Shown here: piece after piece, positions 1 through 64,000 of the stretch
Numbering within the stretch: the first letter of the stretch is position 1
How the letters are laid out: each line of letters opens with the position of its first letter
Assembly (NCBI RefSeq): GCF_008641065.1
Contig: NZ_VTRS01000002.1
Location: 1 to 64,000, forward strand
Direction: 5' to 3'
Length of the DNA stretch: 64,000 bases
Source: Rhabdaerophilum calidifontis
GTDB lineage: Bacteria; Pseudomonadota; Alphaproteobacteria; Rhizobiales; Beijerinckiaceae
The notes under the pieces: model-generated
Told to the model about the DNA's origin: nothing
What the model saw: only the letters and a program-made list of their open reading frames with translations
Databases searched by the model: none
Position numbers and translations under genes: made by a program

Positions 1-1
1 G

Positions 2-61
2 GCTCCGCCGCCGCAGGCCGCGCCGCGCCCGGCCCCGCCGCCGCAGGCCGCGCCGCGCCCG
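2..61. repeat. Two 30-bp tandem repeats coding for APPPQAAPRP
   Basis: Two adjacent 30-bp units (2-31 and 32-61) differ at one base. Each codes for the same ten-residue Pro/Ala block, so the repeat is in phase with the partial gene. It may continue to the left of the window. Confidence 0.85.
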
Positions 62-112
62 GCGCAGCCCGCCTGCACGCCCGAACTCAAGGCTCAGGGC
101 AAGTGCCGCTGA
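2..112 (+). CDS. C-terminal end of a Pro/Ala-rich protein (partial)
   Basis: Only the last 36 residues are in the window. The frame is APPPQAAPRP repeated twice, then AQPACTPELKAQGKCR and a TGA stop at 110-112. The low-complexity Pro/Ala linker followed by a short tail with two cysteines is typical of secreted or envelope proteins of this group, but no family can be named from so little sequence. The frame is supported by the in-phase 30-bp repeat. The stop codon lies inside a 16-bp tandem duplication. Confidence 0.6.
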   Translation, partial: APPPQAAPRPAPPPQAAPRPAQPACTPELKAQGKCR

Positions 113-128
113 GGGCAAGTGCCGCTGA
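97..128. repeat. 16-bp tandem duplication spanning a stop codon
   Basis: The 16-mer GGGCAAGTGCCGCTGA occurs at 97-112 and again, directly adjacent, at 113-128. The first copy carries the last codons and stop of the Pro/Ala-rich gene. The second copy is therefore non-coding. This looks like a recent slippage duplication. Confidence 0.9.
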
Positions 129-157
129 TCACAGCCTCGGCAGGCCGCTGTTGCAGA

Positions 158-185
158 AAGGGCCGGGTTTTGCACCCGGCCCGTG
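158..185 (-). terminator. Hairpin terminator after the dehydrogenase gene
   Basis: A perfect 9-bp stem GGGCCGGGT/ACCCGGCCC (160-168 and 174-182) encloses a 5-base loop. On the minus strand the stem is followed by TTT. It lies between the convergent ends of the partial gene at 112 and the minus-strand dehydrogenase ending at 211, so it may serve both. Confidence 0.6.
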
Positions 186-210
186 CGGTTATCCGGGATG
201 GTCCCTGCCG

Positions 211-1080
211 TCAGCGTTCGAGACGCGCGATCAGGCTCGACGTATCCCAGCGGTTGCCGCCCATTTTCTGCACTTCGGAATAGAACTGGTCGACAAGCGC
301 GGTCACCGGCAGATGCGCGCCGTTCCGGCGCGCCTCGGCGAGGCAGATATCGAGGTCCTTGCGCATCCAGTCCACGGCGAAGCCGAAATCGAACCTGCCA
401 GCATTCATCGTCTTGCCGCGGTTTTCCATCTGCCAGGAGCCGGCCGCGCCCTTGGAGATCACGTCGAGCACCGTCTCGATGTCGAGCCCGGCGCGCTTGC
501 CGAAATGGATCGCCTCCGCGAGCCCCTGCACGAGGCCGGCGATGCAGATCTGGTTCATCATCTTGGCGAGCTGGCCGGAGCCGGAGGGGCCGATCCGCCG
601 GCAGGCGCGGGCGAAGGCCATGATCACCGGCTCGGCCCGCGCATAGGGCGCGGGATCGCCGCCGCACATCACGGTCAGCACACCGTTCTCCGCTCCGGCC
701 TGGCCGCCCGAGACCGGGGCGTCGATGAAGGCGAAGCCGCGCCGGGCCGCCTCTTCCGCCAGTTCGCGCGCCACCTCGGCGCTCGCGGTCGTGTTGTCGA
801 TGAAGACGCTGCCCGCCTTCATCGTGTGGAACGCGCCGTCGGGGCCGATGGTGACGGCGCGCAGGTCGTCGTCGTTGCCGACGCAGGCGAACACGAAATC
901 CTTGCCCCGCGCGGCCTCCTGCGGCGTGGCCGCGAAGCTGCCGCCATGCTGCCCCGCCCAGCGCTCGGCCTTCGCCGCCGTCCGGTTATAGACGGTGACG
1001 GCATGGCCGCCCTTGTTCTTCAGATGCCCGGCCATGGGGTAGCCCATCACGCCGAGCCCGAGAAATGCGACATCCGCCAT
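211..1080 (-). CDS. NAD(P)-dependent beta-hydroxyacid dehydrogenase (3-hydroxyisobutyrate dehydrogenase family)
   Basis: This 289-residue protein has the family layout: an N-terminal Rossmann fold with GLGVMG at 8-13, the substrate-binding segment DAPVSGGQAGA at 120-130, the catalytic lysine at K173 in GQLAKMMNQ, and a helical C-terminal domain. The family oxidises 3-hydroxyisobutyrate, tartronate semialdehyde or related beta-hydroxyacids; the substrate here is not readable from sequence. The start is the ATG preceded by CAGGAG with a 6-base spacer; longer upstream readings run through the permease gene. It is the last gene of an amino-acid ABC transport operon, 23 bp after the permease stop, suggesting a role in catabolism of the imported compound or a product of it. 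Confidence 0.9.
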   Translation of the reverse strand: MADVAFLGLGVMGYPMAGHLKNKGGHAVTVYNRTAAKAERWAGQHGGSFAATPQEAARGKDFVFACVGNDDDLRAVTIGPDGAFHTMKAGSVFIDNTTASAEVARELAEEAARRGFAFIDAPVSGGQAGAENGVLTVMCGGDPAPYARAEPVIMAFARACRRIGPSGSGQLAKMMNQICIAGLVQGLAEAIHFGKRAGLDIETVLDVISKGAAGSWQMENRGKTMNAGRFDFGFAVDWMRKDLDICLAEARRNGAHLPVTALVDQFYSEVQKMGGNRWDTSSLIARLER

Positions 1081-1103
1081 GGGAAACTCCTGATTGAGAA
1101 GGG

Positions 1104-1820
1104 TCAGCGCAGCGCGAGATGGCGGGTGAGCCGGGCCTCGAACAGATCCCAGAGCCGCCGGATGATCTCGACAAGAGCGAGATAGATCAGCGCCGCCACG
1201 AGGTAAATGGAGAGGTCGAAACTGCGCGCGAAGGCAAGGCGCGTTGCGCCCATCAGGTCGAACAGCGTCACGAGCGAGGCCAGCGCGCTGGCCTTGATCA
1301 TCACGATCAGCTCGTTGCCGAGCGGCCGCAAGGCCACGATCATCGCCTGCGGCAGCTCGACCTTGAGGAACGTGGCGCGGGCATGCAGGCCGAGCGCCCG
1401 CGCCGCTTCCGCCTGCCCCGCCGGCAGCGACAGCAGCGCGCCGCGGAAGATCTCGGCCTGATAGGCTGCGGTGTTCAGCGTGAAGGCGAGAAGGCAGCAA
1501 TAGAGCGGCTCGCGGAAGAACCACCACAGCCCGACATCCTGCCAGAACGGCCGCATGGCGCCGAGGCCGTAATAGATCAGGAAGAGCTGCACGAGCAGCG
1601 GCGTGCCGCGGAAGAAGGTCGTGTAGCCGGCGACGAGGAGGCGGGTGACGCGGCCGCCGCGCAGGCGCAGAAGCGCGAGCCCCAGCCCGAAGAACAGGCC
1701 GAGGCCGAACGAGATCGCGACAAGCTGGAGCGTCAGCCCCAGCCCGTCCGCCATGCGGCAGCCATAGCGTTCGAGCACGTCGAGGCCGATGGCGTGGCCG
1801 GGCCATGCGCACCAGCTCAT
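1104..1820 (-). CDS. Polar amino-acid ABC transporter permease (HisM/ArtM type)
   Basis: A 238-residue inner-membrane permease of the HisM/GlnP family with about five hydrophobic segments. The cytoplasmic coupling loop ('EAA' motif) reads AEAARALGLHARATFLKVELPQA, around residues 137-159. The FRGTPLLVQLFLIYYG block near residue 70 is diagnostic of polar amino-acid uptake permeases. The start overlaps the stop of the preceding permease gene by 4 bp (ATGA), so the two are translationally coupled and probably form a heterodimer. No ATPase gene is found in this operon. Confidence 0.92.
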   Translation of the reverse strand: MSWCAWPGHAIGLDVLERYGCRMADGLGLTLQLVAISFGLGLFFGLGLALLRLRGGRVTRLLVAGYTTFFRGTPLLVQLFLIYYGLGAMRPFWQDVGLWWFFREPLYCCLLAFTLNTAAYQAEIFRGALLSLPAGQAEAARALGLHARATFLKVELPQAMIVALRPLGNELIVMIKASALASLVTLFDLMGATRLAFARSFDLSIYLVAALIYLALVEIIRRLWDLFEARLTRHLALR

Positions 1821-2566
1821 CGCAGCGCCCCCCGCGGGCGATGGCCGCGATGGGTGCGCGCCTCAAGCCGGTCGAGCCCCCAGGCCGAGAGCACGGAGAA
1901 GGAGAGATAGATCAAGGCCGCCGCGCCGAAGAACAGGAAGGGCTCCTTGGTCACGACATTGGCGCGGGTGGCGATGAACATCGTATCCTGCAGGGTGATG
2001 ACCGAGACGAGCGAGGTCTCCTTGAGCAGCACCATCCAGTTGTTGCCGAGGCCGGGCAGCGCCACGCGCAGCAATTGCGGCAGCACCACCAGCCGGAAGG
2101 CCTGGAACCGCGTCAGCCCCAGGGCCGCCGCCGCCTCGCGCTGGCCTTTCTGGATGGCGTTGAGCGCCCCCAGCCAGACCTCGGCCGAGAAGGCCGCGAG
2201 CACCACGCCGAGCGCCACCATACCGGCGATGAACGGCGAGAATTCCACCGATCCCGGCAGTCCTGTCCAGGACCAGAATTGCTGGACGAGGATCTGCATG
2301 CCGAAATAGATGACATAGAGCGTCAGGAGTTCCGGCACGCCGCGGAACACAGTGGTATAGAGCGTGGCGACCCCGCGCAGCAGCGGGTTGCGCGCGCGCT
2401 TGGCGAGCGCCACGAGCAGCCCGAGCGTGAGGCCGAACGGCAGCGTCGCGAGCGCGATCGAGATCGTCACGCCCGCGCCGGCGAGCAATTCGTCACCCCA
2501 GCCGTCGGGTCCGAAGGAAAGAAGGGCGAGATAGCGCTCCAACAGGCGGCGCTCCGGCGGGGCCAT
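1817..2566 (-). CDS. Polar amino-acid ABC transporter permease (HisQ/ArtQ type)
   Basis: A 249-residue permease, partner of the downstream HisM-type gene. It carries the FRGVPELLTLYVIYFG block near residue 95, the EAA coupling loop QREAAAALGLTRFQAFRLVVLPQ, and five or so membrane segments. It follows the binding-protein gene by 40 bp. The small N-terminal extension before the first membrane segment is cytoplasmic. Established family role: transmembrane half of a histidine/arginine/lysine/octopine-type importer. The exact amino acid is unknown. Confidence 0.92.
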   Translation of the reverse strand: MAPPERRLLERYLALLSFGPDGWGDELLAGAGVTISIALATLPFGLTLGLLVALAKRARNPLLRGVATLYTTVFRGVPELLTLYVIYFGMQILVQQFWSWTGLPGSVEFSPFIAGMVALGVVLAAFSAEVWLGALNAIQKGQREAAAALGLTRFQAFRLVVLPQLLRVALPGLGNNWMVLLKETSLVSVITLQDTMFIATRANVVTKEPFLFFGAAALIYLSFSVLSAWGLDRLEARTHRGHRPRGALR

Positions 2567-2606
2567 GGCGGGGATGCCGCCATGGCGGTGAAGGGGAGGG
2601 GCGGGC

Positions 2607-3380
2607 TTACTGGATCGCCTTCTTGCCGAGCCATTTCATGGCGTGCTTGTCGAGCGAGCCATCGGCCTTCGATTCCGCGATCGCCTTGTTGAGCATCGCC
2701 TTGAGCGCCTGGTCCTCCTTGCGGATCGCCATGCCGACGCCGGGGCCGTGGATCTGCGGATCGCGCTTCACCTCGGCGACGACCTTGCAGCAATCCTTGC
2801 CCTTGTCCTTCAGGAAGCTTTCGAGCGCCTCCATGTCGGCGATGATGTAATCGAGGCGGCCGTTGAGAAGGTCGAGATTGGCTTCCTCCTGCGTCGGATA
2901 GGGGCGCAGGGTCGAATTCTTGTAATAGGCTTCGAGGTAGTTCATGTGGATCGTCGAGCCCTGCGCGCCGAGCGTCTTTCCCTTGAGCGCGGCGGGCGAG
3001 ATGTCGGTCGAGGTCACGGATTTGTTGGCGATCATCGCGATCGGCGTCGAGGTATAGACATCCGAGAAATCGACGCGCTTCTGCCGCTCCGGCGTCGCGT
3101 TCATGCCGGCGACGATCACGTCGTATTTCTTCGACAGCAGCGCCGGGATGATGCCGTCCCAATCCTGCACGACCCAGGTGCATTTGACCTTCATTCGGGC
3201 GCAGAGATCGTTCATGTAATCGATCTCGAAGCCCTCAAGCTCCTTCTTGGCATTGAGGTTGTTGTAGGGCGGGTAGGCGCCCTCGGTGCCGATGCGGATT
3301 TCCTTGATCTCCTGGGCGGAAGCGATGGCGACCATTGCCAGCGAGAAGGCCGAAGCCGCGAGCACGCGCAACGTTTTCAT
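2607..3380 (-). CDS. Periplasmic amino-acid-binding protein of an ABC importer
   Basis: A 257-residue family-3 solute-binding protein. Residues 1-22 form a Sec signal peptide ending ASA before QEIKEIRIG. The mature start IRIGTEGAYPPYNN and the segments GFEIDYMNDLCARM, YDVIVAGMNATPERQKRVDFS and GVGMAIRKEDQ match LAO/HisJ/ArtJ-type proteins. The R in TPERQKRVDFS is the usual carboxylate-binding arginine of this fold. It is the first gene of the operon with two permeases and a dehydrogenase. The cysteines C60, C66 and a CC pair near residue 197 could form disulphides in the periplasm. Confidence 0.92.
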   Translation of the reverse strand: MKTLRVLAASAFSLAMVAIASAQEIKEIRIGTEGAYPPYNNLNAKKELEGFEIDYMNDLCARMKVKCTWVVQDWDGIIPALLSKKYDVIVAGMNATPERQKRVDFSDVYTSTPIAMIANKSVTSTDISPAALKGKTLGAQGSTIHMNYLEAYYKNSTLRPYPTQEEANLDLLNGRLDYIIADMEALESFLKDKGKDCCKVVAEVKRDPQIHGPGVGMAIRKEDQALKAMLNKAIAESKADGSLDKHAMKWLGKKAIQ

Positions 3381-3651
3381 GGATTGATCTCCCTAATCCT
3401 CTGCCGTGCGGCGGTGATTTCCTTGGTCTCGCCGCGGGCCGGGGCTCAATCTGCCAAGGCTTTTCCGGCTTTGGCAATGCGCTTTGCCGGCCTGCAGCGT
3501 TTTTTTGCCGGCGGCGCCGATGGCGCTGCCATGCGTGGCGGCAGGGGCGGCACGAATCCGGGCAGGCTGCATTGACCGCGGGCGGCGGGCGCTCATATCA
3601 CGTCCGGGGCGCGGCGAGAGGTGCCGCGCCCGTTTCGCGAGGTTCAGCCCG
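3381..3651. promoter_or_regulatory. Divergent intergenic region with an inverted repeat
   Basis: A 271-bp gap between the leftward amino-acid operon and rightward mrp. It contains an imperfect hairpin TGCCAAGGC...TTTGGCA (3452-3476), followed by a T7 run near 3500 next to a GCCGGC repeat. This could be an operator or leader structure for the transport operon. I see no gene in it and cannot place a -35/-10 pair with confidence. Confidence 0.3.
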
Positions 3652-4764
3652 ATGTCGGACAGGAATGCCATTCTCGCCGCCCTGCGGCAGGTGCGGATGC
3701 CAGGCGGCGAGGGGGATCTCGCCAGCTCCGGCGCACTCTCCGAGATCGTGATCCATCAGGGCAAGGCCTATTTCTCGATCTCGGTTCCGGCGGCGGAGGT
3801 CGCTCATTCCGAGCCGCTGCGCAAGGCGGCCGAGGCGGCGGCGCGTGCGGTGCCGGGCATTTCCGCCGCCATCGTCACGCTCACCGCCGAGAAGGCCCCG
3901 GCCCGGCCGGCCGCATCCCCGCCGCGCGCGGCGGCGCCGGGCGGGGCGGGTGCGGTGAAGCTCCAGGTCGAGGGCGTGCGGCATATCATCGCCGTGGCGA
4001 GCGGCAAGGGGGGCGTCGGCAAATCGACCACCGCGGCCAATCTCGCGCTGGCGCTCCAGGCGAAGGGGCTGCGGGTCGGCGTGCTCGACGCCGATATCTA
4101 CGGCCCCTCGATGCCTAAACTGTTCGCGATCCGCGGCAAGCCGACGCTTGCCGGCGGTCGGGTGCTCAATCCGATGGATGGCTACGGGCTCAAGGTGATG
4201 TCGATCGGCTTCCTCGTCGAGGAGGAGGCGGCGATGATCTGGCGCGGGCCGATGGTGCAATCCGCCATCCAGCAGATGCTGCGCGAGGTCGCCTGGGGCG
4301 AACTCGACGTGCTCGTCGTCGACATGCCGCCCGGCACCGGCGACGCCCAGCTCACCATGGCGCAGCACGTGCCCCTCGCCGGGGCGGTGATCGTCTCGAC
4401 GCCGCAGGATCTCGCGCTGATCGACGCGCGCCGGGGCGTCGCGATGTTCCGCAAGGTCGAGGTGCCGATCCTCGGCATCGTCGAGAACATGAGCTATTTC
4501 ATCGCGCCGGATACTGGCAAGCGCTACGATATCTTCGGCCATGGCGGCGCCCGCGCCGAGGCGGAGCGGATCGGCGTGCCCTTCCTCGGCGAGGTGCCGC
4601 TGGCGATGGAGATCCGCGAACGCTCGGATTCCGGCCTGCCGGTCGTCGTCACCGAACCGGACGGCCCGCATGCCCGCGCCTATGCCGAGATCGCGGCGCG
4701 CGTCTGGGCGGTGCTGGAGGGCGGCGCGACCCGTCGCGCCGCGCCGCGCATCGTCATCGAGTAG
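3652..4764 (+). CDS. mrp: Mrp/ApbC-type P-loop ATPase, Fe-S cluster carrier family
   Basis: A 370-residue protein: an N-terminal MIP18/DUF59-like domain (about 1-80), a Pro/Ala linker (82-100), then the ParA/MinD-like ATPase domain with the deviant Walker A SGKGGVGKST at 117-126, DADIYGPSMP, VVDMPPGTGD near 223-231 and STPQDLAL at 249-256. Family members deliver [4Fe-4S] clusters in the cytosol as dimers. The usual C-terminal CxxC ligand pair is absent: residues 285-288 read APDT in the segment NMSYFIAPDTGKRYDIFGHGG. The chosen ATG follows GCGAGG; longer upstream readings lack the family's normal start. The 3' end overlaps the convergent gene by 11 bp. Confidence 0.93.
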   Translation: MSDRNAILAALRQVRMPGGEGDLASSGALSEIVIHQGKAYFSISVPAAEVAHSEPLRKAAEAAARAVPGISAAIVTLTAEKAPARPAASPPRAAAPGGAGAVKLQVEGVRHIIAVASGKGGVGKSTTAANLALALQAKGLRVGVLDADIYGPSMPKLFAIRGKPTLAGGRVLNPMDGYGLKVMSIGFLVEEEAAMIWRGPMVQSAIQQMLREVAWGELDVLVVDMPPGTGDAQLTMAQHVPLAGAVIVSTPQDLALIDARRGVAMFRKVEVPILGIVENMSYFIAPDTGKRYDIFGHGGARAEAERIGVPFLGEVPLAMEIRERSDSGLPVVVTEPDGPHARAYAEIAARVWAVLEGGATRRAAPRIVIE

Positions 4765-5038
4765 GCTCGGCCTGGCTCCGGTCGCGCATGGAGGCGAGGG
4801 CGGCCGCGCGGCAGCCTTGCGAGAGTTCCGCGGCATTGGCGCGCAGGCAGGCGGCGATCCGCCCGCCGCCGGGCCTCACATCCGGGCAGAAACGCGCGAC
4901 ATCGCCCCGGCAGGCCTGCGCGAGGGCCATGGTGCCGGGATTGGCACCCGGCGCCGGCTGCGCGAAGACGCCGGTTGCGGCCACCAGCATCCCGACGCCG
5001 ACACTGAGCGCGAGCGCGCGCGCGAGGCGCATGGTCAT
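4754..5038 (-). CDS. Small secreted cysteine-rich-repeat protein
   Basis: A 94-residue protein with a signal peptide (1-26, cleavage after VFA) and a mature part containing four cysteines: ACRGDVARFCPDVRPGGGRIAACLR, then SQGCRAA. The spacing C-x6-7-C-x10-14-C resembles the cysteine-rich GLG1-type repeat found in small periplasmic proteins of this group. The ATG at 5038 follows a strong GGGAGGGG. The end overlaps mrp tail-to-tail. The function is unknown. It may be co-transcribed with the next gene upstream, 14 bp away. Confidence 0.75.
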   Translation of the reverse strand: MTMRLARALALSVGVGMLVAATGVFAQPAPGANPGTMALAQACRGDVARFCPDVRPGGGRIAACLRANAAELSQGCRAAALASMRDRSQAEPTR

Positions 5039-5052
5039 GGCGTGCCCCTCCC

Positions 5053-5406
5053 TCATTGCCAGGTCACCGAGCCGGTGCGGGTGACGCTGCGGCCCTGCGG
5101 GCCGGTCGTCACCCGCGTGCCCTGCCATTGGCCGGGCGCTGTCCGGGTTGCTGCGCCGGTGCGCGTGGCATTGCGGCCGCCGGGACCGGTCACGACGGCG
5201 CTGCGGCTGCAATGCCCGGCAGCGCAGGCGCCGGCTGCCGAATAGGTTGTGACACCGCCGCGCGGGCCGGTCACCGAGCCGGAGCGATTCCAGCTCCGCG
5301 CCTCGGCGGCCGTTGTCAGGATGAGAAGGCATGCCGCGAGGCTGGCGCCGAGGGCCGGTGCGAGGCGCTGGGAAGAACGACAGGAAGAATGGCGGGCAGG
5401 TTGCAT
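5053..5406 (-). CDS. Secreted protein with TGPxG/TRTG repeats, function unknown
   Basis: A 117-residue protein. Residues 1-36 form an N-terminal signal or anchor with a hydrophobic stretch (LGASLAACLLILTTAA). The mature part is made of four irregular repeats containing T-G-P-x-G-G/R and T-R-T-G, for example SVTGPRGGVTT, VVTGPGGRNATRTG, VTTGPQGRSVTRTG. It is rich in Thr, Arg, Gly and nearly free of acidic residues. Two cysteines (C61, C66) lie in the one region without repeats. The start is the ATG 12 bases after GGGAG. I do not recognise a named family. The repeats suggest a basic, extended beta-type surface or periplasmic structure. Confidence 0.7.
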   Translation of the reverse strand: MQPARHSSCRSSQRLAPALGASLAACLLILTTAAEARSWNRSGSVTGPRGGVTTYSAAGACAAGHCSRSAVVTGPGGRNATRTGAATRTAPGQWQGTRVTTGPQGRSVTRTGSVTWQ

Positions 5407-6817
<1,411 letters not shown>

Positions 6818-6842
6818 GCCCCGGCTCCGCGCGACAGCATCG

Positions 6843-6870
6843 AGCCCGGCCCTCGCGGCCGGGCTTTTTC
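6843..6870 (+). terminator. Rho-independent terminator after TRAP binding protein copy 1
   Basis: An 8-bp stem GCCCGGCC/GGCCGGGC (6844-6851 and 6857-6864) is followed by TTTTT. It lies 26 bp after the stop codon and separates the two paralogous binding-protein genes into separate transcripts. Confidence 0.9.
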
Positions 6871-6977
6871 GTCTCCCGTCCCGGCCGGACACGAAAGGCG
6901 CTTGCGCCGCCCCGCCATTCTGCTCTGATCGGGGCCGGAGCCGCGCCCAACAGCGGCCCGTGAGGGAGAGAGAAACC

Positions 6978-8066
6978 ATGAAGCGCAGGGATTTCCTGGC
7001 CGCCGTTCCGGCTGCCGCCGCCGGCACGACCATCGCGATGCCGGCCATCGCCCAGAGCATGCCCGAGATCAAGTGGCGCCTGACTTCGAGCTTTCCGAAA
7101 TCGCTCGATACGCTCTACGGCGTCTCGGAGGTCTTCGCGCGCCATGTCGCGGAGATGACCGACAACCGGTTCCAGATCCAGTGTTTCGCGCCGGGCGAGA
7201 TCGTGCCGGCGCTTCAGGCGGCGGATGCGGTGACGAACGGCACGCTGGAAATGTGCCACACCGCCGCCTATTACTTCGTCGGCAAGGATCCCGCCTTCGC
7301 CTTCGGCACCGCGATTCCCTTCGGTCTCAACGCCCGCCAGCAGAGCGCCTGGTTCACCAATGGCGACGGGCAGAAGCTGTTCAACGATTTCGTCGCCAAA
7401 TACAACATCCACTCGATCATGTGCGGCAATACCGGCGCGCAGATGGGCGGCTGGTTCCGCAAGGAGATCAAGTCGCTGGAGGACATGAAGGGCCTGAAGT
7501 TCCGCATCGGCGGCTTCGCCGGCCGCGTGGTGCAGCGCGTCGGCGGCGTGCCGCAGCAGATCGCGGGCGGCGACATCTACCCGGCGCTCGAGAAGGGCAC
7601 GATCGACGGTGCCGAATGGGTCGGGCCCCATGACGACGAGAAGCTCGGCTTCGCGAAGGTGGCGCCGTTCTATTACTATCCCGGCTGGTGGGAAGGCGGC
7701 GCCGCGCTCTGCGTCATGGTTAACCGCGAGAAATGGACCGGCCTGCCGAAAGCCTATCAGGCGATCATCAACGCTGCCGCGCATGAGGCGGGCAATTGGT
7801 GCATGGGCCGCTACGATACCCAGAACCCGCTGGCGCTGAAGCGGCTGGTCGCGGCCGGCACCCAGCTCCGGCCGTTCCCGGCCGATGTCATGGAGGCGTG
7901 CTGGAAGGCCGCGCATGAGATCTATGCCGAGGAATCGGCAAGGAACCCGCATTTCAAGGCTTTGTGGGAATCGCAATCCGCCTTCCGCGGCGACAGCTAT
8001 CTGTGGTGGCAGGTCGCGGAACTGACCTACGATACGTTCCAGATCCGCCAGCGCGCCCGGGGTTGA
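6978..8066 (+). CDS. TRAP transporter substrate-binding protein, TakP-like (copy 2)
   Basis: A 362-residue paralogue of the preceding gene with the same length and block order: Tat signal MKRRDFLAAVP...[88 protein letters not shown]. Differences cluster in the middle third (for example NGDGQKLFNDFVAKYNIHSIM) and may alter ligand choice. The ATG at 6978 lies behind GAGGGAGAGAG. The copies look like a tandem duplication that has since diverged. This copy is convergent with the TRAP permease genes and shares a bidirectional terminator with them. Confidence 0.93.
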   Translation: MKRRDFLAAVPAAAAGTTIAMPAIAQSMPEIKWRLTSSFPKSLDTLYGVSEVFARHVAEMTDNRFQIQCFAPGEIVPALQAADAVTNGTLEMCHTAAYYFVGKDPAFAFGTAIPFGLNARQQSAWFTNGDGQKLFNDFVAKYNIHSIMCGNTGAQMGGWFRKEIKSLEDMKGLKFRIGGFAGRVVQRVGGVPQQIAGGDIYPALEKGTIDGAEWVGPHDDEKLGFAKVAPFYYYPGWWEGGAALCVMVNREKWTGLPKAYQAIINAAAHEAGNWCMGRYDTQNPLALKRLVAAGTQLRPFPADVMEACWKAAHEIYAEESARNPHFKALWESQSAFRGDSYLWWQVAELTYDTFQIRQRARG

Positions 8067-8094
8067 ACGCACGGCGGAAATCGACGCCCGGATC

Positions 8095-8129
8095 AGGAAA
8101 GCCCGGCCATGATGGCCGGGCTTTCGTTT
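8095..8129. terminator. Bidirectional terminator between TRAP binding protein and TRAP permease
   Basis: The inverted repeat AAAGCCCGGCC ATGAT GGCCGGGCTTT (8098-8123) is followed by CGTTTT on the plus strand and by CC TGATC after TTT on the minus strand. Its position between convergent stops at 8066 and 8168 fits termination in both directions. Confidence 0.85.
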
Positions 8130-8167
8130 TGGGCTGGCGCGGATCAGGCACCGATGCAACCCGGGTG

Positions 8168-10024
8168 TTATTGCGGCTTGGGAGCCTCGAGACCGGGGGG
8201 CGGTCCCGGCGGGGGCGTGAGCCCCGGCAGCCCGCCGCCGCCGCCCGGCGGCGCAAGGCCCGGCAGGCCGCCCCCCGGCCCGTCCAGTCCGGGGATCGAG
8301 AGGTTCTTGAGCTGCTGCTCGATCGCCTTCGGATCGGCCTGCACCTGCGTGCCTTTGTAATGCATCACCATCTGCGGGAAGAGGATGACCAAGGCCACCA
8401 TGATGCACTGGATGACCACGAACGGCACCGCGCCCCAATAGATCTGCGCGGTGGTGATCGGCGCCATCTCGCGGCCGGTGACCTTGTCGAGATACGGTGC
8501 CTTCGGCGCGACGGAGCGCAGATAGAACAGCGCGAAGCCGAAGGGGGGATGCATGAAGCTCGTCTGCATGTTGACGCCGAGGATGACACCGAACCAGATG
8601 AGGTCGATCCCGAGCTTCTCCGCCGCCGGCCCCAGCAGCGGCACGACGATGAAGGCAAGCTCGAAGAAATCGAGGAAGAAGGCGAGCAGGAATACCATCA
8701 CGTTCACGACGATCAGGAAGCCGGCCTGCCCGCCGGGCAGCGAGATCAGCAGTTCCTCGACCCAGAGATGGCCGTTGACGCCGTAGAAGGTGAGCGAGAA
8801 GACGCGCGCGCCGACCAGAATGAACACGACGAAGGCCGAGAGCTTGGCGGTCGAATCGAGCGCCTGCGACACCAGGCTCATCGTCAGCCGCCGCTTGGCG
8901 AGGGCGATGATCATCGCGCCCGTGGCGCCCATCGCACCGCCTTCCGTCGGGGTCGCGAGGCCGATGAAGATCGTGCCGAGCACCAGGAAGATCAGCCCCA
9001 GCGGCGGCATCAGAACCATGATCACCTCGGTCGTCAGCCGCGAGAGCAGGTTGAGACGCAGCAGCTTGTTGGCGAGCGCGATGATGTAGCAGATGACCAT
9101 GGCCGCGAAGGCGGAGAGGATCGCCTCCGAGCCCTTCTGCACATGGCCGACCGCCCATTTCTCGAGGAGGAACGTCAGAACCGCAGCGAAGACCAGCATC
9201 ACGAACAGCGAGGCGACGCCGCCGCCGAGCGTGCGCGCCTCGGTCGGCAGTGCCGGCACATAGCTCGGGCGCAGAACCGAGACGAGGAAGATATAGCCTG
9301 CATAGAGCGCGGACAGAACGAGGCCGGGAATGAAGGCGCCCTCATACATGTCGCCGACCGAGCGGCCGAGCTGATCCGCCATCACGATCAGCACGAGGCT
9401 GGGCGGGATGATCTGCGCGAGCGTGCCCGAGGCGGCGATGACACCGGAGGCGACGCGGCGGTCATAGCCGTAGCGCAGCATGATCGGCAGCGAGATCAGC
9501 CCCATCGAGATCACCGAGGCCGCGACCACGCCGGTCGTCGCCGCGAGCAGCGCCCCGACGAACACCACCGCATAGGCGAGGCCGCCGCGAATCGGGCCGA
9601 AAAGCTGGCCGATCGTGTCGAGCAGGTCCTCGGCCATGCCCGAACGTTCGAGGATCAGCCCCATGAAGGTGAAGAAGGGGATCGCGAGCAGCACGTCGTT
9701 GTTCATCGTGCCGTAGACGCGCTCCGGCAGCGCCTGGAGGAAGTTCGGCACGAACAGCCCCATCTCGATGCCGATCACGGCGAAGAGCAGGCCGTTGGCA
9801 GCCAGCGCGAAGGCGACCGGGTAGCCGAGCAGCAGCAGCACCACCAGCATGAAGAACATGACCGGCGCCATGTAATGCTCGAGCCAGCCGAGGAAGCCGG
9901 GCTTGATCGGTTGCGGCGTCGCCGCGAGCACCGGATCGGCCCCGGCGATCAGGATGAGCGCGACCAGCGCGAGAAGGGCACCCGCAAGGAGGCCGCCCTG
10001 AACTTTGGAAAAGCGAGCGAACAT
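8168..10024 (-). CDS. TRAP transporter large permease subunit (DctM/TakM type)
   Basis: A 618-residue inner-membrane protein with a dozen or more hydrophobic segments, the size of large DctM proteins with an extended middle loop. Family landmarks include PFFTFMGLILERSGMAEDLL, GGLAYAVVFVGALLAATTGVVAAS, GTLAQIIPPSLVLIVMADQLGRSVGDMY and ATPTEGGAMGATGAMIIALAKRRL. It couples solute uptake to an ion gradient, with DctQ and a periplasmic receptor. The last 45 or so residues, after KAIEQQLKNL, are a Pro/Gly-rich tail (IPGLDGPGGGLPGLAPPGG and similar) that is not part of the usual fold. It follows dctQ by 27 bp. Confidence 0.92.
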   Translation of the reverse strand: MFARFSKVQGGLLAGALLALVALILIAGADPVLAATPQPIKPGFLGWLEHYMAPVMFFMLVVLLLLGYPVAFALAANGLLFAVIGIEMGLFVPNFLQALPERVYGTMNNDVLLAIPFFTFMGLILERSGMAEDLLDTIGQLFGPIRGGLAYAVVFVGALLAATTGVVAASVISMGLISLPIMLRYGYDRRVASGVIAASGTLAQIIPPSLVLIVMADQLGRSVGDMYEGAFIPGLVLSALYAGYIFLVSVLRPSYVPALPTEARTLGGGVASLFVMLVFAAVLTFLLEKWAVGHVQKGSEAILSAFAAMVICYIIALANKLLRLNLLSRLTTEVIMVLMPPLGLIFLVLGTIFIGLATPTEGGAMGATGAMIIALAKRRLTMSLVSQALDSTAKLSAFVVFILVGARVFSLTFYGVNGHLWVEELLISLPGGQAGFLIVVNVMVFLLAFFLDFFELAFIVVPLLGPAAEKLGIDLIWFGVILGVNMQTSFMHPPFGFALFYLRSVAPKAPYLDKVTGREMAPITTAQIYWGAVPFVVIQCIMVALVILFPQMVMHYKGTQVQADPKAIEQQLKNLSIPGLDGPGGGLPGLAPPGGGGGLPGLTPPPGPPPGLEAPKPQ

Positions 10025-10051
10025 GATCGAACCTCGAAACCGGGCGGGAAC

Positions 10052-10654
10052 TTACGGGCGCTGGAGCGTTTCGGCCTGGACCTGCTGGAGCAGGCGCTCG
10101 GCCTCGGCCTCTGCCGCCCCGTGATGCCCCACATGGGCATGCGGGTCTTCGATCAGCCCCTTCATGATGGCGATGCGCTTGATCAATTCGGAGAATGCCT
10201 GCGCGATCAGCAGCACGAAACCGGCCGGGACGAGGAATTTCGCTGGCCATTGCACGAGCCCGCCGGCATTCATCGAGGATTCGTTCAATTCGAGGGAGCG
10301 CATGAAGAACGGCCAGCCGTGATAGATCATGATCCAGCAAAACGGCATCAGGAAGAAGATATGGCCGAAAATGTCGATCCCGTCGCGGATCGGCTTGCGC
10401 ATCCCGCCGGTAACGATGTCGATGCGGATATGCTCGTTCTTCAGGAATGTGTAGGCCGCGCCGAGCATGAAGACGGCGCCGAACAGATACCATTGCAGTT
10501 CAAGCCAGGCGTTCGACGACGTGTTGAACAGTTTCCGGATCAGAGCATTGGCGGTCGAGACCAAAACCGCGGCCAGGATCAGCCACTTGATCAGGCTGCC
10601 GATGCGCTGGTTCACGGCGTCGATCGCGCCGCTAAGCTTCAGGAGATTCTGCAC
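10052..10654 (-). CDS. TRAP transporter small permease subunit (DctQ/TakQ type)
   Basis: A 200-residue four-helix membrane protein: segments near WLILAAVLVSTANALI, WYLFGAVFMLGAAYTFL, IFGHIFFLMPFCWIMI and FLVPAGFVLLIAQAFSEL. The motif LKNEHIRIDIV between helices 2 and 3 is characteristic of DctQ. The C-terminus is a His/Ala/Glu-rich cytoplasmic tail. I chose GTG at 10654 because it sits 4-7 bases after GGAGGGAGGG; an ATG at 10717 has no such site. It is first in a two-gene operon with the large subunit. No receptor gene lies in the same transcript; the two receptors downstream run in the opposite direction. Confidence 0.88.
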   Translation of the reverse strand: MQNLLKLSGAIDAVNQRIGSLIKWLILAAVLVSTANALIRKLFNTSSNAWLELQWYLFGAVFMLGAAYTFLKNEHIRIDIVTGGMRKPIRDGIDIFGHIFFLMPFCWIMIYHGWPFFMRSLELNESSMNAGGLVQWPAKFLVPAGFVLLIAQAFSELIKRIAIMKGLIEDPHAHVGHHGAAEAEAERLLQQVQAETLQRP

Positions 10655-10873
10655 GCTGCCCTCCCTCCGGGCTTTTCTCACGACTTTATCGTCCGTCCTT
10701 CTGACGGGACGTTCCATTCTTGCTTCACGCGAGCCGAAGCCGCTTTGGCATGTTGCCCGAGGCCCGACAATATTCCAAGCCATCCCGGACGTGCATGATA
10801 GCCATGCCGATGCGGGATGGCTCTTTCCCGCACCGGCACGCAATCTGTCTGGAATGCGCCGAAAATCAAATCT

Positions 10874-11764
10874 TTATTTCAACTGTCCGCGGATTCTCTC
10901 GCGATGCAGCGTGTAAAGCCCGCTCGCCACGATCAGCGCGATGCCGCCGAGCGCCACCGGCGCGGGCCAATCCCCGAACACCAGGATGCCGAGCAGGACC
11001 GCCCAGACGATCACCACATAGCGGAACGGCGAGACGACCGACAATTCGACATCCCGGCAGGCCTCGATCACGGCGTAATTCCCCGCGAGCACGAAGGCTG
11101 CCGCAGCCGCGAGGATCAGCACCGGTTCCCAGGCGAGCGCGTGCCAGGCTCCGCCACCCGCCATCAGCGCAAGCCCGGCCGCGAGCGTGCCGAGCGTGCT
11201 CGTCACCGCAACGATGACACTGGGGATATCCGTGGGCACCCGCCGGGTCATCAGGTCGCGCAGGGCGACGCCCAGCACCGAGACGAGCGCCAGCCCGAGG
11301 GCGAGCGGCGGCGCGGCGTTGCCGCCTGGCCGCACCACCAGCAGCATGCCGAGAAAACCGACCGCCACCGCACTCCAGCGCCGCCAGCCCACGGCTTCCC
11401 CGAACAGCACCATCGACAACGCGGTGATCAGCAGCGGCGCCGCCAGCAGGATGGCGGTGATGTCGGCAAGCGGCATCATGCCGAGCGCGGTGATGAAGCT
11501 TGCCGCAACAACCGCCTCGATCAGGCCCCGTGTCGCGAGATCGGGGCGGAGGATGGCCTGGATGCGGCCGAGTTGCCCCGCCAGCGCCACCCAGCCGAAG
11601 AGCAGGACCAGCGCGAACACGCCGCGGACCACGATGATCTGCCCGGTATCCCAATGCTGTCGGACCAGCTTCACTAGCGTGTCGTTGATGACGAAGAACC
11701 CCATCGCCGCCATCATCGCGATGATGCCGCGCAAGTTCTTCTGGTTTTGGGATGGCTGGGACAT
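10874..11764 (-). CDS. DMT/EamA-family transporter
   Basis: A 296-residue membrane protein with ten predicted helices arranged as two EamA repeats (about 12-140 and 150-285). The start MAAMGFFVINDTLVKL and segments such as LADITAILLAAPLLITALSMVLFGE and SPFRYVVIVWAVLLGILVFGDWP match the drug/metabolite exporter superfamily. Members export amino acids, metabolites or drugs; the substrate here cannot be read. It stands alone, separated by 219 bp from dctQ upstream of that operon and by 180 bp from the divergent chemoreceptor gene. Confidence 0.88.
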   Translation of the reverse strand: MSQPSQNQKNLRGIIAMMAAMGFFVINDTLVKLVRQHWDTGQIIVVRGVFALVLLFGWVALAGQLGRIQAILRPDLATRGLIEAVVAASFITALGMMPLADITAILLAAPLLITALSMVLFGEAVGWRRWSAVAVGFLGMLLVVRPGGNAAPPLALGLALVSVLGVALRDLMTRRVPTDIPSVIVAVTSTLGTLAAGLALMAGGGAWHALAWEPVLILAAAAAFVLAGNYAVIEACRDVELSVVSPFRYVVIVWAVLLGILVFGDWPAPVALGGIALIVASGLYTLHRERIRGQLK

Positions 11765-11944
11765 GCGGCTCGGAAGGCCGCGAATCCGGCCTTGACGAGC
11801 TTAGCGTCAATCCGGTGCGGCGCACCAGCCTGCAAACATATTCGGAAAGACGAATTCGGCTGGCTTCCCCTCAAATTGATGCAACCATTAATAGTCCGTT
11901 AGCCAGAAAATGTCTTAATCCGTGCAGTATCGGGGTAATTATTG

Positions 11945-13708
11945 ATGAAAAACAATCTCAGAGCGCTGTTCAGAGGCAGGGCCGCGCCGGCAGCGGCCCC
12001 TGCATCGCCGGAGCTGGGGGCGCCGGTCGAGGCGCCGGCGGCCGTTCCGGCCCAGGTGGATCTTGCCGAGACCCTGTCGATGTTCGAGCGCGACGTGACG
12101 CGCATCGTCGGCGGCCTCGCCGCGGAAATCCTCTCCGCGCGCGAGAAATCGCGGCTTGCGGTCGAGCATCTCGGCGGTGTGAAGGACGCGATCCGGACAT
12201 TGGTCGAGACGAGTTCGATGATCGATACCGAGATCTCGGGCATCGCCAGTTCGGCCGACGAACTCACCGCTTCCGCCGATGCCATCGCCAGCACGGTCTC
12301 GCAGGTCCAGGACCGGTCGAGCGCCACGCTCAGCACCGCAGCAGCATCCGAAGCGGCGATGGAAGGGCTCGGCGCAGCAGTCAGCGAGATCGGCGGGCTG
12401 CTCAATGCCATTGCCGAGGTGGCCTCGCGCACCAATCTCCTCGCGCTCAACGCCACGATCGAGGCCGCGCGCGCGGGCGAGGCGGGGCGCGGCTTCGCGG
12501 TCGTGGCCGGGGAGGTCAAGGCGCTCTCCGTGACCACGGCCAGGACGGTGTCGGTGATCCGCGAGAAGATGGAGGCGCTCCAGCGCGCCAGCGACGATTC
12601 CATCGGCAATATGCGGCGCATCCGCGGCGAGATCGGCGCGTTGACCCCGATCTGCGACGAGATCGCGCAATCCGTCGAAACCCAGCGCGCGACGATCGGA
12701 GAACTGGCGCATCGCATGCAGGTCGCGCAGGGCGCGGTTTCGGAGGTCGCGGCCAACGTCAAGACCGTCAATGGCATGGCGGAGGATGCCGGCGCCGTTT
12801 CCGCCGAGGCGGAGGAGGTCAGCGCCCATGCCGCCAGCGAGGCGGGGGAGCTTGCGCGGCGGATGAATACCGTGCTGCGGACCATCCCGGCGGCCGATCG
12901 CCGCCGTGCCATCCGCTACCCGATCGATCTCGCCATGCGGGTCAGGGCCGGCGGGGAAACCATCGCCTGCCACACCTTCGACATCAGCGAGGGCGGCCTG
13001 CTGATCCGCAGCGCGCCGGGGATCCGGGAGAAACTCGCCATCGGGGGCCGTTTCGAAGCCGAGATCGCGCGCGTGGGCACGGTGCGGCTCCACGTGCTCC
13101 AGCATTCCGATCTCGGCGTGCATTGCGCGTTCGAGACCCTCGATTCCGCAATCCGCGCGGCGCTTCTCGCCACGATCGAGGGGTTCCGCGTCGCCAATCT
13201 GCCGCTGATCGAGCGCGCGCAAGGGTTTGCCGCCGAGATCGCCCGGGCGATCGAGGCCGAGATCGCGGCGGGCCGGCTTGATGAGGCGCAGGTCTTCGAC
13301 GAGGATTACCGGCCGGTCCCCGAAACCGATCCGGTGCAGCTCACCACCCGTTATCTCCAACGATTCGAGGCGATCATCCCGCCCATCATCGCGCGGACCC
13401 TGCCGCTCGATCCCAAGATGGCGTTCTGCGTCGCGGTGGACCGCAACGGCTATATCCCGGTGCATGTGCCGAAGGTCAGCCAGCCGCAACGCAAGGGCGA
13501 CCGCGCCTGGAACCACGCCAATTGCCGCAACCGGCGCATCTTCGACGATCGCGCGGGGCTGCTCGCGGCGCGGCTGACGACGCCCTTCCTGATCCAGAGC
13601 TATTATCGGGATCTCGGCGGCACGCGCGTCGCGATGAAGGAGATCGACGCGCCGATCACCATTCGCGGCCGCCATTGGGGCGGCGTGCGCATGGCCTATT
13701 CGATCTGA
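11945..13708 (+). CDS. Soluble methyl-accepting chemotaxis protein with PilZ domain
   Basis: A 587-residue receptor without membrane segments. Domains: an Ala/Pro-rich N-terminus (12-40), an MCP signalling coiled coil (about 45-310) with the conserved hairpin tip [20 protein letters not shown] around 157-176, a PilZ domain (about 317-405) with the c-di-GMP motif RRAIR at 320-324 and DISEGG at 346-351, and a C-terminal domain (about 415-587) ending with [22 protein letters not shown] and IRGRHWGG, which resembles the Cache/PAS-like tail of several cytoplasmic receptors. Inferred role: linking c-di-GMP level and an internal ligand to chemotaxis. The ATG at 11945 is preferred over the TTG one codon before it. 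No che genes are nearby. Confidence 0.9.
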
Positions 13709-13712
13709 GGTT

Positions 13713-14729
13713 TCAGCCGCCGGTGACGCTCATGTGCCGGCCGAGCGCCGGCGCCCGCGTCGCGCGGTCGATCACGAAATCATGGCCGCGCGGCTTGCGG
13801 GCGATGGCGCGGTCGATTGCGGCGATCAGCGGCCCATCGCTCTCGGAGGCGCGCAGCGGCCGGCGGAGATCGGCTGCGTCCTCCTGGCCGAGACACATGA
13901 ACAGCGTGCCCGTACAGGTCAGGCGCACGCGATTGCAGCTCTCGCAAAAATTGTGCGTCAGCGGCGTGATGAAGCCGATCCGCCCCCCGGTCTCGCGCGC
14001 GGTGACATAACGCGCCGGGCCGCCGGTGCGGTGCTCGCTCGCCTCGAGCGTGAAGGTCTCGGCGAGCCGCGCGCGGACGAGGCTGAGCGGCAGGTATTGA
14101 TCGATGCGCGCCTGCTCGATCTCGCCGAGCGGCATCACCTCGATGAAGGTGATGTCCATGCCGCGCCCATGCGCCCAGCGGATCATCGGCACGAGTTCGT
14201 CCTCGTTGACGCCCTTGAGCGCCACCGCGTTGATCTTGACGGCGATCCCCGCCGCCTGTGCGGCGTCGATCCCCGCGAGCACCTTGTCGAGGGCGCCCCA
14301 GCGGGTGATGGCGCGGAATTTCCCGGCATCAAGCGTGTCGAGCGAGACATTGATGCGCCGCACGCCGCAGGATGCGAGATCGGCGGCGAAACGCGAAAGT
14401 TGCGAGCCGTTGGTGGTGAGTGTCAATTCCTCGAGCGCGCCGGTCTCGAGATGGCGCGAAAGGCCGCGGAAGAGCGTCAGGATGTCGCGGCGCACCAGCG
14501 GCTCGCCGCCGGTGATGCGCAGCTTGCGCACGCCGCGGCGAATGAAGGCCGAGCAGAGCCTGTCGAGTTCCTCGAGCGTGAGCAGATCCGCCTTCGGCAG
14601 GAAGCTCATGTTCTCGCTCATGCAATAGACGCAGCGGAAATCGCAGCGATCCGTCACCGAAACGCGGAGATAGCTGATCGCGCGGCCGAACGGATCGATC
14701 ATCGGATCGGCGGGCAGAGCCATGATCAT
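13713..14729 (-). CDS. moaA: GTP 3',8-cyclase MoaA
   Basis: A 338-residue radical-SAM enzyme for the first step of molybdenum cofactor synthesis, making 3',8-cyclo-7,8-dihydro-GTP. The N-terminal SAM cluster motif is CDFRCVYC (C29, C33, C36). [10 protein letters not shown] and the second, C-terminal cluster ligands [15 protein letters not shown] are present. The protein ends in VTGG, the double-glycine tail needed for MoaA activity. The start at 14729 (MIMALP) gives the normal length; a second ATG two codons later is possible. Its end is 4 bp from the convergent chemoreceptor gene, and no other moa gene is adjacent. Confidence 0.95.
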
Positions 14730-14891
14730 GACACTCGCTCTTGCGCCCCTTTGGGCTTGTTCTAAAGAAATCTGCGGAAGTCGGCTGAAAAAGCAAGGGG
14801 CTGGATCAAGGCGCAGGTCTCGGGCTTGCGGCTGAGCGGGTGCGCCCCATTCTCCGGCAGGATGGCGCCGCCGCGCCGAAGGAGTATCCGA

Positions 14892-15269
14892 ATGTCCGGT
14901 TCCGAGCCCTGGCCCACCGAAATCCGCCTCGCCAAGGATCGCCGCAGCCTCGCCTTGACCTTTTCGGACGGGCTGTCGGCCGCACTTTCTGCCGAAATGC
15001 TGCGGGTCATGAGCCCTTCGGCGGAGGTGCAGGGCCACAGCCCGGCCGAGCGCAAGACCGTGCCGGGCAAGCGCGAGGTGATGATCCTCGCGGTCGAGCC
15101 GGTGGGAAACTACGCGATCCGGCTGCGCTTCGATGACATGCACGACACCGGCCTCTATGGCTGGCCGCTGCTCTATCGCTTTGCGCGGGAGCGGGACGCG
15201 TTGTTCGACGCCTATCTCGCCGAACTGGAGGCCAAGGGGCTGAGCCGCGACCGCATCCGCCGCGGGTGA
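14892..15269 (+). CDS. DUF971 protein (gamma-butyrobetaine hydroxylase-like N-terminal domain)
   Basis: A 125-residue single-domain protein. The pattern [20 protein letters not shown]...[18 protein letters not shown], then [25 protein letters not shown], is characteristic of DUF971. The same fold forms the small N-terminal domain of gamma-butyrobetaine hydroxylase and occurs beside Fe-S and Mrp-type proteins. The ATG follows GAAGGAG. The exact role is unsettled. It is divergent from moaA and is followed by a clear terminator. Confidence 0.88.
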
Positions 15270-15294
15270 GGTCGGTCCGGCAGGGCCGGACATC

Positions 15295-15320
15295 AGAAAG
15301 CCGGCCCGGGGCCGGCTTTG
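15295..15320. terminator. Bidirectional terminator between DUF971 and L,D-transpeptidase genes
   Basis: The inverted repeat AAAGCCGGCC CGG GGCCGGCTTT (15297-15319) sits between convergent genes. A smaller GTCCGGC/GCCGGAC hairpin lies just before it. Confidence 0.8.
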
Positions 15321-15347
15321 CAGGAAACACCGAGGAGGCAGGAAGCG

Positions 15348-15926
15348 TCAGCGCATCACGACGACGCGGGTGCCGATCTTCACGCGCTCGTAGAGATCGA
15401 CGACATCCTCGTTCAGCATGCGGATGCAGCCCGAGGACACCGCCTGGCCGATCGTCTCCGGCTCGTTCGAGCCGTGGATGCGATAGAGCGTCTTGCCGAG
15501 ATACATCGCGCGGGCGCCGAGCGGGTTGCCCTCGCCGCCGGGCATGAAGCGCGGCAGGTCGGGGCGGCGCTTGAGCATCTGCGCCGGCGGCGTCCAGGAC
15601 GGCCATTCCGCCTTGCGGGTCACGGTCTGGGTGCCGGCCCAGGCAAAGCCCGGCCGGCCGACGCCGACGCCGTATTTGATCGCGCGCTTGTTCGGCAGCA
15701 CGAAGTAGAGCCGCTTCTCGTTGGTGTCGACGACGATCGTGCCCGGCGCGAACTTGCCGGTGTAATCCACCTCCTCGCGCGGGATCGGTGTCGCGTAGAC
15801 CCGGCCGTCGACCGTGGGCAGCGGCTGCCGCGTCACCGGGTCGATCACCTCATAGGCGGCAGCGGAGGACAAAGCTGCAAACCCTGCCACGACCACAGCG
15901 GCGAACGTCTTGAACGGACGCATCAT
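15348..15926 (-). CDS. L,D-transpeptidase (YkuD family)
   Basis: A 192-residue periplasmic enzyme with a signal peptide (1-24, AAAYEV). The YkuD domain spans about 60-192. The catalytic motif is HGSNEPE at 151-157 followed by SSGCIRM, with catalytic C167 and conserved R169. Such enzymes make 3-3 cross-links in peptidoglycan or attach outer-membrane proteins to it. The length is that of a minimal ErfK/YbiS/YnhG-type protein. The ATG pair MM at 15926 follows GAGG. A 20-bp inverted repeat lies 145 bp upstream. Confidence 0.93.
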   Translation of the reverse strand: MMRPFKTFAAVVVAGFAALSSAAAYEVIDPVTRQPLPTVDGRVYATPIPREEVDYTGKFAPGTIVVDTNEKRLYFVLPNKRAIKYGVGVGRPGFAWAGTQTVTRKAEWPSWTPPAQMLKRRPDLPRFMPGGEGNPLGARAMYLGKTLYRIHGSNEPETIGQAVSSGCIRMLNEDVVDLYERVKIGTRVVVMR

Positions 15927-16070
15927 CGAACCTCGTATGTTGCGAATCAGGCGCGAGCATTGTCGCGAAAAAGTCTTGATTGTTCCTATGCCTGCTCGCC
16001 CGAGGGCTTGGCAAGTGCGCCGCCGCACACAATCTCGTGCGCGCGCCGAGGCCGGTGCGGAGGCCGATTT

Positions 16071-16090
16071 CTGTTGCCGGTCCGCAACAG
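16071..16090. promoter_or_regulatory. Perfect inverted repeat upstream of the L,D-transpeptidase gene
   Basis: CTGTTGC (16071-16077) and GCAACAG (16084-16090) flank a 6-base spacer. It lies in the 251-bp gap between the two leftward genes. It could be an operator or a weak hairpin; nothing else in the gap was identified apart from a run of ten C (16165-16174) just beyond the stop of the next gene. Confidence 0.3.
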
Positions 16091-16177
16091 AGCCGATCGG
16101 CTCATCGCCTGTCGAACCGTATCCGCACGACAAGCGTCATCGTCAGCGCCGCGTAGAAAGTCTGCCCCCCCCCCGGC

Positions 16178-16660
16178 TTATTCCGATAGGAGGATCCGGC
16201 CCTGCGTGAACGGGCAGGGGCCGCGGCAGGCCTCGCCCGGCGCTGCGGCGAGGCCGCAGAGCCGATCGGCGGCAAGGCAATAGCTCTCGGCCAGCGCCAT
16301 GATCGCCTGGCGCTCCGCCGCCGCCCGGCCCGCGATCAGCGGGGCGAGTGCGTGGATCACGAGCCATTCCTCGTCGCGCGTGCGCCAGAGCGCCCCGGTC
16401 GGGTGCCAGCGGAAGGGCGCCTCGGGTCCCCGCGCCAGCGTGCCGACGAGATCGTACAGCAGGCCGAAGACGCGATAGGCCTCCTCGAGCGGCAGCCGCG
16501 CGCGCAGCGCGGCGAGCGCCCGATCGGCCTGCTCGATGCTGCCCGTCATCCGCAATCCGGCGAGGCGGCGGCACTGGTCGAGCAGGATATCGGCGCCGAT
16601 CTCGGAGCCGGCCGCGCGAGGCGGCGGCATCTCGTGGTGGATCATCTCGTGACGGCTCAT
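16178..16660 (-). CDS. Conserved-looking helical protein, function unknown
   Basis: A 160-residue soluble protein with no signal peptide. The N-terminus is Met/His-rich (MSRHEMIHHEM). The body is predicted mostly helical, with DILLDQCRRLAGLRMTGSIEQADRALAALRARLPLEEAYRVFGLLYDLVG, and there are four cysteines near the C-terminus (CLAADRLCGLAAAPGEACRGPC). The gene is supported by CAGGAG 8 bases before the ATG and by codon periodicity. I do not recognise a family. An AT-rich, palindrome-bearing region lies directly upstream, unlike the rest of the window, so it may be tightly regulated. Confidence 0.65.
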   Translation of the reverse strand: MSRHEMIHHEMPPPRAAGSEIGADILLDQCRRLAGLRMTGSIEQADRALAALRARLPLEEAYRVFGLLYDLVGTLARGPEAPFRWHPTGALWRTRDEEWLVIHALAPLIAGRAAAERQAIMALAESYCLAADRLCGLAAAPGEACRGPCPFTQGRILLSE

Positions 16661-16900
16661 GGATGCTCTCCTGACGGTTCAAGGCCGTGGGCAGAACAGG
16701 AATAATAAATCGAGGCGAAAGTAACTTTCAATATATTTGACAGAGAGACATAATAATAGAAATAGAATTATTCCATATCGGACCTTGCTGTGCCTGCTTT
16801 GTCTCGCCTGGTCGCTGCCCTCCGGATCCGCGCGACGCATTGTGCCGGAAGCGGCCGGCCTGGCATGCGCCGCCGGATCCCCGGAGGGCGGATTCCGCGC
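16661..16900. promoter_or_regulatory. AT-rich upstream island with two palindromes
   Basis: About 80 bp (roughly 16698-16780) is strikingly AT-rich within a G+C-rich region. It contains the perfect 13-bp palindrome GAAAGTAACTTTC (16717-16729) and an AATAAT/ATTATT inverted repeat (16752-16757 and 16767-16772). It is placed to control the leftward unknown gene at 16660. A TTGACA at 16737-16742 points rightwards but has no good -10 at the right distance. No gene is supported in the gap. Confidence 0.45.
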
Positions 16901-16901
16901 C

Positions 16902-16930
16902 TTGACGGCCGGGGGCGGATTGGCCTATCG
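16902..16930 (+). promoter_or_regulatory. Promoter of tRNA-Val
   Basis: TTGACG (16902-16907), a 17-base spacer and CTATCG (16925-16930) end 10 bp before the mature tRNA. This is the usual housekeeping arrangement for stable RNA genes in alphaproteobacteria. Confidence 0.65.
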
Positions 16931-16940
16931 GAGGGGTTCC

Positions 16941-17015
16941 GGGCGCGTAGCTCAGCGGGAGAGCATTCGCTTCACACGCGAAGGGTCACAGGTTCAATCC
17001 CTGTCGCGCCCACCA
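16941..17015 (+). tRNA. tRNA-Val (anticodon CAC)
   Basis: A full cloverleaf can be drawn: acceptor stem GGGCGCG/CGCGCCC with discriminator A and an encoded CCA (17013-17015), D-arm GCTCAGCGGGAGAGC, anticodon stem TTCGC/GCGAA around loop TTCACAC giving anticodon CAC at 16973-16975, and T-arm with GGTTCAATCC. It reads GTG valine codons, which are common in this genome. No integrase or attachment-site duplication was seen downstream. Confidence 0.97.
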
Positions 17016-17122
17016 CTCACTCCGGGACATTGTTTTTCTGAGCGGCCGGGCTTTTCCAGGGCACGCGTTGCAGCAACCTGCGCCGCTTTCGGTATCCCCG
17101 CCATGCTCCGTCGCAGGTATCC

Positions 17123-18811
17123 TCAGGCGGCGCGGATGGAATCGAGGAAGCCCGAGATGGCGCCCCGGAGGGCCTCGCCCTCCTGTCCGAGATGACGTGC
17201 GGACAAGAGCACCTCCGAGACCAGCGACGCGGAATTGCCGATCGCCACGCTGACATGCGAGATGTTCTTCGACACCTCGATCGTGCCGCGGGCCGCCTCG
17301 TCGACATTCCCGGCGATCATGCCGGTCGTCTCCATCTGCCGGCCGATCGCATCGCCGATCGTCTCGGAGAGCGCCGCGACCTCGCCGATCGTCCGCGCGA
17401 TGGCCCGTATCGCCTCGATCGCGCCGGTGCTCGCGGCCTGGATCGCCGAAATCTGACCGGCGATCTCCTCGGTCGCACGGCCGGTCTGGGCGGCGAGTGC
17501 CTTCACCTCCTGGGCGACGACGGCGAAGCCGCGTCCCGCCTCGCCCGCCCGTGCCGCCTCGATCGTGGCGTTGAGCGCGAGCAGGTTGGTCTGGCCGGCG
17601 ATATCGCTGATGACCTTGGCGACGGAACTGATCGATTCGGCCGCGCTGCCGAGCGCCTCGACATTGGCGTTCGTGCGCTGCGCGGCCTCTGCCGCCGCGC
17701 GCATGCGCTCGCTCGCCGAGGCGACCTGCGCCCCGACCGCGTTCATCGCCGTGGCGAGATCGCCGGTCGCCGAGGCGACCATGCGGACATTCTCGGTTGC
17801 TTCCTCGGATGCTGCGGCCACCGCTGTCGCCTGGCCGGTCGCATCGCCGGCCTCGCGGCTCATCGCCTCGGCTGCGCGCTGGAGCGCATCGACCGAGCTG
17901 GTGACGGTCTCGACCACGCGACCGACCTTGCCTTCGAACTCCTCGGCGAGCGTTGCCATGCTGGCCTTGCGCCGCATCTCGGCCTCGGCGCGCAGCCGCT
18001 CCTGTTCGGCGCGCAGCCGCTCCGTCTCGGCGAGGCTCGAACGGAAGGCCTGGACCGTTCCGGTCAGGCGGCCGACCTCGTCCTGCCGGTGCGTCTGCGG
18101 GACGGCGACATCGTGGTCGCCGTTCATGAGCGCCGTCATCACATCGCTGAGTCGGCTTATTGGAGTGACGATCCGGCGCTGCAGCACGATCCCGGCGCCG
18201 ATCAGCGCCAGCGCGATGATGGTGCCGGTCGAGATGATCTTGACAAGCGCTTCCATCGCCGTGGCTTCCATCCGCTGGGTCACGTGCTGGATGCGCGCGT
18301 TCATGACCTTGAGCATGGCATCGGCGGTATCGGCGAAAGCCGTGATCGCGCCGGCCTGTTGCGCGGCGAGCGTGGCGCGCGCCTCGGCGCTTCCCGTGGC
18401 GGCGCCGTCGAGGCTTGCGGCGAGGGCGGCCCGGAACGCCGCCAGCCGCGCTTCGGTCGTCGCAATCGCGGCCCGGACATCCTGCGGGAACCCCACCGAC
18501 ATCTCCGCGAGCTTCTTCCATTCCTGCTCGGCCTTCGCGCGGGCGGCGATCGCCGCGCGGGTCTTCGCGAGATCGGACGGATCGGTCAACGCGCCGATGG
18601 CATCGAAATGGTTGCGCCATTGGGCGCCGAGCAGGTCATAGGCATAGTTCGGCGGCACCGCCGCCTCCCAGACTGCGTCCCGGGTATCGTTGAGGAGGCG
18701 GTTGGTCATGTCGAGCGCCATCCAGCCCGCGACCGCGCACATGCCGAGCACCAGCCCGAACGCGATGATCATGTCGACGGCGAAGGAACGTTGTCTGGAG
18801 AAGATCTTCAT
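17123..18811 (-). CDS. Membrane methyl-accepting chemotaxis protein
   Basis: A 562-residue chemoreceptor: first membrane helix about 12-32, a periplasmic helical sensor domain (about 33-190), second membrane helix about 192-210, HAMP domain about 211-264 ([24 protein letters not shown]), then the signalling coiled coil with the hairpin tip around [18 protein letters not shown]. No C-terminal CheR-tethering pentapeptide is present; the protein ends LDSIRAA. The periplasmic domain resembles a four-helix bundle, so its ligand cannot be inferred. It stands alone, separated from tRNA-Val by 107 bp. Confidence 0.92.
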
Positions 18812-18903
18812 GGGAGCGTACCGATTCCGGCTTTATCCATCCGGTATCGCAGCGCCGCGTTAAGCCTTCGTTCTTTCCGGGCGATTTCGCATGGCAGCCG
18901 GGA

Positions 18904-20973
18904 TCATTGCAGCCGGACCGTCACCCGGTCGCTCTGCCCGGCCGCGTCGATCACCGCGATCTGCGTGAAGCCGGCGCCGTCCGGCGTCAGGGCCAATTCG
19001 CGCCGGCTGATCCGCCCGGAAACCGGCACGCCGTTGACGAGATAGGTAAAGGGCGGCGCGCCGCCATGGATCTTCACCACCAGCCAGGGCCGGCCCTCGG
19101 CCTCGCTGGCGCCCAGGTCGATTGCCGCGCCGTCGGGCGGGAAGGCGATCTGCAGCCCCGGCCGCTGCAGCGCCGCCGCGTTCTTGGGCAGATCCTGCCG
19201 GATATGCCGGAGCGGGGGCGGCAATTCGGCATGGCGAGCGACGAGCGCCTCGGGCGGCCGCGGGGCGATCCCCGGCTCGCTGCCGATCCGCGCGAAGGCA
19301 TCGAACAGGATCGGCGCCGCGACGCGCCGGCCGATCAGCCCCGGGACCGCGCCGTTATCCGCCTGCCCGACCCAGATCCCGATCGTGTGTCGGCGGTCGA
19401 ACCCGATCGCCCAGGCATCGCGATAGCCGTAGGAGGTGCCGGTCTTGAAGGCGATGCGGCCCGGCGCGCCGTTCTCCGGGGGCGGCGCGCCGAGCAGGAT
19501 ATCCGCGACATACCAGGCCGGAACGCGGCCGACGAGGCGGCGCGCCGGTTCCGTCCGACCGGGACTCGTGGCAAGCGGCACCGCCTCGCCGCCGCGCGCG
19601 AGCCCGGCATAGAGCGCGACGAGATCGGCAAGCGTGATGCCCAGGCCGCCGAGGCCGATCGCGAGCCCCGGCTGCGATTGCTCGGGAACGGCGATCGTCG
19701 CGCCGGATTCGCGCAGCCGCGTCAGGAATTTCTGCGGTCCGAGCGCCGAGAGCAGCTCCACCGCCGGCAGGTTCAGCGACATCTGGAGCGCGGTGCGCGC
19801 GCTGGCCATGCCATGGAACGTATCGTCGAAATTCTCCGGCGCATACCCGCCGAACCGATGCGGCCGGTCCTCCAGCATCGTCTCGGGATGGGCGATGCCG
19901 TTCTCGAAGGCGAGCGCATAGATGAAGGGTTTCAGCGCCGAGCCGGGCGAGCGGATCGCCTCGGTGAGATCGATTCCGCCCCGGCGATGCTGGGAGAAGT
20001 AATCCGCGCCGCCGATCGCGGCGCGGATCTGCCCGGTTGCGTGCTCGACGACGATGATCGCGACCGAGAGCGCCGGCCCCAGCGCCTCTGCGCGCTCGCG
20101 GGCGAGCCGTTCGAGCGCGCTCTGCCAGTCGCGGTCGAGCGTTGTGACGATCCGTCGCGCGGCCGGGTCGGCCATGGCGAGCCGCTCGGCGCGATGCGCG
20201 GCGAGATGCGGGAAGGGGCGTCGCGCCGCCGGAACCGGCTCCGCCGCGGCGCGGGCCAGTTCCGCCTCGGGCAGGGCGTGGAAGGCGCGCATCCTGTCAA
20301 GCACGCGCTGCCGCGCCGCGGCCGCGCGGTCCGGTGCCCGGTCCGGCCGCCGCGCCTCCGGGGCCTGGGGGATCGCTACCAGCAGCGCCGCTTCGGCGGT
20401 CGAGAGCCGCGCCGGCTCCTTGCCGAAATAAGCGAGGCTCGCCGCCCGCGTCCCTTCGAGATTGCCGCCCATCGGCGCGAGCGAGAGATAGAGGTCGAGG
20501 ATGCCGGTCTTGCCGAGCCGCCGTTCGAGTTCGCGCGCCCGCGCCATCTGCCGCAGCTTGGCGGGCAGGCTGCGGTCGGCGCGCGGCTCGGCGAGGCGCG
20601 CGGCCTGCATCGACAGCGTCGAACCGCCCGAAACCACCCGGCCGTGCCGGAGCATCTGCCAGCCGGCGCGCAGGAGCGCCGCGGGGTCGATGCCGGGATG
20701 GGCGTGGAACCGCCGATCCTCGAAGGCGATCAGCATGTCGAGATAGCGCGGATCGACCTCCGCTGCGCGCACCGGCATGCGCCAGCGCCCGTCCGCCATC
20801 ACGAAGGGGCGCAGCAGCTGGCCCTTGCGGTCGAGCACCACGGTCGAGCGTTCGGCCAGCGCGCCGAGATCGAGCGGCGACAGCAGCCGGGACCAGGCTT
20901 CGAGCGCGAGCACCGGCAGCGCCGCGAGCGCCGCCGCGAGGCCGAGCCCGCGCGCGAGCCGCCGCCCGATCAT
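18904..20973 (-). CDS. pbpC: Penicillin-binding protein 1C
   Basis: A 689-residue bifunctional peptidoglycan synthase. A short N-terminal membrane anchor (about 8-25) precedes the glycosyltransferase domain with FEDRRFHAHPGID (E85 catalytic) and GGSTLSMQAARL at 116-127. The transpeptidase domain has SALK at 345-348, SLN at 399-401 and KTGTS at 510-514, so all three active-site motifs are intact. The C-terminal part (about 600-689) matches the PBP1C-specific C-terminal domain. Its start overlaps the stop of the alpha-2-macroglobulin gene by 4 bp, the usual pairing for these two genes. PBP1C may work with the macroglobulin as a repair and defence unit in the periplasm. Confidence 0.95.
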   Translation of the reverse strand: MIGRRLARGLGLAAALAALPVLALEAWSRLLSPLDLGALAERSTVVLDRKGQLLRPFVMADGRWRMPVRAAEVDPRYLDMLIAFEDRRFHAHPGIDPAALLRAGWQMLRHGRVVSGGSTLSMQAARLAEPRADRSLPAKLRQMARARELERRLGKTGILDLYLSLAPMGGNLEGTRAASLAYFGKEPARLSTAEAALLVAIPQAPEARRPDRAPDRAAAARQRVLDRMRAFHALPEAELARAAAEPVPAARRPFPHLAAHRAERLAMADPAARRIVTTLDRDWQSALERLARERAEALGPALSVAIIVVEHATGQIRAAIGGADYFSQHRRGGIDLTEAIRSPGSALKPFIYALAFENGIAHPETMLEDRPHRFGGYAPENFDDTFHGMASARTALQMSLNLPAVELLSALGPQKFLTRLRESGATIAVPEQSQPGLAIGLGGLGITLADLVALYAGLARGGEAVPLATSPGRTEPARRLVGRVPAWYVADILLGAPPPENGAPGRIAFKTGTSYGYRDAWAIGFDRRHTIGIWVGQADNGAVPGLIGRRVAAPILFDAFARIGSEPGIAPRPPEALVARHAELPPPLRHIRQDLPKNAAALQRPGLQIAFPPDGAAIDLGASEAEGRPWLVVKIHGGAPPFTYLVNGVPVSGRISRRELALTPDGAGFTQIAVIDAAGQSDRVTVRLQ

Positions 20974-23900
20974 CGCCTTGGTGCCGCTCCGGCCGGTGCG
21001 GCGGGCGCGATGTCGAGCGTGCCGAAGGCCGTGCGGCCAAAGCGCTCGGGGCGATACATGTCCTCGGCGAGCGCGGCCGGATGCACATAGCGCCCCGGCG
21101 TGACGGCGCGGACGAGATAGCCGATCCGGACCGGCTTCTTCTCCTGCCCGCTGCGCTCGAAGGCGGCGACGAAGCGATCGTCGCGCGCTTCGGTGTGCTC
21201 GGCGGGGGTCACCTCGCCGAGGAAGGCGAAGGCATCCGCCGAGGTTTCGGTGAGCCGCGGATTCTCGATCTCGAGCCCGGCGGGCAGGGGATCGACCACG
21301 AGCAGTCGCGCCCCGCGCGGCCGGGCCGAGCCCACTTCCAGCACCACGACATAGCGTTCGTTCTGGCGCAGGGCGTCGGGCGCCACGATCTCGCCCGTGA
21401 GGCTGTGGATCGTCCGCGTCACCGAATAGCCCTCGTCGAGCGCCGGTTCCGGCGCCGTCGGGATGCCGGAAACGGAGAGGATCACCCGCGCATCCGCCGG
21501 ACCGTCATTGCGGATCGTGAGCGGCTTCCGGTCGAGCGCTGCCTGCGGCAGGTTGCGGTAGAAGGCGCCGCGATGCTCCTGACCGTCGATGGTGACGCGG
21601 AAATTCTCGGCCTCCTTCGCCAGCGCCTGGGCGGCCATCACCATCCAGGTCTGCTCCTGGGTCGAGGTATAGCGGGCGCGCCCGCGCATCTCGTCGAGAA
21701 TGGCGGCGACACGCTGGATGCGGGCCGGCGCCGCGTTCGTCTCGGCGAACAGGGCGAGGATGCCGGCGGAATCGCGCAGCTTCGAGCCGTAATCCGGCCG
21801 GAAGACGTCCTCGTCCCGCCCGGCGGCCAGGGTGTTCTGGGCGGCATTGTAGGCGGTTTCGGCCCGGGCGCGATCGCCGAGCAGGGCGAGCGCCGCGCCG
21901 AGCTGGGCCTTGGCCAGCGGCGAGGCGAAATCGCCGAGCTTGTTGTCGGCGAGGTAGCGCAGATCGCCCATCACCGGCCGGCCGTTGCGCGCGAGCACAT
22001 AGATCGCATAGGCGAGGCCCGAGGCTTCCTCGGCACGCACATCGCTCGTGTTCACCACCTGGTTGCGCAGCCGGTCGAGCGCGAGCTGGAAGGCGACCTG
22101 CGGCACCGGGATGTTGCGCTCACGCGCGCGGGTGAGGAAATCCGCCACGAAGGCATCGAGCCAGAGATCGCCGCCGCCGATGCCCCAGAGCCCGAACCCG
22201 CCATTGGCGCCCTGCCGCGCGAGCACGCGCTCGATCGCCGTTGCGATCCGGGTCTCGGCGGCATCGTCGAGCGCGAGATGCTCCATCGAGGCAAGCCGGT
22301 TGACATAGAGCAGCGGCATCGCCCGGCTCACCGTCTGCTCGGTGCAGCCATAGGGGTAGCGGTCGAGCGCGGCGAGCAGCGCCGGCACGTCGAGCGCCGC
22401 GAAGGGCGAGACCGTGACCGCCACCGCGCCGGAATTCGGCACGAAATCGGCGACGAGATCGTTCGAGACCGCGAGGCTCTGGCCGGGGGGAAGGGGACGC
22501 ACGATGCGGTTCACCGTGCTCGGCGCCGAGGATTTGACCGCGATGCGCAGGGTCTGCGCCAGGGTCTCGCCGCCACCCCGCAATGTCAGCGCCAGTTCGG
22601 CCATGCCGAGCCCGGTCGCCGTCACCGGCAGGGTGACCTGCGCCTTGCGGCCCTTCTCGAGCCGCAGCCGCCGCAATTCGGGATCGAGCGCCACCGAGAC
22701 CGGGCCTTTCATGTCGAGATCGAGCGCGTAATCGCCGCTCGCTCCCTCGACATTGTTGATCTCGACATGGAAGCGCGCGCGGTCACCGAGCGCAAGGAAG
22801 CGCGGCGCCGTCGCCTGCACGACGATCGGATCGCGGATCACGACATCGGCGCTCGCCTCGCCGGTCTTGTCCTTCGTCCAGGCGACGCCCATCACCCGGA
22901 CCGCCCCGTTGAAGGCGGGAATGTCGAACGAGATCCGCGCCTTGCCGTCCGCCCCCACCTTGACCACGCCGGAATAGCGCGCGAGCGGCTCCTGCGTCGG
23001 GCGTTCGCCCTTCGCCTCCGGCGCCGCGTCGCCGCCGGAGCGGATCGCGCCGCGCGCGCCCTGCATGCCGTCGATGAGATAGCCGTAGAGATCGCGCAGA
23101 TCGCCGGAGAGCTGGCGCTGGCCAAAGAAGTGCCGCGTCGCATCCGGCGCGGCGTAGCGGGTGAGGTTGAGGATGCCGATATCGACCGCCGCGACCGTGA
23201 CGAAGGCCTCCTCGCCGGGGGCGAGATTGGCGAGCTTCACGTCGAGATCGAGCGTGCCGCGCGGCCGGATCTGCGCCGGCGCGCCGAGATCGAGCGCCAC
23301 GCGACGGGCTTCGCGGCCGATGCCGAACCAGGCAAGGCCGAGCGCGCGCCCCGGCATGCGCTTCGCCGCGACATCGAGCGGCCGATGCGCCAGCGCGACG
23401 AGATAGGCGCCGGCGCCCCAATCCGCCCCGACCTTGAGCGGCACGGTCCTGCCGCCCTCGGGCAGGTCCACGGTTTCGAGATGCACGACGCGGTCGGAGA
23501 TCACGGCGAGCGTCGCCTTGCCGGCGAAGCGCGGCGCGAGGCGCACCTGCATCGTCTCGCCCTCGGCATAGGCCGGCTTGTCAAGCGCCACGTCGAGCAC
23601 GTCCGGCGTGTCGGCCTTGGCCTCGGCCACGTAGCCGATCGTGAAATCATGCGCGGTCTCGCTGTCCTGCGAACGCAGTTCGAGCCGGTAGCTGCCCCAG
23701 CCGACGCGGGCGGCGATCTCGGCCGGCGCGGTCTCACTGGTCGCGATCTCGCCATCGGCGACGCGGCGCGAGGTCTTGATCGCCTCATAGGCCCAGCGCC
23801 CGTCCTTGAAGAACCATTGATAATTCCGGCTGATGCGGGAGAGCTGCCATTTGACGCCGGCGCGCGCCACGCGCTTGCCCTCGCCCGTCGCCATGATGAC

Positions 23901-26297
23901 GGCGAAGCGCGCCGTGCCGCCCTCGCCGATCTCGCCCTCCGCGAAGAGCGGCTTCACCCCGATCACCACCCCCTTCGGCAGGATCGGCAGGACGAGCGCG
24001 CGGTTGACGGCGCGGCCGCCGGTTTCGGCGGCGGAAAGGATGAACTCCGCCTCCAGCGGCAGGGTCGTCGCCGGTTCGCTGAGGGGAATGGAGAGCAGCG
24101 CCTTGCCCTTCTCGTCGGTCTCCGCGGCCTCGATCTCGGCCTTGACCGGCTCGACCGGCTCGTCCGAGAGCCCGATCGTGTAGCCGTCGAGACCGGGGAT
24201 CGCGCTGCGCGCCGCGCGCCGCACCGTCACCTCGCCGGTGATGGCGAGTTCGGCACCCGGCGCGCCGTAGAGATAGCGCACCTCGGCGTCGATCTCGGCA
24301 TTGGCGCCGGAGCGGATCGCCGGCGCTTTAGGTTTCAGGGTCAGTTCGAGCCTCTCGGGGACGTAATCCTCGACGAGAAAGCTCGCCTCGCCGATCGCCG
24401 GCCGCTTCGGATCGGAGAAGGCCGCAACCCGCCAGGTGCCCACCGGCGCCGAGGCGACGAGCGGCACCGAGAGCGCCCGCCCGCCCGCGCCCTGGTCCTG
24501 CACCACCTGCCGGCGGTATTCCATGCCGTCCGGCCGCTTGACGACCAGCGTCAGCGGCAGGCCCGAGACGGCGACGCCCTTCGCATCGCGCAGCAGGGTT
24601 GTCAGATGCACGGTTTCGCCGGGGCGGTAGACGCCGCGTTCGGCATAGACATAGGCATCGAGCCCCTTCGGCGCGATCCGTCCGGAAACGCCGCGATCGG
24701 TAAGGTCGAACGCGCTCTGCTGGAGATCGAGGAAGCCGTAATCGTCCTTGCGCTGCGCGGTGACGAGCCCCGGCGCCATCCCGCCCTCGCCGCGCGCGAG
24801 TCCGGCATCGAATTTCGCATGGCCCTTGGCATCGGTCCGGACGGTGCCGAGCACCTCATTGTTGCGGGCGAGGAGCCGGATCTCGGCATCGGCCACCGGC
24901 GCCGCATCCGCCAGCGACCGGACGAGGACATGCACCCCGTCCTGCCCCGAGAACGCGGTGAGCCCGAGATCAGAGACCGTGAACCATTGCGTGGCGAGCC
25001 CGGCCGTGTCGCCGTCCTCCGGTTCGCCGTCGCTGGGGGCGGCCTTCGCCGTGAAATCGCCGGCCTGCGCCGCGATCAGGTAGAGTCCCGGCTCCAGCTT
25101 GCCCGTCGCCTCCGTCACGGGGAAGGCGGTCACGACATCCTTGTTGAGTTCGCTCTTGACCTCCATCACCCCCTGCCAGACCTGCTGGCCGGATTGGCTG
25201 ACGATCTCGGCCACCTGGTCGGGGCGCATCTGGCCGAGGAAATCCGGCCCGCGCACGGCGTTGATCAGGTTGCGGTCGCCGATCCTGAGCACGCGGATGC
25301 CGATCCTGTCGGTATTGACCGAGACCAGCGGCACGCCCTGCTGGCCGGTGCGCGGCAGCACATAGGTGCGGCCCGAGGCGCGCACGGAGGGTGAGCGGTC
25401 ACGGACATAGATCTCGTAATCCGCGTTTTTCAGCAGCGATTCGCCGGGAATCGCCGAGGGAATCCCCTGCCGGAGGACGATGGCGTAGCGCTCGCCATGG
25501 CGCAGCCCGTCGACGCAGATCTGCGCATCCTCGGCGGTGACGCCGAAATCGCCCTTGCCGGATACCGCGACATAGGGCGCGAAATCGACCCGGCCCCGCG
25601 CCAGCGCCTCGGAGAAGCGGAAACAGGCCCGCGGCGAGGCGGAATCGGCATCGACCTCGAACCCGGTGAGACGGAAGCCGCGCTTCTCGCGCAAGGCCTC
25701 GTAGGCGGCGCGCAGCGTCTGGTCCTCGCGCGCCTCGAGGCCGATCCGGTAGGCGGTCAGCGCCGGGCGCCACATCTCCCGCCATTCGAAGATCTGCGCG
25801 AGCAGGCCGAGCGATTGCCCTTCCTCGTCGCGGCTGCGCGCCCGCTGATAGGCGAGATAGGCGGCGGCCACCGCGCGCTCCTGCATGTCGTAGCGCTCGC
25901 GCCAGTCGCGGGGCACGATGCCGCGCGCGGCCCGTGCCATCAGCCGCCAGGCGGCGCCGTTCTGCGGCGCCGCGATCACGGCCTGGTTGGCGAGCGGCAG
26001 CGCCGCCCGCGCGTCGTTGCGCGCCAGCGCCGCCTCGCCGGCGGCGACCAGCCGGCCGATCTCGGCACCCTGCGGCAGCGTCACCTCGCGCTTGAGCCGA
26101 TCCTCGATCTGCGCGCCGGACAGCGCGAGATCATCGCGCTGGAACGGTTTCTGCGGGCTCTGCGCCACCGCGCCCCCGGCCATGAGGGCGAGCGCGGCGG
26201 CAAGCACGAACGCCGGACCGCGCCCGCGCCGCCCTGCCGGCCCCGGATAAGCGGATGCACCGGAACCGATCGAGAAAAGCCCGAAAAGGCCGCGCAT
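20970..26297 (-). CDS. Bacterial alpha-2-macroglobulin (YfhM-like, thioester-bearing)
   Basis: A 1775-residue periplasmic protein. A signal sequence with a long charged n-region ends at AVAQ (about residue 46) and shows no lipobox, unlike E. coli YfhM. It has the series of MG domains and the bait-region stretch. The thioester motif GCTEQ is intact, with C1318 and Q1321, inside YPYGCTEQTVSRAM. C-terminal receptor-like domains follow. Family role: trapping of attacking proteases by covalent capture. The start at 26297 follows GGGAGG. It is first in an operon with pbpC. The divergent neighbour is an inactive trypsin-like protein. Confidence 0.95.
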   Translation of the reverse strand: MRGLFGLFSIGSGASAYPGPAGRRGRGPAFVLAAALALMAGGAVAQSPQKPFQRDDLALSGAQIEDRLKREVTLPQGAEIGRLVAAGEAALARNDARAALPLANQAVIAAPQNGAAWRLMARAARGIVPRDWRERYDMQERAVAAAYLAYQRARSRDEEGQSLGLLAQIFEWREMWRPALTAYRIGLEAREDQTLRAAYEALREKRGFRLTGFEVDADSASPRACFRFSEALARGRVDFAPYVAVSGKGDFGVTAEDAQICVDGLRHGERYAIVLRQGIPSAIPGESLLKNADYEIYVRDRSPSVRASGRTYVLPRTGQQGVPLVSVNTDRIGIRVLRIGDRNLINAVRGPDFLGQMRPDQVAEIVSQSGQQVWQGVMEVKSELNKDVVTAFPVTEATGKLEPGLYLIAAQAGDFTAKAAPSDGEPEDGDTAGLATQWFTVSDLGLTAFSGQDGVHVLVRSLADAAPVADAEIRLLARNNEVLGTVRTDAKGHAKFDAGLARGEGGMAPGLVTAQRKDDYGFLDLQQSAFDLTDRGVSGRIAPKGLDAYVYAERGVYRPGETVHLTTLLRDAKGVAVSGLPLTLVVKRPDGMEYRRQVVQDQGAGGRALSVPLVASAPVGTWRVAAFSDPKRPAIGEASFLVEDYVPERLELTLKPKAPAIRSGANAEIDAEVRYLYGAPGAELAITGEVTVRRAARSAIPGLDGYTIGLSDEPVEPVKAEIEAAETDEKGKALLSIPLSEPATTLPLEAEFILSAAETGGRAVNRALVLPILPKGVVIGVKPLFAEGEIGEGGTARFAVIMATGEGKRVARAGVKWQLSRISRNYQWFFKDGRWAYEAIKTSRRVADGEIATSETAPAEIAARVGWGSYRLELRSQDSETAHDFTIGYVAEAKADTPDVLDVALDKPAYAEGETMQVRLAPRFAGKATLAVISDRVVHLETVDLPEGGRTVPLKVGADWGAGAYLVALAHRPLDVAAKRMPGRALGLAWFGIGREARRVALDLGAPAQIRPRGTLDLDVKLANLAPGEEAFVTVAAVDIGILNLTRYAAPDATRHFFGQRQLSGDLRDLYGYLIDGMQGARGAIRSGGDAAPEAKGERPTQEPLARYSGVVKVGADGKARISFDIPAFNGAVRVMGVAWTKDKTGEASADVVIRDPIVVQATAPRFLALGDRARFHVEINNVEGASGDYALDLDMKGPVSVALDPELRRLRLEKGRKAQVTLPVTATGLGMAELALTLRGGGETLAQTLRIAVKSSAPSTVNRIVRPLPPGQSLAVSNDLVADFVPNSGAVAVTVSPFAALDVPALLAALDRYPYGCTEQTVSRAMPLLYVNRLASMEHLALDDAAETRIATAIERVLARQGANGGFGLWGIGGGDLWLDAFVADFLTRARERNIPVPQVAFQLALDRLRNQVVNTSDVRAEEASGLAYAIYVLARNGRPVMGDLRYLADNKLGDFASPLAKAQLGAALALLGDRARAETAYNAAQNTLAAGRDEDVFRPDYGSKLRDSAGILALFAETNAAPARIQRVAAILDEMRGRARYTSTQEQTWMVMAAQALAKEAENFRVTIDGQEHRGAFYRNLPQAALDRKPLTIRNDGPADARVILSVSGIPTAPEPALDEGYSVTRTIHSLTGEIVAPDALRQNERYVVVLEVGSARPRGARLLVVDPLPAGLEIENPRLTETSADAFAFLGEVTPAEHTEARDDRFVAAFERSGQEKKPVRIGYLVRAVTPGRYVHPAALAEDMYRPERFGRTAFGTLDIAPAAPAGAAPRR

Positions 26298-26501
26298 GAT
26301 GCATCCTCCCTCTTTCCGTGCCGGAAGCGACACCCTAACACCCCCCGGGCGCACCGCAATGTGCGCCGCCGCACGGAATTCCGCGCCCGATCCTGTTGCC
26401 TCGCTGCGCCCGCGCATGCGAGCGTCGCGCGGCGGTCATCAAACATGCCGACGATGACGCTGTGACGGCAGAAGGGCGGATCACGCGGGGAGGGCGGAAC
26501 C

Positions 26502-27935
26502 ATGCGGCTCGGAAATACGCAGCTCGAGACCCTGCGGCGTGGGATCACGCAATTCCTGGCGCCGATCGCGGCGCCCGCGGCCTATGCGCTGCTCGGCGGC
26601 GCGCTGCTCGCCGGCGCGCCGCCCGCCGCGGCCCAGGGCGCACCGCCCGCGCCCGCCGCGACGCGCCCGGCCGATCCGCTCTTCGCGGCGGCGGAGAAGG
26701 CGTTCCTCGCGCTCGATATCGAGGCGCGCCGCGCGATCCAGCGCGATCTTGTCTGGGCCGGCGGCTTCTCCGGTTCCGCGACCGGCGATTTCGGACCGCT
26801 GACCTTTGCCGCGCTGAAGCGCTTCGAGGCCGAGGCGAAGCTGAAGGCGGACGGCATCCTCGCCCCGCCGGAGCGTGCCGCGCTCCAGAAGGCAGCCGAC
26901 CAGGCGCGCGCGGCCCTGCGGTTCAAAATCGTGAGCGACCCGGCCTCCGGCATCCGGCTGGGCCTGCCGCAGATCGTGTTCACGAAATCCGCGCCGAACG
27001 GTTCCGGCGGCACCCGTTTCCAGGACCGGGACGAGAAGGTCACGCTGGAGACCATAATCTACCGGCCGGAGGACACGCTGCCGGACCTGTTCGCGAAGGG
27101 GGTCGCCGATCGTCCCGGCCGCCGGATCACCTACAAACTGCTCAGGCCGGATTTCTTCGTCATTTCCGGCGAGACGGCCGGGGGCAAGTTCTATCGGCGC
27201 GTCGACAGCGACGGCAAGGCGATGCGCGGGCTGTCCATCGGCTACGACAAGGCGCTCGCGCCGGCCTTCGACCGCATGGTGATCGCCATCGCCGCGAGCT
27301 TCGAGCCCTTCCCCAAGGCCGGCGGCGCGCGGCCGGCCCCCGCGCCGGGCCCGGCTCCGGTGGCTGCCGTGACGCGCCAGCGCCGCGCGACCGGGCTCGT
27401 GATCGCGCCGGAGACGATCGTTACCGCCGAGGCGGCGCTCAAGGGCTGCGCCGAGATCGTCGCCCTCGGGCCGAAGGGCGAGCGCATCCCGGCCCGGATC
27501 GCGCGGGGCGCGGGGCCCGGCCTCGTGCTGCTGGCCGCGAAGGCCGGCGCGCCGCTCAAGGCCGGGCTCGCGCCGCCGCAGCCCGGCGCCGCGACGCTGC
27601 TCCAGCGCGAGGCCGACGGCGCGCTCGCCGCGAGCGCGGCGATTCTCGCCGAGGGCAGGGCGGAAGCTTCGCTCCAGGACGGCGGCGCCGGCGCGCCGCT
27701 CTTCGACCGCGAGGGCCGCCTCGTCGCGGTGATCGCCGCCGAGCCGGTGACGAAATACCGGGTCGCCGGCATCGTGCCGGCGCAGTTTTACGCCTTCGTC
27801 CCGGCGCCGGATATCGCCGCGGCCGCCGGGCTCGCGCCGGCCGGCGCCTCCGCCCCGGCGCCGCTTTCCGGCGCCGCGATCGCCGAGGCGGCGCGCGCCT
27901 CCCTCGTCGGGCTGCTCTGCGCCTCGGACCGCTGA
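26502..27935 (+). CDS. Secreted trypsin-fold pseudoprotease with a peptidoglycan-binding-like domain
   Basis: A 477-residue protein with a long signal region (1-45, PPAAAQ). Residues 60-125 resemble a peptidoglycan-binding helical domain (ARRAIQRDLVWAGGFSGSATGDFGPLTFAAL...DGIL). A middle domain (140-270) is unassigned. A trypsin/HtrA-like fold spans 290-435. In it the expected triad is gone: VTNAHV-type His becomes A311 in VTAEAAL, DLALL-type Asp becomes G340 in GLVLL, and GNSGGPLF-type Ser becomes A396 in GGAGAPLF. It therefore looks like a pseudoenzyme. It is divergent from the alpha-2-macroglobulin gene. The ATG follows GGGGAGGGCGG. The alignment to trypsin folds is by eye. Confidence 0.75.
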   Translation: MRLGNTQLETLRRGITQFLAPIAAPAAYALLGGALLAGAPPAAAQGAPPAPAATRPADPLFAAAEKAFLALDIEARRAIQRDLVWAGGFSGSATGDFGPLTFAALKRFEAEAKLKADGILAPPERAALQKAADQARAALRFKIVSDPASGIRLGLPQIVFTKSAPNGSGGTRFQDRDEKVTLETIIYRPEDTLPDLFAKGVADRPGRRITYKLLRPDFFVISGETAGGKFYRRVDSDGKAMRGLSIGYDKALAPAFDRMVIAIAASFEPFPKAGGARPAPAPGPAPVAAVTRQRRATGLVIAPETIVTAEAALKGCAEIVALGPKGERIPARIARGAGPGLVLLAAKAGAPLKAGLAPPQPGAATLLQREADGALAASAAILAEGRAEASLQDGGAGAPLFDREGRLVAVIAAEPVTKYRVAGIVPAQFYAFVPAPDIAAAAGLAPAGASAPAPLSGAAIAEAARASLVGLLCASDR

Positions 27936-28601
27936 TCAGGCGCCGAGATCGGCGATCGCCGCCGGTAGAGCGTCGAAATGCCCGATCAGGCGATCGGGGG
28001 CGAGTTCCGCCATCGGAACGTCGCTGTAGCCGAAGGTGACGCCGATCACCGGCAGCCCGGCGGCGCGGGCGGTGTCGATATCGGTGCGCGAATCCCCGAT
28101 CAGGATGGCACGCGCGGGGTCGCCGCCGGCTTGGCGCACCGTTTCCGTGAGATGGCGCGGGTCCGGCTTGCAGAACGGGAAGGTCTCGCGGCCGGCGAGC
28201 GCGGCGAAGCGCGGCAGGATCCCGAGCGCCTCGACCAGCGCCCGCGCATGCGGCTCCGGCTTGTTGGTGCAGATCGCGAACCGGTGCCCGGCCGCGGCGA
28301 GCGTATCGAGCGCGGCCTCGACGCCGGGGAAGAGATGCGAGCGCACCGCGATGTTCTCGAGATAATGGTCGAGCAGCGCCGCGAAGATCCGGTCGAGATC
28401 GGCCGTCGCGAGCGGCCGGCCGGCGGCACGGAATCCGCGCTCGATCAGCGCCCGCGCGCCGGCGCCGACAAGGCTGCGTGCCGCCGCCAGCGGCAGCGGT
28501 TCGAGCCCTTCGCGCAGGAGGAAATGGTTGAGCGCGGCCATGATGTCCGGCGCGGTTTCGGCAAGGGTGCCGTCGAGATCGAAGACCAGGGTTGCGGGCA
28601 T
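27936..28601 (-). CDS. gph: Phosphoglycolate phosphatase (HAD family)
   Basis: A 221-residue HAD hydrolase: motif I DLDGT at 8-12 (nucleophile D8, acid D10), cap domain about 16-85, motif II ICTNKP near residue 110, lysine of motif III in CKPDP near 145, and motif IV GDSRTDIDTARAAG. The signatures ETAPDIMAALN and FGYSDVP match Gph, which removes phosphate from 2-phosphoglycolate made by DNA repair or oxygenation reactions. Its stop abuts that of the convergent pseudoprotease gene in the palindrome TGATCA. Confidence 0.9.
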   Translation of the reverse strand: MPATLVFDLDGTLAETAPDIMAALNHFLLREGLEPLPLAAARSLVGAGARALIERGFRAAGRPLATADLDRIFAALLDHYLENIAVRSHLFPGVEAALDTLAAAGHRFAICTNKPEPHARALVEALGILPRFAALAGRETFPFCKPDPRHLTETVRQAGGDPARAILIGDSRTDIDTARAAGLPVIGVTFGYSDVPMAELAPDRLIGHFDALPAAIADLGA

Positions 28602-28684
28602 GCCGGATTTCCGTTTCGCGTGGCGCCACAGGCTGCCTACACTGGCCGGGTCGATTCGCGCAAAGCCGATCGGAGAGGTGCCGC

Positions 28685-29086
28685 ATGCGAGGAAAACCGC
28701 ACCATGCGCGGGGGGAAAGGCGGTCGCCGGCCCGCATTCTTGCGCTTCTTGCGCTGCCGGGCATCGCCCTCCCGGCGCTGGCGGAGAATTACGCCTTCGC
28801 TCCGGCGCCGCAGCAGGATCTCAACCGCATCTACCGCGTCGATCGCGCCAACGGCGAGGTGATCGCCTGCCAGTTCGCGGTGAAGGATGATTCCCCCATC
28901 GGCCTCACCCTGTGCTATCCGGCCGGCGAGGGCGCCCGCGCCGGCGAGGCGGGGGATTATGCGCTGATTCCGTCGAGCCACCGGCAGGAGGCGGGGATCT
29001 TCCGCGTCAACCGGCGCAACGGGGCGGTCTCGGTCTGCTATGTGCGCGAGGATCAGGAGGTCGTCTGCACCCCGCCGACGCGGTGA
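28685..29086 (+). CDS. Small secreted protein, function unknown
   Basis: A 133-residue protein with a basic n-region and signal peptide (about 1-34, LPALAEN). The mature domain contains two similar halves: [16 protein letters not shown]...LTLCYP and [16 protein letters not shown]...EVVCTP, each with paired cysteines. This suggests a duplicated small beta unit with disulphides. The ATG is placed after GGAGAGG. No family is recognised. The next gene, rpiA, starts 28 bp later, so the two may be co-transcribed. Confidence 0.75.
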
Positions 29087-29114
29087 GGCGGCGGGGGCGA
29101 CCACGGAGAGGGCG

Positions 29115-29816
29115 ATGAGCGAGGATTTGAAGCGCCGCGCGGCGGAGGCGGCGGCCGCGGCGGAATTGCGGTCGGGCATGCTGCTCGGGCTCGGCACCGG
29201 CTCGACGGCGCGGCATTTCGTCGACATCGTCGGCGCCCGCATCCGCGCCGGCGAGACCTATCGCTGCGTGCCGACCTCGGAGGCGACGCGCGCCCAGGCC
29301 GAGGCGCTCGCCATCCCGCTGACGACCCTCGACGATATCGAGGAGATCGACCTCACGGTCGACGGTGCGGACGCGTTCGACCCGGCGCTGAACCTCGTCA
29401 AGGGCGGCGGCGGTGCGCTGCTGCGCGAGAAGATGGTTGCAGCCGCCTCGAAACGCATGGTCGTGATCGCCGATGCCTCGAAGGCGGTGGCGCAACTCGG
29501 CGCCTTCCCGCTTCCGGTCGAGATCGTGCGCTTTGCCCATGGCGCGACGGCGCGCGCCGTGCGGCGCGCCTTCGCGGCCGCCGGCATCGCCTGCGAGCCG
29601 CGCCTGCGCCGCGGCGCGACCGGCGAGCCCTCGCTGACCGATAACGGCAATTTCATTCTCGATTGCGTCAATCCCGGCATCCCGGATCCGCCGGCGCTGG
29701 CGCTCCGGCTCGGCGCGATTCCGGGCGTGGTGGAGCACGGCCTGTTCATCGGCCTTTGTTCCGCCGTTTATCTGGCGCGAGAGGAAGGGGTTGCCGTCAT
29801 CGAGCGGAAGTCCTAA
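29115..29816 (+). CDS. rpiA: Ribose-5-phosphate isomerase A
   Basis: A 233-residue cytosolic enzyme interconverting ribose 5-phosphate and ribulose 5-phosphate. The landmarks are [14 protein letters not shown] near residues 24-37, [18 protein letters not shown] and [12 protein letters not shown], with the catalytic Asp, Glu and Lys all present. NGNFILDC and [25 protein letters not shown] complete the signature. The start is the ATG six bases after GGAGAG. It is followed by a secreted DUF2059 gene after 59 bp. Confidence 0.96.
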
Positions 29817-29875
29817 CTGGCGCTTCCGGCGCCTGCGGCGCGTCTTGCGGCATTCCGCCATCAGAGGGTGAAGCC

Positions 29876-30409
29876 ATGTCGAACCTTTTCCGGCCGGTCG
29901 CGGCCTCCGCGCGCGCGCTCCTCGCCGCGCTTGCCATCGCGGCCGCCCCGCTTGCGGCTTTCGCGCAGCAATCCGCGATCACCACGCAGTTCGAGAAGAG
30001 CCATGTCGAGATCGCCGGGGCGGTGCTGCGCGCCTCGGGCCTGACGCAGGTGTTCCAGAATTCCCAGCCCGATGTCGTCGGCGGCATCCGCGTCAACATC
30101 ACCCGCCAGCGCCCCGAACTCGCCCGCGACATCGAGGAGGCGCTCAAGGTCGTGCAGGCCGAGACCGCGAAGCTCTCCAATGACGGCGTGACCGCCGCCG
30201 CGCGCTTTCTCGCCGCGCGGCTCACCGAGGCGGAACTGAAGGAGATCAACACTTTCCTCATGTCCCCCGCCGGCAAGAAATATGTCGAGACCCTGCCGGT
30301 CTTCATGGAGGAATTCACGCCCTTCCTCGAGGCGTGGAACCAGGAGGTCCAGGGCAAGCTGGTCAAGCTCTTCCAGGACGAGATGGCCAAGCGCGGCCAC
30401 AAGCTCTGA
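29876..30409 (+). CDS. Secreted DUF2059 protein
   Basis: A 177-residue protein with a signal peptide (1-31, AAFAQ). The C-terminal half contains the DUF2059 pattern AARFLAARLTEAELKEINTFLMSPAGKKYVETLPVF (split here: AARFLAARLTEAEL then NTFLMSPAGKKY), followed by an amphipathic helix. The function of the family is not established; it is a common periplasmic protein of alphaproteobacteria. The ATG at 29876 follows AGAGGG. Confidence 0.85.
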   Translation: MSNLFRPVAASARALLAALAIAAAPLAAFAQQSAITTQFEKSHVEIAGAVLRASGLTQVFQNSQPDVVGGIRVNITRQRPELARDIEEALKVVQAETAKLSNDGVTAAARFLAARLTEAELKEINTFLMSPAGKKYVETLPVFMEEFTPFLEAWNQEVQGKLVKLFQDEMAKRGHKL

Positions 30410-30532
30410 CGCGCGACCGCTCCGGCGCCGTCCGGGGATGTTCTGTGCCTCTTCCGTCCCGGAACGGCCGCCGCAGGGCCTGTCCGGCCGGGCATCCGCT
30501 CCAGAGACCTGCGGCTACCGGCGAGGCGGATC

Positions 30533-31936
30533 ATGGCGGATACGGACGCAACCTTTGATGTCGATCTCTTCGTGATCGGCGGCGGCTCGGGTGGCGTGCG
30601 CGCGGCCCGCATCGCTGCCGGCCATGGCGCGCGCGTGATGCTCGCGGAGGAATTCCGCCTCGGCGGCACCTGCGTCATCCGCGGCTGCGTGCCGAAGAAG
30701 CTTTATGTTCTGGCCGCGCGTTTCGCGCGCGATTTCGCCGATGCGCGCGGCTTCGGCTGGGCGCCTGTCGAGCCCCGCCATGATTGGGGGCGTCTCGTCG
30801 CCGCCAAGGAGGCCGAGATCACCCGCCTCGAAGGGCTTTATCGCCAGGGGCAGGAGGGGGCGGGGGTCGAGGTCGTGGCCTCGCGCGCCGTGCTCGAAGG
30901 CCCGCATGCGGTGCGGCTTCTCGCCGATGGCCGGCTGGTCCGCGCGCGCAACATCCTGATCGCCACGGGCGGCCGGCCCAATCTCGACAGGGCCCTGCCG
31001 GGGATCGAGCACGCCGTCACCTCCGACACGGTGTTCGACCTGCCCGAGTTCCCGCAGCGGATCGTCATCGTGGGCGGCGGCTATATCGCGCTGGAATTCG
31101 CCGGCATCTTCCGTCTGCTCGGCGCCGAGGTCACGGTGCTCTACCGTGGATCCCAGGTTCTGCGCGGCTTCGACCAGGACCTGCGCGACGGGCTCGAGGC
31201 GGCCTATTGCCGGGCCGGGATCCGCTTCGTGCTCGACGATGTCTTCACCCGGATCGAGAAGGACGCGACCGGGCTGGTCGGCCATACCCGGAACGGGCTG
31301 GCGCTGCCGGCCGACCAGATCCTGTTCGCGATCGGCCGTTCGCCGAACACGGCTGGACTCGGGCTGGAGGCGGCGGGGGTCGCGCTGCGCGACGGCGGCG
31401 CCATCGCCGTCGATGCCGACAGCCGCACCAATCTCCCGCATGTCTTCGCGGTCGGCGACGTGACCGACCGCGTCGCGCTGACGCCGGTCGCGATCCGCGA
31501 AGGGCACGCGGTGGCGGATCTCCTGTTCGGGGCGAAGGCCGGGATCCGGCCGTGGCGGGTCGATCACGCCCTCATCCCCACCGCGGTGTTCACGACGCCG
31601 GAACTGGGCACGGTCGGGCTGACGGAGGCCGAGGCGCGCGCCCGCCACCGGATCGTCGATATCTATCGCACCGGGTTCCGGGCCATGCGGGCGACGCTCT
31701 CCGGCGCCGAGGATCGGGTGATGATGAAGCTCGTCGTCGATGGCGAGACGGACAGGGTGCTCGGCGTGCATGTTCTCGGCGAGGGCGCCGGCGAGATGAT
31801 CCAGCTTCTCGGCATCCCCCTGCGCATGGGCGCGACAAAGGCCGATTTCGATGCCACGATGGCCGTGCACCCCACGGCCGCCGAGGAACTGGTCACGATG
31901 CGCACGCGCACCGCCCGGCACATGAGGGATGATTGA
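30533..31936 (+). CDS. gor: Glutathione-disulfide reductase
   Basis: A 467-residue FAD enzyme reducing oxidised glutathione with NADPH. The FAD site is GGGSGG at 16-21, the redox-active disulphide is in GGTCVIRGCVPKK (C47 and C52), the NADPH-binding fold is IVIVGGGYIALEFAG, the second FAD segment is HVFAVGDVTD, and the dimer-interface histidine is in VHPTAAEE near residue 440. The stop overlaps the start of the next gene (TGATG), indicating coupled translation. Confidence 0.95.
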   Translation: MADTDATFDVDLFVIGGGSGGVRAARIAAGHGARVMLAEEFRLGGTCVIRGCVPKKLYVLAARFARDFADARGFGWAPVEPRHDWGRLVAAKEAEITRLEGLYRQGQEGAGVEVVASRAVLEGPHAVRLLADGRLVRARNILIATGGRPNLDRALPGIEHAVTSDTVFDLPEFPQRIVIVGGGYIALEFAGIFRLLGAEVTVLYRGSQVLRGFDQDLRDGLEAAYCRAGIRFVLDDVFTRIEKDATGLVGHTRNGLALPADQILFAIGRSPNTAGLGLEAAGVALRDGGAIAVDADSRTNLPHVFAVGDVTDRVALTPVAIREGHAVADLLFGAKAGIRPWRVDHALIPTAVFTTPELGTVGLTEAEARARHRIVDIYRTGFRAMRATLSGAEDRVMMKLVVDGETDRVLGVHVLGEGAGEMIQLLGIPLRMGATKADFDATMAVHPTAAEELVTMRTRTARHMRDD

Positions 31937-33060
31937 TGCTGATCACCTATCTGACCACCATCCGCTTCGAGTTCGGCGCGGTCGCCGGCCTGCCGGAGGA
32001 TCTCGCGGCGCTCGGCATCGTCAACCCGCTGCTGGTGACCGATCGCGGCGTGGTCGCCGCCGGGATCGCGGCGCGGATCGCGGCGCTGATGCCGAAGGGC
32101 GCGGCGACGCCGGTTTTCGACGACGTGCCCTCGAACCCGACGGAGGAGGCGGCCGAGGCTGCCGCGGCGCGCTACATCGCCGCGGGATGCGACGGGATCG
32201 TGGCGCTTGGCGGCGGCTCGCCGATGGATCTCGCGAAATCGGCCGCCCTGCTCGCGACGCATGGCGGCACCTTGCGCGATTACGCCTTCATCCTCGGCGG
32301 CGCGGGCCGGATCGGCCCGGTTGCCCCGGTGATCGCCATCCCCACCACGGCCGGCACCGGCTCGGAGGTTGGGCGCGGCGCGGTGATGAGCTTCCGCGAC
32401 GGCCGCAAGCTGACGGTCATCTCGCCGCATCTCATCCCCCGGCGCGCGATCTGCGATCCGGAACTCACGCTTGCCCTGCCGCCGGGCCTCACCGCCGCGA
32501 CCGGGATGGACGCGCTGACGCACGGTATCGAGTGCTTCACCTCCAATCTCGAGAATCCGCCGGCCGGAGCGATCGCGCTCGAAGGCGCGCGGCTCGCGGC
32601 GCGGGCCATCGAACGAGCGGTGGCGGACGGATCGGACCGCGGCGCGCGTTCGGACATGATGATGGCCTCGATGATGGGCGCCATGGCGTTCCAGAAGGGG
32701 CTCGGCGCGGTGCACGCGCTCTCCCACACGCTCGGCGGGCTGAAGGAGGTCCATCTCCATCACGGCACGCTCAACGCCGTGCTGCTGCCCGCGGTGCTGC
32801 GGTTCAACGCGCCGGCGCGGGTGGCAGAATACGCGCGCCTGGCGGATGCGATGGCGGTGCCGGCGGGCGAGACGCTCGACCGGTTCATCGAGGGGCTCAA
32901 TGCGCGGCTCAGCCTGCCGGCCTCGCTCTCGGCGATGGGGGTGAAGCGCGACTGGCTCGACCGGGTGGCCGAGCTTTCCCTCGAAGACCATTGCACCAGG
33001 ACCAATGCCGTCACCCCGAGCGCGCGGGATTACCGTGCGATCCTCGACGCAGCGTTCTGA
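31936..33060 (+). CDS. Iron-containing alcohol dehydrogenase family protein
   Basis: A 374-residue group III dehydrogenase. The NAD-binding pattern is [17 protein letters not shown] around 93-109. [14 protein letters not shown] is the family signature. The metal-ligand region [11 protein letters not shown] and [18 protein letters not shown] supplies the Asp and the three His. Substrates in this family range from simple alcohols to 4-hydroxybutyrate, methanol and maleylacetate, so the reaction is open. The start ATG shares its A with the gor stop codon. Coupling to gor hints at a role in aldehyde or redox detoxification, an inference from position only. Confidence 0.9.
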
Positions 33061-33256
33061 GCCCCGCGCGGCGGTCTCCGGCACTCCTGCGCCGCGTAAT
33101 CCGGCTCCGCAGCGAGGCGCCGGGGCGAGGCCGGCCCGGCCGAGGGCGCGGGAAGGCTCGCCATGGCGATCGGCCGGGTGTAAGGAGCACGTTCCGGCGC
33201 GGAGGGAGGCGCCGGCGTGCGGCCGCATGGTGCAGCCGCCATTCGAGGATGAAGCC

Positions 33257-34663
33257 ATGACCAAGATCGGAACCGCCCACGCATCGAAGCCCTGGAACCC
33301 GGGCTCGTGGCGCTCGTTTCCGATCGCCCAGGTGCCCGATTATCCGGACGGGGCGCTGCTCGGGGCGACGGAGGCGCAGCTCGCGACCTTTCCGCCGCTG
33401 GTTTTCGCGGGCGAGGCGCGCAAGCTCAAGCGGGCCTTGGGCAAGGTGGCGGCGGGCGAGGCGTTCCTGCTCCAGGGCGGGGATTGCGCCGAGAGCTTCG
33501 CCGAGCATTCGGCGGACCATATCCGCGATTTCTTCCGCGTCTTCCTTCAGATGTCGGTGGTGCTCACCTTCGCCGGCCGCTCGCCGGTGGTGAAGGTCGG
33601 CCGCGTCGCCGGGCAATTCGCCAAGCCGCGGTCCTCGCCGGTCGAGAAGGTGGGGGATGTCGAATTGCCGAGCTATCGCGGCGACATCATCAACGGCACC
33701 GATTTCACCCCCGAGGCGCGCGTGCCCGATCCGCGCCGCCAGATCGAGGCCTATCGCCAGTCCGCGGCGACGCTGAACCTCATCCGCGCCTTCGCGACCG
33801 GCGGCTACGCCAATCTCGACAACGCCCATCGCTGGATGCTCGGCTTCGTGAAGGACAGCCCGCAGAGCGGGCGCTATCACGAGCTGGCCAACCGCATCAC
33901 CGAGGCGCTCGACTTCATGCGCGCGATCGGCATCGACCCGGAGACGCATCCCGAGATGCGGATCACGGATTTCTACACCAGCCACGAGGCCCTGCTGCTC
34001 GGCTACGAACAGGCGCTGACCCGCGTCGATTCCACCTCCGGGGATTGGTATGCTACGTCGGGCCACATGCTCTGGATCGGCGACCGCACGCGCCAGCCGG
34101 ACCATGCCCATGTCGAGTTCTTCCGCGGCATCAAGAACCCGGTCGGGCTGAAATGCGGGCCCTCCCTGACGCCGGACGGGCTCCTCGGGCTGATCGATGC
34201 GCTCAACCCCGAGAACGAGCCCGGCCGGCTGACGCTGATCTGCCGCTTCGGCGCCGACAAGATCGCCGATCACCTGCCCGGCCTGATCCGCGCGGTGGCG
34301 CGGGAGGGGCGATCGGTCGTCTGGTCCTGCGATCCGATGCACGGCAACACGGTCTCGATGGCCGGATACAAGACCCGGCCGTTCGACCGCATCCTCTCCG
34401 AGGTGCGGGATTTCTTCCGCATCCACGAGGCGGAGGGCAGCTATGCCGGCGGGATCCATCTCGAAATGACCGGCAAGGATGTCACCGAATGCACCGGCGG
34501 CGCCAAGGCGGTCACGGCCGAGTCACTGGCGACCCGCTACGACACCGCCTGCGACCCGCGGCTCAACGCCGAGCAGGCGATCGAGATGGCCTTCCTCGTC
34601 GCCGATCTGCTCAAGCACGAGAAGGCGGCGCGGGGGCCCGCGGTGCCGGCGGCGGCGGAATGA
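33257..34663 (+). CDS. Class II 3-deoxy-7-phosphoheptulonate (DAHP) synthase
   Basis: A 468-residue plant-type enzyme for the first step of the shikimate pathway. It has the family blocks [13 protein letters not shown] (metal-binding Cys), [60 protein letters not shown] and [18 protein letters not shown]. Substrates are phosphoenolpyruvate and erythrose 4-phosphate. The ATG follows GAGGATGAAGCC. A 196-bp gap after the alcohol dehydrogenase suggests its own promoter, and no other aromatic synthesis gene is beside it. Confidence 0.95.
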
Positions 34664-34775
34664 TGCGCATGCGCGCCGCGGCATGTTAACCAATCCGTGA
34701 CAATCCGCGGCTTTGCGCAAGGAATTCGTTAGGAATTGTCGGCAGGCTCCGGGGAGATTTTCCCGGAGTCCCGCC

Positions 34776-35061
34776 ATGTGTCTCTTCCGTGCTGTTCTGA
34801 TCCTGTCCGCCGCTCTTGCCCTCGCGCCGGCCGCAGAGGCCGCGCAGGGGCGCAATGCCGCGCTGCTTGGCGGCCTTGCCGTCGGCGCCGCCGGCGCCGC
34901 GATCCTGCTCAACAACCGCCCCGCGCGCGGCGCCGGTCGTCGAGGAGGAGGTCTATGTCCGCCCCGCGCCGCGCTATGTGCCGACCTGCCGGATGGAGCG
35001 CCGCCGCGTCTGGATCGACAGCGAGAGCTACACCTATCGCCGCGTCGAGGTCTGCGAATAA
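34776..35061 (+). pseudogene. Frameshifted small secreted protein gene
   Basis: The first frame from the ATG at 34776 codes for a signal peptide and linker (MCLFRAVLILSAALALAPAA, then GRNAALLGGLAVGAAGAAILLNNRPAR). Near 34925-34933 (CGCGCGGCGCC) the sensible reading moves to another frame: APVVEEEVYVRPAP, then CRMERRRVWIDSESYTYRRV and EVCE with stop at 35059-35061. Removing one G restores one frame of about 95 codons. The C-terminal part resembles the end of the gene at 35443. It may be a decayed gene, a sequencing error in a GC run, or less likely programmed frameshifting. Confidence 0.7.
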
Positions 35062-35111
35062 CGTCAGCGCGCATAGCCGCGCCGGATCGCCTCGTCGCGG
35101 ATGCAATCGTC

Positions 35112-35291
35112 CTAGGCGCGGCTGGTCATCGCGATTCCGGCCCGGCGGCAGGCCGCCTCGAGCACGCGGATCGCGGCTTCGACCTCGGCCGGGCTCATCT
35201 CCTCGATGGTCTTGCCCGAAGGCTCCGGCGTGCAGCCCGCCAGGATCAAGAGGGCGAGTGCCGCGCGGCGCCGGATCGCATGCTGTCTCAT
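35112..35291 (-). CDS. Small lipoprotein, probably cut short by an amber codon
   Basis: A 59-residue predicted lipoprotein: lipobox LAGC near residues 17-20, then a short helical domain (EEMSPAEVEAAIRVLEAACR). The ATG follows GGAGGAG. Directly after the TAG stop the same frame continues for 15 codons, DDCIRDEAIRRGYAR, to a TGA at 35064-35066. That tail looks like protein, with a third cysteine and a basic end, so the TAG (from CAG, for instance) may be a recent truncation. The function is unknown. Confidence 0.7.
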   Translation of the reverse strand: MRQHAIRRRAALALLILAGCTPEPSGKTIEEMSPAEVEAAIRVLEAACRRAGIAMTSRA

Positions 35292-35442
35292 CGCCTCTCC
35301 TCCATCCCGTCCGCGTCGGCCCCGCCGCACCCAAGATGAATGCCAGCCAACAGGACGGTTCAGCTTCACGCCATCTTCTCTGTTATAGTTTCCGGATCCT
35401 GAAGCGTCAGGGCAGGCGCCCCGCTTCCCGACAGGAGATGGG

Positions 35443-35934
35443 ATGATGGCGATCTCGACCGAATTCGGCAGGAAATCCGCCGCAATCGCCCTTGCCGGGC
35501 TGGTTCTCGGCGCCGGGCTGACCATGAATGCCGCCGATGCCGAGGCGCGGGGCGGCCGCAAGGGCGCCGCGATCGCGGCCGGAATCATCGGCGCGGTGGC
35601 GGCCGGGGCGCTGATCGCCGGCGCCGCGAACGCGCATTCCGCGCCGGCCTACTACTATACCCAGCCGAGCTACGCCTACGAGCCGCCGAGCTATGCCTAT
35701 CGCGCGCCGGCGCCGGTCTATGTGCCCGAGGCGGTGCCGGTCTATCACGGGGGCGGACACGGCTATTACGGGCACGGCTATTACGAGCATCCCCACCGGC
35801 ATTATCACCCGCGCCGCCATCGCTCCTACAGCGAGACGAGCTTCCATTATGTCGGGCCGGTCTGCCGCATCCGCAAGCAGCGCTATTACGACGGCTGGGG
35901 CTGGCGGGTGGAGCGCGTCCAGGTCTGCCGCTGA
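35443..35934 (+). CDS. Secreted Tyr/His/Gly-rich protein
   Basis: A 163-residue protein. Residues 1-34 act as a signal or anchor (ALAGLVLGAGLTMNAADAEA), then a second hydrophobic Gly/Ala segment (AAIAAGIIGAVAAGALIAGAA). The middle is rich in Tyr and Pro (YYYTQPSYAYEPPSYAYR), then His/Gly (HGYYGHGYYEHPHRHYHPRR). The end is CRIRKQRYYDGWGWRVERVQ and VCR. The His clusters could bind metal. The two-Cys tail recurs in the frameshifted neighbour. The ATG is behind CAGGAG. No family function is known to me. Confidence 0.8.
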   Translation: MMAISTEFGRKSAAIALAGLVLGAGLTMNAADAEARGGRKGAAIAAGIIGAVAAGALIAGAANAHSAPAYYYTQPSYAYEPPSYAYRAPAPVYVPEAVPVYHGGGHGYYGHGYYEHPHRHYHPRRHRSYSETSFHYVGPVCRIRKQRYYDGWGWRVERVQVCR

Positions 35935-35949
35935 GGAACCCGGATCCCG

Positions 35950-35974
35950 CCGCCGGGGCGCAACGCTCCGGCGG
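35950..35974. terminator. Strong hairpin between convergent genes
   Basis: An 11-bp stem (35950-35960 with 35964-35974, one G-T pair) encloses the loop CAA. It sits between convergent stops at 35934 and 35981. There is no T run on either side, so it may act as a weak or factor-assisted terminator. Confidence 0.45.
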
Positions 35975-35980
35975 GCGGCT

Positions 35981-36796
35981 TCAGAATTTCACGCCGCCGG
36001 CGACGCGGGCGGTGTTGATCGAGACCTGCGGCCGCTCGCTTCCGGCCTCGAAGCGGAGATATTGCCATTCCGCGCGCAGGAAGGTGTTCGGCAGGAACTG
36101 CATGTCGAGGCCGGCGCCGATCACGCCGCCATAGCTGATGCCGCGCCGGCCCGCCTGGCTTGAGAACGTCCCCGAGGCCGGCGCGGTCGAGGTCCAGCTG
36201 CCGCTGAGCGAGACGCGGCCGTCGATATTGCCGAAGGCGACGCCGGCGGTGAGATAGGGCATGAAGGCGCCCATCGCATAGCCGGCGCGGCCGCGCAGCG
36301 TCCCCCAATCGCGCAGGCGCACCTGGCCATCCGTCGTCGTGCTGACATTAAAGGTGGCGCCGCTCGTCACGGTGCCCGAACCGGAGGTCACGCTGCCGGG
36401 ACGGATATTCGCATATGTGTAATCGGCCTCGACGCCGAGCACGGCCGCATCCCATTGCCAGTTGACGCCGACGAACCCGCCATAGCTTGCGCCCTGCTTG
36501 TTCGCCTCGCGCAGCCCGAGCATGTTCGTCACGGTATTGGTGAGCGCCGAGGGCGGATTCGCGGCCGAGACGAGCCCCGCGCGCAGGTTGCTCGGATCGC
36601 TCTGCCCGGAGGTGATGCCGAGATGCGCGCCGGCATAGATCCCGGCCCAATCCGGTGCCACGGCGCGTGGCGCCACCTCGCCGCCATAGGAACCGCGCAG
36701 GTAATCCGCCGCCAGCGCGCGGCCGCCGGGCAGCAGCGCCGCGAGCGTCAGCGCCAGCGCGATCCCGCCGGCCGGAAGGGAGCGATCTGCCGCCAT
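35981..36796 (-). CDS. Outer-membrane beta-barrel protein (Omp25/Omp31-like)
   Basis: A 271-residue porin-like barrel. The signal peptide ends at ALAADYL (about residue 30). The mature start VAPDWAGIYAGAHLGI, then GGFVGVNWQWDAAVLGVEADYTYA, RDWGTLRGRAGYAMGAFMPYLTAGVAFG and FLRAEWQYLRF, is the eight-stranded Omp25/Omp31 pattern seen in Brucella and Bartonella relatives. The C-terminal residue is Phe, as needed for BAM-dependent insertion. It stands alone and is divergent from nadE, with a 212-bp AT-containing region between them. Confidence 0.9.
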   Translation of the reverse strand: MAADRSLPAGGIALALTLAALLPGGRALAADYLRGSYGGEVAPRAVAPDWAGIYAGAHLGITSGQSDPSNLRAGLVSAANPPSALTNTVTNMLGLREANKQGASYGGFVGVNWQWDAAVLGVEADYTYANIRPGSVTSGSGTVTSGATFNVSTTTDGQVRLRDWGTLRGRAGYAMGAFMPYLTAGVAFGNIDGRVSLSGSWTSTAPASGTFSSQAGRRGISYGGVIGAGLDMQFLPNTFLRAEWQYLRFEAGSERPQVSINTARVAGGVKF

Positions 36797-37008
36797 GAAC
36801 CCGACTCCGAGGCCCCGAAGGGCGAATTCCGAACGAAGGAAGTGTAAAAAAGTAACCTTACCCCCCGGTTAAGCGGCGGCCGGCAGCCGCTGGCCCATTC
36901 TGGCACGGGTTGACCGCGATGATCCACGCTTATACTAAAAATGAGCAAAAGATGGCGCCGCCGCCCGCGCCGGGTTAGGGATCGCCGCTTCCGCATTCAG
37001 GGCCCGCC

Positions 37009-38742
37009 ATGACCGATCCTCTTCTTCTCGCACTCGCGCAGCTCAACCCGGTGATGGGGGATATCGCCGGCAATCTCGCGCGGATCCGCGCCGCCCGCGC
37101 CGAGGCGGCCGGGCAGGGGGCGGCGATCGTGATGTTCCCGGAGCTGTTCCTCACCGGCTATCCGCCGGAGGACCTCGTCACCAAGCCGGCGCTGGAGGAG
37201 ACCTGCCGCGCGGCGCTCGACGAACTCGCCCGCGAGACGGCGGATGGCGGGCCGGCGGTGCTGGTGGGGCTGCCCTGGCGCGAGGGCGGCAAGCTCTACA
37301 ACGCCGTCGCGGCGCTCGATGGCGGCCGCATTCTGGGGGTGCGCTTCAAGGTCGACCTGCCGAATTACGGGGTCTTCGACGAGAAGCGCGTCTTCGCGCC
37401 CGGCCCGATGCCGGGGCCCGTTTCGCTGCGCGGCATCCGCATCGGGCTGCCGATCTGCGAGGATATCTGGGGCGAGGAGGTGGTCGAATGCCTCGTCGAG
37501 ACCGGCGCCGAGATCCTGCTCGTGCCGAACGGCTCGCCCTATGAGCGCGACAAGACCGATACCCGCCTCAATCTTGCGGTGGCGCGTGTGGTCGAAAGCC
37601 GGCTGCCGCTGGTCTATCTCAACCAGGTCGGCGGCCAGGACGAGCTTGTCTTCGACGGCGCCTCCTTCGGCCTCAACCCGGATGGGGCGATGGCCTTCCA
37701 GATGCCGGCCTTCAGCGAGGAGATCCGGCTCGTGAGCCTCGTCCGCGCCGCCGGCGCGTGGCGGATCGCGCCCGGCGAGGCGGCACCGATTCTCGAAGGG
37801 CCGCCGGCCGATTACCAGGCCTGCATGCTGGGCCTGCGCGATTACGTCGGGAAGAACGGCTTCCCCGGCGTGGTGCTGGGGCTTTCGGGGGGGATCGATT
37901 CGGCGCTCTGCGCGGCGCTCGCGGTCGATGCGCTCGGTCCCGACCGGGTCCATGCCGTGATGCTGCCCTATCGCTTCACCTCGGAGGATTCGCTCAAGGA
38001 TGCGCGCGATTGCGCGGCGGCGCTCGGCATCCGCTACGATGTGCTGCCGATCGCGGCGGCGGTGGAGGGGCTCGAATCCTGCCTCGCGCCGCTCTTCGCC
38101 GGCCGGGCGCGCGATGTGACGGAGGAGAACATCCAGTCCCGCGCACGCGGAACGATCCTGATGTCGATCTCGAACAAGTTCGGCGCCATGGTCGTCACCA
38201 CCGGCAACAAGAGCGAGATGTCGGTCGGCTACGCGACGCTTTACGGCGACATGAACGGCGGGTTCAACCCGATCAAGGACCTCTACAAGACCGAGGTCTT
38301 CCGCATCGCCGAACTGCGCAACCGCTGGAAGCCCGACGGCGCGCTCGGGCCCGACGGGCCCGTCATCCCCGCCAATATCCTCGTCAAGCCGCCGACCGCG
38401 GAGTTGCGCGACAACCAGACGGATCAGGATTCGCTGCCGCCCTACGCCGTGCTCGACGATATCCTCGCCTGCCTGGTGGAGCGGGAGATGCATGTCAGCG
38501 CCGTCATCGCGCGCGGGCATGACGCCGCGACGGTGGCACGCATCGAGCATCTGCTGGCCATCGCGGAATACAAGCGCCGGCAATCGGCGCCGGGGGTGAA
38601 GGTGACGTCGCGCAATTTCGGTCGTGACCGTCGCTACCCCGTCACCAACCGCTTTCGCGACCGGCTCGACGCGCCCTATACGCCCGATCCGGCGCTGGCG
38701 CCCGAGGCCGCCGCCGGGCTCGGCGATGCCTATGACGGCTGA
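37009..38742 (+). CDS. nadE: Glutamine-dependent NAD+ synthetase
   Basis: A 577-residue two-domain enzyme for the last step of NAD synthesis. The N-terminal glutaminase (nitrilase fold) has the triad E45 (FPELFLTG), K114 (FKVDLPNYG) and C150 (LPICEDIWG). The C-terminal synthetase domain has the P-loop SGGIDS at 293-298. Ammonia is passed between the sites. Both active sites look intact. It ends 12 bp before the convergent metal-permease gene. Confidence 0.96.
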   Translation: MTDPLLLALAQLNPVMGDIAGNLARIRAARAEAAGQGAAIVMFPELFLTGYPPEDLVTKPALEETCRAALDELARETADGGPAVLVGLPWREGGKLYNAVAALDGGRILGVRFKVDLPNYGVFDEKRVFAPGPMPGPVSLRGIRIGLPICEDIWGEEVVECLVETGAEILLVPNGSPYERDKTDTRLNLAVARVVESRLPLVYLNQVGGQDELVFDGASFGLNPDGAMAFQMPAFSEEIRLVSLVRAAGAWRIAPGEAAPILEGPPADYQACMLGLRDYVGKNGFPGVVLGLSGGIDSALCAALAVDALGPDRVHAVMLPYRFTSEDSLKDARDCAAALGIRYDVLPIAAAVEGLESCLAPLFAGRARDVTEENIQSRARGTILMSISNKFGAMVVTTGNKSEMSVGYATLYGDMNGGFNPIKDLYKTEVFRIAELRNRWKPDGALGPDGPVIPANILVKPPTAELRDNQTDQDSLPPYAVLDDILACLVEREMHVSAVIARGHDAATVARIEHLLAIAEYKRRQSAPGVKVTSRNFGRDRRYPVTNRFRDRLDAPYTPDPALAPEAAAGLGDAYDG

Positions 38743-38754
38743 ACGCCGCCGCGC

Positions 38755-39684
38755 TCAGGGCTCGCTCGGCGCCGAAAGGCGCGAGCGCGCCGGCCCGAAC
38801 AGGCAGGCAAGCGCGAGGATCAGGCCGGAGATCGTGGCGATCATCCCGCTGGCGCTCACCGCATGCGGCGATCCGATCCAGCCGGGCCCGTAGCCCGCGA
38901 GCACATAGCCGAGGATCGCCGCCAGGGCCGCGAAGACCATGCTCCAGCCGAGCTGCCGTTCGAGGCTGTTGGTCATCAGCCGCGCCGCGGCCGGCGGGCA
39001 GATGAACATCGCGATGACGATGATCGAGCCGACGGCGTCGAACGCCGCGACCGCCGCGATTGCCGCGACCACGACCAGGCCGAAGCCGAGCAGCCGCACC
39101 GGGATGCCCTGGCTCCGCGCGAAGCCCTCGTCGAAGGTCGCGATCTTGAGCGGGCGCCAGAACAGCGCCGTCAGCGCCAGCACCAGCGCCGCCGCCATGC
39201 CCATGCGAAGGAGTTCGGGCGGCAGATCCGCGAGCGCCGCGCGGTCGCCGAGCGAAGCCCATCCATCGGCCGCGAGCCAGACAAGGCTCTCGAGATTGCC
39301 GTAGAGCGCGTGCTCGACATCGAGATGCACGGCGCTCGTATCGCTCTGTTCGAGCAGCAGCACGCCGCCGGCGAACATCGCCGTGAACGTGACCCCCATG
39401 GCGGCGCCCGGCTCCACCCGGCCGATGCGGCGGATCAGTTCGATGATCACCACCGCCACCACGGCCGCGCCGGCCGCGCCGAGCATCATCGGCCAGGTCG
39501 AGACCCGGCCGGTGATCAGGAATGCCGCGACGATGCCCGGCAGCACGACATGGCTGATCGCATCGCCCATCAGCGCCTGCCGGCGCAACACGAGGAAATT
39601 GCCCGGCACCGCGCAGGCCATCGCGGCCAGCGTGCCGATCAGCAGCGGAACCAGGCTGAGCTGGACGAATTCGGCGCTCATCAT
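38755..39684 (-). CDS. Metal ABC transporter permease (SitD-like)
   Basis: A 309-residue ABC-3 family inner-membrane permease with about eight helices. It has LVLRRQALMGDAISHVVLPGIVAAFL near the N-terminus and the coupling segment IATFDEGFARSQGIPVRLLG. It is the last gene of a four-gene operon (binding protein, ATPase, two permeases). Family members import Mn2+, Fe2+ or Zn2+. The ATG pair lies 4 bp after the stop of the first permease, with GAGAGG immediately before it. Confidence 0.92.
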   Translation of the reverse strand: MMSAEFVQLSLVPLLIGTLAAMACAVPGNFLVLRRQALMGDAISHVVLPGIVAAFLITGRVSTWPMMLGAAGAAVVAVVIIELIRRIGRVEPGAAMGVTFTAMFAGGVLLLEQSDTSAVHLDVEHALYGNLESLVWLAADGWASLGDRAALADLPPELLRMGMAAALVLALTALFWRPLKIATFDEGFARSQGIPVRLLGFGLVVVAAIAAVAAFDAVGSIIVIAMFICPPAAARLMTNSLERQLGWSMVFAALAAILGYVLAGYGPGWIGSPHAVSASGMIATISGLILALACLFGPARSRLSAPSEP

Positions 39685-39688
39685 CCTC

Positions 39689-40894
39689 TCACACGCTTCT
39701 CGGCACGCCGAGGCGCTGGTCGATCACCCGGATCTCGTCCGGTGTCAGCACGGTCTCGATCGGTTCGAGGCCGACGAGGCGGCCGGCAATCGCCTCTTCG
39801 TGGTGCATCCGCCGCGCGATCTCGTAGCGCCGCGCGTCGATCAGCGCCTTCGCCGCCTGGGCGCGGCCGGCCTCGGTGACGACGCCGTCGGCGCGGATCA
39901 GTCCGGCGCGGCGCAGGATGCGCAAGGTCAGCGGCTCGATCACCGGCTCGCCATGCGCCAGCGCCAGCAGGCCCTGGCGGCGATGCACCGCGATCTGGAA
40001 GCGGCGATGGCGCAGCGCGCGGGCGAGAATGCCGCGCGCCGGCGCCATCAGCAGCGAGATGACGAATAGGGCAAAGCAGGTCAGCACCACCATCGGCCCG
40101 GTCGGCAGCTTCGGCGCCGAGGCCGAGAGCGCCACGCCGACATAGCCCGAGAGACCGCCGATCGCTGCGGCGATGGCGGCGACATGGCCGCTGCGCTCGG
40201 TCCAGAACCGCGCCGCCACCGCCGGAATGATGAGCAGCGCCACAATGAGAACCAAACCGACGATCTTGAGCCCGATCACGGTAATGGCCATCACCAGCCC
40301 CATCATCGCAAGATCGACGGTCCGGACAGGCACCCCGGCCGTCGCCGCATAGCCGGGATCGAAGGCGACCATGGTCATCGGCCGCCGCAGTACGAGGATC
40401 GCCGCCGCGGCCAGCGCCCCGCCGAATGCGATCAGCAACGCTTCGGAATAGAGCATGCCCGCGGTCGAGCCGAGCAGGAAGCCCTGCAATCCCGCCTGTT
40501 TGCCGGTCGGCAGGTTCTGGATCACCGTCAGCAGCACGACCCCGAAGCCGAAGAACACGCTGAGCACCGCGCCGATCGCCGCGTCCTCCGCGAGGCGGGT
40601 GCGGCGGGTGATCCATTCGACCAGCACCAGCCCGAGCCCGGCCGTTGCGGCGGAGCCGAGCATCAGCCCGGCAAGGTTGCGGCCATCGCCGCCGAGCGCG
40701 GTCATCGCGATGAAGGCGAGGCAGATGCCGGGCAGGGTCGCGTGCGACACCGCGTCGCTGACCAGCGCGCGCTTGCGCAGCACGAGAAAGGTGCCGGTGG
40801 CGCCGGCCGAGGCGCCGAGCACCGCGGCGCCGATGGCGACCAGCGCGGCGTTGTAGCCGTTCCGGAGCAGCAGGGCGTCGATCAGCGCGGTCAT
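39689..40894 (-). CDS. Metal ABC transporter permease with C-terminal helix-turn-helix-like extension (SitC/TroC-like)
   Basis: A 401-residue ABC-3 permease. Residues 1-285 form the membrane domain (FLVLRKRALVSDAVSHATLPGICLAF, TMVAFDPGYAATAGVP). The remaining ~115 residues form a soluble domain, HRRQGLLALAHGEPVIEPLTLRILRRAGLIRADGVVTEAGRAQ (split by eye into a winged-helix pattern), then ARRMHHEEAIAGRLVGLEPIE. Similar DtxR/MntR-like tails are known on TroC-type permeases; their role is unclear and may be metal sensing at the transporter. It overlaps the ATPase gene by 4 bp. Confidence 0.9.
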   Translation of the reverse strand: MTALIDALLLRNGYNAALVAIGAAVLGASAGATGTFLVLRKRALVSDAVSHATLPGICLAFIAMTALGGDGRNLAGLMLGSAATAGLGLVLVEWITRRTRLAEDAAIGAVLSVFFGFGVVLLTVIQNLPTGKQAGLQGFLLGSTAGMLYSEALLIAFGGALAAAAILVLRRPMTMVAFDPGYAATAGVPVRTVDLAMMGLVMAITVIGLKIVGLVLIVALLIIPAVAARFWTERSGHVAAIAAAIGGLSGYVGVALSASAPKLPTGPMVVLTCFALFVISLLMAPARGILARALRHRRFQIAVHRRQGLLALAHGEPVIEPLTLRILRRAGLIRADGVVTEAGRAQAAKALIDARRYEIARRMHHEEAIAGRLVGLEPIETVLTPDEIRVIDQRLGVPRSV

Positions 40895-41757
40895 GAGCGG
40901 AGGGGGGCCGGGCAAGGCGCATCCGGGCGCGGAACATCGCCGAGACCGAGATCCCGGATCTGCGCCGCCAGGAGGCGGCCGCCATAGGTTGCCTGCAGAT
41001 TGGCGGCGGTGAAGGTCGTCGCCACCGGCCCTTCCGCGATGCGGCTGACATTGATCATGAACACATGGTCGAAATAGGCGGAGACCGTGCTGAGATCGTG
41101 ATGGACGCAGACGATCGTCCGCCCCGCGTCGCGCAGTGCCGTCAGCACGCCGATGATCGCCGCTTCCGTGGCGGCGTCGACGCCCGCGAAAGGCTCGTCG
41201 AGCAGATAGAGATCGGCATCCTGCGCCAGCGCCCGCGCAAGGAAGACGCGTTGCTGCTGCCCCCCGGACAATTGCCCGATCTGCCGCCCGGCGAAGGCGG
41301 CCATGTGGACCCGTTCCAGGCAATCGCGCACGCGCTCGCGATCACGCGGGCGCATCCAGCCGAGCAGTCCGAGTTCGCGATAAAGCCCCATCGCCACCAC
41401 ATCCTGCACCCGTGCCGGGAAATCCCAGTCCACCGAGGCGCGCTGCGGCACATAGGCGATGCGCCGGCCCATCTCGCCGATCGGCCGGCCGAAGACCGTG
41501 ACCGTGCCGGACAACGCCGGCACGATCCCGAGCGCCGCCTTGAGCAGCGTCGATTTCCCGGCGCCGTTCGGGCCGATGATCGCCGTCATGCTGCCGGGGG
41601 TGATGCTCATATCGACGGAGAACACCGCCGGCTTCTCGCCATAGGCGATCGTCATGCCGCGGATCGCGAGCGGCCCGGGGGCGGTTTCGGCATCAGGCGC
41701 TGCGCTTCGGGTGATCCCATCCGAGGCCGCGAGGGTCGGAGCCTGCCGTGCTGCCAT
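40891..41757 (-). CDS. Metal ABC transporter ATP-binding protein (SitB-like)
   Basis: A 288-residue ATPase. Walker A is GPNGAGKST at 62-70, the Q-loop is YVPQRASVDWDFP, the signature is LSGGQQQRVFLARAL, Walker B is YLLDEPFAGVD and the switch His is VCVHHDLS. VDWDFPARVQDVVAMGLY is typical of Mn/Fe/Zn ATPases of this class. The first 28 residues are a variable extension. It lies 11 bp after the binding-protein gene and overlaps the permease gene start by 4 bp. Confidence 0.95.
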   Translation of the reverse strand: MAARQAPTLAASDGITRSAAPDAETAPGPLAIRGMTIAYGEKPAVFSVDMSITPGSMTAIIGPNGAGKSTLLKAALGIVPALSGTVTVFGRPIGEMGRRIAYVPQRASVDWDFPARVQDVVAMGLYRELGLLGWMRPRDRERVRDCLERVHMAAFAGRQIGQLSGGQQQRVFLARALAQDADLYLLDEPFAGVDAATEAAIIGVLTALRDAGRTIVCVHHDLSTVSAYFDHVFMINVSRIAEGPVATTFTAANLQATYGGRLLAAQIRDLGLGDVPRPDAPCPAPLRS

Positions 41758-41768
41758 GATCCCGCTCC

Positions 41769-42734
41769 CTATTTCGCTGCCAGCCTCTGCGTCATGCCCC
41801 GGGCTGGCGCCTCGCCGCCCAGCGCACGGGCGATCACCGTCACGTTGTGGTCGATCATGCCGATATACGTGCCTTCATAGGTCCCGGTCTCGCCCATCGC
41901 GTCGGAGAACAATTCGCCGCCGATGGCCACGGTGTGCCCGCGCGCGGCTGCGCCCTCGATCAGCGCCCGGACATTGCGGTCGGAGACGGAGGATTCGATG
42001 AAGATCGCGCCGATCTTCCGCGCCACCAGCAGGTCCACCAGTTCGCGGATTCGCGTGAGCCCGGCTTCGCTCTCGGTCGAGATGCCTTGGATACCCTCGA
42101 CCTGGAAGCCATAGGCGGCGCCGAAATAATTGAACGCGTCATGCGCGGTGACCAGCACCCGCCGCGCCTCCGGCACCGAGCCGAGGACCATCCGCGAATA
42201 GGTTGCGAGCGCGGCGATCATCTGGAGATGCGCCGCGGCATTGGCCTCGAATGCCGCGCGCGCCGCTGGCCGCGCCGCGATCATCGCGTCGCGCACCGCC
42301 GCCGCCACCTCCGCCCAGAGATCGGGGTTCATCCAGACATGCGGGTCGAACTTGTCCTTGTATTCGTCATGCGCGATGAGCCGCGCCGGTGCGATCCGCT
42401 CCGCCACCGCGACCACCCGCCGCCGCTTGGCAAGATCACGGAAGAAGTCCTCCATCTGCGCCTCGAGATAGAGCCCGTGCCAGAGCACGAGATCGGCGCG
42501 GGCCATGGCCGCGATATCGCTGCGCGTCTGCCGATAGGCATGCGGATCGACGCCCGGCCCCATCAGTGCCCTGACCTCGACCGCCTCGCCGCCGACCTGG
42601 CGCGCCGCATCGGCGATCATGCCGGTGGTCGCGACCACGGTGAGCTTCGCCGTCTGCGCGCGGGCCGAAGGGGCCGAGAGCGCGGCGGGCAGGGCCAGCC
42701 CGGCGGCGAGTAGGGAACGTCGGGTGACGGGCAC
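41769..42734 (-). CDS. Metal-binding periplasmic protein of a Mn/Fe/Zn ABC importer (SitA/TroA-like)
   Basis: A 321-residue cluster A-I binding protein with a signal peptide of Tat-like form (VTRRSLLAAGLALPAALSAPSARAQ in two halves). The metal ligands are the His in VDPHAYRQT, the His in FDPHVWMNP, the Glu in GISTESEAGL and the Asp in GMIDHNVTV, the H-H-E-D set of Mn/Fe-type proteins. GTG at 42734 is preferred because CAGGAGG stands 5 bases before it; an ATG at 42761 lacks such a site and would lie inside the operator region. It is the first gene of the operon. Confidence 0.9.
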   Translation of the reverse strand: MPVTRRSLLAAGLALPAALSAPSARAQTAKLTVVATTGMIADAARQVGGEAVEVRALMGPGVDPHAYRQTRSDIAAMARADLVLWHGLYLEAQMEDFFRDLAKRRRVVAVAERIAPARLIAHDEYKDKFDPHVWMNPDLWAEVAAAVRDAMIAARPAARAAFEANAAAHLQMIAALATYSRMVLGSVPEARRVLVTAHDAFNYFGAAYGFQVEGIQGISTESEAGLTRIRELVDLLVARKIGAIFIESSVSDRNVRALIEGAAARGHTVAIGGELFSDAMGETGTYEGTYIGMIDHNVTVIARALGGEAPARGMTQRLAAK

Positions 42735-42765
42735 GGAATCCTCCTGGTTGATCCTTTTCATGCTT

Positions 42766-42782
42766 ATGCAAATCATTTGCAT
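42766..42782. promoter_or_regulatory. 17-bp perfect palindrome, likely Fur-superfamily (Mur) or similar metal operator
   Basis: ATGCAAATCATTTGCAT is a perfect 8-1-8 inverted repeat 32 bp upstream of the chosen GTG start of the metal-binding protein gene. From memory it resembles the manganese-responsive sites bound by Mur in rhizobia; the match was not checked. It would repress the operon when Mn (or Fe/Zn) is plentiful. The rest of the 272-bp divergent gap to gltX holds no gene. Confidence 0.65.
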
Positions 42783-43006
42783 CTGTCAATCGAGTTCGGA
42801 ACAATTGGCAGGAAGAGCGCGGCGCGGGGCGATCCGGGACGAGAGCCCGGATGAGAGGCCAGACGCGAGCGGCGGGGGCGGCAATGCCCGCGGCGGGCGG
42901 GCAGATTCGGCGCGCCGGAAAGCGGCAGCCGGCGGCCTGGCTGCGCGAAAAGCCTTGCCCCGGCGGATATTCGGTGTGAAGAGGGGCGAAAGCTCGAATC
43001 CCTGCC

Positions 43007-44359
43007 ATGCCCCCCGTTTATCGTTTCGCGCCTTCGCCCACGGGCCTCATCCATATCGGCAATGCGCGCACCGCGCTCTGGAACGCGCTGCTGGCGCGGC
43101 AGCGCGGCGGAACCTTCATCCTGCGGTTCGACGATACCGATCGCGAGCGCTCACGGGCCGAATATGCCGAGGCGATCTGCGCCGATCTCGCCTGGCTCGG
43201 CATTGCGCCGGACCGGATCGAGCGCCAATCCGCGCGGGTGGCGCGCTATGCCGAGGTTCTGGCCTCCCTGCGGGCAGCCGGCCGGGTCTATCCGGCCTAT
43301 GAGACGGCCGAGGAATTGGAGCGCAAGCGCCGGCGCCAGCAGGCGCGGGGCCAGCCGCCGGTCTATGACCGGGCGGCGCTCGCGCTCTCCGAATCCGCGC
43401 GCGCGGCGCTGGAGGCCGAGGGGCGGCGCCCGCATTGGCGCTTCCGCCTCTCGGGCCTGACGGTCCGCTGGCAGGACCGCGTGCGCGGCGAATGCCATAT
43501 CGAGACTGGCGCGCTTTCCGATCCGGTTCTGGTGCGGGAAGACGGCACGGTGCTCTACACCTTCGCCTCGGTCGTCGACGATATCGACATGGGCGTGACG
43601 GATATCCTGCGTGGCGAGGATCACGTCGCCAACACCGCCGTGCAGATCGAATTGTTCGCAGCGCTCGGTGCCGCGCCGCCGCGTTTCGCGCATCACAACC
43701 TGATCGCGGCGGCGGATGGCAGCGAGATGTCGAAGCGCACCGGCGCGCTTTCGCTGCAATCCTTCCGCGAGACCGGCGCCGATCCGCTTGCGGTGGCGAT
43801 CGTCGCCACCCTCACCGGCACGTCCGAGCCGGTGCGCCCGCTCGCCGGGCTCGACGCGCTGGCCGAGCTGCTCGACGAGGCGAAATTCTCGCGCGCACTG
43901 ACCAAGTTCGACCCGGCGGAGATTCGTGATCTGTCGGCGCGGCTGCTTCATGCCCGGCCCTTCACCGACCTGGCCGGCGATCTCGCCGCGCTCGGCATCG
44001 CGGGGCCGCTGGCGGAGCCGTTCTGGGCGGCGATCCACGGCAATGTCACCCGACTCGCCGAGGCACGGGAATGGTGGGAGATCCTGACCGGCAACCAGCA
44101 TTTCGGGGCGGGCGACGAGGACACGGATTTCCTTGCCGCGGCGGCGGATTGCCTGCCGGAGGCGCCCTTCGATTCCGGAACCTGGCCGGCCTGGACGCAG
44201 GCGCTTCAGGCCCGCACCGGCCGCAAGGGGCGGGCGCTGTTCATGCCGCTGCGCCTGGCGCTGACCGGGCGCGAGCATGGCCCCGAACTCAGGGCCGTGC
44301 TTCCCCTCTTAGGTCGATCGCGCGTTCTTTCCCGGTTAGCTCCGGCGCCACGTTCCTGA
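43007..44359 (+). CDS. gltX: Glutamate--tRNA ligase
   Basis: A 450-residue class I synthetase. The first nucleotide-binding motif is HIGN at 16-19 within RFAPSPTGLIHIGNARTAL, and the second is MSKRT at 241-245. The middle has FDDTDRERS, GVTDILRGEDHVANTA and QIELFAALG. The C-terminal anticodon-binding domain is the short alphaproteobacterial form and ends normally (LALTGREHGPEL). Alphaproteobacteria often carry two GltX paralogues with different tRNA ranges; I cannot tell which this is. Its last 71 bp overlap the convergent DUF2865 gene. Confidence 0.95.
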   Translation: MPPVYRFAPSPTGLIHIGNARTALWNALLARQRGGTFILRFDDTDRERSRAEYAEAICADLAWLGIAPDRIERQSARVARYAEVLASLRAAGRVYPAYETAEELERKRRRQQARGQPPVYDRAALALSESARAALEAEGRRPHWRFRLSGLTVRWQDRVRGECHIETGALSDPVLVREDGTVLYTFASVVDDIDMGVTDILRGEDHVANTAVQIELFAALGAAPPRFAHHNLIAAADGSEMSKRTGALSLQSFRETGADPLAVAIVATLTGTSEPVRPLAGLDALAELLDEAKFSRALTKFDPAEIRDLSARLLHARPFTDLAGDLAALGIAGPLAEPFWAAIHGNVTRLAEAREWWEILTGNQHFGAGDEDTDFLAAAADCLPEAPFDSGTWPAWTQALQARTGRKGRALFMPLRLALTGREHGPELRAVLPLLGRSRVLSRLAPAPRS

Positions 44360-45635
44360 CCTGCCGGCGCGTGCCGTCGGCGCCGATTTTCTGCTCGCGG
44401 ACGCCGCCCTGCCCGGAGACGATCCGCTGGTTGACGACGCGCGGGCCGATGCCCGAGGAGGCGGTGCCGCCGGTCGGCAGGGCGCTCTCGGGCAGGCTCG
44501 GCGGCGGCTCCTCAGCGGTTTTGGATTCTGCGGTTTTGGATTCTGCGGTTTTGGATTCGGCGGGTTTGGCTTCAGCGGGCGCGGGAGCGATCGCGCCCTT
44601 GCGATCACGTGGCGTCCGGCGCTCGGCGGCGGCCTGCAGGCCCTTCGGCCGTGACATTGCCGCCGCCTGCTCCTGCGTCACGACGATATCGCCCTTGCGC
44701 GCCTCGACCAGATCCTCGGTTCCGGCGAGGGCGCTGGCCCAGGTCTGGCCCGGCTGCTTGCAGAAGCAGGCCGGATCGTGAGCGCTCTGGTATTTCTTGG
44801 CGGTGGGAAGCGACATGTAGGGTGTGCCGTCCCGTGTCGCCGCGCGTTCGACATCGCCGCCGAGCGGCATGTAGAAGACCTGCGTCTCGGCGCCGGGGCA
44901 GAGCGAGGCGCAGACCTGTGCATATTCGTCGCGCGCGCCGATCCCCTCGAAATTGACCGGGAAGAAGAAGCCGTCGCAGGTGCGCACGCAGATCGCGAGC
45001 CGCCCGCCGAGGCGCTCGCGCGGGCGTTCCTCATCGAGATCGATGTCGCGGCCGTCGCGCGGCGGGGCATCGCCGAACAGCCGATCGAACAGGCCCGGAT
45101 CGCTGGGCGCCGCGTAGATCACGCCGCGCTGTTCGGGGCGTCCGTTGCAGCCGTAGCGGTCGAGCGCGGCGAGGAGCTGGGCGCGGCGGCTCCCGCCGCC
45201 CTCCATCTGGCCGATCTGCGCGGCGAGTTGCGCCGCCTGCGCCCGCAGCGGCGCGCAGACCGGAGGCGGATTGTTGAAGAACAGGAATCCGCGCCGCTCG
45301 CAATCGTTCTGCTGGATCGCGTAGCGGACGCGCGCAAGCTCGGTGCGCAGCCGCTGCGAATCGCGCGTGACACCGCCGCCGAGGCCGGCGAGTTCGGCGC
45401 GGATCTGGGTGCAGGCGGGGGATTGCGCGATCGCCTGTCCGGCCTGGAGCAGCAAGGCCAGCAGGACGCCCAACCGCGCCGCCGCGCCACCCCGCCGGCT
45501 GGCCGCCACCGCGGGGGAAGGCCGGGCCGGGTCTCGCGTTGGGGTCGGAACCAAGGAGGAGGTCGGAACCAAGGAGCCACCGCGCGCTGGAACCGGAACC
45601 GGAGCCGGATCGGACGAATCGTCGAAGTGAGACAA
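44289..45635 (-). CDS. DUF2865 secreted protein
   Basis: A protein of up to 448 residues. After an N-terminal Pro/Ser-rich stretch and a hydrophobic segment (LGVLLALLLQAGQAIA, about 55-70) comes the Cys-rich DUF2865 domain (about 75-330): NDCERRGFLFFNN, RYGCNGRP, ICVRTCDGFFFPV, CASLCPGAETQVFYMP and DPACFCKQPGQ. The tail has AESKT repeats. DUF2865 is common in Hyphomicrobiales, with unknown function. The start is uncertain: only a TTG at 45635 opens this frame, with GAGAGGG touching it, so a start further in or a frameshift near the 18-bp repeat is possible. Confidence 0.82.
   Translation of the reverse strand: MSHFDDSSDPAPVPVPARGGSLVPTSSLVPTPTRDPARPSPAVAASRRGGAAARLGVLLALLLQAGQAIAQSPACTQIRAELAGLGGGVTRDSQRLRTELARVRYAIQQNDCERRGFLFFNNPPPVCAPLRAQAAQLAAQIGQMEGGGSRRAQLLAALDRYGCNGRPEQRGVIYAAPSDPGLFDRLFGDAPPRDGRDIDLDEERPRERLGGRLAICVRTCDGFFFPVNFEGIGARDEYAQVCASLCPGAETQVFYMPLGGDVERAATRDGTPYMSLPTAKKYQSAHDPACFCKQPGQTWASALAGTEDLVEARKGDIVVTQEQAAAMSRPKGLQAAAERRTPRDRKGAIAPAPAEAKPAESKTAESKTAESKTAEEPPPSLPESALPTGGTASSGIGPRVVNQRIVSGQGGVREQKIGADGTRRQVRNVAPELTGKERAIDLRGEARP
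44515..44574. repeat. 15-bp tandem repeats coding for AESKT
   Basis: Units GCGGTTTTGGATTCT at 44515-44529 and 44530-44544, a near copy at 44545-44559 and a degenerate fourth at 44560-44574. On the minus strand they code for the KTAES repeat in the DUF2865 protein tail. The unit length is a multiple of three, so copy-number change would keep the frame. Confidence 0.9.
45543..45578. repeat. 18-bp tandem duplication near the DUF2865 gene start
   Basis: GGTCGGAACCAAGGAGGA (45543-45560) is repeated at 45561-45578 with two changes. On the minus strand it codes for the SSLVPT-type repeat before the membrane segment. Confidence 0.85.
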
Positions 45636-45732
45636 CCCTCTCTATGCGCGCGGATTATGATGCGGGCAAGGCGCCGGGGCCGGATTCGCGGCGTTTCGGC
45701 GGCGGGACGCGGCGGTTCCGGGGCGCCGGTGC

Positions 45733-46272
45733 TCAGCGCGCCGCGTCGCCATCGCGCCATGCCGCCCCGTCGACCTCGGCGAGCAGCCGGTCGATGAGGC
45801 TTTCGAGCTGGGCGCGCTCGCCGGCATCGAGGCCGGCGCAGATACGCTCGGAAAAGGCCCGCGCCATGGGCACGATCTCGAAATAGACCTGCCGGCCGGG
45901 CTCCGTCAGCGCGAGGAAGGCCTCGCGCAGATCGGCGCGGTTGGCGCGGCGCTGCACGAACGTGCGCCGTTCGAGCGCGGCGACGGCGCGGCTCACGGTG
46001 GTCTTGTGCATGCGGCTGTGGCGGCCGACATCGCGCGCCGTGATCACCCCGAACTGGCCGAGGGTCGCAAGCACGCGCCATTCCGGGATCGAGATCCCGA
46101 AGCGCTCGCCATAGCTCCGCGCCAGCGTGTGGCTGACCTCGGCGGCGAGCACGTTGAGGCGGTAGGGCAGGAAGCTCTCGAGCCGCAACGGCTCGATGGC
46201 CTCCGCGGCCTCCGGCGCGGTTCCGCGCGGTGTTGTCTTCATATTGCCATGCATGAGATTGGATGAAACCAT
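45733..46272 (-). CDS. MarR-family transcription regulator
   Basis: A regulator of up to 179 residues with a winged helix: LESFLPYRLNVLAAEVSHTLARSYGERFGISIPEWRVLATLG, then ITARDVGRHSRMHKTTVSRAVAALERR as recognition region and ADLREAFLALTEPGR as wing (blocks quoted separately by position, about 30-75, 78-104 and 112-127). Three in-frame ATGs (46272, 46254, 46242) lack a clear ribosome site; the longest is given. It lies 99 bp downstream of the TRAP binding-protein gene on the same strand and faces away from the FAH operon, so it likely controls this catabolic region in response to an aromatic or organic-acid ligand. Confidence 0.88.
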   Translation of the reverse strand: MVSSNLMHGNMKTTPRGTAPEAAEAIEPLRLESFLPYRLNVLAAEVSHTLARSYGERFGISIPEWRVLATLGQFGVITARDVGRHSRMHKTTVSRAVAALERRTFVQRRANRADLREAFLALTEPGRQVYFEIVPMARAFSERICAGLDAGERAQLESLIDRLLAEVDGAAWRDGDAAR

Positions 46273-46371
46273 TGTTCAGACGAGATTATCTGGCGGGAAC
46301 AGGAATTTGTCCAGCAGTAAGATGCATGCCGGGTTGCCTGTCGCAAGAAGAGGAAGGGAGATGGCCGGGGA

Positions 46372-47463
46372 TCAGCTGCGCACGCGGGTCCGGATCATCA
46401 GCGAATCATAGGCATATTCGCCGATCTGCCACCAGGAATATTGCTCGCCGAGATAATCGTTCAGGGAATCGAGCGCGCGCTTGAATTGCGGGTTCTGCGC
46501 CGCGATCTCGGCATAATAGGCTTTCGCCGCCTCGTAGGCCGCCTCCATCACCTGCGGCGGGAAGCCGCGCAATTCGGTGCCGCGGCCGATCAGCCGCTTG
46601 AGGGCGGGGGCGTTCACCGCATCGTATTTGGCGAGCATCCAGTTATTGGCGGCCTCGGCGGCCTGTCGCAGAACGGCCTGGTAATGCTTGGGCAGCCGGT
46701 TCCATTGCTCGAGATTGACGCAGGCATGGAGCATCGCCCCGCCTTCCCAGAAGCCGGGAAAGTAATAATACTTGGCGACCTTGGCGAAGCCGAGCTTCTC
46801 GTCGTCATAGGGGCCGACGAATTCCACCGCGTCGATCGTGCCGCGCTCAAGCGCCGGGTAGATGTCGGCCGGCGCGATCTGCTGCGGCACCACGCCGAGC
46901 CGCGCGAGGATATTGCCGCCGGTGCCGCCGATGCGGAATTTGAGACCCTGGAGGTCGTCGAGCGATTTCAGCTCCTTGCGGAACCAGCCGCCCATCTGTG
47001 TGCCGGAATTGCCTGCCGCGAAGGAGATGATGTTGAACTTCGCCAGCGTCTCGTTGACGATTTCGGCGCCACCGCCGAAATGCCACCAGGAATGCTGTAG
47101 CCGCGCATTGGGGCCGAAGGGCAGCCCGGTGCCGAAGCCGAGCACGGGATCCTTGCCGATGTAGAAATAGGTCGGCGTGTGGCAGCATTCGAGCGCGCCG
47201 GACGAGACGGCGTCGAGCGCCTGGAGACCCGGCACGATCTCGCCCGCCGCGAAGGCCTGAATCTGGAAGCGGTTGTCGGTTGCCTCGGCGACGTATTTCG
47301 CGAAGACCTGCGCGGTGCCGAAGATCGTATCGAGCGATTTCGGGAAGGAGGAGGTCATCCGCCACTTCACATCCGGCGTGCCCTGCGCGAGCGCCGGCCG
47401 CGCGAGCCCGGTTGCCGCCGTGCCCGCGCCCAACCCTGACAGCAACAAGTCGCGCCGACGCAT
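46372..47463 (-). CDS. TRAP transporter substrate-binding protein, TakP-like (copy 3)
   Basis: A 363-residue paralogue of the two receptors at 5.7-8.1 kb. It has a Tat signal (MRRRDLLLSGLG...RPALAQG), [61 protein letters not shown] and GPYDDEKLGFAKVAKYYYFPGFWEGG. It is more diverged than the other two are from each other. No TRAP permease genes are adjacent, so it may share the DctQM pair at 8.2-10.7 kb or use one elsewhere. The ATG is behind GGAG. It is divergent from the FAH operon across 182 bp. Confidence 0.92.
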   Translation of the reverse strand: MRRRDLLLSGLGAGTAATGLARPALAQGTPDVKWRMTSSFPKSLDTIFGTAQVFAKYVAEATDNRFQIQAFAAGEIVPGLQALDAVSSGALECCHTPTYFYIGKDPVLGFGTGLPFGPNARLQHSWWHFGGGAEIVNETLAKFNIISFAAGNSGTQMGGWFRKELKSLDDLQGLKFRIGGTGGNILARLGVVPQQIAPADIYPALERGTIDAVEFVGPYDDEKLGFAKVAKYYYFPGFWEGGAMLHACVNLEQWNRLPKHYQAVLRQAAEAANNWMLAKYDAVNAPALKRLIGRGTELRGFPPQVMEAAYEAAKAYYAEIAAQNPQFKRALDSLNDYLGEQYSWWQIGEYAYDSLMIRTRVRS

Positions 47464-47645
47464 CGTCCCGATCTCCTATCCTGCGCAGATGGTTCCGCGC
47501 GAAACTTTTTCCTTGTCTCGCCCCCGCGGCCTTTGCGAGAATTGCACAACACGCGGGAAGCGTCACCCGGCTTTGCATGAAATTTGCGACAGATTGACTG
47601 CAGAACACCGGCGGCGGCAGAGCGGATGCAGGGAGAATTCTGGGC

Positions 47646-48659
47646 ATGAAACTGGCTTCGCTCAAAGCGGGGCGCGATGGCCGCCTCGTCGTCGTCTCGC
47701 GGGATCTGACCCGGGCGACCGACGCGCAGGCCATCGCCCCGACGCTTCAGGCCGCACTCGACGATTGGGAGCGCGTTGCCGGGCCGCTCGCCGATCTTGC
47801 CGAGAGCCTGGCGCATGGCGCGGCGCCGAGCTTCCGCTTCCACGAGCATGAATGCGCCGCGCCGCTGCCGCGCGCTTTTCAGTGGCTCGATGGCTCGGCC
47901 TATGTGAACCATGTCGAACTGGTGCGGAAGGCGCGCGGCGCGGAGCTGCCTTCGCGCTTCCGGACCGATCCGCTGATGTATCAGGGCACGTCGGATTCCA
48001 ATCTCGGCCCGCGCGATCCCGTTCCGGTCGCGAGCGAGGAATTCGGCATCGATTGCGAGGCGGAAATCGTCGTCGTCACCGGCGCGATGCCGCTGGGTGC
48101 CGATGCGGCGGCGGCCCGCGCCGCGATCCGGCTGGTCGGGCTCGTCAACGATGTCTCGCTGCGCAACCTGATCCCGGACGAACTCGCCAAGGGCTTCGGC
48201 TTCCTGAACTCGAAACCGCCTTCCGCCTTCTCGCCCGTCTTCGTGACCCCGGACGAACTCGGCGATGCCTGGGACGGCGGCAGGCTGCATCTGCCGCTGC
48301 TCACCGCGATCAACGGCCGGATGCTCGGCTGCCCGGAAGCCGGCGAGGAGATGACCTTCGATTTCGGCGCCCTGATCGCCCATGCCGCGCGCACGCGGCC
48401 GCTCGGTCCCGGCACGATCATCGGCTCGGGCACGGTCTCGAACCGCGATCCCGACGGCTCGCCCGGCAGGCCGGTGGCGGAGGGCGGGCGCGGCTATTCC
48501 TGCATCGCCGAGCAGCGGATGGTCGAGACCATCCGCTACGGCGCAGCGCGGACGCCGTTCCTGAAATTCGGCGATGTCGTGCGCATCGAGATGAAGGACC
48601 GCAAGGGACACACGATCTTCGGCGCGATCGAAAACCGCATCGAGCCGGCGGGCATGTGA
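47646..48659 (+). CDS. Fumarylacetoacetate hydrolase family protein
   Basis: A 337-residue FAH-type hydrolase with an N-terminal small domain (1-75) and the catalytic beta-roll domain. Metal and active-site signatures: DSNLGPRDPVPVASEEFGIDCEAEIVVV (carboxylate ligands in E-x-E form), LVGLVNDVSLRNLIPDELAKGFGFLNSKPPSAFSPVF and GTIIGSGTVSNRDPDGS (each recognisable in fumarylacetoacetase-like proteins). It cleaves C-C bonds in acylpyruvates, for example fumarylacetoacetate or fumarylpyruvate. It is the first gene of a five-gene operon, and its stop is 7 bp before the next start. Confidence 0.9.
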   Translation: MKLASLKAGRDGRLVVVSRDLTRATDAQAIAPTLQAALDDWERVAGPLADLAESLAHGAAPSFRFHEHECAAPLPRAFQWLDGSAYVNHVELVRKARGAELPSRFRTDPLMYQGTSDSNLGPRDPVPVASEEFGIDCEAEIVVVTGAMPLGADAAAARAAIRLVGLVNDVSLRNLIPDELAKGFGFLNSKPPSAFSPVFVTPDELGDAWDGGRLHLPLLTAINGRMLGCPEAGEEMTFDFGALIAHAARTRPLGPGTIIGSGTVSNRDPDGSPGRPVAEGGRGYSCIAEQRMVETIRYGAARTPFLKFGDVVRIEMKDRKGHTIFGAIENRIEPAGM

Positions 48660-48666
48660 GGGGATA

Positions 48667-49623
48667 ATGAACGGACCGGCTTTCGCGTCGCAGGCGGATC
48701 TCGCCGAGAAGACGATCACCTTCGCCGAGATCGGCCCCGGGCTCTATGCCTTCACCGCCGAGGGCGATCCCAATACCGGCGTGGTCGTCGGCGACGAGGG
48801 CGTGCTGATCGTCGACGCGCAGGCGACCCCCGCCATGGCCGAGGCGGTGATCGCGCGCGTGCGGAGCGTGACGGACAAGCCGATCACCCATGTCGTGCTC
48901 TCGCATTACCACGCAGTGCGCGTGCTCGGCGCCTCGGCCTATCGTGATGCGAAGGCGATCCTCGCCTCGGATGCGACGCGAGACCTCATCGTCGAGCGCG
49001 GCCTCCAGGACATGGATTCCGAGATCGGCCGCTTTCCCCGGCTGTTCCGCGGCAAGGAGACGATCCCCGGCCTCACCTGGCCGACGATCACGTTCGAGCG
49101 CGAGATGTCGGTTTGGCTCGGCAGGCGCGAGGTCCGGCTCAAGCATCTCGGGCGCGGTCATACGGCCGGTGACACGATCGCCTTCGTGCCCGATGCGGGG
49201 GTGATGTTCTCGGGCGATCTCGTGGAATACCGATCCGCCTGCTATTGCGGCGACGCGCATTTCGCCGATTGGCCGGAGACGCTCAAACGGCTCGCGGCGC
49301 ATGATCCGGTGGCGCTGGTGCCGGGGCGGGGTGATGCGCTGGTCGGCCGGGACAAGGTTGCCGCCGCCATCGCCGGCACGACCGACTTTCTTGAAACGCT
49401 CTACGGCACGGTGCAGCGCGCGGTTGCGGCCGGCAAGACGCTGAAGGCCGCCTTCGCCGATGTCCGCGCCGCGATGGACGGGCCGTTCGGCGCCTATGCG
49501 ATCTACGAGCATTGCCTGCCCTTCAACGTCTCGCGCGCCTATGACGAGGCGCGCGGCATCGACCATCCCGTCATCTGGACCGCCGAGCGGGATCGCGAGA
49601 TGTGGGCGCGGTTGCAGGGATGA
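48667..49623 (+). CDS. Metallo-beta-lactamase-fold hydrolase with altered metal motif
   Basis: A 318-residue MBL-fold protein. The N-terminal region NTGVVVGDEGVLIVDAQATP is typical of the fold. The metal motif reads LSHYHAVRVLG: H80 and H82 are kept, but the normal Asp-His of HxHxDH are V84 and R85. GRGHTAGDT supplies the next His and MFSGDLVE the bridging Asp. Whether it binds two metals is doubtful. It has a C-terminal helical extension (about 230-318). It lies between FAH and the FAD monooxygenase in one operon. A role in ring-fission or ester hydrolysis is inference. Confidence 0.85.
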   Translation: MNGPAFASQADLAEKTITFAEIGPGLYAFTAEGDPNTGVVVGDEGVLIVDAQATPAMAEAVIARVRSVTDKPITHVVLSHYHAVRVLGASAYRDAKAILASDATRDLIVERGLQDMDSEIGRFPRLFRGKETIPGLTWPTITFEREMSVWLGRREVRLKHLGRGHTAGDTIAFVPDAGVMFSGDLVEYRSACYCGDAHFADWPETLKRLAAHDPVALVPGRGDALVGRDKVAAAIAGTTDFLETLYGTVQRAVAAGKTLKAAFADVRAAMDGPFGAYAIYEHCLPFNVSRAYDEARGIDHPVIWTAERDREMWARLQG

Positions 49624-49669
49624 GGGTGCCGGAGCCGCGGCGGAGGATCGGGCAGGGGAGTTGCCGGTC

Positions 49670-51283
49670 ATGAATGCGCCTTATGCCGTTTTCTCCTATG
49701 TGAAATCGCCGGATCAGGCCCGCGCCGCGCCCGCGCATCATCCGGTCGTGGTGGTGGGCGCCGGGCCGGTAGGGCTTTCCCTCGCGATCGACCTCGCGCA
49801 GCGCGGGCAGCGGGTGGTGCTGCTCGACGATTCGGACCGCATCGGCGAGGGCAGCCGCGCCATCTGCTTCGCCAAGAAGACGCTCGAAATCTTCGACCGG
49901 CTCGGCATTGCCGGGCCGCTGGTGGCGGAGGGCGTGTCCTGGAGCCGGGGGCGCGTCTTCCAGGGCGAGGGCGAACTCTATGCGTTCGACCTGCTGCCGG
50001 AGGAGGGCCACAAGATGCCGGCCTTCATCAACATCCAGCAATTCGTGGTCGAGAAGGCGCTGGTGGATCGCGCGGCGGCGCTCGACAATCTCGATCTGCG
50101 CTGGAATAACCGGGTCGTCGCCCTGGATCCGGGCGGCGCGGGGGCGCGGCTGACGATCGAGACGCCCGACGGCCCCTACCGGATCGAGGCGGATTACGTC
50201 GTCGCCTGCGACGGCGCCCGCTCACCGCTGCGGGCCATGCTGGGGCTCGATTTCGCCGGCGAGGTCTTCGAGGAGCAGTTCCTGATCGCCGATGTGCGGA
50301 TGCGGGCGGATTTTCCCACCGAACGCTGGTTCTGGTTCGATCCGCCCTTCCATCCCGGCGGCTCCGCCCTGCTCCATCGCCAGCCGGACGATATCTGGCG
50401 GATCGACCTGCAACTCCCCGCCACAGCCGATGCCGAGGCGGAGAAGCGGCCGGAGAATGTCCGCCCCCGGCTGCGCGCCATGCTCGGGCATGACGATTTC
50501 AGCCTCGAATGGGTGTCGATCTACCGGTTCCGCTGCCTGCGGCTCGCGGCGTTCCTGCATGGACGGGTGATCTTCGCGGGGGATGCCGCGCATCAGGTTT
50601 CGCCCTTCGGCGCGCGCGGCGCCAATTCCGGCATCCAGGACGCCGAGAACCTCGCCTGGAAGCTCGCCGCGATCCTCGACGGCGACAGCCCGGAAAGCTT
50701 GCTCTTCACCTATGACATCGAGCGCGGCCAGGCCGCGGACGAGAACATCGCCCATTCGACGCGCTCGACCGATTTCATCGCGCCGCAATCCGCGGCCGAG
50801 CGCGTGCTGCGCGACGCGGCGCTGGCGCTCGCCCGCAACCATGCCTTCGCCAAGCGCATGGTGAATTCGGGGCGGCTCTCGACCCCCTCTTCCTATCGCG
50901 AATCGCCGCTCTCGACCCCGGATGACGCGCCCTGGGCGGGTGGCCCGGCGCCCGGCGCGCCGATCCCCGATGCCCGGCTCGGCGCGGGCCATCTCTCGGA
51001 ACGGCTCGGCGCGGATTTCACGCTGCTCGCCGGCGATGACGCCACCGCGCGGCTCGCTCCGCCCGGTGTGGCGGTGCTGGCGGCCGGGGAGGGCGGCGTC
51101 GGCGATCCGGCCGGCGATCTCGCGCGGCGCTTCGCGCTGGCGCCGGGCACCGCCTATCTCATCCGGCCGGACGCGCATGTCGCGGCGCGGTTCGCCGCGG
51201 CGGACAAGGCCGCGATCCGCGCCGCCCTGCGCCGTGCGCGCGGCAAGGCTGGCCTGGGGCCCTGCGATGACGGGGCGGTGTGA
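49670..51283 (+). CDS. FAD-dependent aromatic-ring monooxygenase (PheA/MhpA type)
   Basis: A 537-residue group A flavoprotein. The Rossmann motif is VVVGAGPVGLSLAIDLAQRG (GAGPVG at 30-35), the DG motif is VACDGARSPLR, and the GD motif is VIFAGDAAHQVSPFGARGAN. The C-terminal thioredoxin-like domain (about 420-537) places it with 3-(3-hydroxyphenyl)propionate, phenol and resorcinol hydroxylases. The substrate is not readable. NAD(P)H-driven hydroxylation of a phenolic acid is the likely reaction. The ATG follows GGGGAG. The next gene begins 11 bp after its stop. Confidence 0.92.
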   Translation: MNAPYAVFSYVKSPDQARAAPAHHPVVVVGAGPVGLSLAIDLAQRGQRVVLLDDSDRIGEGSRAICFAKKTLEIFDRLGIAGPLVAEGVSWSRGRVFQGEGELYAFDLLPEEGHKMPAFINIQQFVVEKALVDRAAALDNLDLRWNNRVVALDPGGAGARLTIETPDGPYRIEADYVVACDGARSPLRAMLGLDFAGEVFEEQFLIADVRMRADFPTERWFWFDPPFHPGGSALLHRQPDDIWRIDLQLPATADAEAEKRPENVRPRLRAMLGHDDFSLEWVSIYRFRCLRLAAFLHGRVIFAGDAAHQVSPFGARGANSGIQDAENLAWKLAAILDGDSPESLLFTYDIERGQAADENIAHSTRSTDFIAPQSAAERVLRDAALALARNHAFAKRMVNSGRLSTPSSYRESPLSTPDDAPWAGGPAPGAPIPDARLGAGHLSERLGADFTLLAGDDATARLAPPGVAVLAAGEGGVGDPAGDLARRFALAPGTAYLIRPDAHVAARFAAADKAAIRAALRRARGKAGLGPCDDGAV

Positions 51284-51294
51284 AGGAGGGACGG

Positions 51295-51522
51295 ATGCGT
51301 GAGGATGCAGGCGCGGCGGCGGGCGGAGGTCTTGTGGCCGAATCGCGGCTTTCCGATCCCGACCGCGCCTTCCGCCTGCTGATCGAAGCGCGGCGCGGCC
51401 TCTCCCCCGAGGCGGCGGCGGCGCTGGATGCGCGCCTGGTGCTGCTGCTGGCGAACCATATCGGCGACGAGGCGGTTCTGCGCGAGGCGATTGCCGCCGC
51501 CCGTGCGGCCATGATCCCATGA
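51295..51522 (+). CDS. DUF2783 protein
   Basis: A 75-residue protein with the DUF2783 pattern LSDPDRAFRLLIEARRGLSPEAAAALDARLVLLLANHIGD then LREAIAAAR (three helices). From memory, this family is often found next to FAD monooxygenases in aromatic catabolic clusters, suggesting an accessory role. The ATG follows AAGGAGG with ideal spacing. It overlaps the next gene by 4 bp. Confidence 0.85.
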   Translation: MREDAGAAAGGGLVAESRLSDPDRAFRLLIEARRGLSPEAAAALDARLVLLLANHIGDEAVLREAIAAARAAMIP

Positions 51523-51815
51523 GCGGAACTGAGTCGCGCACGCCCTATGTCGCCATGTCGCTTGTCGGGATCACCGGTCTTGTATCGGGGCTCATCGTGG
51601 CGCTTGGCGCCCTGGCCCTCCTCATCGCGAATTCTTCACGCTCGTTCTGGGAGCCGCTGATCTGGGGGACGTTTCTGTTCGAGGTCACGCTGGCGGTGGT
51701 GCCGCTGTTCCTGTTCCGCACCGGGCGAGCGCGGCTTTTCGCGCGGGCCTTCGCCATCGGCGCCGCGCCGGGCTTGCTGATCGCGCTCACGCTGGTTGTG
51801 GCGGCCTACACATAG
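51519..51815 (+). CDS. Small membrane protein, function unknown
   Basis: A 98-residue protein with three hydrophobic segments (about 12-36, 45-65, 76-96: SLVGITGLVSGLIVALGALA, FLFEVTLAVVPLFLF, FAIGAAPGLLIALTLVVAA). The ATG overlaps the DUF2783 stop (ATGA), so it belongs to the catabolic operon. I do not recognise a family. The coupled position hints at a membrane partner of the operon, but this is position only. Confidence 0.7.
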   Translation: MSGTESRTPYVAMSLVGITGLVSGLIVALGALALLIANSSRSFWEPLIWGTFLFEVTLAVVPLFLFRTGRARLFARAFAIGAAPGLLIALTLVVAAYT

Positions 51816-51916
51816 CGCCGATCCGCGATCGCACGAGAACCGCGGCGAGAGCCGTCTTCCTTCCGTCGCTCCGGAACATTATCTCAGGGCGTATCGGATC
51901 ATCGAAGAGGTCACCC

Positions 51917-52432
51917 ATGTTTCGTGCTGCTGTTGCATCTGCGCTGCTTGCTGCGGCGGCGTTCGGGCTGGGGGCTGGCTCGGCTTCGGCCCAATCGCCG
52001 GACCTGATCTTCAAGAAATCGACCGTCTTCCGCTTCCTCACGCCGGACGACAAGCTCGCGACCTACGCGATCGACGATCCCGACATCGAGGGGGTCGCCT
52101 GCCATTACACCGTGCCCGAGAAAGGCGGCGTCGCCGGCGGTCTCGGGCTCGCCGAGGAGGTGTCCGATATCTCGCTCGCCTGCCGGCAGGTCGGGCCGGT
52201 GAAGTTCCGCGCCAAGGTCGAGCAGGGCGAGGTGATGTTCCGGCAATCGCGTTCGCTGCTCTTCAAGCGCATGCAGATCGTGCGCGGCTGCGACGTGAAG
52301 CGCAACGTGCTGGTCTATCTCGTCTATTCCGACAAGCTGATCGAGGGCAGCCCGAAGAATTCCACCTCCACCGTCCCGATCATGCCCTGGGGCGGGCAGG
52401 AGCCGGTCCAGTGCCGGGATTGGCTGAAATGA
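51917..52432 (+). CDS. creA: CreA family periplasmic protein
   Basis: A 171-residue protein with a signal peptide (1-25, ASAQS) and the CreA domain: IDDPDIEGVACHYTVPEKGG, SDISLACRQVGPV, RSLLFKRMQIVRGCDVKRNVLVYLVYSDKLIEGSPKNSTSTV (quoted as landmarks around 50-160) and a final C in VQCRDWLK. CreA is widespread in Proteobacteria with no settled function. It has 101 bp of its own upstream sequence, so it is probably not part of the preceding operon. Confidence 0.92.
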   Translation: MFRAAVASALLAAAAFGLGAGSASAQSPDLIFKKSTVFRFLTPDDKLATYAIDDPDIEGVACHYTVPEKGGVAGGLGLAEEVSDISLACRQVGPVKFRAKVEQGEVMFRQSRSLLFKRMQIVRGCDVKRNVLVYLVYSDKLIEGSPKNSTSTVPIMPWGGQEPVQCRDWLK

Positions 52433-52468
52433 GGGCGGGTGCGACGGCGCGGCCGTCCCGGGTGCGCG

Positions 52469-52789
52469 TCAGTTCCGGCACGAGATCAGGAAGCTCTCGA
52501 CGGGCTTGCCCTGGCTGGTTCCGGCCGAGCCGGTGATCTCGTCGCGGTCGAGCTGGCGATAGGCGCTGGCGGCCTTGAAGCCCTTGGCCTCGCACCAGGC
52601 ATCGGCCACGATCCGCCCGCAATCCGAGCGGCGGGCGAGGCATTCCTGCGTGCCGTAGCCGTCCGAGCCGGCGACGATGAAGTCCTGCTGCTTGGCGCGC
52701 GCGACGGTTTCGTTCCCCGAGGCGGCGATGATGATCGCGGCCGCGACCGCGGCGACGATGGCGGCGAGAATGCTGATGCGCAGGCGCAT
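52469..52789 (-). CDS. Small exported or membrane-anchored protein
   Basis: A 106-residue protein with an N-terminal hydrophobic helix (ISILAAIVAAVAAAIIIAA) and a mature part with four cysteines: GTQECLARRSDCG, then VADAWCEAKGF and LISCRN. The pattern 'CGRIVADAWCEAKG' recurs in small proteins of Hyphomicrobiales, of unknown role. The ATG at 52789 follows AAGGGG. It is convergent with creA. Confidence 0.75.
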   Translation of the reverse strand: MRLRISILAAIVAAVAAAIIIAASGNETVARAKQQDFIVAGSDGYGTQECLARRSDCGRIVADAWCEAKGFKAASAYRQLDRDEITGSAGTSQGKPVESFLISCRN

Positions 52790-53151
52790 GGCAGGCCCCT
52801 TGAAGCGACGCGGTTGAACGGAACCGCCCGATCCTCGGTTCAAAGCGTTAAGGTCTGGTTGACGGAATGCCGGTGCGGAACCGCACAGGCCGCGATGCCA
52901 GAGGCTTGCCAGCGAAAGGCGCGGCAACCCTTTCGCCCGCCTTCCGGCGGCCGGGCCGCGCGGACCGCCCGCTTGACGCGCGATTGCGGCTGAAGCAAGA
53001 AGGTTTCATGCAAAGGAACGGTCGCCCCGCGATTGCGATTGTGATTTGTGGCTAGCGCGCAACGCTCGCTGGCCCGCCTCTCGTTCACCCTCCAAGGTCA
53101 AACCCGAGAAGCGCCCCCGGCGAGCGGCGGCGCCTCGAACGGGGGTGCAGG
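52790..53151. other. Intergenic region before cysS
   Basis: This 362-bp divergent gap holds no gene I can support. It contains a TTGAAC/GTTCAA inverted repeat (near 52814-52843) close to the leftward gene and a less G+C-rich patch near 53030-53060 (TTGCGATTGTGATTTGTGG) that may belong to the cysS promoter. No T-box-like structure was seen. Confidence 0.4.
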
Positions 53152-54627
53152 ATGACGGCGGTGAGGCTCTACAACACGCTGACGCGGCGGAAGGATACGC
53201 TCGAACCGCTCGCGCTCAACCCCGCGACCGGCAAGCCCCTGGTGCGCATGTATGTGTGCGGCCCCACGGTCTATGATTTCGCGCATATCGGCAATGCGCG
53301 GCCGGTGATCGTGTTCGACGTGCTGTTCCGCCTGCTGCGGCACGTCTACGGGCCGGAGAACGTCGTCTATACCCGCAACATCACGGATGTGGACGACAAG
53401 ATCAACGCGCGCGCCGCCGAGAAATACCCGGACCTGCCGGCCAATGCCGCGATCCGCCGCCTGACCGAGGAGACCAACGCGCAGTTCCAGGCGGATGTGA
53501 CGGCGCTCGGCTGCCTCGAACCCACGCATCAGCCGCGCGCGACCGAGCATATCGAGGGCATGAAGGCGCTCTGCGAGCGGCTGGTGGCCAGGGGGTTCGC
53601 CTATGTCGCGCAGGGCCATGTGCTGTTCTCGCCCGAGGCGATGAACGAACACGCCGGCAGGCTGCCGCGCTACGGCGCCCTGGCGAACCGGAGCCTCGAC
53701 GAGATGATCGCCGGCGCCCGCGTCGATGTCGCGCCCTACAAGCGCGGGCCGACCGATTTCGTGCTCTGGAAGCCCTCGGGTGCGGACGAGCCGGGCTGGG
53801 AGAGCCCTTGCGGCATCGCGGGCTCCGGCCGGCCGGGCTGGCATATCGAATGCTCGGCTATGTCGATGGCCAAGCTCCTCGAACCTTTCGGCGGCGGGCT
53901 CTCCTGCGACGATCCGCTCAGGAACACGTTCGACATCCATGCCGGCGGCATCGATCTCGTCTTCCCCCATCACGAGAACGAGATCGCGCAATCCTGCTGC
54001 GCCTTCGGCACGGAGCGGATGGCGAATATCTGGATGCATAACGGGTTCCTGCAGGTCGAAGGGCAGAAGATGTCCAAGAGCCTCGGGAATTTCGTGACGA
54101 TCAACGAATTGCTCGGCACGACGAAATTCGGCGGCCGCAAATGGCCCGGCGATGCCCTGCGATTCGCGATGCTGAAGACGCAGTATCGCCAGCCGATCGA
54201 CTGGACCATGCGCGGCCTCGACGAGGTGGATCGCGAACTCGACGGGCTCTCGGCAGCTTGCGGGGGCACGACGGTCGCCCCTGCGCCTGTGCCGCATCCC
54301 TCCGTCATCGAGCCGCTGCTCGACGATCTCAACACGCCGGGCATGGTTGCGGCGCTGCACGGCCTGCGCAAGGCCGGCGCGGTTGCTGCCCTCGGGGAAT
54401 CTCTCGCCTGGCTCGGCATTCCACCGCGCGGGCGTGCGGTGTTGCCCTCCGGGCTCGACGCGGCCGGGATCGAGCGTCGCATTGCCGCTCGCCTCGCCGC
54501 CCGCGCCGCGAAGAACTGGGCCGAGAGCGACCGGATCCGCGACGAACTTGCCGCGATGGGCATCGCGCTCAAGGACGGCAAGGACGAGGCCGGAAACCCG
54601 GTCACCACCTGGGAGGTGAAGCGATGA
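53152..54627 (+). CDS. cysS: Cysteine--tRNA ligase
   Basis: A 491-residue class I synthetase. It has the standard start [16 protein letters not shown], the zinc Cys and first motif in [19 protein letters not shown], zinc ligands in HIECSAMS and [15 protein letters not shown], and KMSKS in [11 protein letters not shown]. The C-terminal helical anticodon-binding domain ends [14 protein letters not shown]. The gene overlaps the citramalate synthase start by 4 bp, so expression of the two is coupled. Confidence 0.97.
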
Positions 54628-56237
54628 GCCCGTCCTCTCCCGCCCGCGAGCGCCTCTACCTGTTCGACACCACGCTGCGCGACGGGGCGCAGACCACCGG
54701 CGTCGATTTCTCCCTCGCCGACAAGGTGAGGATCGCCGGCATGCTCGACCGGCTGGGGGTCGATTTCATCGAGGGCGGCTATCCCGGCGCGAATCCGGTC
54801 GATACGCGCTTCTTCGAGAAACCGCCGGAGATGCGCGCCTGCTTCACCGCCTTCGGCATGACGAAGCGGGCCGGCATCTCGGCCGCCAACGATCCCGGCC
54901 TTGCCGCCCTGCTTCAGGCCGGGGGGCGGGCGATCTGTTTCGTCGCGAAAAGCTGGGATTTCCACGTCGAGACCGCGTTGGGCTGCACGCTCGACGAGAA
55001 TCTCGACGCCATCCGCGATTCGGTGCGGGCCGCCCGCGGCGCCGGCAAGCGCGCGCTTGTCGATTGCGAGCATTTCTTCGACGGCTACAAGGCCAACCGG
55101 GCCTATGCGCTTGCCTGCGCACGCGCCGCGCACCAGGCGGGGGCGGAATGGGTGGTGCTCTGCGACACCAATGGCGGCACGCTGCCGCACGAGGTCGAGC
55201 GGATCGTCGCCGACATGCTCGCCGAAATTCCGGGCATCCGGCTCGGCATCCACGCGCATGACGATACCGGGCAGGCGGTGGCGAATTCGCTCGCCGCCGT
55301 GCGCGCCGGCGCGCGGCAGATCCAGGGCACGCTGAACGGCCTCGGCGAGCGCTGCGGCAATGCCAATCTCGTGACGCTGATCCCGACGCTGAAACTCAAG
55401 CCGGAATTTGCCGGGCGCTTCGAGACCGGCGTCAGCGATGCGGCGCTGGCCGGCCTCTCGGCGCTGTCGCGCGCCTTCGACGAACTGCTGAACCGGGTGC
55501 CGAACCGGCAGGCCCCTTATGTCGGCGCATCGGCCTTCGCCACCAAGGCCGGGATCCACGCCTCGGCGCTCATCAAGGATCCCAAGACCTACGAGCATGT
55601 CGAGCCGGAGCGGGTGGGCAACCGGCGGCAGGTTCTGGTCTCGACCCAGGCCGGGCGCTCCAACGTGCTCGCGGAGCTGGAACGGCTCGGCGTTGCCGTG
55701 GAGAAGAACGACCCGCGCCTCGCGCGCCTTCTCGAGGAGGTCAAGGAGAAGGAGGCGCAGGGCTATTCCTACGAGGGCGCGGATGCGAGCTTCTATCTTC
55801 TCGCCCAGCGCCTGCTCGGCCGCGTGCCGGAATTCTTCACGGTCGAGCGGTTCAAGGTCAATGTCGAGCGCCGCTTCAACGCGCGCGGCGATCTCGTCAG
55901 CTTCTCGGAGGCGATCGTCAAGGTGCGGGTCGGGGATCGGACGCTGATTTCGGCCGCAGAGGGCGATGGCCCGGTCAACGCGCTCGACAAGGCGCTGCGC
56001 AAGGATCTCGGCCGCTACCAGAGCCATATCCGAGGTTTGAAGCTCAGCGATTTCAAGGTCCGCATCTTCCAGGGCGGCACCGATGCCGTGACGCGGGTGC
56101 TGATCGATTCCACCGACGAAGCGGGCGAGAGCTGGACAACGGTCGGCGTGTCCTCGAACATCATCGACGCCTCGTTCCAGGCGCTGACGGATTCGATCGT
56201 CTACAAGCTGATGCGGGCGCAGGTGGCGGCCGAGTGA
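54624..56237 (+). CDS. cimA: Citramalate synthase
   Basis: A 537-residue enzyme of the homocitrate/isopropylmalate synthase family, joining pyruvate and acetyl-CoA as the first step of the threonine-independent isoleucine route. The N-terminal TIM barrel has [41 protein letters not shown] and [16 protein letters not shown] with HAHDD metal ligands. [12 protein letters not shown] and the C-terminal LeuA dimer/regulatory domain follow (about 400-537). The short early domain is typical of CimA/LeuA2-type proteins. A 35-bp duplication spans the stop codon. Confidence 0.93.
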
Positions 56238-56294
56238 GGCCGCCACAGGGGCTGATGCCGGCGGCCGAGTGAGGCCGCCACGGGGGCTGATGCC
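56225..56294. repeat. 35-bp tandem duplication across the cimA stop
   Basis: Two adjacent 35-bp units (56225-56259 and 56260-56294) differ at one base. The first carries the last codons and stop of cimA, the second repeats them out of use. A further partial copy (GGCGGCCGG) starts at 56295. Confidence 0.92.
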
Positions 56295-56304
56295 GGCGGC
56301 CGGC

Positions 56305-56700
56305 TCAATCGACGAAGCGCACCACCTTGTCGGCGCAGAGATTGACCTCGCCCTGGTCGAAACTCGCCTCGTCCGAGAAGGCGGCGCTGACCGCGAAGAC
56401 GCAGCCCGCCTTCGCCGGCAGCTTGAACGCCGCGCGCTTGCCCGGCTCCAGCGGCCGCTTCAGCCGCGCCACGGCCTTGCCGGCGGCGTTCGTCACCGCT
56501 GCCTCGACCAGCACGCCTTGGCGCCCGTTCACGAACACCACTTCGGCGGCGTTTTTCGGCGGGGTCCGCCGCTGCGCCGCACGCGGCGCCGGCGCGGCGG
56601 GTTCGGCGGCCGGGGCCTGCTGCGCCACGGCGTTGCCGGGCCCGACCGGGCCGAGCACGAGAAGCGCGCCGATCAGCGCAAGCCCGGATTTCGAAATCAT
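56305..56700 (-). CDS. Small secreted protein, function unknown
   Basis: A 131-residue protein with a signal peptide (1-27, NAVAQQ), a Pro/Ala linker (28-48) and a small beta domain: AAEVVFVNGRQGVLVEAAVTNAAG, LKRPLEPGKRAAFKLPAKAGCVFAVSAAFSDEASFDQGEVNLCADKVVRFVD (two Cys, about 96 and 121). It resembles a small carbohydrate- or cell-wall-facing beta-sandwich, but no family is recognised. The ATG follows GGGGAG. Confidence 0.75.
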   Translation of the reverse strand: MISKSGLALIGALLVLGPVGPGNAVAQQAPAAEPAAPAPRAAQRRTPPKNAAEVVFVNGRQGVLVEAAVTNAAGKAVARLKRPLEPGKRAAFKLPAKAGCVFAVSAAFSDEASFDQGEVNLCADKVVRFVD

Positions 56701-56815
56701 GCCGCACTCCCCTGCTTTCGCATGCCCTGCGGGCGCATCGCGCCCGCCGCGCCATTCATCGCGCAGCGGCGCGGCGTGCGCAAGCGCCGGTATCGGGTGC
56801 GGATACGGGGCGGGT

Positions 56816-57397
56816 TCAGGCCGGCTGGCGGCTGCGCATCGCCACGGCCTGCCTCAGCATCGGCAGGACGTCCCCGACCTGCTCCGCGACGAGATAATGC
56901 ACCTCAAGCCCCGGACGGATGAAGTGAAACTCGCGCATATGGGCGAGCAGCACCAGCAACGGTTTCCAGAAATTCGCGATATTGGCGAGAAGGATCGGCT
57001 TCTGGTGCTGGCCGAGCTGCGCCCAGGTCAGCTGCTCGACCAGTTCCTCGAGCGTGCCGATGCCGCCCGGCAGCGCCACGAAGGCGTCGGAGCGTTCGAA
57101 CATCAGGCGCTTGCGCTCGTGCATGTCGCCGACGACGATCATCTCCTGCGCATTCTCGAGCATGAGTTCGCGCGCCTTGAGGAAGCTGGGAATGATGCCG
57201 GTGACATGCCCGCCATGCGCGATCACCGCACGCGCGACCGTGCCCATCAGCCCGTGCGAGCCGCCGCCATAGACAAGCCGGATCCCGGCCTCGGCGAGGA
57301 GGCGCCCGAAGGATTCCGCGGCCTCCCGGAACACGGGTTCGGAGCCGTTGCCGGAGCCGCAATAGACGCAGACGGAGCGAATCGATGTCGGAGCCAC
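56816..57397 (-). CDS. LOG family protein (TIGR00730, lysine decarboxylase-like)
   Basis: About 193 residues. SVCVYCGSGNG, YGGGSHGLMGTVARA, ERKRLMFERSDAFVALPGGIGTLEEL (PGGxGTxxE motif) and WAQLGQHQKPILL define the family; plant LOG members are cytokinin riboside 5'-monophosphate phosphoribohydrolases, and many bacterial ones cleave AMP or related nucleotides. The start is unsettled: GTG at 57397 gives the family length, while the open frame extends to a TTG at 57529. No clear ribosome site supports either. Confidence 0.88.
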   Translation of the reverse strand: MAPTSIRSVCVYCGSGNGSEPVFREAAESFGRLLAEAGIRLVYGGGSHGLMGTVARAVIAHGGHVTGIIPSFLKARELMLENAQEMIVVGDMHERKRLMFERSDAFVALPGGIGTLEELVEQLTWAQLGQHQKPILLANIANFWKPLLVLLAHMREFHFIRPGLEVHYLVAEQVGDVLPMLRQAVAMRSRQPA

Positions 57398-57675
57398 GCC
57401 GGGAAGATGGGCGGGCGGCCACGCCGAGGCAAGCCTGAAAACGCCGAGCCGGCTTATCGGTACCGAGGCGCCGGCGCATCCAGGTGCCGGGAATACCGTA
57501 CCGTGCGGCCTAGAATGGAAATATTCCAACGAGAAGCGGGGCCGGCCCTTGCCGTGCCCGCAGGCGGATCCCTAAATGGAAGCATGGGCTCCAGCATCGC
57601 GGTGCCCGTATCCCCCGCGACTGCGCTTCCCCCGCCCCGGGCGCAGCCCGATGCCAAGGCCGAAAGACGCCATCC

Positions 57676-59568
57676 GTGACCGATTCCCCGCCCGCGTCCG
57701 TCCGGCGCGATGCCTCGCTCCTTACCACCCTGCGGCAGCTCTTCCCCTATTTCTGGCCGTCCGACCGGCCGGATCTCCAGCGGGTGATCGCGGGCAGCCT
57801 GGCGCTGATCCTCGTCGCCAAGGGCTTCACGATCCTGATGCCCTTCACGTTCAAATGGGCGACGGATGCACTGGTCGTGGCCTCGGGCGGCCGGGCGGAT
57901 CCCGCTTCGGCCATGCCCTGGCTGATTGGCGCTCCGCTGCTCGCGGTGGCGCTCTACAGCCTTGTCCGCATCCTGATGACGGTGTTCACGCAGCTGCGCG
58001 AAGGGCTCTTCGCGCGGGTGGCGATGCATGCGGTGCGCCAGCTTGCGCTCCATACTTTCAAGCACATGCACCGGCTTTCGCTGCGCTTCCACCTCGAACG
58101 CAAGACCGGCGGCCTGACCCGCGTGCTCGAGCGCGGCCGCAACGGCATCGAGGAAATCACGCGGATGACGTTGATGACGCTCATCCCGACCATCGTCGAG
58201 TTCGTGCTGGTGATCGCGGTCTTCGCCATCGAGTTCGACTGGCGCTATGTCGTGATCGTCGTGGTGATGATCGTGCTCTATCTCTGGTTTACGATCGTCG
58301 CCACCGTCTGGCGGATGCGCATCCGCAAGGAGATGAACGAATCCGATACCGACGCCAATGCCAAGGCGGTCGATTCGCTGCTGAACTTCGAGACCGTGAA
58401 ATATTTCGGCGCCGAGGCCCGCGAAACCGCGCGCTATGACCGCAGCCTCGCCATCTACGAGCGGGCGTCGATCAAGACCTATACGTCGCTGGCCGTCCTC
58501 AATACGGGGCAGGCGGTGATCTTCACCCTGGCCTTGGGGCTGTGCATGGCGCTTTCGGCGACGGATGTCGTGGCCGGGCGCAATTCCGTCGGCCATTTCG
58601 TGATGATCAACGCGCTGATGATCCAGCTTTACCAGCCGCTCAACTTCATGGGCATGGTCTATCGCGAGATCAAGCAGGCGATCGTCGATATCGAGCAGAT
58701 GTTCGACATTCTCAAGCGCGAGGCCGAGGTGCGCGACGACCCCGCCGCCCGGCCGCTCGCCGTGCGCGACGGGCATATCCGCTTCGAGAATGTGAGCTTC
58801 CATTACACGCCCGAGCGGCCGATCCTGCGCGGGGTCTCGTTCGAGGTGCCGCCGGGGCGCACGGTGGCGATCGTCGGCCCTTCGGGCGCCGGAAAATCGA
58901 CGATCTCGCGGCTGCTCTTCCGCTTCTACGATGTTTCCGGCGGCGCTATCACCATCGACGGGCAGGATATCCGCGCGGTGACGCAGGCGAGCCTGCGCGC
59001 GGCGATCGGCATCGTCCCGCAGGATACGGTGCTGTTCAACGACACGATCCGCTACAATATCGGCTATGGCCGCGCGGGCGCCGATCAGGAGGCCGTGGCG
59101 GAGGCGGCGGCCATGGCGCAGATCGATCCCTTCATCCGCTCCCTGCCCGAGGGCTACGAGAGCCAGGTGGGGGAGCGCGGCCTCAAGCTCTCCGGCGGGG
59201 AGAAGCAGCGCGTCGCCATCGCCCGGACGATCCTCAAGGGGCCGCCCATCCTGGTCCTCGACGAGGCGACCAGCGCCCTCGACAGCTATACCGAGAAGGA
59301 GATCCAGGACGCGCTGGAACGGGTGAGCCGCGGCCGCTCGACCCTCGTCATCGCGCACCGGCTTTCCACCGTCGTCAACGCCGACCGCATCCTCTGCCTG
59401 GACAGGGGCGTGATCGTCGAAAGCGGCACGCATGAGGAATTGCTGGCGCTGGGCGGGGTCTATGCCGGCATGTGGAACAAGCAGCGCGAGGCCGATGTCG
59501 CGCGCGAGACATTGCAGCGCGCCGAGGCCGGCGAGGCGCCGAGCCTGCGGCAGAATCTCGGGGCCTGA
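57676..59568 (+). CDS. Atm1/HMT1-type ABC exporter
   Basis: A 630-residue half transporter: a membrane domain with six helices (about 35-340), then an ATPase domain with GPSGAGKST, DGQDIRAVTQASLRAAIGIVPQDTVLFNDTIRYNI (split by motif), LSGGEKQRVAIARTIL and VLDEATSALDSYTEKEI. HRLSRHFERKTGG-like segment LRFHLERKTGGLTRVLERG and NFETVKYFGAE are typical of Atm1/ABCB7 proteins, which move glutathione-linked metal or Fe-S precursors. The start is a GTG at 57676. A 19-bp duplication spans the stop. Confidence 0.93.
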   Translation: MTDSPPASVRRDASLLTTLRQLFPYFWPSDRPDLQRVIAGSLALILVAKGFTILMPFTFKWATDALVVASGGRADPASAMPWLIGAPLLAVALYSLVRILMTVFTQLREGLFARVAMHAVRQLALHTFKHMHRLSLRFHLERKTGGLTRVLERGRNGIEEITRMTLMTLIPTIVEFVLVIAVFAIEFDWRYVVIVVVMIVLYLWFTIVATVWRMRIRKEMNESDTDANAKAVDSLLNFETVKYFGAEARETARYDRSLAIYERASIKTYTSLAVLNTGQAVIFTLALGLCMALSATDVVAGRNSVGHFVMINALMIQLYQPLNFMGMVYREIKQAIVDIEQMFDILKREAEVRDDPAARPLAVRDGHIRFENVSFHYTPERPILRGVSFEVPPGRTVAIVGPSGAGKSTISRLLFRFYDVSGGAITIDGQDIRAVTQASLRAAIGIVPQDTVLFNDTIRYNIGYGRAGADQEAVAEAAAMAQIDPFIRSLPEGYESQVGERGLKLSGGEKQRVAIARTILKGPPILVLDEATSALDSYTEKEIQDALERVSRGRSTLVIAHRLSTVVNADRILCLDRGVIVESGTHEELLALGGVYAGMWNKQREADVARETLQRAEAGEAPSLRQNLGA

Positions 59569-59589
59569 TCATCATCTCGGGGCCTGATC
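59555..59589. repeat. 19-bp-period tandem duplication across an ABC-exporter stop codon
   Basis: ATCTCGGGGCCTGATC occurs at 59555-59570 and, after ATC, again at 59574-59589. The first copy holds the final codons and TGA stop (59566-59568) of the exporter gene. Confidence 0.9.
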
Positions 59590-59616
59590 CGGCGCAAACC
59601 TGCCACCCGGCGGGGC

Positions 59617-59868
59617 TCAGTTCCGGCTGGCGCGCGCGAGGCGCGCCTCGTCGCGCAGCCGTTCGTGGATGGCGCGCCGGGTCTCGGCATCGATGCCCTC
59701 GATCCAGTCCGGATGGTCGCTGCCGAGCGCGTCGATGCAGAACTGCACCGGATCCGGCTGTTCGAGGATGTATTTCGCCGGCAGCGGCAGGGCGCCGGCC
59801 GGACGCTGCTCGCGCAGGACACGGATGGCACCGTAACCCACGCAGGAATAGGCGAGGTTGTGGTCCAT
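59617..59868 (-). CDS. Small cytosolic protein, function unknown
   Basis: An 83-residue protein starting MDHNLAYSCVGYGAIRVLRE, followed by LPLPAKYILEQPDPVQFCIDALGSDHPDWIEGIDAE and a basic helical tail (RRAIHERLRDEARLARASRN). It has no signal peptide. The ATG follows CAGGAGGAG with good spacing, strong support for a small but real gene. I recognise no family. It is convergent with the exporter gene. Confidence 0.72.
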   Translation of the reverse strand: MDHNLAYSCVGYGAIRVLREQRPAGALPLPAKYILEQPDPVQFCIDALGSDHPDWIEGIDAETRRAIHERLRDEARLARASRN

Positions 59869-60189
59869 GGTGGCTCCTCCTGTCGTCGTTGCCGGGTTCG
59901 GGCCCGTTTCTGTCCGCGACCATTTCACTATACCAAAGTCGCAGGACAAAGACGAGACAAACACGCGAACGTGGAAAATCTTTGATCGGGATATGCGCCG
60001 GCGCACCGAAGGCGGCCGGGCCGCATGCAGCCGCCCCGCCGGGGCTTCCGCTTGCGGCGAGCGAATCCTGCGGGTAAGCCTGCGGCGGAAAAATGACCCG
60101 CTTCCGACGGGTCCGGCACAATCTCGTGACGGCCGCGCGCCCCCGCCGGAAAGGCGAAGGCGGCCCGTCGCGACCGCAGGGAACCCGGC
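59869..60189. other. Intergenic region between the small-protein gene and psd
   Basis: This 321-bp divergent gap carries a less G+C-rich stretch near 59925-59990 with a minus-strand TATAGT about 60 bp upstream of the small gene, a possible -10 for it. I see no gene. Confidence 0.3.
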
Positions 60190-60888
60190 ATGTCGATCTT
60201 TGATTCCATCCGCAAGTTCATCGTCCCCGTACATCCGGAGGGCTATCTCTTCATCGCCATCGCCATTGCGGCGGCGATCGTGCTTGGCTGGATCCTGCCG
60301 TCGGCCGGCTGGCTGTTCTGGCTCGCGCCGCTCTTCGTCGCCTATTTCTTCCGCGATCCGCCGCGCGTCTCACCCGTGCGCGCGGGGCTGGTGCTGTCTC
60401 CGGCGGATGGCCGGATCAGCCAGATCGGGATGTTCCCGCCGCCCGCGGAGCTTGGGCTCGGCGATGCGCCGCGGCTGCGGATCTCCATCTTCCTGTCGGT
60501 CTTCGACGTCCATATCAACCGCGTGCCGGTGGCGGGGCGGATCACCAAGGTGGTCTATACCCCCGGCCTGTTCCTCAACGCCGATCTCGACAAGGCGAGC
60601 GAGGACAACGAGCGCAATGCCATCGTCATCGAGGGCAGCCATGGCCCGGTTGCGTGCATCCAGATCGCGGGGCTGATCGCGCGGCGCATCCTGTGCTTCG
60701 TCCGCGAGGGCGAGGAGGTGGGACCGGGCGCCCGCTTCGGGCTGATCCGCTTCGGCAGCCGCACCGATATCTACCTGCCCGAGGGGGCGCGGCCGCTCGT
60801 GGCCGAGGGGCAGCGGGCCGTTGGCGGCGAGACCGTTCTGTGCGACCTTGCCGCGGCGGAACCGCAGCGGAATTTCCGCGTTTCCTGA
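60190..60888 (+). CDS. psd: Phosphatidylserine decarboxylase (proenzyme)
   Basis: A 232-residue short-form (PSD-A type) proenzyme: two N-terminal membrane segments, FFRDPPR, LSPADGRISQI, ISIFLSVFDVHINRVPV and the self-cleavage site RFGSR with S190 becoming the pyruvoyl group. It makes phosphatidylethanolamine. It precedes pssA by 10 bp, so the two steps from CDP-diacylglycerol to phosphatidylethanolamine are co-transcribed, the usual order in alphaproteobacteria. Confidence 0.96.
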   Translation: MSIFDSIRKFIVPVHPEGYLFIAIAIAAAIVLGWILPSAGWLFWLAPLFVAYFFRDPPRVSPVRAGLVLSPADGRISQIGMFPPPAELGLGDAPRLRISIFLSVFDVHINRVPVAGRITKVVYTPGLFLNADLDKASEDNERNAIVIEGSHGPVACIQIAGLIARRILCFVREGEEVGPGARFGLIRFGSRTDIYLPEGARPLVAEGQRAVGGETVLCDLAAAEPQRNFRVS

Positions 60889-60898
60889 AGGCTGGCCG

Positions 60899-61753
60899 AT
60901 GGAACCGCTCTTTCCCCCGTTCGAGCCCGAGCCGCAGCCGCCGCAGCGGCGTTTTCGGCCGGTGCCGCTTCGCCTGCTGATCCCGAACATGATCACGCTG
61001 GCGGCGCTGGCGGCGGGGCTGACGGCGGTGCGGTTCGCGATCGAGGGGCGGCTCGAGGCGGCGGCTCTCGCAATTCTCGGTGCGGCGATCCTCGACGGGC
61101 TCGATGGCCGCATCGCGCGGCTGCTCAAAGGCACGTCGCGGTTCGGGGCTGAGCTTGATTCGCTCGCCGATTTCGTGAGCTTCGGCTGCGCGCCGGCGCT
61201 GATCCTCTATTTCTGGCAATTGCAGGCGCTGAAGACGGCGGGCTGGCTCGCCTGCCTGCTCTTCGCCTTCGCGATGGCGCTGCGCCTCGCGCGGTTCAAC
61301 GTGACGCTCGACGCGCCCGAGCGGCCGGCCTGGCAGAAGGCCTATGCCGTGGGCGTGCCGGCGCCGGCGGGGGCGATGATGGCGATACTGCCCGTCAATC
61401 TCAGCCTTGCCGGGCTCCCGCAATTCTTCGGGGAATCGGTTCTGATCCTCGTCTGGCTGATTCTGACGACCGCCCTGACCATCTCCCGCCTGCCGACCTT
61501 TTCCGGCAAGGGGCTGAAGACTCCGGTGCCGCGCGAATCCGTGATTCCGATCCTCGCCGCCTGCCTGGTGATTCCGGCGCTGGTCGTGAGCCACCCCTTC
61601 GAGACCGTGAGCCTGCTCACCCTGGTCTATGCGGCGCTCGTCCCGGTTGCGGTGCATCGCTACCGGAATCAGGCCGCGATCGCGACGCAAACGCCTGCGG
61701 AACCGGGCGCGGAAGACGCGCCAACGACCTCGAATCCCCTAACAAATCGCTAA
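60899..61753 (+). CDS. pssA: CDP-diacylglycerol--serine O-phosphatidyltransferase
   Basis: A 284-residue inner-membrane enzyme with about eight helices. The CDP-alcohol phosphatidyltransferase motif is intact: D69-G70-x2-A73-R74-x8-G83-x3-D87-x3-D91. It forms phosphatidylserine from CDP-diacylglycerol and serine for the downstream decarboxylation by Psd. The N-terminus is a Pro-rich cytosolic tail, and the C-terminal 25 residues are variable. The ATG follows GAAGGCTGGCCG. Confidence 0.95.
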   Translation: MEPLFPPFEPEPQPPQRRFRPVPLRLLIPNMITLAALAAGLTAVRFAIEGRLEAAALAILGAAILDGLDGRIARLLKGTSRFGAELDSLADFVSFGCAPALILYFWQLQALKTAGWLACLLFAFAMALRLARFNVTLDAPERPAWQKAYAVGVPAPAGAMMAILPVNLSLAGLPQFFGESVLILVWLILTTALTISRLPTFSGKGLKTPVPRESVIPILAACLVIPALVVSHPFETVSLLTLVYAALVPVAVHRYRNQAAIATQTPAEPGAEDAPTTSNPLTNR

Positions 61754-61864
61754 AATCCGACTCGTTCCGGCACAGGCGCGGCGGGGTGCGTGGAACGGGC
61801 GTGGCATTCGCGCAACATGGGTTTGAAAAGCCATGCCGGGCGCTTTCCTGGGGCGCTTCTAGAG

Positions 61865-61892
61865 TTGAACGGCAGGGCGGCGTGAGTATGGT
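61865..61892 (+). promoter_or_regulatory. Possible porin promoter
   Basis: TTGAAC (61865-61870), a 16-base spacer and TATGGT (61887-61892) lie 155 bp upstream of the porin start in a 293-bp gap, implying a long leader. This is the best pair I can see, with modest match; the strong ribosome site TTTGGAGG is at the end of the leader. Confidence 0.3.
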
Positions 61893-62046
61893 GCGAAGCG
61901 CGACGGGAGTTTCCGGTCGCTGGCTTGTCTTTTCTTCGGGGGGTCCGGGGGAATGGCGGGCGACAAGGGAAAGCGGGTAGGGGTCCGGGGTTCCGGGGCC
62001 AGGTTCGCAAACTCCCGATTGGTCTCGAAATCTTTGGAGGTACACC

Positions 62047-63243
62047 ATGAAGCTCGTTAAGAGCCTTCTCCTGGGCTCCGCCGCCGGCCTCGTTGCCGTC
62101 GCGGGCGCCTCGGCTGCCGATCTCGGCGTCAAGAAGCCGTCGGCTGTTGAGTATGTGAAGACCTGCCCGACCTACGGCGCCGGCTTCTTCGTCGTTCCGG
62201 GCACCACCTCGTGCCTGAAGCTCATCGGCCGCGTCCGCGCCGATTACATCTACAATAACCCGCAGACCCGTGCGGCTCAGGCGTTCCGCTGGCGCGCCCG
62301 CGGCTATGTCGGCTACGATCACCGCACCGCGACCGAGTACGGCCTGCTCCGCACCTATGTCCGCGCGTTCTTCAACCACGACACCGGCGCCGACTCGACC
62401 CCGACGCTCGAGTACGCCTTCATCCAGTTCGGCGGCCTCACCGTCGGCCGCGTGACCCCGGCCTTCGAGCATGGCTGGCTCCAGTTCTACGGCACCTCGG
62501 GCCAGTACTGGGGTGGCTACCACTCGGATATCACCTATGTGAACTCGATCGGCTACACCTTCAACTTCGGCGGCGGCTGGTCGGCCACCGTTGCGCTTGA
62601 GGATCCGATGAACCGCCGTTCGACGATCCTGATCGGCGGCACCTATGGCGGCCAGCGCCTCCCCGACGCGACCTTCGCGATCACCGGCAACCAGAGCTGG
62701 GGTGAAGTGAAGCTCGCGGCCGCGGTCCGCGAAGTCATCGGCTCGAACTCGACCACGGGCGATTCCGAGCTCGGCTACGCCTTCACCGCCGGCGCGAAGA
62801 TCTTCCTGCCGATGCTGTCGAAGGGCTCGAACATCTGGGCGAGCTTCTCGTATGGCCGCGGCGCCACCTCGTACACCCACGCCCTCGGCGCGGGCACGAT
62901 CGCCGATCGCACGCTCACGGTTGCCGACGCGACCGTCACGGCGGCCGGCCTGAAGCTGACGACCTCGTGGTCGGTTGCCGGTGCGGTGCAGTACTTCTTC
63001 ACCCCGACCGTCTCGGCCTCGCTCGGCGGTGCCTATGGCCGTCACGATCCGTTCGGCGGCGGCAACACCGCCACCACCTATGTCGTCGCCGGCCAGCTCG
63101 CCTGGACCCCGGTCGCCGGCTTCCTGATCGGCACGGAAGTGGCCTATCGCCACATCTCCACCAAGGGCACCACGTCGATCGACGCTGGCCCGATCGACAA
63201 CCAGGACGTTGTCGGCCGTATCCGCTTCCAGCGCGACTTCTAA
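62047..63243 (+). CDS. Porin (Porin_2, Omp2/RopA-like)
   Basis: A 398-residue outer-membrane 16-stranded porin of the alphaproteobacterial Porin_2 family. The signal peptide is cleaved after ASA at 23. The N-terminal plug region VEYVKTCPTYGAGFFVVPGT and SCLKLIGRVRADY carry two cysteines (C40 and C56), conserved in the family. Repeated Tyr/Trp/Gly strands follow, and the protein ends in Phe (RFQRDF). Codon use is more biased to C-ending favoured codons than in neighbours, as expected for a highly expressed protein. GGAGG precedes the ATG, and a strong terminator follows. Confidence 0.96.
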   Translation: MKLVKSLLLGSAAGLVAVAGASAADLGVKKPSAVEYVKTCPTYGAGFFVVPGTTSCLKLIGRVRADYIYNNPQTRAAQAFRWRARGYVGYDHRTATEYGLLRTYVRAFFNHDTGADSTPTLEYAFIQFGGLTVGRVTPAFEHGWLQFYGTSGQYWGGYHSDITYVNSIGYTFNFGGGWSATVALEDPMNRRSTILIGGTYGGQRLPDATFAITGNQSWGEVKLAAAVREVIGSNSTTGDSELGYAFTAGAKIFLPMLSKGSNIWASFSYGRGATSYTHALGAGTIADRTLTVADATVTAAGLKLTTSWSVAGAVQYFFTPTVSASLGGAYGRHDPFGGGNTATTYVVAGQLAWTPVAGFLIGTEVAYRHISTKGTTSIDAGPIDNQDVVGRIRFQRDF

Positions 63244-63270
63244 TCGATCCTTGCGGATTGGTACCGGATC

Positions 63271-63295
63271 GGGGGGCCTCACGGCCCCCCTTTTC
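63271..63295 (+). terminator. Rho-independent terminator of the porin gene
   Basis: An 8-bp stem GGGGGGCC/GGCCCCCC (63271-63278, 63283-63290) with loop TCAC is followed by TTTTCGTTTT. It lies 28 bp after the porin stop. Confidence 0.95.
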
Positions 63296-63412
63296 GTTTT
63301 CGACCCGTCTTACGCCCTATTGACGCCGGCTTGGCCGGTGTGAACATTGTGCGCCGCAGGGACAGGCGGCGGATCGCGCGGGTTCCGCGCCGGGCAGCAC
63401 GGAGAGACAGGC

Positions 63413-64000
63413 ATGTGCCAGCCGCGCCGATGGGGCCTCGGGCTCCCGTTCCTCCTGCTTCTCGTCGTGCTTGCGGCGTTGTGGCGCCAGGGCGGCGTCG
63501 AGGCGGATCTCGCCCGCCGCGCCACCGACGCGCTCGCCCGTGCCGGTCATGGCTGGGCCGGGATCGTGCTCGCCGGCCGCGATGCGACCCTCACCGGGGA
63601 GGCTGCCGATTCCAAGGCGCGGGGTGCCGCGCAGGCCCTTGCCGGCCAGGTCTCCGGGATCCGCCGGGCCGCGGACGGAACAACCCTGCTCGCCGAGGCC
63701 AGCCCCTTCACCTTCACCGCGATCCGCGACGGCGCCCGGCTGGGCCTCGGCGGCTTTGCACCGCCGGGCGAGGCCGCCGCCCTCGTGGCGGCGGCGCGCC
63801 GCCTCCTGCCCGATGCCGTGATCGACGATCAGCTCAAGCCCGCGCGCGGCGCGCCGGCGGGGTTCGGCGCGGCGGCGGCCTTCGGGCTCGCGGAGCTTGC
63901 CCGGCTCGAACAGGGCACGCTGTCCGTCTCAGGCCAGATGCTTTCGCTCACCGGCCGCGCGGCGGATTTCGCCACCTTCGATGCGCTTCGCGCCCGGCTC
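63413..64000 (+). CDS. BON-domain, probably OmpA-family protein (5' part)
   Basis: The gene runs off the window; 196 residues are visible from the ATG at 63413, placed after GGAGAG. An N-terminal membrane anchor (LPFLLLLVVLAALW, about 11-24) is followed by repeated BON-like units: GWAGIVLAGRDATLTGEAADS, SGIRRAADGTTLLAEASPFTFTAIRDGARLGLGGFAPP (recognisable across residues 45-120) and GTLSVSGQMLSLTGRAADF. This layout is that of alphaproteobacterial OmpA-family proteins with N-terminal BON domains and a C-terminal peptidoglycan-binding OmpA domain beyond the window. The C-terminal domain is inferred. Confidence 0.75.
   Translation, partial: MCQPRRWGLGLPFLLLLVVLAALWRQGGVEADLARRATDALARAGHGWAGIVLAGRDATLTGEAADSKARGAAQALAGQVSGIRRAADGTTLLAEASPFTFTAIRDGARLGLGGFAPPGEAAALVAAARRLLPDAVIDDQLKPARGAPAGFGAAAAFGLAELARLEQGTLSVSGQMLSLTGRAADFATFDALRARL

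Follow-up and report, generated by a model that had tools for sequence, protein, structure and literature searches.

A triad-less trypsin-fold protein as a candidate third component of the type I alpha-2-macroglobulin/PBP1C system

Introduction

The locus studied here raises the question of why a secreted protein with the fold of a trypsin/HtrA protease, and none of its catalytic residues, should be encoded head to head with an alpha-2-macroglobulin (A2M), i.e. beside a protease trap. It lies in a window of 64,000 nucleotides of Rhabdaerophilum calidifontis (contig NZ_VTRS01000002.1), the whole stretch of DNA that was analysed. Two parts of this setting are already known: the gene of a thioester A2M adjoins that of PBP1C in the type I module (PMC3328433; PMC5764988), and HtrA-fold pseudoproteases such as MamO have been described (PMC4794232). 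By contrast, our search of the open literature found no description of a macroglobulin-linked bacterial pseudoprotease as a third partner in the type I module.

Results

Genes of the locus

The pseudoprotease (P0001) is encoded on the opposite strand from an A2M/PBP1C operon. This divergent arrangement, with its spacing of 204 bp, had been described by an earlier sequence-only reading of the locus and is borne out by the start codons (Table 1). The A2M has the MG, BRD and TED domains of type I together with a thioester motif (CxEQ, here GCTEQ), and inspection of its N-terminus reveals a signal peptide followed by no lipobox cysteine. A scan of the 204-bp intergenic region for promoters and terminators gave no match, sigma-70-type promoters included. 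On the minus strand, the ORFs of the A2M (from 20970) and pbpC (to 20973) share a few bases, as expected for a single transcript.

Table 1. Coordinates of the genes, domains and key codons at the locus, numbered along the window
Feature	P0001 residues	Position	Strand	Basis
P0001, secreted pseudoprotease, 477 aa		26502..27935	+	ORF, Pfam, structure model, fold search
A2M, type I bacterial alpha-2-macroglobulin, 1775 aa		20973..26297	-	bMG3/5/6/10, MG2, BRD and TED domains
PBP1C (pbpC)		18904..20973	-	TIGR02073 equivalog, 684.8 bits (cut-off 494.2)
Divergent intergenic region between A2M and P0001 start codons, 204 bp		26298..26501	.	Start codons 26297 and 26502
Putative signal peptide	~1-45			By-eye reading
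PG_binding_1 domain	74-120	26721..26861	+	PF01471, E 1.2e-8, 35.5 bits (cut-off 23)
PsbP-like domain	~139-270	26916..27311	+	Fold match, conservation
Trypsin/HtrA-like domain without triad	~292-444	27375..27833	+	Pfam Trypsin_2, fold matches, motif table
Catalytic His position, codon	A311	27432..27434	+	Alignment; H in 16/16 triad-intact homologues
Invariant cysteine, codon	C316	27447..27449	+	Invariant cysteine
Catalytic Ser position, codon	A396	27687..27689	+	Alignment; S in 16/16 triad-intact homologues
Invariant cysteine, codon	C473	27918-27920	+	Invariant cysteine, plausible partner of C316

Domain architecture and fold of P0001

From its N-terminus, P0001 consists of a signal peptide, a peptidoglycan-binding domain, a PsbP-like domain, a Pro/Ala linker, a trypsin/HtrA-like domain and a C-terminal helix and strand. 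The peptidoglycan-binding-like domain noticed in the sequence-only reading is recognised by Pfam as PG_binding_1, and Trypsin_2 (PF13365) is found at residues 296-410 (E 4e-7, above the Pfam cut-off). A C-terminal PDZ domain, as in HtrA, is absent by Pfam, and the structural model shows the helix and strand in its place. A search of the PDB with the P0001 sequence returned weak matches only, chiefly to peptidoglycan-binding domains.

The structural model, built from 36 related sequences, has a mean pLDDT of 91.3 and a pTM of 0.57, so the relative placement of the domains is uncertain; a single-sequence prediction (pLDDT 37) was set aside. Comparison of the predicted structure using VIA-align relates the C-terminal domain to DegS, MucD, DegP and MamO (Z about 14-15), in agreement with the trypsin/HtrA-like fold that had been read from the sequence. 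Two further features had escaped that reading, namely the PsbP-like middle domain and an invariant pair of cysteines. For the former, residues 85-219 of the model match PsbP (2vu4 and 2xb3) with a Z of 14.1 (VIA-align) at 10-12% identity, a resemblance of fold only, and Pfam gives no match to the PsbP family in P0001. As for the cysteines, C316 and C473 occur in every sequence compared, i.e. 48 members of the P0001 clade (defined below) and 16 active homologues, and they plausibly form a disulfide that has been retained in both dead and active forms.

The catalytic triad is lost throughout a single clade

Within the trypsin-like domain, the histidine of the TNAHVV motif lines up without gaps with A311 and the serine of GNSGG with A396, while the Asp position falls on G338 or G340, a 2-residue ambiguity of the alignment that yields a glycine in both cases. 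The substitutions named by the sequence-only reading (A311, G340 and A396) thus hold, with G338 as the alternative Asp site. We also checked the chain for an intact triad elsewhere and found none: the trypsin-like region proved to contain zero histidines.

Against the family profile, scores above 300 bits identify a single clade, and those below about 280 bits belong to other homologues. In a tree built without the motif columns, one branch (support 98) separates the clade from the rest, and another (support 94) does so for the triad-intact proteins. Among 50 aligned clade members, the catalytic His is found in none and more than one triad residue in none; the catalytic positions hold mostly small residues (A/S, G and A/G). 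None of the active homologues with a triad adjoins an A2M in the loci fetched.

Degenerate relatives are also present in two other families. Specifically, homologues of the same architecture in family f36 (L062, L134, L136-L138, L140 and L141) have Leu or Gln in place of the His, and keep the Ser (GFSG) and in some cases also the Asp. In family f50, a degenerate group (L128-L132) has lost the His and the GNSGG block, and further partial homologues lie close by in three of the loci. Neither group adjoins an A2M, so the loss of the triad alone implies no A2M partner.

The pseudoprotease gene is linked to A2M and pbpC

The A2M-linked clade was found in two families, that of the window (f1) and f28, and in a class-level sample searched at E up to 1e-40 we found none outside its order. 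A survey of gene neighbourhoods, as proposed by the sequence-only reading, reveals co-occurrence with the A2M/pbpC pair: the pseudoprotease gene adjoins A2M in 46 of the 52 clade genomes, these 46 representing 21 genera and both families. The two genes lie on opposite strands in all 45 measurable A2M-linked loci, where the extrapolated distance between their starts has a median of 138 bp (the gap is 1.6 kb in G042). Of 45 linked loci, 44 contain pbpC, and the remaining one lies on a short contig. As for the six unlinked genomes, the pseudoprotease is about 9 kb from A2M in G128 and G163 and elsewhere in G056 and G273, and contig ends prevent placing the gene in G053 and G375.

General synteny was rejected as the cause of this linkage. 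Among 14 ORFs of the window used as a control, only P0001, A2M and PBP1C persist nearby outside the window's genus (21 genera in all), and the 11 other neighbouring ORFs are confined to that genus, e.g. putative gph, DUF2059, gor and aroG, names that are readings of the ORFs.

Every genome with the pseudoprotease clade also has A2M. Within the window's family, the two occur together in 29 genomes and A2M occurs alone in 15; both are absent from 16, and the clade never occurs without A2M. In other words, the clade is found in 29 of 44 A2M-positive genomes vs 0 of 16 A2M-negative ones (Fisher p 2.5e-6, a value inflated by shared ancestry). Contig ends may account for some of the 15 A2M-positive genomes without the pseudoprotease. 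By eye, no consistent replacement gene occupies the divergent slot of A2M loci that lack it. Within the window's own genus, one genome (G004, 99% complete) is devoid of A2M, of a linked pseudoprotease and of any PBP1C over the cut-off; this genome retains a triad-intact homologue (L066).

Absence of a lipobox in the linked A2Ms

A motif scan and inspection found no convincing A2M lipobox across the 45 clade loci. The raw scan flagged 4 of 45 loci with the pseudoprotease and 2 of 40 without it, mostly upstream of the likely start. The idea that the pseudoprotease is found only where A2M has lost its lipobox gained no support, as A2Ms are without a convincing lipobox regardless of whether the pseudoprotease is present. 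Nor is a lipobox, as seen in Escherichia coli ECAM, a universal feature of type I A2Ms. Since lipobox-less A2Ms occur without it, the pseudoprotease is not needed by every soluble A2M.

Selection and conservation across domains

In eleven close pairs, dN/dS of the trypsin-like domain ranges from 0.06 to 0.33, so this degenerate domain is under purifying selection. These values contradict the view that the protein is a relic or a pseudogene, despite one broken frame; i.e. in G006 (L047, 8830-10330) the gene is split across two frames, through either gene loss or sequencing error.

Conservation differs among the three domains. Mean pairwise identity within the clade is 43% for the PG-binding domain, 42% for the PsbP-like domain and 34% for the trypsin-like domain, and this order is reversed in the triad-intact homologues (29%, 28% and 48%, respectively). 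Constraint has shifted in the clade toward the PG-binding and PsbP-like domains, and the protein is still kept. We also compared evolutionary distances using a co-variation test that is weak and confounded by the tree. Here, the N-terminal half follows A2M once PBP1C distances are removed (partial r 0.49, 0/500 permutations). The trypsin-like half shows no such relation with A2M (-0.06), but does track PBP1C once A2M distances are removed (partial r 0.52).

Discussion

Given that its gene has stayed adjacent to A2M in at least 21 genera, the dead protease probably works together with the A2M, and a functional linkage between the two is very likely. The sequence-only reading had suggested such a link, with the pseudoprotease as decoy, regulator or anchor. 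The link itself has gained from the fold, the loss of the triad and the trio kept in 21 genera, while among the three roles that of decoy has lost ground. The PG-binding and PsbP-like domains are the conserved parts of the protein, a pattern better suited to an anchor or scaffold than to a decoy.

We propose that P0001 is a catalytically dead and probably repurposed member of a periplasmic family of PG-binding/PsbP-like/trypsin-fold proteins, and that it would form a three-gene envelope-defence module with the type I A2M and PBP1C. The N-terminal domain would bind peptidoglycan and the remainder of the chain would contact the A2M; this could keep a soluble, non-lipidated A2M in place or stable at the cell wall, the site of damage repair by PBP1C. 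We see an even chance that the protein is a third component of the type I A2M/PBP1C system, i.e. a peptidoglycan-anchored pseudoprotease that docks or gates A2M at the wall. That it holds or stabilises the non-lipidated A2M at the wall near PBP1C is the best explanation we can offer, and one that we hold with slightly less than even confidence. Several results weigh against it: soluble A2Ms and 15 A2M-positive genomes of the family that do without the pseudoprotease, four clade genomes in which its gene has moved away from A2M, degenerate relatives unlinked to A2M, and a trypsin-like half that tracks PBP1C instead of A2M.

A precedent for such a role is found in the mag operon of Pseudomonas aeruginosa, where MagB determines the location and stability of MagD, a type II A2M (PMC5764988); by analogy, the pseudoprotease could keep A2M in place or stable at the wall, close to PBP1C. 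The likeness lies in a partner gene beside the A2M gene. MagB, however, is predicted to have a transmembrane helix, and the type II A2M that it serves is devoid of a thioester, whereas the window's A2M is of type I and has one; as far as the source was read, it reports neither a protease fold nor a peptidoglycan-binding domain for MagB, whereas both are predicted in P0001.

Two other roles are less likely, but are serious rivals. The first is that of a regulator or lock, in which the protease-like domain would bind A2M, control the exposure of its bait or the reactivity of its thioester and release it upon contact with a foreign protease. The linkage is indeed strict to a thioester-bearing A2M, the protease fold is kept under purifying selection, and the small residues that refill the catalytic positions mean that a peptide groove could survive, but the trypsin-like domain diverges fastest of the three and, once PBP1C is accounted for, shows no co-variation with A2M. 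Equally probable is a partner of PBP1C or of peptidoglycan synthesis, which would bind peptidoglycan, tune PBP1C and adjoin A2M only through the shared A2M-pbpC operon. Although the PG_binding_1 domain, the near-constant presence of pbpC and the way in which the trypsin-like half follows PBP1C all suit this role, the gene faces away from A2M, which comes first in the operon, and does not adjoin pbpC, and it is with A2M that the N-terminal half co-varies more.

Shared regulation alone, i.e. a periplasmic stress protein expressed from a shared divergent promoter region and making no physical contact, seems improbable: the trio persists across genera while other neighbours disappear, and the clade is missing wherever A2M is missing, even if divergent genes with a short spacer suit co-regulation. 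The least supported and least probable reading is a decoy or cargo-protease mimic for A2M. A protease fold does adjoin a protease trap, but bait cleavage triggers A2M and a dead protease is unable to cleave, and a decoy should keep the recognised protease surface, yet of the three domains it is the protease-like one that is conserved least.

An anchored, non-cutting partner of A2M would also set this locus apart from known systems. In Escherichia coli, a CxEQ thioester A2M (YfhM/ECAM) is likewise encoded beside pbpC, but the module as described has two genes and its A2M bears a lipobox (PMC3328433), whereas here a lipobox-less A2M is accompanied by a conserved third gene, the pseudoprotease. 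MamO of magnetotactic bacteria shares the trypsin/HtrA fold with a degenerate active site and is a close structural match (5hma and 5hm9). However, MamO binds metals via surface histidines and activates MamE (PMC4794232), and its surface di-histidine site has no equivalent in the histidine-free trypsin-like region of P0001, whose context is that of A2M and PBP1C. The triad-intact PG-binding/PsbP-like/Trypsin_2 proteins from the same taxonomic order (e.g. L066 and L069) share the architecture and the cysteine pair, but they keep His, Asp and Ser and are found away from A2M in the loci fetched.

A conserved partner that resembles the prey of A2M but is unable to cut would provide a handle on the periplasmic role of type I A2Ms and on their retention near PBP1C. 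In evolutionary terms, it would be an example of a protease scaffold that gave up catalysis and came to be linked with a trap for proteases; active relatives are available for comparison.

Other A2Ms differ at their N-terminus. We saw no PAN/Apple-like domain in the A2Ms of loci carrying the pseudoprotease, while the A2M of L184 (G415) begins with one (Pfam PAN_4, E 2e-8), and similar N-terminal segments were seen by eye in L162, L166, L167, L169, L170, L172, L173, L175 and L180. It is possible that this domain is an alternative anchor for A2M in other families.
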